Shown here: positions 1 to 21,526 of the stretch, one piece after another
How the letters are laid out: every line of letters begins with the position of its first letter
Position numbering within the stretch: the stretch's first letter is position 1
Virus record (IMG/VR): IMGVR_UViG_3300032278_003485
Span: 1 to 21,526 of that record
Source: a virus
Reading direction: 5' to 3' (one strand)
DNA: 21,526 bases
The notes under the pieces: generated by a model
Databases searched by the model: none
Told to the model about the DNA's origin: nothing
The model's input: only the letters and a program-made list of their open reading frames with translations
Translations under genes and position numbers: made by a program

Positions 1-573
1 TCCTTCTCCCGATAATATTTCATTAAACAAAGAAGCACTTCCTCCAGGTGCATTCCACTCAGCTCCCTTTTTAAATCCTTTATCAAGAGCTTCTTGTTTT
101 ACGCGACCATCTCCATCTGCATCTGGTGATGTATCTTCAAGCATACCTTTTTTCTTTCCATAAATACCTTTATGAATTGCATCTGCCTTAGCTTGATTTT
201 CTTTTTCTTTTTTATCTCGTTCTTCTTTCTCCTTATTTTTATCTATGTGATCTTGACTAGCCCACTTCGGCATTGTTTTGGTTTGTTTTGTCCTTTTACC
301 AATTTTTTTACCATCTGCAGATGTAACCCAAAACAAAGGAGTCCCTGCATCAGTCTTACCTGCAGGCATTCCACCACCTGCTTCCACCAACGGTTCTCTT
401 AAAACTTGAAGTGTTCTCAAATTACCAATGAACTCATTCGTAGCATTCTCTTTCCAACCGAACTTTATTAGTGATTCTCTTAATAAAGCAAGATGCCGTG
501 AATTGGTCATATCTGGTGCACCACCTTTACACTTACGTGCAAAATCGTCTAATATTTTATCCCAATCGTTCAT
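1..573 (-). CDS. Hypothetical phage protein, N-terminal part (C-terminus beyond window)
   Basis: An open frame of 191 codons starts with ATG at 573 and stays open to the window edge, so only the N-terminal part is seen. Its ATG overlaps the TGA of the polymerase-like gene upstream (ATGA), which implies translational coupling. The first ~50 residues look like a compact helical domain (MNDWDKILDDFARK, then NSRHLALLRESLIKFGW and NEFIGNLR) of a type I associate with large marine-phage proteins of unknown function. A Gly/Pro-rich stretch follows, then a strongly charged Lys/Glu segment, a DADGDGR motif resembling a calcium-binding loop, and a Gly/Ser-rich piece with FNEILSGEG. No enzyme motif is visible and I assign no function. 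That it is a real gene is well supported by coupling and composition. Confidence 0.8.
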   Translation of the reverse strand, partial: MNDWDKILDDFARKCKGGAPDMTNSRHLALLRESLIKFGWKENATNEFIGNLRTLQVLREPLVEAGGGMPAGKTDAGTPLFWVTSADGKKIGKRTKQTKTMPKWASQDHIDKNKEKEERDKKEKENQAKADAIHKGIYGKKKGMLEDTSPDADGDGRVKQEALDKGFKKGAEWNAPGGSASLFNEILSGEG

Positions 574-1844
574 AATCTTTCTGTGATATCTTCCATTTCA
601 TGATAGTTTGTCCCCTTACTTGTTTTTGTGGGAAATAACCCGTTACTTTCGATAATCTCTTTAGTTTTATTCAAAAAGTCTACTCCATCGTCTAAGTTAA
701 AGTCAAACAAAAATGAATCATAACTGTACAAAATCAGTCTACTTTTGTATGATTCTAAAAAAGGAATAAGGTTACTTAACATTTTCATATTGTTTTCTGT
801 TTCCATTAACTGAATCATATAGTTAAATAATTTATTCCGATTCATTTCAGATAAATTTTTCCTAAATATCTTCTTACTATAAATATTAGAAGTTATAAAA
901 TCTCTTTGTTTGTATTGACTCCAAATTTTATTAATATAATCGTGAACTTTACCGAAAAATGGATTTATTTGCACTACATCTATTGGAATATGACCATAGA
1001 GATATTGAAAAGACCGATTTTTAGACTCGTCATAGGTAACATCACCATAAAACTTTGCCATATGTTTATGAACCGAACCTTCAGGAAATTTATAATCAAC
1101 TACTTCTCCTATCAACCGTAAGTGATATGCATCATAATCGAACTCAACTAACATACCATTTTCAAATCTACTCTGAAATGGTTTTCGTGAACCATCTGTT
1201 TTGTTTAATGCTGCAAAATTAATTCCACCAAACCTATTAGATGGTCTACCTGTTGATGTATATGGATTATACTCACTATAAACTATCTCTCTATCACATC
1301 TTAACCCTGATGATTCTAAATATGTTAAGTTATCAATTATGTTATCATTATATTCTTGGTGAACTGGTAAATCAATATGTTTCTGAAATTCATTAGATAA
1401 TTTTCTACATAATTCCAAATGTTTTAAAATGGGAATTACACAATTTATTCTTTTTAATTTATAATATTTTCTATTAAAATAATCGTGAGAATTTGTAGTT
1501 ATATCTTCAATATACAATGGTTGATTATGTTCCATATAATATTGAAGATTTATATCTATAACATTTTTCAATTTAACAATATGATTAAATTGTTTTTTAT
1601 CGTAAATATATTTTTTATGATCTGAATCTAACTTGTCAAGATATGTTATATCGAGATTTATTGCCTCACTATGATTAAATGGTAACAAATATTCATCCCC
1701 ATCTAATAATTTCACATATAATAAGCACAAAGAATTCTCTATTGAATGTTTATTCACATCACATAAAATTGGAATTAAAATACAACTTGAACTTTGATAT
1801 TCTTTTAAAAAGTTATCAAATTCACGTTGAGTTTCTACTATCAC
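570..1844 (-). CDS. Compact family-A DNA polymerase-like protein
   Basis: 424 residues, GTG start overlapping the stop of the glycosyltransferase gene (GTGA). Polymerase motifs can be read in order: STGRPSNRFGGINFAALNK at 197-215 (template/primer region), motif A FDYDAYHLRL with D236, a motif-B-like helix with K275, F279 and YG at 283-284, and motif C YSYDSFLF with D376. Both metal-binding aspartates are present. Motif B lacks the usual arginine four residues before the lysine, and motif C reads YDS where HDE is typical. Residues 1-150 resemble the place of a 3'-5' exonuclease domain (CDVNKH, then YDKKQFNHI and a DI pair), but the DxE metal motif is missing, so proofreading is probably lost. 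At 424 residues it is shorter than T7-type or PolA enzymes. It may be the replicative enzyme or an accessory polymerase; activity is inferred. Confidence 0.82.
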   Translation of the reverse strand: MIVETQREFDNFLKEYQSSSCILIPILCDVNKHSIENSLCLLYVKLLDGDEYLLPFNHSEAINLDITYLDKLDSDHKKYIYDKKQFNHIVKLKNVIDINLQYYMEHNQPLYIEDITTNSHDYFNRKYYKLKRINCVIPILKHLELCRKLSNEFQKHIDLPVHQEYNDNIIDNLTYLESSGLRCDREIVYSEYNPYTSTGRPSNRFGGINFAALNKTDGSRKPFQSRFENGMLVEFDYDAYHLRLIGEVVDYKFPEGSVHKHMAKFYGDVTYDESKNRSFQYLYGHIPIDVVQINPFFGKVHDYINKIWSQYKQRDFITSNIYSKKIFRKNLSEMNRNKLFNYMIQLMETENNMKMLSNLIPFLESYKSRLILYSYDSFLFDFNLDDGVDFLNKTKEIIESNGLFPTKTSKGTNYHEMEDITERL

Positions 1845-2467
1845 TTCAACACTACTCCCTTTTCGTGTCCTACTACAATACTTGTATCTACATAAGAATC
1901 AAATCCTACATCTTTAGCTCTTAACTGAAAACTCACATCTTCTCCATGAAATCCAAGTCCTGTAATAATTGGACCAAACCAAGGATACTCTATTTTTTCA
2001 AATACACCCTTTTTAACTAACATCCAACCCATACCATTTGACCATACTTTTCTTAACTCACCATTAACTTCATTTGTATATAACCTCTCTCCGTCCTCAT
2101 TAAAACATGCAAATTCTATTGGTATATCATTTAAAGTATCACCTTGTGGTTTTTTTAAATACAAACCTGAAACTATATCCTTATCATGTTCTAATAACTT
2201 AAAAAAATCATTTGGTTCAAATACTTGATCTGAATCTATCCACATTATATTGTCGTAATTTTTCTTACCTTGCCACGGTTCTTGGTATTGACCAAATTTT
2301 CTATCTGCCCCTAATAATAATGACCTAACTTGATATACATTAGGAATATATTGACTTAAAAGTTCATATTCAACACCTCTTTTATGTAATTCTCTGGTAA
2401 GATTAGTCCAACACTTCAAAAACCTATTTGAAAAACTGTTTCCTGGGATACAAAATATAATTTTCAT
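1841..2467 (-). CDS. GT-A fold glycosyltransferase
   Basis: 208 residues. The ATG overlaps the TGA of the deacetylase gene upstream by 4 nt and its own stop overlaps the polymerase GTG. The N-terminus (MKIIFCIPGN) is the first strand of a nucleotide-sugar binding fold. The metal-binding DxD motif is WIDSD (DSD at 78-80), preceded by the hydrophobic strand YDNIMW. GEDVSF at 175-180 provides the acidic residues typical of the GT-A acceptor side, and H201 near the C-terminus fits the third metal ligand seen in many GT-A enzymes. No membrane segment is seen, so it should be cytoplasmic. Donor and acceptor cannot be read from sequence. Possible targets are a lipid or polysaccharide precursor, a virion protein or modified DNA bases. 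Its place next to amino-sugar enzymes favours an amino-sugar-related donor, which is inference. Confidence 0.85.
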   Translation of the reverse strand: MKIIFCIPGNSFSNRFLKCWTNLTRELHKRGVEYELLSQYIPNVYQVRSLLLGADRKFGQYQEPWQGKKNYDNIMWIDSDQVFEPNDFFKLLEHDKDIVSGLYLKKPQGDTLNDIPIEFACFNEDGERLYTNEVNGELRKVWSNGMGWMLVKKGVFEKIEYPWFGPIITGLGFHGEDVSFQLRAKDVGFDSYVDTSIVVGHEKGVVLK

Positions 2468-2967
2468 TTATTCACCTTTGTTATTATTTCATACCAAGGA
2501 CTAAACCAATCCAAAACATCTCTTTGACTCTTATACACCTTTAACAAATCTCTTTTCTTAATTAATATCTTATTGGATAATCTTGTTTTACGTTTATCAA
2601 ATTGCCATAATATATCTGGTCTTAAATGATTTAATATATCATGTAATGCTCTATGTCTTGGATGTCCGTATTCACCTTGTTTATTATGTGTTACTATCTT
2701 TGTATATTCTCTTTCTCTTAATACTCTCAATAACTCATAAATAAGTTTCTCTCTACGATAATCTTCACCACCCTTGTAACCCGTCCAATGTTCGTATTCC
2801 TTTATACCTATAAATTTCATAGATGCTTTAAATTCTTTTCTTCTAATCTTACTATGACACTCATCTACTACTACAACTTTATATTCAGTTGGATGTGTTA
2901 ATAATTCAGCACCACCAAATAGTGCTTCGTCATCAGGGTGTGCCGTAATCATTAACTTATCAATCAC
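2464..2967 (-). CDS. PIG-L/LmbE-type zinc deacetylase
   Basis: 167 residues, GTG start; 8-nt overlap with nagB upstream and 4-nt overlap with the glycosyltransferase downstream. The family signature AHPDDE is at 9-14 (zinc ligands H10 and D13, catalytic D12), and the second half of the site, EYGHPRHRALHD, is at 99-110 with H102 and H105. Family members remove N-acetyl groups from GlcNAc-containing substrates (GlcNAc-PI, GlcNAc-inositol, bacillithiol precursors, diacetylchitobiose). The protein is shorter than the usual 220-250 residues but has both zinc-binding blocks. Next to NagB it suggests conversion of an N-acetylglucosamine compound to glucosamine. The exact substrate is unknown. Confidence 0.88.
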   Translation of the reverse strand: MIDKLMITAHPDDEALFGGAELLTHPTEYKVVVVDECHSKIRRKEFKASMKFIGIKEYEHWTGYKGGEDYRREKLIYELLRVLREREYTKIVTHNKQGEYGHPRHRALHDILNHLRPDILWQFDKRKTRLSNKILIKKRDLLKVYKSQRDVLDWFSPWYEIITKVNK

Positions 2968-3631
2968 AATAGAATACCTTTACATTATCGTGATTCTGTA
3001 ATATTGATGCTGGAACATCTTCAGTTACTTCACCGTTCATGGCTACATTTAATATATTTAATTTATGATCACCATTAGCCATTAACACTATCTTCTTTGA
3101 TTCCATTATAGTTCCTAATCCCATAGTGATTGCCTGTTTAGGAGTATCTTCTACTGAACCAAAAAATCTTGAATTGTCTTGTATAGTTTGTTCGTCTAAA
3201 TTTACTACTCTCGTTCTTGATAGGAATGAAGAACCTGGTTCATTGAATGCTATATGTCCATTAGTTCCTATTCCTAATATACATAAATCAATTCCCATAC
3301 TTCCAGCTATCTTATCTTCGAATGCTGAAGTAGGTCTAAATGGAAAATGACAATGGTCAGGATAAATATTAGTTTTTTCAAATAAATTCTTTCTCATATA
3401 ACTTTGATAACTTTCTGGATGGTCTACGTTCATAAGATAAACATCAAGATTGAATGTTATTGTATGACTCCAATCTAATTCTCTTTTAACAAGTTCATCA
3501 TACATACCAAGTGGTGTATCACCAGTTGGAAGAATCAATTTAGATAGTGGTTGTTTTTTAAGCTGTTTTTTTACTATATTAGCAACAGTAGAACTTAACT
3601 CTTTATAACTTTTTAATACTTTTATTTCCAA
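2960..3631 (-). CDS. nagB: Glucosamine-6-phosphate deaminase (NagB family)
   Basis: 223 residues starting at TTG, with GGAG eight bases upstream; 10-nt overlap with thyX. Family blocks are in order: LPTGDTPLGMY at 34-44 (phosphate loop), FNLDVY at 60-65 with D63, HPESYQSYM at 71-79, GIGTNGHIAFNEPGSS at 120-135, SRTR at 138-141, TIQDNSRFF at 149-157, and GLGTI then ASILQ near the C-terminus. The enzyme interconverts glucosamine-6-phosphate with fructose-6-phosphate plus ammonia. H126 and E131 match the catalytic His/Glu pair of the E. coli enzyme. N124 stands where E. coli has Asp141, a substitution I believe is common in Gram-positive NagB. E. coli NagB has 266 residues, so this is a shortened form without the C-terminal extension. 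The related 6-phosphogluconolactonase family is less likely, because the HIAFNEPGSS block is NagB-specific. Confidence 0.93.
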   Translation of the reverse strand: MEIKVLKSYKELSSTVANIVKKQLKKQPLSKLILPTGDTPLGMYDELVKRELDWSHTITFNLDVYLMNVDHPESYQSYMRKNLFEKTNIYPDHCHFPFRPTSAFEDKIAGSMGIDLCILGIGTNGHIAFNEPGSSFLSRTRVVNLDEQTIQDNSRFFGSVEDTPKQAITMGLGTIMESKKIVLMANGDHKLNILNVAMNGEVTEDVPASILQNHDNVKVFYCD

Positions 3632-4329
3632 TATACTTCACTCCATATTTTAGTTGTTTCAGGAAAAACTTCTAACATTATCCCCTTCAATGCTCTTGCG
3701 TACTCCTGTATTTCTACTTGGGCTGTTTTCTCATCTCGTAATTCTATAAAATTCATAATGGACTGAAATGATGCAGTCCACCATACTTGTGTATAAACTG
3801 TTAGTGGTAGAATACTTCTGGCCTGTTCTTTAGCCATTCCCATTTCTATTAAATTCTTGTAGGCTGCTATTGATTTGGCCTGTGCCTGTCTCCAATTTCG
3901 TTCACAGTCTATTCGTTCTTCTCCCTCGAACTCACCCTCTGATGCTTGTTTATTATCATCAGATTGTTTCCTAAAACTTGTAGGATAATAAAAATCTTCA
4001 TAAGCAACATAACGACCACTAATCTCGTTCCAAGCGTGATCTTTGGTAGGATGATCTGATGTGGTTTCGATTCCAACAACGTGTTTATACCATTGTCGCA
4101 TAACGAACTCTGGTGCCTTGATAATCATCATCACGTGTTGATGTCTGAATGGACTGAAATGTTTATGTTTGATTAAGAACTTGGATAATCGTCTGTCTTT
4201 TGCTTCAAACTTTTCACTACGACCACCGAATGAAACTCTGGCTGCATTTACTGGTGTTAAATCATCACCAAGAGAATCTACAACCTCAATGTAACCTTTG
4301 TCTAATACGTTAATCTTTATTCTATCCAT
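3622..4329 (-). CDS. thyX: Flavin-dependent thymidylate synthase ThyX
   Basis: 235 residues, ATG with GGAG upstream (TGGAGTGATATTTA); 8-nt overlap with the preceding gene. ThyX methylates dUMP to dTMP using methylene-tetrahydrofolate, FAD and NADPH. Visible blocks: NAARVSFGG at 28-36, FSPFRHQHV at 58-66, the signature region RQWYKHVVG at 78-86 joined to WNEISGRY at 100-107, RSILPLTVYTQVWWT at 171-185 (dUMP-binding arginine), and NFIELR at 193-198. The classical RHRxxSxNExSxRY motif is altered: RHR is replaced by WYKH, and a longer, His/Asp-containing loop precedes WNEISGRY. Length is normal for the family. It presumably supplies thymidine nucleotides for AT-rich phage DNA. A role on another pyrimidine cannot be excluded from sequence. 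Confidence 0.95.
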   Translation of the reverse strand: MDRIKINVLDKGYIEVVDSLGDDLTPVNAARVSFGGRSEKFEAKDRRLSKFLIKHKHFSPFRHQHVMMIIKAPEFVMRQWYKHVVGIETTSDHPTKDHAWNEISGRYVAYEDFYYPTSFRKQSDDNKQASEGEFEGEERIDCERNWRQAQAKSIAAYKNLIEMGMAKEQARSILPLTVYTQVWWTASFQSIMNFIELRDEKTAQVEIQEYARALKGIMLEVFPETTKIWSEVYWK

Positions 4330-4846
4330 TAAATATCACTCCATATAACTCTAATAATTTAACATTATATTTATCACAACTTTTTCTAATTCTTTCTATT
4401 AAATAAGTATAAAGAGATACATCGTTACTAACATCAGTATACAAATCTTCTGAATCTAACATTATATGATTAACAAGATTACCTTTAAATATTTTTTCTA
4501 AATTCAATACTCCTTTTAACGTTTCAATTTTTGGTACAAAACTAACTCTGTCTGGTATCATATCACAAATAGTATCTACCTCAGATACATCTTCTATATT
4601 AGATGATGCAAAATATTTTATATTTTTATATTGACTCATTACTTCTAATGCATCATTTATATCTAATATAGAAACTGGAGGTTTAGTCCGTCCTTTTGGA
4701 TAATCAAGAAATATATCATAATCTATTTGAAGAAATTTATGGAACTCTTTCATATCTCTAATGTAAGCCATATTAATTCGTATAACAACATTCTCTACAT
4801 TTTTAAATTCTGGGAGAGTTAATAGATGATTAGATAATAATATCAC
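4322..4846 (-). CDS. Small pyruvate-kinase/HpcH-HpaI-like TIM-barrel protein
   Basis: 174 residues, GTG start; 17-nt overlap with the nucleotidyltransferase and 8-nt overlap with thyX. Three blocks match the phosphoenolpyruvate/pyruvate-binding barrel superfamily: VIRINMAYIRD at 21-31 with DIFLDYPKGRTKPP at 44-57 (compare the N-terminal strands of pyruvate kinase, where RxN is followed by DxxGPKxR); FVPKIETLKGVLNLEKI at 103-119; and HIMLDSEDLYTDV at 127-139 (compare the metal/substrate loop with E/D-DL in pyruvate kinase and citrate lyase CitE). It is far shorter than either family (250-480 residues) and lacks the pyruvate kinase B and C domains. It may be a reduced enzyme acting on pyruvate, PEP or oxaloacetate, or a non-catalytic relative. 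The fold call is moderately secure; the reaction is unknown. Confidence 0.6.
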   Translation of the reverse strand: MILLSNHLLTLPEFKNVENVVIRINMAYIRDMKEFHKFLQIDYDIFLDYPKGRTKPPVSILDINDALEVMSQYKNIKYFASSNIEDVSEVDTICDMIPDRVSFVPKIETLKGVLNLEKIFKGNLVNHIMLDSEDLYTDVSNDVSLYTYLIERIRKSCDKYNVKLLELYGVIFNG

Positions 4847-5177
4847 TTCTTAACTCTCGTCCTTTAATTTTTCTAATCTCCTCAGGTGGTTTATGTTCTA
4901 TAATTTTATAACCAACATCACGACCATAATTAACAGATTCAATGGCAGGAATTATCATAACTTTAACTCTACCATTCAGTATCTCATCTCTAAATTCTTC
5001 TGAAAGATGTCCCATAACTTCTTCTGCAATATATTCGTTTTCTTCATCTGGATCATCCAACGATACATCTTGAATAGCAATCAAGATATTTTTTCCTTGT
5101 TTTAATTGTTGGTCAAATAACCATCTATGACCGTCATGCAACCCTTGCCATCTGCCGATAAACAATGAGTACTTCAT
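4830..5177 (-). CDS. Cytidylyltransferase-like nucleotidyltransferase (HxGH family)
   Basis: 115 residues. The ATG has a strong GAGGAG Shine-Dalgarno lying inside the kinase gene upstream, and the two genes overlap by 44 nt. The N-terminal block FIGRWQGLHDGHRWLF at 6-21 holds the HxGH signature (H14, H17) that binds nucleotide phosphates in TagD, phosphopantetheine adenylyltransferase and NMN adenylyltransferase. It is followed by the strand ILIAIQD at 31-37. The C-terminal KIKGRELRSDIII occupies the place of the usual ISxTxxR motif but is altered. At 115 residues it is a minimal single domain. Family members join a CMP or AMP to a phosphorylated small molecule. The tight pairing with a P-loop kinase suggests that the kinase makes the phosphorylated substrate; this is inference. 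Confidence 0.75.
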   Translation of the reverse strand: MKYSLFIGRWQGLHDGHRWLFDQQLKQGKNILIAIQDVSLDDPDEENEYIAEEVMGHLSEEFRDEILNGRVKVMIIPAIESVNYGRDVGYKIIEHKPPEEIRKIKGRELRSDIII

Positions 5178-5601
5178 CTAAACACTCCTCTATTGATTTG
5201 TTTGTATTTATGTCTGTAAAATTGTGTAATGGTGGTTCGTAATCTTCAGCAAAATAATTTTCTCTACCACGAATCTCTGTTGTATGAAGATAAAATTCTC
5301 CCACATTTCTTTCCATTTTTAATTCTTCTCGTAAATCTCTATATGGTGAAACTAAAGATACTATTACTGTAAAACCTTTATTATCCATAAATCTTGCTAA
5401 GTTCATTGCAAGATTAATGTTTTCTCTACGACCTTTTTCTGAATAATCCTTGTTATCAACAATATCTCGTAAATCATCACCATCAATATGCACAATTCTA
5501 TGTGGATGGATTTTCATAAATCCAACTAATTTGTCGTCTATGAATCTATTTGTTAATGTGGTCTTGCCTGAGCCGGGTTGACCTGTGAACCATAAAACCA
5601 T
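5134..5601 (-). CDS. APS-kinase-like P-loop kinase
   Basis: 155 residues, ATG with AAAGG upstream; it opens the left-hand enzyme cluster after a 49-nt gap. Motifs: P-loop GQPGSGKT at 7-14, HIDGDDLRD at 38-46, GRRENINLAMNLAR at 57-70, VIVSLVSPYRDLRE at 79-92, and DYEPP at 120-124. All correspond to adenylylsulfate kinase (CysC) blocks: DGDxxR, RRENI, SPYRxxR and YEPP. The lid region between them (EFYLHTTEIRGRENYF) is diverged and the protein is ~40 residues shorter than CysC. APS kinase phosphorylates adenylylsulfate to PAPS, but no ATP sulfurylase or sulfotransferase is seen nearby, so the substrate may be a different nucleotide or sugar. The fold and kinase call are good; specificity is open. 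Confidence 0.82.
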   Translation of the reverse strand: MVLWFTGQPGSGKTTLTNRFIDDKLVGFMKIHPHRIVHIDGDDLRDIVDNKDYSEKGRRENINLAMNLARFMDNKGFTVIVSLVSPYRDLREELKMERNVGEFYLHTTEIRGRENYFAEDYEPPLHNFTDINTNKSIEECLDEVLIVYRQMARVA

Positions 5602-5650
5602 TTATATAACCTTTGTTTATATATATCAAATTAAATTACTAAAATCAAAA

Positions 5651-6493
5651 TTAATATGCCCCACTTGAACCTCTTGATGGAGTTTCGGTAGATGTTGATG
5701 TAGTTGTAGTAAACTTTGATTTACTACTTTTCTTCTTTTTTCTTTTCTTCTTTTTTGGTGATACAAATTTTTGTTTTGGAAGTAATTTACTAAGTCTTTC
5801 AAGTTGTTCTTCTCGTGATGGTTTATTTTCACCTATATAACCTTCACTTGGATTCAAAGAATATTCCAATGAAGAAAATCCTTGTTTTACAATCTTATTC
5901 ATCTCATCAATATTTTTATTTATCATTATCTCGTTATTTAAATCTAAACTCCACTTCATTTTAACTTTTTTATAAAAAGGAGTATTTATATTATAATTGT
6001 TTTTTGAAATTTCAAAAACTGGAGATGAAGAATTATTCGATTCTTGTGCAAAATATCTTATTATGTTTCCTATCTTACGATGTTTTTTAGTAACTTTAAA
6101 CTTATATTCACTTAAATATTTCATTCCGTTCTTTATTTTTTTTACTTCTACATATTTACCAAAATTAGTACTTCCCATTAATCTAATTACAGGTAAAGAC
6201 GAATCATTATGTTTTTTACCAGTCATATAAATTTCTTTTTTTTCAACTGGTGAATAATGAATATGATAAGAAGTTCCTACTTCAACACTACCACCGTCTG
6301 GAAACATGAATTCATTGGATTGTTTAACTACACCTGCATTATTCACAGTCCTTCCAACCACACTTTCATTTATATATTTACCTAAATTATTTAATCTATC
6401 AAGTTTAATTTCATTAGTATCAAATTTAAATTTAGATTTTTTAAAAAGACTACTCGATTTTTTCTTTTTTCTTTTATAATTCTTTTTTTTCAC
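5651..6493 (-). CDS. Hypothetical phage protein with lysine-rich ends, probably virion-associated
   Basis: 280 residues, GTG start with AAAAGGA nine bases upstream, 12 nt after the stop of the 1145-residue baseplate gene. The N-terminus is a lysine/serine stretch (MKKKNYKRKKKKSSSLFKK). A folded middle contains VEVGTSYHIHYSPVEKKEIYM then TGKKHNDSS at about 90-117. I associate this pattern (short HYS/T strand, YMTG, K-H) with small domains of marine phage structural proteins, but do not recognise a named family. The C-terminus is poly-lysine (PKKKKRKKKKSSKSK) followed by a Ser/Thr-rich tail ending GSSGAY. It lies last in the baseplate run and first before the enzyme cluster, so a minor tail or baseplate role is likely. 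Both ends could bind an acidic surface or nucleic acid; this is speculation. Confidence 0.75.
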   Translation of the reverse strand: MKKKNYKRKKKKSSSLFKKSKFKFDTNEIKLDRLNNLGKYINESVVGRTVNNAGVVKQSNEFMFPDGGSVEVGTSYHIHYSPVEKKEIYMTGKKHNDSSLPVIRLMGSTNFGKYVEVKKIKNGMKYLSEYKFKVTKKHRKIGNIIRYFAQESNNSSSPVFEISKNNYNINTPFYKKVKMKWSLDLNNEIMINKNIDEMNKIVKQGFSSLEYSLNPSEGYIGENKPSREEQLERLSKLLPKQKFVSPKKKKRKKKKSSKSKFTTTTSTSTETPSRGSSGAY

Positions 6494-6505
6494 TTTATTA
6501 TCCTT

Positions 6506-9500
6506 TTAAGTTTTAGTAACTAAAAATTCAACTCTTCTATTAGTCTCAAAGCCAGGTGGTGGTGCACCACTAACCCAAAGTTTTTCAGTATCCCCCTTAC
6601 CTACAGATATGATACGATTTCCACTAATACCATTAGATACTAAATGGTTCTTTATTGCATCGGCCCGATCTTGTGAAAGTGTGAGCAATGCTGCTGAACT
6701 CGGGCCCGAGGCAGTATGTCCACTAACCTCAATTTCCATAGTAGGATTATCTTTCATAAGATCAGCAAGTTTATCAAGTGTCTCGGTTGCAGATTTTTTC
6801 TCAGTAAATGTTGTTTTATTAGGGTTAAATAGTATATCTTCAATATCAAGTTGTTGGTCTTTTTCAACCATTTTTATTTTATCTGGTTTAGGTTCTTCAT
6901 CTTGTGGTGTATTTGCTGCCGCAGGTGATGTGGAATTATCATCTGTTCCCGAAGGTGTTCCACTTGGGTCAGTTGGTGGATCAGGTGGATTTGCTGCTTT
7001 TGCGGCCTCGTTTTCCGCTATCTTTTTCTTCAAAGCTTTTTCGGCCTCGTTTTCCGCTATCTTTTTCTTCAAATATGCCTTTTTCGCCTCGTTCTTTTCT
7101 TTTAAATCTTTTTCTTTTTTCTCTATAACTCCAAGTTTATCCGATATTCTTCTATTAGAATCAATTCTTATTTGACCTTTTATAGTTGTATTCCAACTAT
7201 CTGTACCTACGGTCTGATCAACACCCAAAACTTGAAAAAGGCAATATTTTTGATATTCTTCTGGAATATAATCTACATGAAATGCATTTCCTGGAATAAT
7301 CCCACCACATCCATCAAGTGTTATTTCTAATTCTACTGGTGCCATTACATCAACTTTATTCCTATCTTCTACTGGTATACCAGATACCCTTCCGTGAATA
7401 TGATCTTTCATAAGTTCATGAAAAACTATCCCATCCTCAGCTTCCAACCACATTATACCATCTTCATCATATAAAGTAAACCCATCTTTATACGAATCCC
7501 AAAGTTTTTTGTTTTTAACCCCATCTCCAGCCCAGCCTGTAATATGGTCAGTATCGGCGCCATCCCAATTACCATCAGGTCCTGCTACATTATAATAATG
7601 TTTTTTTGCATCCTCGGTTTTAGCGGCCTGGTCAATCTTTTTTTCTGCTGCTAAATCATCTTGATCTTCTTCCCTTTCGGTTTTTGGTTTTTTGCTAGCC
7701 GGGTCTTTTCCCCAACCAAATACCGTATACCAATCAATAAATTCAAAATTAATTCCTTTACCATGCCCAAAATTTTCACCAGATGGTACATTTGATTCCC
7801 TTTCTCCATCAGTTGTTAAGTTATATGGATTTTTACTCCCATATGGTGCAAATTTCTGAGCTGTAACACCTGCCCCTGTCCATTGTTGCTGTTCAAAAAA
7901 TCCTATCCGTTCCCAGGCCATTTTTATATCTTTTTGAGACTCATCAACACTTTCACCATGTAATCCCCCTACAGCAGTACCTGGGTCATCTCCTGCCGCG
8001 GCGGCTGAATTTGCAGTTCCAGGGGTTGAAGTACCACTATACATCGCAGTAACTTGCATAGAACTTGGAAGTTTTGCGGTTAAAGTTTGAGATTTAACAA
8101 TACTCTTTTCTCCCCACGATGGAAAAGTAAAAAGTTTACTTCCTGGATTTCCAAACTCATCGTTATCACCTGCATTTTCATTTGCTTTCCTATCATCTAA
8201 TAAATCTGAAACTGTATACGCCGTTCTATTTACATCAATTACTTTAATATTACCCTCTACATAGGGATCACCAACCATCTGAAAATTCCAAAATCCATCA
8301 GTATCTGCATTAATCTCAGTAAGTATCGCATTTACTCCTTCTTTAGTTGTTTTTGCGTCCTTAAATGCTTCTTCTAATAATTCCCAAGAAATTAATATAT
8401 TTCTTAAATAACCACCTTTATTCCAATCCTTATCTACTGCAAACTTATCAAAATATTCACCTTGGATTCCCTGAACAGAGTGTGCAACCATTTGTGTAAG
8501 TTGTTCATCCCACTTGGTATAAAGTAAATTAGCTGTAAGATTGATGACTAACTCCGCCACAAACGCCCACCAAGGAAGGTCTTTTTCAAAGTTTTCTGGA
8601 GCTGTATTTTGTGCAGGAAACTGACCTGGTAACAACCACCTATTTCTGTCTGGTGTATATAAATGTCTATGATTTCGTATTACAACCGGTTGAAATTCTG
8701 CTTCATGAATATTTGAAGTTGGGTTTCCATTTTTCATTAAAAATTTACCAGAATTATCTGGATACAATTTTGGTTCTATACTCCTAAAAGAAGATGTAGT
8801 TTTAAAACTTCCATCGTATTTACCCAAAAATCTACTTAAAACATTATCTTCAAACCATCCCCAAGACACATACGGGCCACACTTTTTTTCAGTAAAGAAG
8901 TTACCCGCCCTAACTGGTGTAAAAATTCCAGGAGGTTGAGATTTTTTACCTGAATTCCAACTATCCCAATCTTCTTTAGGTGTTAGGGGTTTCATATCTT
9001 CTACTCCGAAAGGCCAAGCCTCCACTACTGCAGATAATGAAAGTAAAGTTTCTTTAAAGGCTGACATAAATTCTGGTAAACTCATGGTAGGTCCGTCTCC
9101 AGCATCATCTCCTGCATCGGGTGGTTTTCCAGGATTATCCAATGAAGCATTTAACATATTTACTCCTCTTGAAACAATCGTAGTTGTACAATCAATTCCA
9201 CCATCTTCCCTTAAAGACCACTCCCAATTAGAAATTACTCCTGCCATTGCATCATAATTACCCTTATTTTCTATGATTCTATTTTGTAAAAGAGAATATG
9301 CTGTTCCATTTATCATATCTTCTTCATTAGAGATGTCCAGATCCGGGGCATCTGGTATACTCCATCCCCATTCTAATAAAACTCCCTTACCATGTGCCAT
9401 AAAATGAGGTGATAACCTATTTAAATCTTGAAATGACCAACAGGTCCAATTTATACTAGCTTCTCTTATTGCAGATAAACCACCTTTATAACTAACACTT

Positions 9501-9943
9501 ATATCTTTAATTCCTGATATTGGACGTTTTAATCCACCAGTTACAGTTTCAAGTATTCCTTCTTTTGTTCCTGACCTATTGGCGTATAATTCATCAAACC
9601 CTTCAAATGGTTTTTCATTGACAGTACCATCCGGATTAATACCTGATACTTCACCTCCAAAAATTGTTGAATATTTCAGTCCTTTTTTTGAATTATGTAC
9701 CTTTTGAAATATAGGATTACCATCTTTATCTTCTTCTCCAACTTTTTGTATACTCTCCACAGTACTATCCACAGGAGAAAACACTCTTACCCAAATAGCT
9801 TTAGAAAAAGTACTTTTAAATGTATCTTCGTGTGGACTTTTTTCTGCAAGCGGATCTTTCCCATCAAAATCTCTGGATACTGCTTGACTTCGATTGAATA
9901 ATGTTTTTCTTATATCTTCATGAATTGGTGCTAAGGCTATCAT
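6506..9943 (-). CDS. Large baseplate protein with C-terminal OmpA-like peptidoglycan-binding domain
   Basis: 1145 residues; ATG overlaps the stop of the gp53-like gene (ATGA). The N-terminal ~220 residues (GLKRPISGIKDISVSYKGG, then INWTCWSFQDLNRLSPHF and LLEWGW) are of a kind I associate with large baseplate/hub proteins of marine T4-like phages. Residues ~850-930 (LEITLDGCGGIIPGNAFHVD, FQVLGVDQTV, WNTTIKGQIRI) look like a second beta-rich domain. Residues ~943-975 are a charged helical linker with a 13-residue tandem repeat, then ~40 Pro/Gly/Ser/Asp-rich residues. The last ~115 residues are an OmpA-C domain: DILFNPNKTTF, EIEVSGHTAS, LSQDRADAIKNHLVSNGI, and the terminal NRRVEFLV. This domain binds peptidoglycan in outer-membrane proteins. 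In a tail it would contact the murein during penetration. The GHTD aspartate is Ala here. Confidence 0.85.
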   Translation of the reverse strand: MIALAPIHEDIRKTLFNRSQAVSRDFDGKDPLAEKSPHEDTFKSTFSKAIWVRVFSPVDSTVESIQKVGEEDKDGNPIFQKVHNSKKGLKYSTIFGGEVSGINPDGTVNEKPFEGFDELYANRSGTKEGILETVTGGLKRPISGIKDISVSYKGGLSAIREASINWTCWSFQDLNRLSPHFMAHGKGVLLEWGWSIPDAPDLDISNEEDMINGTAYSLLQNRIIENKGNYDAMAGVISNWEWSLREDGGIDCTTTIVSRGVNMLNASLDNPGKPPDAGDDAGDGPTMSLPEFMSAFKETLLSLSAVVEAWPFGVEDMKPLTPKEDWDSWNSGKKSQPPGIFTPVRAGNFFTEKKCGPYVSWGWFEDNVLSRFLGKYDGSFKTTSSFRSIEPKLYPDNSGKFLMKNGNPTSNIHEAEFQPVVIRNHRHLYTPDRNRWLLPGQFPAQNTAPENFEKDLPWWAFVAELVINLTANLLYTKWDEQLTQMVAHSVQGIQGEYFDKFAVDKDWNKGGYLRNILISWELLEEAFKDAKTTKEGVNAILTEINADTDGFWNFQMVGDPYVEGNIKVIDVNRTAYTVSDLLDDRKANENAGDNDEFGNPGSKLFTFPSWGEKSIVKSQTLTAKLPSSMQVTAMYSGTSTPGTANSAAAAGDDPGTAVGGLHGESVDESQKDIKMAWERIGFFEQQQWTGAGVTAQKFAPYGSKNPYNLTTDGERESNVPSGENFGHGKGINFEFIDWYTVFGWGKDPASKKPKTEREEDQDDLAAEKKIDQAAKTEDAKKHYYNVAGPDGNWDGADTDHITGWAGDGVKNKKLWDSYKDGFTLYDEDGIMWLEAEDGIVFHELMKDHIHGRVSGIPVEDRNKVDVMAPVELEITLDGCGGIIPGNAFHVDYIPEEYQKYCLFQVLGVDQTVGTDSWNTTIKGQIRIDSNRRISDKLGVIEKKEKDLKEKNEAKKAYLKKKIAENEAEKALKKKIAENEAAKAANPPDPPTDPSGTPSGTDDNSTSPAAANTPQDEEPKPDKIKMVEKDQQLDIEDILFNPNKTTFTEKKSATETLDKLADLMKDNPTMEIEVSGHTASGPSSAALLTLSQDRADAIKNHLVSNGISGNRIISVGKGDTEKLWVSGAPPPGFETNRRVEFLVTKT
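7003..7073 (-). repeat. Tandem 39-nt direct repeat in the linker of the OmpA-domain protein
   Basis: Two copies of a 32-nt block (7003-7034 and 7042-7073) are identical and sit 39 nt apart, encoding the 13-residue unit KKKIAENEAEKAL and then KKKIAENEAAKAA. A degenerate unit (KEKNEAKKAYL) precedes them. The alternating Lys/Glu/Ala pattern predicts a helical or coiled-coil rod whose length can change by slippage, joining the baseplate part to the OmpA-like domain. Confidence 0.9.
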
Positions 9944-10245
9944 AACTCTTCATTTATTTTTCTGAAATCTTTTAATATTTTGGATATTTCCATAGGAATT
10001 CTAATTTGTTTATCTGGTTTTAAACCAAATGAACCATCACGTATATTATTTGCTTGTGCTATAATCCACCACAAAGTAGCATCCCCATAATATCTATGTG
10101 CAACGTTTTCTAATCTATCTCCATCAATAGGATATACAAATTTATCTGTATTTTCTATTTTTATTTTTGGATAAAATGTTGATTTATATACTCTATTACC
10201 AGTATCTTTACTTTTTATAATTCTTGTAAATTTATATCTATCCAT
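9940..10245 (-). CDS. 53: gp53-like baseplate wedge protein with LysM-like fold
   Basis: 101 residues, ATG start, 11 nt after the stop of the 1814-residue gene. The protein is mostly one LysM-like module at ~37-88: VYPIDGDRLENVAHRYYGD, LWWIIAQANNI, then LKPDKQIRIP. The DGDRLxxIAxxYYGDxxLWWxIAxAN pattern is characteristic of the baseplate wedge gp53 of T4-like phages, where the fold ties neighbouring wedges together rather than binding murein. T4 gp53 has 196 residues, so this is a short version; marine relatives are also short as far as I know. Its place between two large baseplate genes agrees. A free LysM peptidoglycan-binding protein is the alternative, less likely because no signal peptide or catalytic domain is present. 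Confidence 0.8.
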   Translation of the reverse strand: MDRYKFTRIIKSKDTGNRVYKSTFYPKIKIENTDKFVYPIDGDRLENVAHRYYGDATLWWIIAQANNIRDGSFGLKPDKQIRIPMEISKILKDFRKINEEL

Positions 10246-10256
10246 TATCTATCTCA

Positions 10257-13200
10257 TTAAGCTGTTGGGGTTTTAAATAATGTATTAGAATCATCGGCTG
10301 TAGGACCTAACATTGGTCTCTTACCTAACTTACTATTACCATCTGACCATTCTTCGTCTGATTCATATTTTCTCAACCATCCTAAATCATAATGTTTTCC
10401 TTGCGAAGCTAATGGATATTTTCCAATATGAGTAAATTCACAGCTTACACTTATTGCATGAGGTAATTGAAATCCTTCGTCAAGTTCCCAAGGTGAATTA
10501 TCATCAACTGTAATACTTAAACTACTTAAAAATCCAGGAGTATCAACATACATATCACCAATCGTTAAATTCATAAATGGCCCTTCCATTCTATTACCAA
10601 ATCCTATTTTTTTCCATGTTGGATAAGTAAGACCAACAAGATAATTCAATTTTTCCCACAATACAGGTAATTCTTGTTTTGAAGTTGGAACAACCATAAA
10701 TTCAAAGCTCATTGACCTTTCTACTCCTTGATAAACATGAACACTGTCTGGTCTACCAATATATCTTTCAGATGACCATTCGGGTGCAATTGTTTCACTT
10801 ACTCCACTTAATGATGCTCTAAAAATAATATACTTTTTATTTACTAAATCAAAAAACTTAAACTTGATAAAATCATCATTATTATCTACATCACCATACG
10901 GGTGCATATTAACTTTATCAATTAATGATGTCATATATTTATCTTCATCAGATTTCTTTATTAACCCTAAATTGGGATCGTTTGTAAGTTTAATATCACT
11001 AATAGTTACTTGGTCTTGTTTAAGATCACTTCCATCGGCCGCATAACCTCCCGTTGATTTAATCTCTATCCGAGTAGTTACCTTACCTGGATTACCTTGT
11101 GCATCTACTTTTGATTTTGATTTATTTCTTATACCTTCCCCTGGATGTGATAAGAATTTTGATATGTCTGTGCTTACTGTTTTTATTTCACTTGCACTCT
11201 TTAATCCAACTTCATATCTATTGTCAAGATTGGTTGCAGTTGGTATATCACCATACGCCAAAGTTCTATATCTATCAAGTGCCCCACCTACTCCAGTTGT
11301 TTTAGATACTATTCTTTGAGATTCATCAAAAATTCCATCCGAAGGTACTTCAAATCTGTCTGCTAATAATTTACCTTCCGCAGTTACGATACCAGATGAT
11401 TCTTTTACACCTGCTCCAGCTGGATGTTTATAAGCTATTTGTTTCGCTGCTATAGGACTCTGAGAATCTGCTTCTACACCTTCACTCTTTGATTTTGCTT
11501 TATGCATCCCAAATCGTGAAAATCCAATTTTTGGATCATAAGGGAATTCTCCAGGAACTACAGACGGCATAAATAATCTCTGTGAATAAGTTTTCTGTCC
11601 ACTCTCTACAAGAATTGAAACCTTTTCCGTTAGGAATTGATCTTGGTCTTTGGGGAGTACACACGTACCAGTTTGGCCACTACCTTGGCCATCGATATAA
11701 TTATATGTAGTTCCTATAGGAACTCCCCCCTTACCAACTCTACCATCATGATTATGACACATAACGGGTGCCGATGTATTTATTATCTCCATAGTTGTTT
11801 TTATTGAAGGCCACTTAATAATTCCTGACCTACCCAATTCTGGATATCCATATAAATTACCAGCTAACTCATCAGTTCTACCTGATTTTCCAATAAATCC
11901 TAACGCCTGTCCTTCTGTACCTACATTAGCACCCTTGCCTGTTTTATTTAACCACGGAAAATCAAATAATTTTAGTGGTTTAAGTTCGTCTTTACCTTCG
12001 ATTGTAAGTGTAGATATACCTTCTGTTTCTAATCGTGTTCCAAATCCTTTTTGTCCTTTCCAATGAGCGGTAGCCATTTGTACGACAGGTTCACCACGAG
12101 TTGTCGTTTCCGATTCCTGATCTGTTTGTAATCGTGTTTTCTTTAAAGGACTTGTCTTGGGTGGTTCTGCAGCCTGTGAAATTGTAAAGGAAGGACCCAT
12201 ACTGTATGGTTTACTGGAATCGTATAAATCTGAAATAAAACCACCACTTTTAAGTACGCTATTTCCAGTAACATCATCTTTAAAACTTGGAACAATATTT
12301 AACTGTCCTTCTCTTGCCGCGGATCCTACCCATAATCCAGTGGACCCTACTTCATCCTCAAAGTCCGGATTTGCATATCTATATTTCTGACCTGCAGTTG
12401 TCGGCCAAAATTTATGAATATACGTTGTTTTACTTATTGCAACAAGTTTGTTTGTTAGTTTAGCAGGTGTAGTCCAAATTATTTTGCCTGTTTCGGAATC
12501 TGTGACGGGACCACCAGCCGGTCCAATTTGTATATACTGGTTATCTCCTATACCTTTATTTGAAAGATATGTACTGTCTTTGCTATATTGATCACCTTGA
12601 AAAACACCTGTAATCTGAATTGGAACTGCAAGGGGCCAACCTGGAGGTTTCGCTAAATCTACTGTATATGTCTTTTTTGTTCCTACTGCAGTATCATCGT
12701 TGGGTCCGGGTCCCTTATATGCCACAGTCCGAGTTGCTTTATTATTGGTAATAGATATATGGTTCTCACTTACCCCTTGTATCGTAAAGCCTTCCTCATA
12801 TGTATAACCCTTACCGTATTCTACACCCTTTTTATATAAATCACCAGCAAACGAATCATTAAATATTCTATCACCTCTTGATATACCACCGAAAGTCTGA
12901 CCATCGGGTTTGTCAATTGGTGTAGTTATATAAAATTTCATACCTCTGGAAGAACCTGGGATTGCAAAAGTGTGTTTTGCCGTGGCTTCGGGAAGTCCAG
13001 TTCCAGTATCTATATGAACAGTTTTATCATCTGAAAGACCATACCAAACACGTGCATCACCATCACCTATTAATGAGTTATGTTTTGGAAAATAATTCCA
13101 AGTCCCGCCATAACCAGGTTCATACCAATTCTCTTCTTGATTATCTCCAAGAACGATTGTCTGTGCTAAAGGTGAATCACCATCTTTAAGTTTAGGTTGT

Positions 13201-15701
13201 ATATCTGAAGCTCCACTTATTTTCCACGATGTCCACCCTTCATGTTTTGTATCATCACCTGTTGCATAACGTGCTAATGAAACTCCCCAAGCAAAAGGTA
13301 ATGTAGTTCCGGCTATTAAAGGAGTTCCTTGAAACTCAATTGGATATTTATAATCGTACCCATATTCTGGCCACAAATCACCACCAAGTTGATTTGGAAA
13401 CGAATACGACCCTTCCATTCCAGGATAATATGAATCCATTACTTTAACTAATGGACTATTTAATAATGGTCCTGAAATTGGAATAGATTTATTTGTTTGT
13501 TCTAATAAATCAAATCTATGAGGAGGTGGATTTAATGGTTCTACTTCTGGAGATTTTTTCTTTCCTGTAATATCTGCCACCTTTTTAGATGCCCAATCAG
13601 TTAATGCATTTGTAACTTGACTTTCAAGTTGTGAAAATGATATTGGTAAGTTTGCTAAAAATCCAAAAGGACCTTCTGCTTCAGGTGTTCCCATTATACC
13701 ATCTGCTGTTAAATAAACATTATCTCCACCATCATATTTATTAAAACTTGTTTTTTGAAATAAATCTTTAATACCACCATCAGACTGTCCTTTTGCCCTG
13801 CCTAAAACTATGTCTTGGGATTTCTGAATTTTTGAAGCTTCACTTATAGCTGCATCAGTTCCAGTTGAAAACCCAAGTGCTCCTGGCCATAAAAATCTAT
13901 TCGGATTTGATAATGCTACTCGTTTATCTAAGGGTATTTTTTCTCCATGAATCGTGGCCAATGGTGATTGCATTTCAACACGACCAAAACTTGGAACATC
14001 ATATCCTACTGCATCAAGACCTGCATTAATAATGTCTGCTCCAGAAACTCCAATTGGTCCTATTTCTACTCCTGGTGAGAGATCTGCTAAAGATTGAACT
14101 GCAGAATCAGACGGTACTACATCAGTATATCGTTTTCCACCTGCATGTCTATTAATATGAATCATTGGTACAACCGAACCAAGTGATAAAGGATTATAAA
14201 CTTTTGTTTCAATAGTTGGATTGAATGCCTGTAATATAAATTGTTTTCCTAAAAATAAAGCACCTTTTGTAGAAGTAAGAAACTTGGCTATTCTTCCAAT
14301 ATCTGCTACAGACCTATCTATCATAACATCAAGTGGTGCTCTAAAAAATTCTCCACTTAATGCGTTTGCCCATTCTATAGCTCCTGATAAATGTTCTCCA
14401 CCATCTTCTGGATCACCTTCATACAATCCCCATCTATCTCCAATCCGTCTAACAATATATGGTTGTGTAGAATCTAATGTTACATCTATATTAGTTTGTA
14501 ATCCTGTAACAGGATCTGATGTCCACATTGGTGCCCATTCAGTAACTCCCTTAAATACTAAGTCATAGGGTCTTGTATCTGAGAATTCAAAAAATTTAGA
14601 ATTGTTCATGTCAAAGTTATCTGAATATCTATCTATTCTGATTAATGAACTATCATTACGACTGAATTCTTTAAAAACAGGAGTAGATGATTCAATAGTA
14701 TTTGGTATGTACATCAAACTTCTATCAAATCCACTTTCTGGTTTAGTCCCCTCAAATAATGGAATATTACTTATTCCACCAGGTGGATTTGTATTTCTAC
14801 CTTCTTGTGGAACTTGATAGTTTCCACTATCATCGCGATAGATTGAACCTCGTGGTGTGATTGGCTTTAAATTTCCATAATAAGAAACTCCACCACCAAC
14901 TACTTCTGGTAAATCTTGGTTTCCTATATGAATAGAACCATTTAATCCATTAATACCACCATCTATGTCTGCACCAAAAGTAAGCTCAGGGTAATTACTA
15001 TATACCTTTCTTAATTTATCTCGTGTTTGTGTATGGTCAAAGGGTCCGGCAATACTATCAAATGCTCCTATACCATAATCTGACAATGGATGGTTCATAA
15101 TATCACCTTGCCAACCAATATAAAATCTTTTATTTCCAGTAACCGTATATCCACGAACATCAAACGATTGTGGATTATCATTTGGATATACACCACGTCC
15201 CACACCATTATCATATGTGGAATGGTCATCTGAATGTGGTGGTTGTGCTGGAGTTGGTCCAATTATTCCACCATGTCTACCACTTATCACATCAGAAACA
15301 GTATACCCTCGAACTGTAAATGTTTGTGGATTTCCAATTCCACCTACTCCATCATCATATAAAGAATGTGCTTCTGAATGTGGTGGTTGTCCAAGTGGTT
15401 CAGTTCCCCCATGACGACCTTTTATTTTACTTAAATTTATACCAGCCCCATCATCAAATTTAGAATGTGCTTCTGAATGTGGTGGTTGTCCACCACCTTC
15501 ATATCCACCATGACGACCTTTTATTTTACTTAAATTTATACCAGATTTATCATCAAATTTAGAATGTTCTTCTGGATGTGGTGGTTCTCCACCACCTTCA
15601 TATCCACCATGACGACCACCTATTGGACTATTATTAGCACCAGCATTTTCATAATTCCAATTGAAGTTTGATAAATCTGTTAATAATTCTTTAAGTGCCA
15701 T
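10257..15701 (-). CDS. Giant baseplate/tail structural protein with N-terminal His/Gly repeats
   Basis: 1814 residues; ATG with AAAAGGAAAATTAA upstream, 12 nt after the tape measure stop. Residues 29-168 hold four repeats of the form GRHGG-x-PPHxxxHSxxD, and NPQ[TS]F[TD]VRGYTV occurs twice, at 124-135 and 176-187. The long middle is Gly/Pro/Asp-rich without a recognisable enzyme motif or membrane segment and may be many small beta domains. The last ~230 residues form a recognisable module (YIGRPDSVHVYQGVERSMSF, LWEKLNYLVGLTYPTW, GPFMNLTIGDMYVDTPGFLS, LPHAISVSCEFTHIG) of a type found in baseplate or tube-initiator proteins of T4-like marine phages. By position it may replace T4 gp48/gp54-type functions where the tube joins the baseplate. 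This is inference from order, and much of the protein is unassigned. Confidence 0.8.
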   Translation of the reverse strand: MALKELLTDLSNFNWNYENAGANNSPIGGRHGGYEGGGEPPHPEEHSKFDDKSGINLSKIKGRHGGYEGGGQPPHSEAHSKFDDGAGINLSKIKGRHGGTEPLGQPPHSEAHSLYDDGVGGIGNPQTFTVRGYTVSDVISGRHGGIIGPTPAQPPHSDDHSTYDNGVGRGVYPNDNPQSFDVRGYTVTGNKRFYIGWQGDIMNHPLSDYGIGAFDSIAGPFDHTQTRDKLRKVYSNYPELTFGADIDGGINGLNGSIHIGNQDLPEVVGGGVSYYGNLKPITPRGSIYRDDSGNYQVPQEGRNTNPPGGISNIPLFEGTKPESGFDRSLMYIPNTIESSTPVFKEFSRNDSSLIRIDRYSDNFDMNNSKFFEFSDTRPYDLVFKGVTEWAPMWTSDPVTGLQTNIDVTLDSTQPYIVRRIGDRWGLYEGDPEDGGEHLSGAIEWANALSGEFFRAPLDVMIDRSVADIGRIAKFLTSTKGALFLGKQFILQAFNPTIETKVYNPLSLGSVVPMIHINRHAGGKRYTDVVPSDSAVQSLADLSPGVEIGPIGVSGADIINAGLDAVGYDVPSFGRVEMQSPLATIHGEKIPLDKRVALSNPNRFLWPGALGFSTGTDAAISEASKIQKSQDIVLGRAKGQSDGGIKDLFQKTSFNKYDGGDNVYLTADGIMGTPEAEGPFGFLANLPISFSQLESQVTNALTDWASKKVADITGKKKSPEVEPLNPPPHRFDLLEQTNKSIPISGPLLNSPLVKVMDSYYPGMEGSYSFPNQLGGDLWPEYGYDYKYPIEFQGTPLIAGTTLPFAWGVSLARYATGDDTKHEGWTSWKISGASDIQPKLKDGDSPLAQTIVLGDNQEENWYEPGYGGTWNYFPKHNSLIGDGDARVWYGLSDDKTVHIDTGTGLPEATAKHTFAIPGSSRGMKFYITTPIDKPDGQTFGGISRGDRIFNDSFAGDLYKKGVEYGKGYTYEEGFTIQGVSENHISITNNKATRTVAYKGPGPNDDTAVGTKKTYTVDLAKPPGWPLAVPIQITGVFQGDQYSKDSTYLSNKGIGDNQYIQIGPAGGPVTDSETGKIIWTTPAKLTNKLVAISKTTYIHKFWPTTAGQKYRYANPDFEDEVGSTGLWVGSAAREGQLNIVPSFKDDVTGNSVLKSGGFISDLYDSSKPYSMGPSFTISQAAEPPKTSPLKKTRLQTDQESETTTRGEPVVQMATAHWKGQKGFGTRLETEGISTLTIEGKDELKPLKLFDFPWLNKTGKGANVGTEGQALGFIGKSGRTDELAGNLYGYPELGRSGIIKWPSIKTTMEIINTSAPVMCHNHDGRVGKGGVPIGTTYNYIDGQGSGQTGTCVLPKDQDQFLTEKVSILVESGQKTYSQRLFMPSVVPGEFPYDPKIGFSRFGMHKAKSKSEGVEADSQSPIAAKQIAYKHPAGAGVKESSGIVTAEGKLLADRFEVPSDGIFDESQRIVSKTTGVGGALDRYRTLAYGDIPTATNLDNRYEVGLKSASEIKTVSTDISKFLSHPGEGIRNKSKSKVDAQGNPGKVTTRIEIKSTGGYAADGSDLKQDQVTISDIKLTNDPNLGLIKKSDEDKYMTSLIDKVNMHPYGDVDNNDDFIKFKFFDLVNKKYIIFRASLSGVSETIAPEWSSERYIGRPDSVHVYQGVERSMSFEFMVVPTSKQELPVLWEKLNYLVGLTYPTWKKIGFGNRMEGPFMNLTIGDMYVDTPGFLSSLSITVDDNSPWELDEGFQLPHAISVSCEFTHIGKYPLASQGKHYDLGWLRKYESDEEWSDGNSKLGKRPMLGPTADDSNTLFKTPTA
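15198..15617 (-). repeat. Four in-frame His/Gly repeats at the N-terminus of the giant baseplate gene
   Basis: Residues 29-53, 62-86, 95-118 and 141-168 each carry GRHGG, a short Gly/Pro spacer, PPHxxxHS and an acidic end (FDD, YDD or YDN). The first three copies are spaced 33 residues (99 nt) apart. The second and third copies are preceded by the same GINLSKIK linker, and copies one and two are nearly identical at DNA level over long stretches, so the expansion looks recent. The third and fourth are separated by an extra NPQTFTVRGYTV unit, which recurs after copy four. Three histidines per repeat are invariant. Confidence 0.92.
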
Positions 15702-15713
15702 TTAATTTTCCTT

Positions 15714-18700
15714 TTATGCTGTTGCTATTGAATCAATAAAACCACCAGTATTTCTTTTTATACCTTTTAAATTCTGTGCCATTACTCCCTCTTTACCCAT
15801 TAAACCAATAAGTGTATCTAATTTGGCGTTAGTTGAATCAAGTTTAAGCTCAACAGGATTTGCTTCTTCACCACCTTCAGCGGTAGCTCCTTTTCCACCA
15901 CCACCTAATACTGCCCCACCCATCATTCCAAGTGCTGCTAATGTCATCAATACAGGAAGTGCTGGTAATAATGTCAATGCTCCAAGTGCCATTACCCCCA
16001 TACTATATCCTAATGCAGCAAATGCAGTTGATAACTTAAAAAGAGGTGCAACTATTGAAACTAATTGAGTTAATGGTTCAACTATACTACCTATTATTTT
16101 CATTCCTTGGCCAACGGCCATTAATCCAATACCAAGTACAACCAAAGCCCCTCCTAATGCTATCATTCCAATTACACCTGCTCCAAATATAATTGCTCCT
16201 GGCCCGGCAAGTAATGCTCCTAATAGAAACATCGCCGCTGTCAATCCAATTAAAGTTACACCTGCTAATGCCACTTTTCCATAATCTACAGCAGATAACA
16301 TTTGTAAGGCGAACGCAAATGGTATAAGTCCAACACTCATAATCAACATTGCCAGAGCACCTTGTATTAATTGTCCTTGTAACTTACCAAGTATTGCAAG
16401 TATAATAGTTAATCCAAGTAAAGTTACTCCTGCCATTGCTATTGATTCCCAACTAACATCACCAAATTCTTGTAGTGCCTTTGCCATTATAAACAAAGCT
16501 ACTGATACAACTAACATTGCTCCCGCTCCTTTAAGCATCTTCTTAAAACTTATCTTGGAATCTTTACCAAACATAGTTTCCATCATTCCACCACCCTTTT
16601 TACCTTTACCAGGTGCTGGTTTTTTAACCGATTTAGTTTTATCTGCTCTCTTTCCAAATCTTTTATCTGGTTTACCACTCTTTGTCAAAGGTACACCATC
16701 ACCACCCATTCCCATCATTTTCTTTGCTACACCTGTCATACTTGAACCGATTGACATAACCATATCTTTTGTACCTTTAAGAAAACCCATGATTCCACCA
16801 CCCATCAAATTTGTTCTAAATAAGAGTGCCGCTCCCGCCGCAAACATTATTACATCACCTAATCCAACTCCCATAACATTTGCTTCATTTAACCATTCTA
16901 TAAAGTCAGCAAAATAACCAAGTATTACTATCAAAACACCTGCAATTGCTAAAAATGGTGAAAGTAATCCAATGGCTAATGGTAAAAGTGCCTTAAAAAT
17001 ACCAAGAAATCTTGTCCAAATTTCTCCTATCTTTTTCATAACATCTGCTATTAAATCTTGTCTTTTCTTTTGTGCAGTAGTCATATTATTAATTTTATCT
17101 TGGTTAGTTATCATCTTACCCATTTCAGAAACTTCCATTCCAAATGCTGCTGCTAATGATTTCCGTTGAACTATATTCAATGCATTCCAATCTGATGCAC
17201 TACCAATTTGTTTAGTAATCTCTCTTTGCATTCCTTCTAAATCACCAGCTAATGCTAATTCTCGTGCCTTATCTGTATTGATATTACGACCAAGTAACAT
17301 AGACGCTTCCATTTGAGAGTTTATAGATGATTCAAAGTCTAATAAACTATCTGCTATCTGTTCAACAGTTGACATGCTCAGACCAAGTTTTCTGGCTGCT
17401 ATCGCTGCTTTAAATACGTTTTGTCCACCATCTTTTGCAAATCCAGCAAATGCTTCACTTGAATTTGCAACATCTTCCATAATTACGGCAGGAGCCACTC
17501 CATTTGCCTGTGATAATGCAGCCACGGAATCCAATTGGGACCCAACAGCATCTATACTACTAGCACCTACGGCCATCATTTGACCTGCAAGAACACCAGC
17601 ACTTTCTCCACCAATACCATACATTGCATTTAATCTGGCCATTTCTTTAACATTTGATTGTGTAATTTGACCTATTCCACCCAAGTTATCCATAATACCT
17701 ACGGCCCCAGCTTTAACATCTTCAGCACTTACACCAAGAAACTTCATTTCCATTGCAGTAGTATTAAGAATTTGTTGTAATCCTGCTGCTTCTGTAAATG
17801 TAAGTCCAAACTCTTTACGGGTTTCTGCCATTCCACCATAAAACATTTCTGCAACCTTCTTGGCTATCATCAAAACTGCCACTATTGCCAATGCCGGTCC
17901 TAACATTCCACCCATTGATTTATTTATTGTACCAAACACCTTACCCGCTGCTGTAAATCCTTCCTCTAAAGCTTTGGCTGCTTTTTTACCACTTGCTTTA
18001 ATATTTCTAACAGCCATACTAAAGTGCAGGGGATTATCTGGATCAAATGCTGCTTTAAGTGAACCTGTAACTTTTTCTGAAAATTCCTTCATTATCCCAT
18101 CCACTCCGATTATAGATGAGGCAAACTTACCTACCATATTCGATTCAAGAATTGATTGTACCTTTTCAAATGGAGCTACTATAAATGCAGCAGAAGATGC
18201 TACTTGGTCATTTAATACTTTCTGTCTTTTTGCTTCTTCCGATAAATTCTTTGCATGGTCAACATTTTCTTTCGCTAACTGTTCGGATTTCTCGGCTTGG
18301 GTAAGATTTTCGTCAAGTAACTTTTTCTTCTCCTCTAATTCTTTCTTTTCCGCCTTGGTCAACTTTCCCTTTGACATTAGTTTTGATATATCTTCTTCTA
18401 ATATATCTTGTTCGACCTTTAACGCTGGGAGTACTTCTCCCGTGACATATTGTTGATATCTCTCTGCATTTTTAAGTTGTTTGTCCTGTGAAGCTGTCAT
18501 ATCGTTAAAAGCTCCTGTACCGATATCATCATAGGCCGTACCTAACTGTTGTGCTTGACTATTTAATTCTCCTCCTAAACTAACCAATGGAGTCATTGCC
18601 TGTGCCCATTTCTTTTGAGATTCACTTCCCTTTTCTATTAAATCTGCTAAATCTGCTGCCCAAGTATTTAAAGTTTGTCCAGTACTTACTATTTGAAGCC

Positions 18701-19187
18701 TGTCCATTAAAAATTTCCGTTGGGCTATTCCTTGGAGATATAAATTTGAAGTTAATTTAGTAGTGACTTCACCGTCAGCCCTTTTCATTTTACCTATTTT
18801 TTCTTCGAGGTCGGCTTGAAGGGATTTTAAAGTATAAATCTTTCCTTCTTCTTTGGCCATCTTTTTAGCATGTTCGGCCTCCTCTTTCATCAATTTTTTC
18901 TTTTCTTTCTTTAATCTTTGATATTCTGCAATCTCCTTCTTAGTACCATTCGCGGCTTTGTCCTTCGCCGCGGATATTTCTTCATCAATATTTAAAAGTC
19001 GTATACTAACTGCCTCCAGACGAGTCAGTCCCTTTTCCATTTGCTGAATTTGTTTGACGCTCCTACCGTAATAAATGGATTTTTCTTTAGCAGTTTCTTC
19101 TTTGGCCTTGGCCATAGTAGGTACAATGGTATTATCAATACCACCCCAATATATTTCTCTTTGTTTATCTGTTTTTTCTAACGCCAT
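15714..19187 (-). CDS. Tape measure protein
   Basis: 1157 residues, the longest alpha-helical protein here, lying downstream of the tube and chaperone genes as tape measures do. Residues ~30-130 and ~240-330 are Lys/Glu-rich coiled coils. A first hydrophobic helix is near 425-445 (MLGPALAIVAVLMIAKKVAEM). An Ala/Gly/Met-rich helical region follows, then membrane-type helices near 725-760 (LLPLAIGLLSPFLAIAGVL), a basic Lys/Gly/Pro linker near 836-862, and from ~890 to ~1100 a nearly continuous set of hydrophobic helices before GGGGKGATAEGGEE. The protein sets tail length and, in other phages, its hydrophobic parts enter the host membrane during DNA injection. No lytic or peptidase motif is visible. 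The ATG has only a weak AGG upstream, and a CATAAATA box at 19201-19208 lies too close to the start to be a convincing promoter. Confidence 0.93.
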   Translation of the reverse strand: MALEKTDKQREIYWGGIDNTIVPTMAKAKEETAKEKSIYYGRSVKQIQQMEKGLTRLEAVSIRLLNIDEEISAAKDKAANGTKKEIAEYQRLKKEKKKLMKEEAEHAKKMAKEEGKIYTLKSLQADLEEKIGKMKRADGEVTTKLTSNLYLQGIAQRKFLMDRLQIVSTGQTLNTWAADLADLIEKGSESQKKWAQAMTPLVSLGGELNSQAQQLGTAYDDIGTGAFNDMTASQDKQLKNAERYQQYVTGEVLPALKVEQDILEEDISKLMSKGKLTKAEKKELEEKKKLLDENLTQAEKSEQLAKENVDHAKNLSEEAKRQKVLNDQVASSAAFIVAPFEKVQSILESNMVGKFASSIIGVDGIMKEFSEKVTGSLKAAFDPDNPLHFSMAVRNIKASGKKAAKALEEGFTAAGKVFGTINKSMGGMLGPALAIVAVLMIAKKVAEMFYGGMAETRKEFGLTFTEAAGLQQILNTTAMEMKFLGVSAEDVKAGAVGIMDNLGGIGQITQSNVKEMARLNAMYGIGGESAGVLAGQMMAVGASSIDAVGSQLDSVAALSQANGVAPAVIMEDVANSSEAFAGFAKDGGQNVFKAAIAARKLGLSMSTVEQIADSLLDFESSINSQMEASMLLGRNINTDKARELALAGDLEGMQREITKQIGSASDWNALNIVQRKSLAAAFGMEVSEMGKMITNQDKINNMTTAQKKRQDLIADVMKKIGEIWTRFLGIFKALLPLAIGLLSPFLAIAGVLIVILGYFADFIEWLNEANVMGVGLGDVIMFAAGAALLFRTNLMGGGIMGFLKGTKDMVMSIGSSMTGVAKKMMGMGGDGVPLTKSGKPDKRFGKRADKTKSVKKPAPGKGKKGGGMMETMFGKDSKISFKKMLKGAGAMLVVSVALFIMAKALQEFGDVSWESIAMAGVTLLGLTIILAILGKLQGQLIQGALAMLIMSVGLIPFAFALQMLSAVDYGKVALAGVTLIGLTAAMFLLGALLAGPGAIIFGAGVIGMIALGGALVVLGIGLMAVGQGMKIIGSIVEPLTQLVSIVAPLFKLSTAFAALGYSMGVMALGALTLLPALPVLMTLAALGMMGGAVLGGGGKGATAEGGEEANPVELKLDSTNAKLDTLIGLMGKEGVMAQNLKGIKRNTGGFIDSIATA

Positions 19188-19256
19188 ATTGTATTAAGCC
19201 TATTTATGTTTAAGACAATAACCTTTATTATTTACTTTAAAATCTAAGTTAGAAAC

Positions 19257-19508
19257 TTACCAGCCTTTACGTGTTTTTCCGAGTTTCCCTTTTATGCCTA
19301 ATGATTTTGCAGAACCCTGTAATGTTTTATCTAATTGTTTAACGGCCTTATCTGCATTACGAACTGCCCTTTTTAATGCTGGATTATTTTCTATATCTGC
19401 AACAGAAAGAACTTTACTTACTCTCTTATCAAGAATGGCACCTAAAATTTTAGATAATATACCTTCTCTGAGTTGATCTTCTGTTAATTTATTTTTTGAT
19501 GAAAACAT
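19257..19508 (-). CDS. Small basic helical protein of unknown function
   Basis: 83 residues, ATG with a strong Shine-Dalgarno (TAGGAGATTCAAA). It sits between the putative chaperone frames and the tape measure. The sequence is charged and predicted helical (MFSSKNKLTEDQLREGILSK, then LKRAVRNADKAVKQLDKTLQ) with a basic, Gly/Lys-rich C-terminus ending TRKGW. No motif, signal peptide or membrane segment is seen and I recognise no family. The good ribosome site and the location make it a real gene, likely a tail assembly or minor tail factor. The 92 nt upstream of it contain no further gene. Confidence 0.72.
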   Translation of the reverse strand: MFSSKNKLTEDQLREGILSKILGAILDKRVSKVLSVADIENNPALKRAVRNADKAVKQLDKTLQGSAKSLGIKGKLGKTRKGW

Positions 19509-19600
19509 TTTGAATCTCCTACATACTGTCTATTTAAAATTTCTGTTATTATGACACAATAATATAACTCATTAATAAATATCATATATAGGAAAAAATG

Positions 19601-19834
19601 TTAGTGGCGGGGAATACCTGGTCGTGTAATACCAGATTTTTTATTTGATTTATTGTATTCTTTCTTTTCTTCTTCGTAGAATTTTACGGCTGATTGTATG
19701 TAAAATCGGCGCAGATAGGTTGGCATGTTATACACTTCTGTGAAATTAAATCCTCCTTTCCCATGAAAGCATAGGGAGAAGATTTGTGAGTGGATTGCGG
19801 GCTTATCTTCTGCCCGCAGGCCAAAAAAACTCAA
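19601..19834 (-). CDS. gp51-like short reading frame, probably made by frameshift from the preceding gene
   Basis: The open frame runs 77 codons from a nominal TTG at 19834. It overlaps the end of the 259-residue gene by 32 nt in the +1 frame. An in-frame TAG lies two codons before the TTG, there is no Shine-Dalgarno in front, and the only internal ATG is codon 37, so independent initiation looks poor. The protein part is convincing: GLRAEDKPAIHSQIF, CFHGKGGFNFTEVYNMPTY and LRRFYIQSAVKFYEEE resemble the short baseplate-hub assembly (gp51-type) proteins of T4-like marine phages. The tail ends with ITRPGIPRH. I infer it is translated as the C-terminal extension of the upstream protein, giving ~326 residues. 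In other phages such G/GT-type pairs are tail assembly chaperones. Confidence 0.78.
   Translation of the reverse strand: MSFFGLRAEDKPAIHSQIFSLCFHGKGGFNFTEVYNMPTYLRRFYIQSAVKFYEEEKKEYNKSNKKSGITRPGIPRH
19796..19829 (-). promoter_or_regulatory. Candidate programmed ribosomal frameshift signal
   Basis: In the mRNA sense: seven consecutive T (19829-19823) read as codons Phe252-Phe253 plus the first base of TGG, then GGCC, then a perfect 7-bp hairpin TGCGGGC/GCCCGCA (19818-19812 with 19802-19796) around a 9-nt loop that contains the zero-frame TAA (19805-19803). A +1 slip lets both Phe tRNAs re-pair with TTT and moves decoding to GGC CTG CGG, the frame of the gp51-like extension. A -2 slip also reaches it, with one extra Phe. 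Six of seven pairs are G-C in an AT-rich genome. No U-tract follows the stem, so it is not a terminator. Confidence 0.7.
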
Positions 19835-20582
19835 CGTCTAATGGAATGTCCATAGTCGTATCTTCACCAGTAGTTTCACTGGTAAAGGTAAAAGACATAT
19901 CAACATCAGGCGTGATTTTTATAAGATGTTCCCTAAATGAAAGGGAATCACGAGATAGTAATTCGTTCTCCACGAACTCACTAATTCGTTTTAGTGATGT
20001 ATCTCCATTAACCGACACGATTGCCTTTTTCATTCGTGTTGTGATTTCTGCAGTAACACCACTTTCTTTTGCGAATTTCTTGTATGCTTTTAATTCAGCA
20101 TCAATTTCTTTTTCTTCTTTATGTGTTAATAGACGAAACAGAATTTTAACTTTTGAAGATGGTAAGTCAAATTCAAACTCATTTTTACCACTCTTAAATA
20201 ATTTATAATCTATCTTTTTATCACCAACTTTAGTTAAATCAAAAGTTTCCTCTTGTTTATCTCCTGTAGATGGATCCGTAAGTGATACAATATAATCTTT
20301 ACCATATCCAAGAATCCTTGTTGCAATCATAATTGCGTTTTTATCACCTAACAATAAATCATTGAGTGATACTTTTTCATCTACAATAACAGATTCCAAC
20401 AACTTATCCAAGACGATTCCTTTTTGAATAAGATTGCGAGAAGTTAAAATATCTTCTTCTTTTGCGGTCATATACTTTAACTCAATTGTTCCACCTGCCA
20501 GTGGTGAATCTTTTGAGTAAAGTTTTCCCTTAGAAGGCAAATCAACTACCTCTGTCGGAAACTGGCGTTTTTCTTCTGCCAT
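19803..20582 (-). CDS. T4-type baseplate/hub protein (gp26-like), putative tail assembly chaperone
   Basis: 259 residues; ATG with AAAGGAGAAATAAC. The sequence has the look of the T4_baseplate family: FPTEVVDLPSKGKLYSKDSP, IELKYMTAKEEDILTSRNLI, a long helical middle and a beta-rich C-terminus (DVDMSFTFTSETTGEDTTMD, VEFFWPAGRR). In T4 the family is assigned to baseplate hub assembly. Here the gene lies between tail tube and tape measure and ends in an overlapping +1 frame, which is the layout of the phage lambda G/GT-type tail assembly chaperones. The zero-frame product would be the short, abundant form and the shifted one the long form. No catalytic motif is expected or seen. The family call is good; the chaperone role is inferred from position and the slip site. 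Confidence 0.8.
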   Translation of the reverse strand: MAEEKRQFPTEVVDLPSKGKLYSKDSPLAGGTIELKYMTAKEEDILTSRNLIQKGIVLDKLLESVIVDEKVSLNDLLLGDKNAIMIATRILGYGKDYIVSLTDPSTGDKQEETFDLTKVGDKKIDYKLFKSGKNEFEFDLPSSKVKILFRLLTHKEEKEIDAELKAYKKFAKESGVTAEITTRMKKAIVSVNGDTSLKRISEFVENELLSRDSLSFREHLIKITPDVDMSFTFTSETTGEDTTMDIPLDVEFFWPAGRR

Positions 20583-20647
20583 GTTATTTCTCCTTTGTAA
20601 TTTCTATTGAATAGTAACCTATACAATATAACCAATTATAAAACTCT

Positions 20648-20673
20648 ACTGGGTATCAGTTAAGATACCCAGT
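20648..20673 (-). terminator. Perfect 10-bp hairpin, possible intrinsic terminator
   Basis: ACTGGGTATC (20648-20657) pairs fully with GATACCCAGT (20664-20673) around a 6-nt loop. In the minus-strand transcript the stem is followed by AGAGTTTTATAATT, a weak and delayed U-tract. It lies between the 59-residue gene and the gp26-like gene, so it could attenuate transcription from the tube region or protect the 3' end of the tube message. Confidence 0.5.
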
Positions 20674-20696
20674 TTAAAATACTACTTACTGCTGAA

Positions 20697-20876
20697 TTAT
20701 GCTTTTCCAACAGCGTCACGAACTCCATACAAACCAAATGCTGCGAGTAATGTCCAAACGACTTCAGGTACTGCTTCTACAACACCTGCTGCTTGTGCTA
20801 CTCCAACGGCTCCAGCGACAATTGATGTCCATACTGTCTTTGATTTCCACCAAGCTTTATCTGCTATGACTGCCAT
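20697..20876 (-). CDS. 59-residue small membrane-type protein
   Basis: ATG at 20876 with a clear AAGGAG Shine-Dalgarno (AAGGAGTTAATT), TAA at 20697-20699. The product starts MAVIADKAWWKSKTVW, then has an Ala/Gly/Val-rich segment (SIVAGAVGVAQAAG), a short acidic turn (VEAVPE), a second hydrophobic segment (VVWTLLAAFGLYGV) and a charged end (RDAVGKA). Two short membrane helices are plausible. The SKTVW start, Gly-rich helix and final RDA pattern recall small holin-like or cell-wall-associated proteins often found in phages, but no named family is certain. It lies 28 nt after the tail tube gene in the same direction and before a possible terminator. Such a product could be a minor tail or lysis-related membrane protein; I do not assign a function. 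Confidence 0.8.
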   Translation of the reverse strand: MAVIADKAWWKSKTVWTSIVAGAVGVAQAAGVVEAVPEVVWTLLAAFGLYGVRDAVGKA

Positions 20877-20892
20877 AATTAACTCCTTATAT

Positions 20893-20900
20893 TATTTATT
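20893..20900 (-). promoter_or_regulatory. Weak candidate T4-type late promoter (AATAAATA)
   Basis: The minus strand reads AATAAATA here, close to the T4/cyanophage late consensus (N/T)ATAAATA, about 17 nt before the ATG of the 59-residue gene, which would leave a ~10-nt leader carrying AAGGAG. In AT-rich sequence this octamer occurs by chance, so the call is tentative. Confidence 0.25.
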
Positions 20901-20904
20901 TTTA

Positions 20905-21396
20905 TTAGAACTGTAGTATTGCGTAATCGTATCTAAGTGTCAAAGTTACATCAACTGGGTCTGTAGTATTTGCCCAATCTAAATCACCAAATGTTGCGTT
21001 AGCAATCCAAGTACCTTTAAGTGTCCACTCTTCAACCTTATCACCTACGGGTCCCAAAACATTAATTGTTACATCTTTTTTATAAAAATCTGAGTATCCA
21101 TCTCTACCTGTTACAGATTCATGAGATAACCGAACCCATTCCATACATGCCTGTGCGGCTGATGGAACAACAGGGTCATAAAGTGTAATTTCTAATTCTT
21201 CCCATGCTCCCTTACCTTTAACATATCGTTTAACATTGATGTGGTCAAGTTCGATAGTTTCAAAAGCAATTGTAGGTCTATTTGCTGTCTTAATAAGATA
21301 AGCAGGAATACCTTCAATATACATGATGTACCGATTTTTCGTTTTCGGTTCAAACGGTGTGAACATTATTTCTGAAGGATCTAATAAGTCTGGCAT
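20905..21396 (-). CDS. 19: Tail tube protein, gp19 type
   Basis: 163 residues, exactly the length of T4 gp19. ATG with CGGAG upstream (CGGAGATTAAAG). Start MPDLLDPSEIMFTPFEPKTK, the strand NRYIMYIEGIPAYLIKTANRP at ~21-41, the core ELDHINVKRYVKGKGAWEEL at ~49-68, ITLYDPV at 70-76, WTLKGTWIANATFGDLDW at ~124-141 and the final beta strand VTLTLRYDYAILQF all fit the T4 tube fold, which stacks in hexameric rings inside the sheath. No frameshift or truncation. The sheath gene would be expected upstream, outside the window. Confidence 0.95.
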   Translation of the reverse strand: MPDLLDPSEIMFTPFEPKTKNRYIMYIEGIPAYLIKTANRPTIAFETIELDHINVKRYVKGKGAWEELEITLYDPVVPSAAQACMEWVRLSHESVTGRDGYSDFYKKDVTINVLGPVGDKVEEWTLKGTWIANATFGDLDWANTTDPVDVTLTLRYDYAILQF

Positions 21397-21460
21397 CTTT
21401 AATCTCCGATAAGTTTAATTCTTCAACTATAAATATCAAAATTCTAAAAAATCATCATAA

Positions 21461-21526
21461 TCATTTTTCATAGTTTTTTAGAAGTTTTATAGTATCTTCA
21501 TATATAAATATACCGGGCAACAAAAA
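21461..21526 (-). CDS. Possible C-terminus of an upstream gene
   Basis: From the right window edge one minus-strand frame is open for 21 codons, reading FLLPGIFIYEDTIKLLKNYE then K and TGA at 21461-21463. The amphipathic helical character (EDTIKLLKNYEK) is protein-like, while another frame I read stops within a few codons. It does not look like the C-terminus of a T4 sheath protein, and 66 nt of AT-rich sequence is too little for a firm call. Confidence 0.35.
   Translation of the reverse strand, partial: FLLPGIFIYEDTIKLLKNYEK

Follow-up and report, generated by a model that had tools for sequence, protein, structure and literature searches.

Frameshifting of the G-T type is widely conserved among long-tailed phages, with T4 singled out as the exception in a 2016 review (PMC5009743). 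The window, the whole 21,526-nt stretch of virus DNA analysed here (probably a fragment), carries a T4-like tail cluster and raises the question of whether a gp26-like gene of this family is also joined to a gp51-like frame by ribosomal frameshifting, and in which direction. An earlier note on the window had proposed a programmed shift of +1, or alternatively -2. Comparison with homologous loci strongly supports a programmed frameshift, with +1 as the better reading: such a shift very probably joins the two frames and yields a short (259 aa) and a long (326 aa) chaperone.

Organization of the locus

On the minus strand, the order of genes is tail tube, chaperone (20582-19601) and tape measure, with two small ORFs in between (Table 1). 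The position of the candidate chaperone gene between tail tube and tape measure, as claimed earlier, was borne out by Pfam and PHROG profile matches of both neighbours. The seven-T run, the 4-nt spacer, the 7-bp hairpin with six G-C pairs and the stop in its loop proved exact to the base, and the overlap of the 259-codon gene with a 77-codon frame would give a +1 fusion of 326 aa, as against the approximately 326 residues expected. The stem pairs TGCGGGC (19818-19812) with GCCCGCA (19802-19796), six of the seven pairs being G-C, and encloses a 9-nt loop, AGAAGATAA (19811-19803), that ends with the zero-frame TAA. At the T-run, tRNA-Phe can re-pair in the +1 direction from UUU to UUU, and GGC is then the next codon.

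Table 1. Features of the tail cluster in the window and slip sites in related phages
Feature	Coordinates	Strand	Evidence or remark
T4-like tail cluster	window, 21.5-kb virus record	-	
gp26-like gene, zero frame, 259 codons; putative short tail assembly chaperone (TAC-N / G analogue)	19803..20582	-	PF12322, phrog_150, AlphaFold2 model
Slip site TTTTTTT, zero frame TTT TTT TGG	19829-19823	-	UUU-Y kept in homologues
Spacer GGCC, 4 nt	19822-19819	-	Between T7 and hairpin
7-bp hairpin, likely stimulator	19796..19818	-	Begins 4 nt past the T-run; covariation in 19 loci
Zero-frame stop TAA	19803..19805	-	24 nt past the first T of the run
77-codon ORF, +1/-2 frame, overlapping the gp26-like ORF	19834-19601	-	ORF list
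+1-frame extension (putative gp51 C-terminal / T analogue), 73 codons plus stop	19601..19822	-	Conservation; profile match to cyanophage gp51 extension
gp19-like tail tube protein, upstream neighbour	20905..21396	-	PF06841, E 8.8e-7; phrog_4542, E 2.5e-25
Tape measure protein, downstream neighbour	15714..19187	-	phrog_4372 (tail length tape measure), E 1.1e-8
Slip site of Flavobacterium phage immuto			TTTCTTTGG
Slip site of megaphage LR756508			TTTCTATTC
Slip site of Listeria phage LIS04			TTTTTTAGT
Slip site of Streptococcus phage GXN1			TTCTTTCGT
Slip site of Bacillus phage SP-15			TTTTTTCAC
Slip site of Rhodothermus phage RM378			TTTTTTTGG

Two further genes were observed in the window. An 83-aa ORF with a Shine-Dalgarno sequence (19257-19508, minus strand) separates the extension from the tape measure gene and has no family match. 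A 1145-aa baseplate-region protein (6506-9943, minus strand) ends in a C-terminal OmpA domain (PF00691, E 8e-17), which possibly binds peptidoglycan.

Conservation of the slip site

Homologues were collected by scanning IMG/VR with the gp26-like protein, and the best 80 of at least 600 relatives (49-88% identical), together with the window, form the set of 81 loci. One of the six recruiting search patterns was DVEFFWPA, which introduces a slight bias toward FFW; recruitment carried no bias toward TTT codons or toward the extension, and TAC-type sites (FFYP) cannot stem from that pattern. A site counted as +1 if U or C stood directly after UUU, since tRNA-Phe reads both UUU and UUC and would re-pair after the slip. 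The alignment proposed in the earlier note as a check of the T-run found such a UUU-Y site beside the gp26 stop in 81/81 loci, in the forms TTTTTTTGGCC (n = 58), TTTTTTTACCC (n = 18), TTTCTTTGGCC (n = 3), TTCTTTTGGCC (n = 1) and TTCTTTTACCC (n = 1). All 81 genes end in FF or FL followed by W or Y and then P, with the stop 18, 21 or 24 nt from the start of the site. Bacterial and archaeal genome bins supplied twelve more loci, and all twelve have the same arrangement with UUU-Y kept, which brings the loci with the +1 signal to 93 of the 93 examined. UUU-Y was present at every site seen, including those of isolate and megaphage relatives.

The conservation of this site is extreme. A T7 run is in itself no rarity in the AT-rich window, where it occurs 16 times on both strands against 31 expected, and only twice on the coding strand; the gp26 bodies of the homologues contain none across 59.7 kb. 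Phe codons in these genes are 80% TTT, by which TTTTTT would be expected at the site in 64% of loci, and it is seen in 76/81 (binomial P 2e-10, phylogeny ignored). The dinucleotide CC directly after TGG/UGG or TAC/UAC (19819-19822 in the window) is likewise invariant in 81/81. It encodes Pro in an otherwise variable zero-frame tail, is read as GGC-C or ACC-C in the +1 frame, and may be part of the frameshift signal.

More than half of 13 genome-bin relatives (L224-L236) come from bins of Bacteroidota (Flavobacteriales, Winogradskyella, Saprospiraceae, Sphingobacteriales). This gives a hint of the hosts of the +1 group, with the reservation that bins may be contaminated.

The +1-frame extension and its frequent lack of a start

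A conserved +1-frame extension follows the site in 81/81 loci, shortened only at contig ends, and its Gly-type consensus reads FFGLxPExK..IHEQIF..Y.GKGGFT..EVYNMP.YLRRFY. In 42/81 loci a +1-frame stop lies 5 or 11 nt upstream of the site, and entry into the frame must therefore be at the site itself. The check for a missing start returned the result anticipated by the earlier note: 37/81 loci have no ATG, GTG or TTG in the +1 frame before the conserved His, and 65/81 have no ATG. In the window, the sole start in this frame before the conserved part is TTG 19834, which has no Shine-Dalgarno sequence, while gp26 and several neighbouring genes possess one.

These counts bear on the reading of the downstream frame as a gene of its own, translated independently or by coupling at the upstream stop, which is how gp51 of cyanophages and KVP40 is annotated now. 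The frames do overlap, a TTG opens the +1 frame of the window, and an ATG lies nearby in some relatives. A separate gene is nevertheless very unlikely: the missing starts and the absence of a Shine-Dalgarno sequence at the window TTG tell against it, it leaves the 81/81 conservation of UUU-Y unexplained, and T4 gp51 is homologous to the cyanophage fusion across the junction. The opposite picture, in which homologues keep an independent ATG with a Shine-Dalgarno sequence and have no T-run, was examined and is contradicted by the slip-site and start-codon counts.

In the records of Syn9 (L115, 2701-2892), KVP40 (L223, 2113-2280), immuto (L083, 6851-6961) and RM378 (L222, 2998-3174), the extension is annotated separately from an internal ATG or is partly unannotated, with no frameshift in the feature table.

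Direction of the proposed shift

A -1 reading of the T-run was rejected, as the -1 frame is not kept open and is closed within 17 codons in many loci. The extension lies in the +1 frame and not in the -1 frame that a shift at X_XXY_YYZ would enter. A -2 shift would reach the same frame as +1 and add one Phe, as in phage Mu, for which -2 shifting is known (PMC5009743), and at T7 the P-site tRNA-Phe could re-pair two bases back. Such re-pairing is confined to uninterrupted runs, and the frame is kept at sites that offer none, namely TTCTTTT (L045 and L071), TTCTTTC (GXN1) and TTTCTATTC (LR756508). The -2 alternative of the earlier note accordingly fails as a common mechanism and is, as an explanation of the window, quite unlikely. 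UUU-Y is retained in each of the variants TTCTTTT, TTTCTTT, TTCTTTC, TTTTTTC and TTTCTATTC, and +1 is the only shift that can serve as a rule for all of them. At the homologous place T4 gp26 has TTC TTT GAG, where such a slip is impossible.

The same variant sites weigh against two explanations that do not involve the ribosome. Slippage of RNA polymerase on the run, homopolymeric T7 in 76/81 loci, would give some transcripts with 6 or 9 U that encode the fusion directly. A 7-nt run is short for bacterial polymerase slippage, and interrupted sites (TTTCTTT, TTCTTTT, TTTCTATTC) retain the arrangement, which makes this very improbable. Homopolymers are prone to sequencing error, and the T-run is one, so that an error, or decay of the gene, might have split one continuous gene. 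This is improbable to the point of being negligible, given that the frame relation is identical in 93 loci of independent assemblies and is shared by isolates (immuto, Mel-JY01, RM378, SP-15), and that the site is not a homopolymer in several of these. The variant sites therefore disfavour polymerase slippage, sequencing error and -2 slipping as a general rule, which leaves re-pairing of peptidyl-tRNA-Phe one base forward, from UUU to UUY.

The hairpin

The window hairpin is more stable than shuffled sequences (z = -4.0), and its register is common to 19 loci (18 distinct). Four of the seven pairs have changes on both sides (GCGGGC/GCCCGC, GCCGCC/GGCGGC, GCCGGC/GCCGGC, GCCGGT/ACCGGC), and the covariation score is 0.355 against 0.104 for shuffled alignments (0/500), with slid registers reaching at most 0.084; since the 19 loci were picked for pairing in the window register, the percentage paired and the covariation are inflated. 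The double changes between subgroups remain informative despite this selection. A strong hairpin occurs in roughly 30/80 loci in two main registers. Some further loci show a shorter hairpin in a different register, again with the stop in its loop, and about half of the loci are without any. An Rfam search gave no match. The hairpin as an essential signal was rejected, being absent from many loci. The hairpin described in the earlier note is thus real and covarying, but it belongs to part of the family and is an accessory rather than the core of the signal; from its distribution it is probably a stimulator restricted to certain lineages.

Relationship to T4 gp26 and gp51

The gp26-like protein matches the Pfam family T4_baseplate (PF12322; E 6.7e-8, 32.9 bits, above the cut-off of 24.5) and phrog_150 (baseplate hub; E 1.3e-9). 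The gp26-like protein and the extension were modelled apart. The AlphaFold2 model of the former (pLDDT 88.8) resembles T4-like hub assembly proteins in BFVD, and a Foldseek search of this model against the PDB gave nothing under E 0.001. With VIA-align, its top solved structures were YqbN (XkdN-like; Z 5.9) and the HK97 tail assembly chaperone 2ob9 (Z 5.6), matches that cover residues 1-95 and have Z below the level of a sure match. The predicted N-terminal fold thus bears a resemblance, suggestive only, to those of the HK97 and YqbN chaperones. The extension was modelled as three helices (pLDDT 78), and its search against BFVD gave nothing under E 0.001.

In T4 itself, PF12322 matches both gp26 (E 8e-65) and residues 1-201 of gp51 (E 2e-53), and T4-type gp26 and gp51 profiles match each other (E 5e-23). 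The two are therefore paralogues, gp51 having a C-terminal extension; by these profile comparisons, gp26 corresponds to the short form, as the shorter paralogue, and gp51 to the fusion. Over its full length, and with no gap at the junction, the cyanophage -1 fusion can be aligned to T4 gp51 (E 8e-18); the window fusion is colinear with this cyanophage fusion, again across the junction (E 1.7e-7). The window extension alone matches the cyanophage gp51 extension in a profile-profile comparison (E 5.4e-6), and the latter matches the T4 gp51 C-terminus (E 1.7e-10). Direct matches of the window extension are weak (T4, 0.015; phrog_634, E 0.053), and its link to gp51 therefore runs through the cyanophages. 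Similarly, single sequences of T4 gp26 and gp51 gave no match to the window alignment, and cyanophage-relative profiles were needed as a bridge. When whole genomes were searched, the window-type extension profile was found in the +1 frame just past gp26 in LIS04 (E 1.4e-4) and SP-15 (0.002). Complete phages of the +1 group have one PF12322 gene copy per genome, compared with two in T4.

Judged from sequence, the gp26/gp51-like gene very probably encodes a G/GT-type tail assembly chaperone. That T4 hub-assembly proteins and G/GT chaperones belong together, as had been suggested for this locus, is supported by PF12322, by the fusion alignments and by the suggestive matches to solved structures; the T4 half of this unification had been published earlier.

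Relatives with a probable -1 shift or two genes

Syn9 has a single gp26 gene, and the gp51-like segment is found at its end, in the -1 frame. All 81 of 81 cyanophage (Syn9)-type gp26 loci (L115, L116-L195) read NNT TTT TTC xxx stop, that is, a canonical U_UUU_UUC heptamer, and U_UUU_UUC or U_UUU_UUU is present at the same FF motif in KVP40, HTVC008M, P-SSM2, phiM12 and phiW-14. Two separate paralogous PF12322 genes occur in T4 and in the phages RB43, Aeromonas 31 and Campylobacter CP220. In CP220 (L212, L214) these genes are about 9 kb apart, and one has an in-frame gp51 extension. In Salmonella phage Vi01 (L207, about 2200-2420), the PF12322 gene ends in EIFI*; the -1 frame holds a gp51-like segment there, but a canonical heptamer is missing.

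In a tree of 39 chaperone domains, a branch with support 89/88, present in 92% of bootstrap trees, has 25/25 +1 genes together on one of its sides; many branches of the tree are long, which leaves its details unsure. On the other side are the -1 and two-gene phages; the very long branch of CP220 gp26 stands beside the +1 group. A single change of shift direction suffices for this tree. The +1 clade comprises the window group, immuto, Mel-JY01, RM378, SP-15/LIS04, GXN1 and a megaphage, and the viruses with this shift appear to be a large, mostly marine T4-related group. On balance, though with considerable reserve, we favour a scenario in which this deep T4-like clade has in its chaperone gene a minimal new type of +1 site, made up of UUU-Y and an ordinary sense codon after it, a sister clade uses these FF codons for shifting -1, the direction was switched once within one orthologous gene, and gene duplication replaces recoding on the T4 side.

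Comparison with known systems

The window gene resembles lambda G/GT and the HK97-type TAC-N/TAC-NC in its place between tail tube and tape measure and in its predicted short and extended products. No sequence similarity of the gp26-like protein to lambda G was found, and unlike lambda, which shifts -1, the window's frame relation and slip sites demand +1. With T4 it shares the PF12322 family, whereas T4 has two separate genes in place of a single gene with a +1 shift. In Kyanoviridae, KVP40, phiM12 and phiW-14, genes of this family likewise have an extension in another frame at the FF motif, except that theirs lies in the -1 frame.

The closest parallel for the slip itself is release factor 2 (prfB), in which a single P-site tRNA slips +1 onto U (CUU_U or UUU_U). 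UUU_U is known to permit +1 shifting: in tests with release factor 2, CUU performs best and UUU belongs to the group that comes next (PMC10885494), and UUU_U is found in a minority of RF2 genes (PMC5009743). The prfB signal includes a slow A-site stop codon and an upstream Shine-Dalgarno-like element, whereas the window type has UGG or UAC in the A site and a hairpin in some lineages. This zero-frame A-site codon, UGG or UAC in most loci, is an ordinary sense codon and not a stop, and inspection of the listed locus contexts revealed no shared Shine-Dalgarno-like stimulator upstream of the site. Other +1 shifts in tail genes of tailed viruses are those of Listeria phage PSA and halovirus HSTV-2. 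The chaperone shift of HSTV-2 has been described as very likely +1 (PMC5009743); PSA differs in that it shifts at a proline codon, and in that the genes concerned are those of the capsid and tail shaft and not that of a chaperone.

Proposed mechanism

What was computed is the site, its conservation, the open +1 frame, the frequent absence of a start, the hairpin covariation and the homology of both halves to T4-type chaperones; the ribosomal shift, its rate, tRNA-Phe as the slipping tRNA and the role in assembly are what we infer. The majority of ribosomes would read TTT TTT TGG CCN through to the stop and produce the short gp26-like chaperone. In a minority, peptidyl-tRNA-Phe would leave its UUU and re-pair one base forward with the UUU that overlaps it (in some relatives a UUC), GGC would be read in place of UGG, and +1 reading through the helical, conserved extension would yield the gp51-like long form. 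In the window subclade, the stop-bearing hairpin probably raises shifting. If the chaperone works as lambda G/GT does, the tape measure protein would be coated by the short form, the extension would recruit tail tube subunits to it, and both forms would be absent from the virion.

Significance

Parts of this picture have precedents. A 2010 survey recorded that gp51 of cyanophages and vibriophages is without its first approximately 200 residues, left this unexplained and did not mention frameshifting (PMC3037559). Vladimirov, Gautam and Davidson (2022) are cited for having identified the tail assembly chaperones of T4-like phages, for which they proposed a mechanism that does not involve frameshifting; one citing paper also credits them with poly-T -1 signals in T4-like phages. 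The T4 paralogue story is thus prior art, and the -1 sites in T4-like phages probably are as well. No report of a +1 shift in the gp26/gp51 family was found in the literature searched, which covers the 2022 work through its citations. The possible novelty lies in the +1 direction, in how deep it reaches (RM378, SP-15, immuto) and in the single switch of direction within one gene family.

For phages of the +1 group, these results correct the annotation, the extension being missed or doubtfully started in current records. In the T4-type chaperone family, the long form would have three possible origins, namely forward (+1) shifting, backward (-1) shifting and a second gene; together with the chaperone identification of 2022, the window locus helps to complete the T4-like picture. 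The family would also offer a natural series for studying forward versus backward ribosome movement on near-identical codons (UUU UUU).
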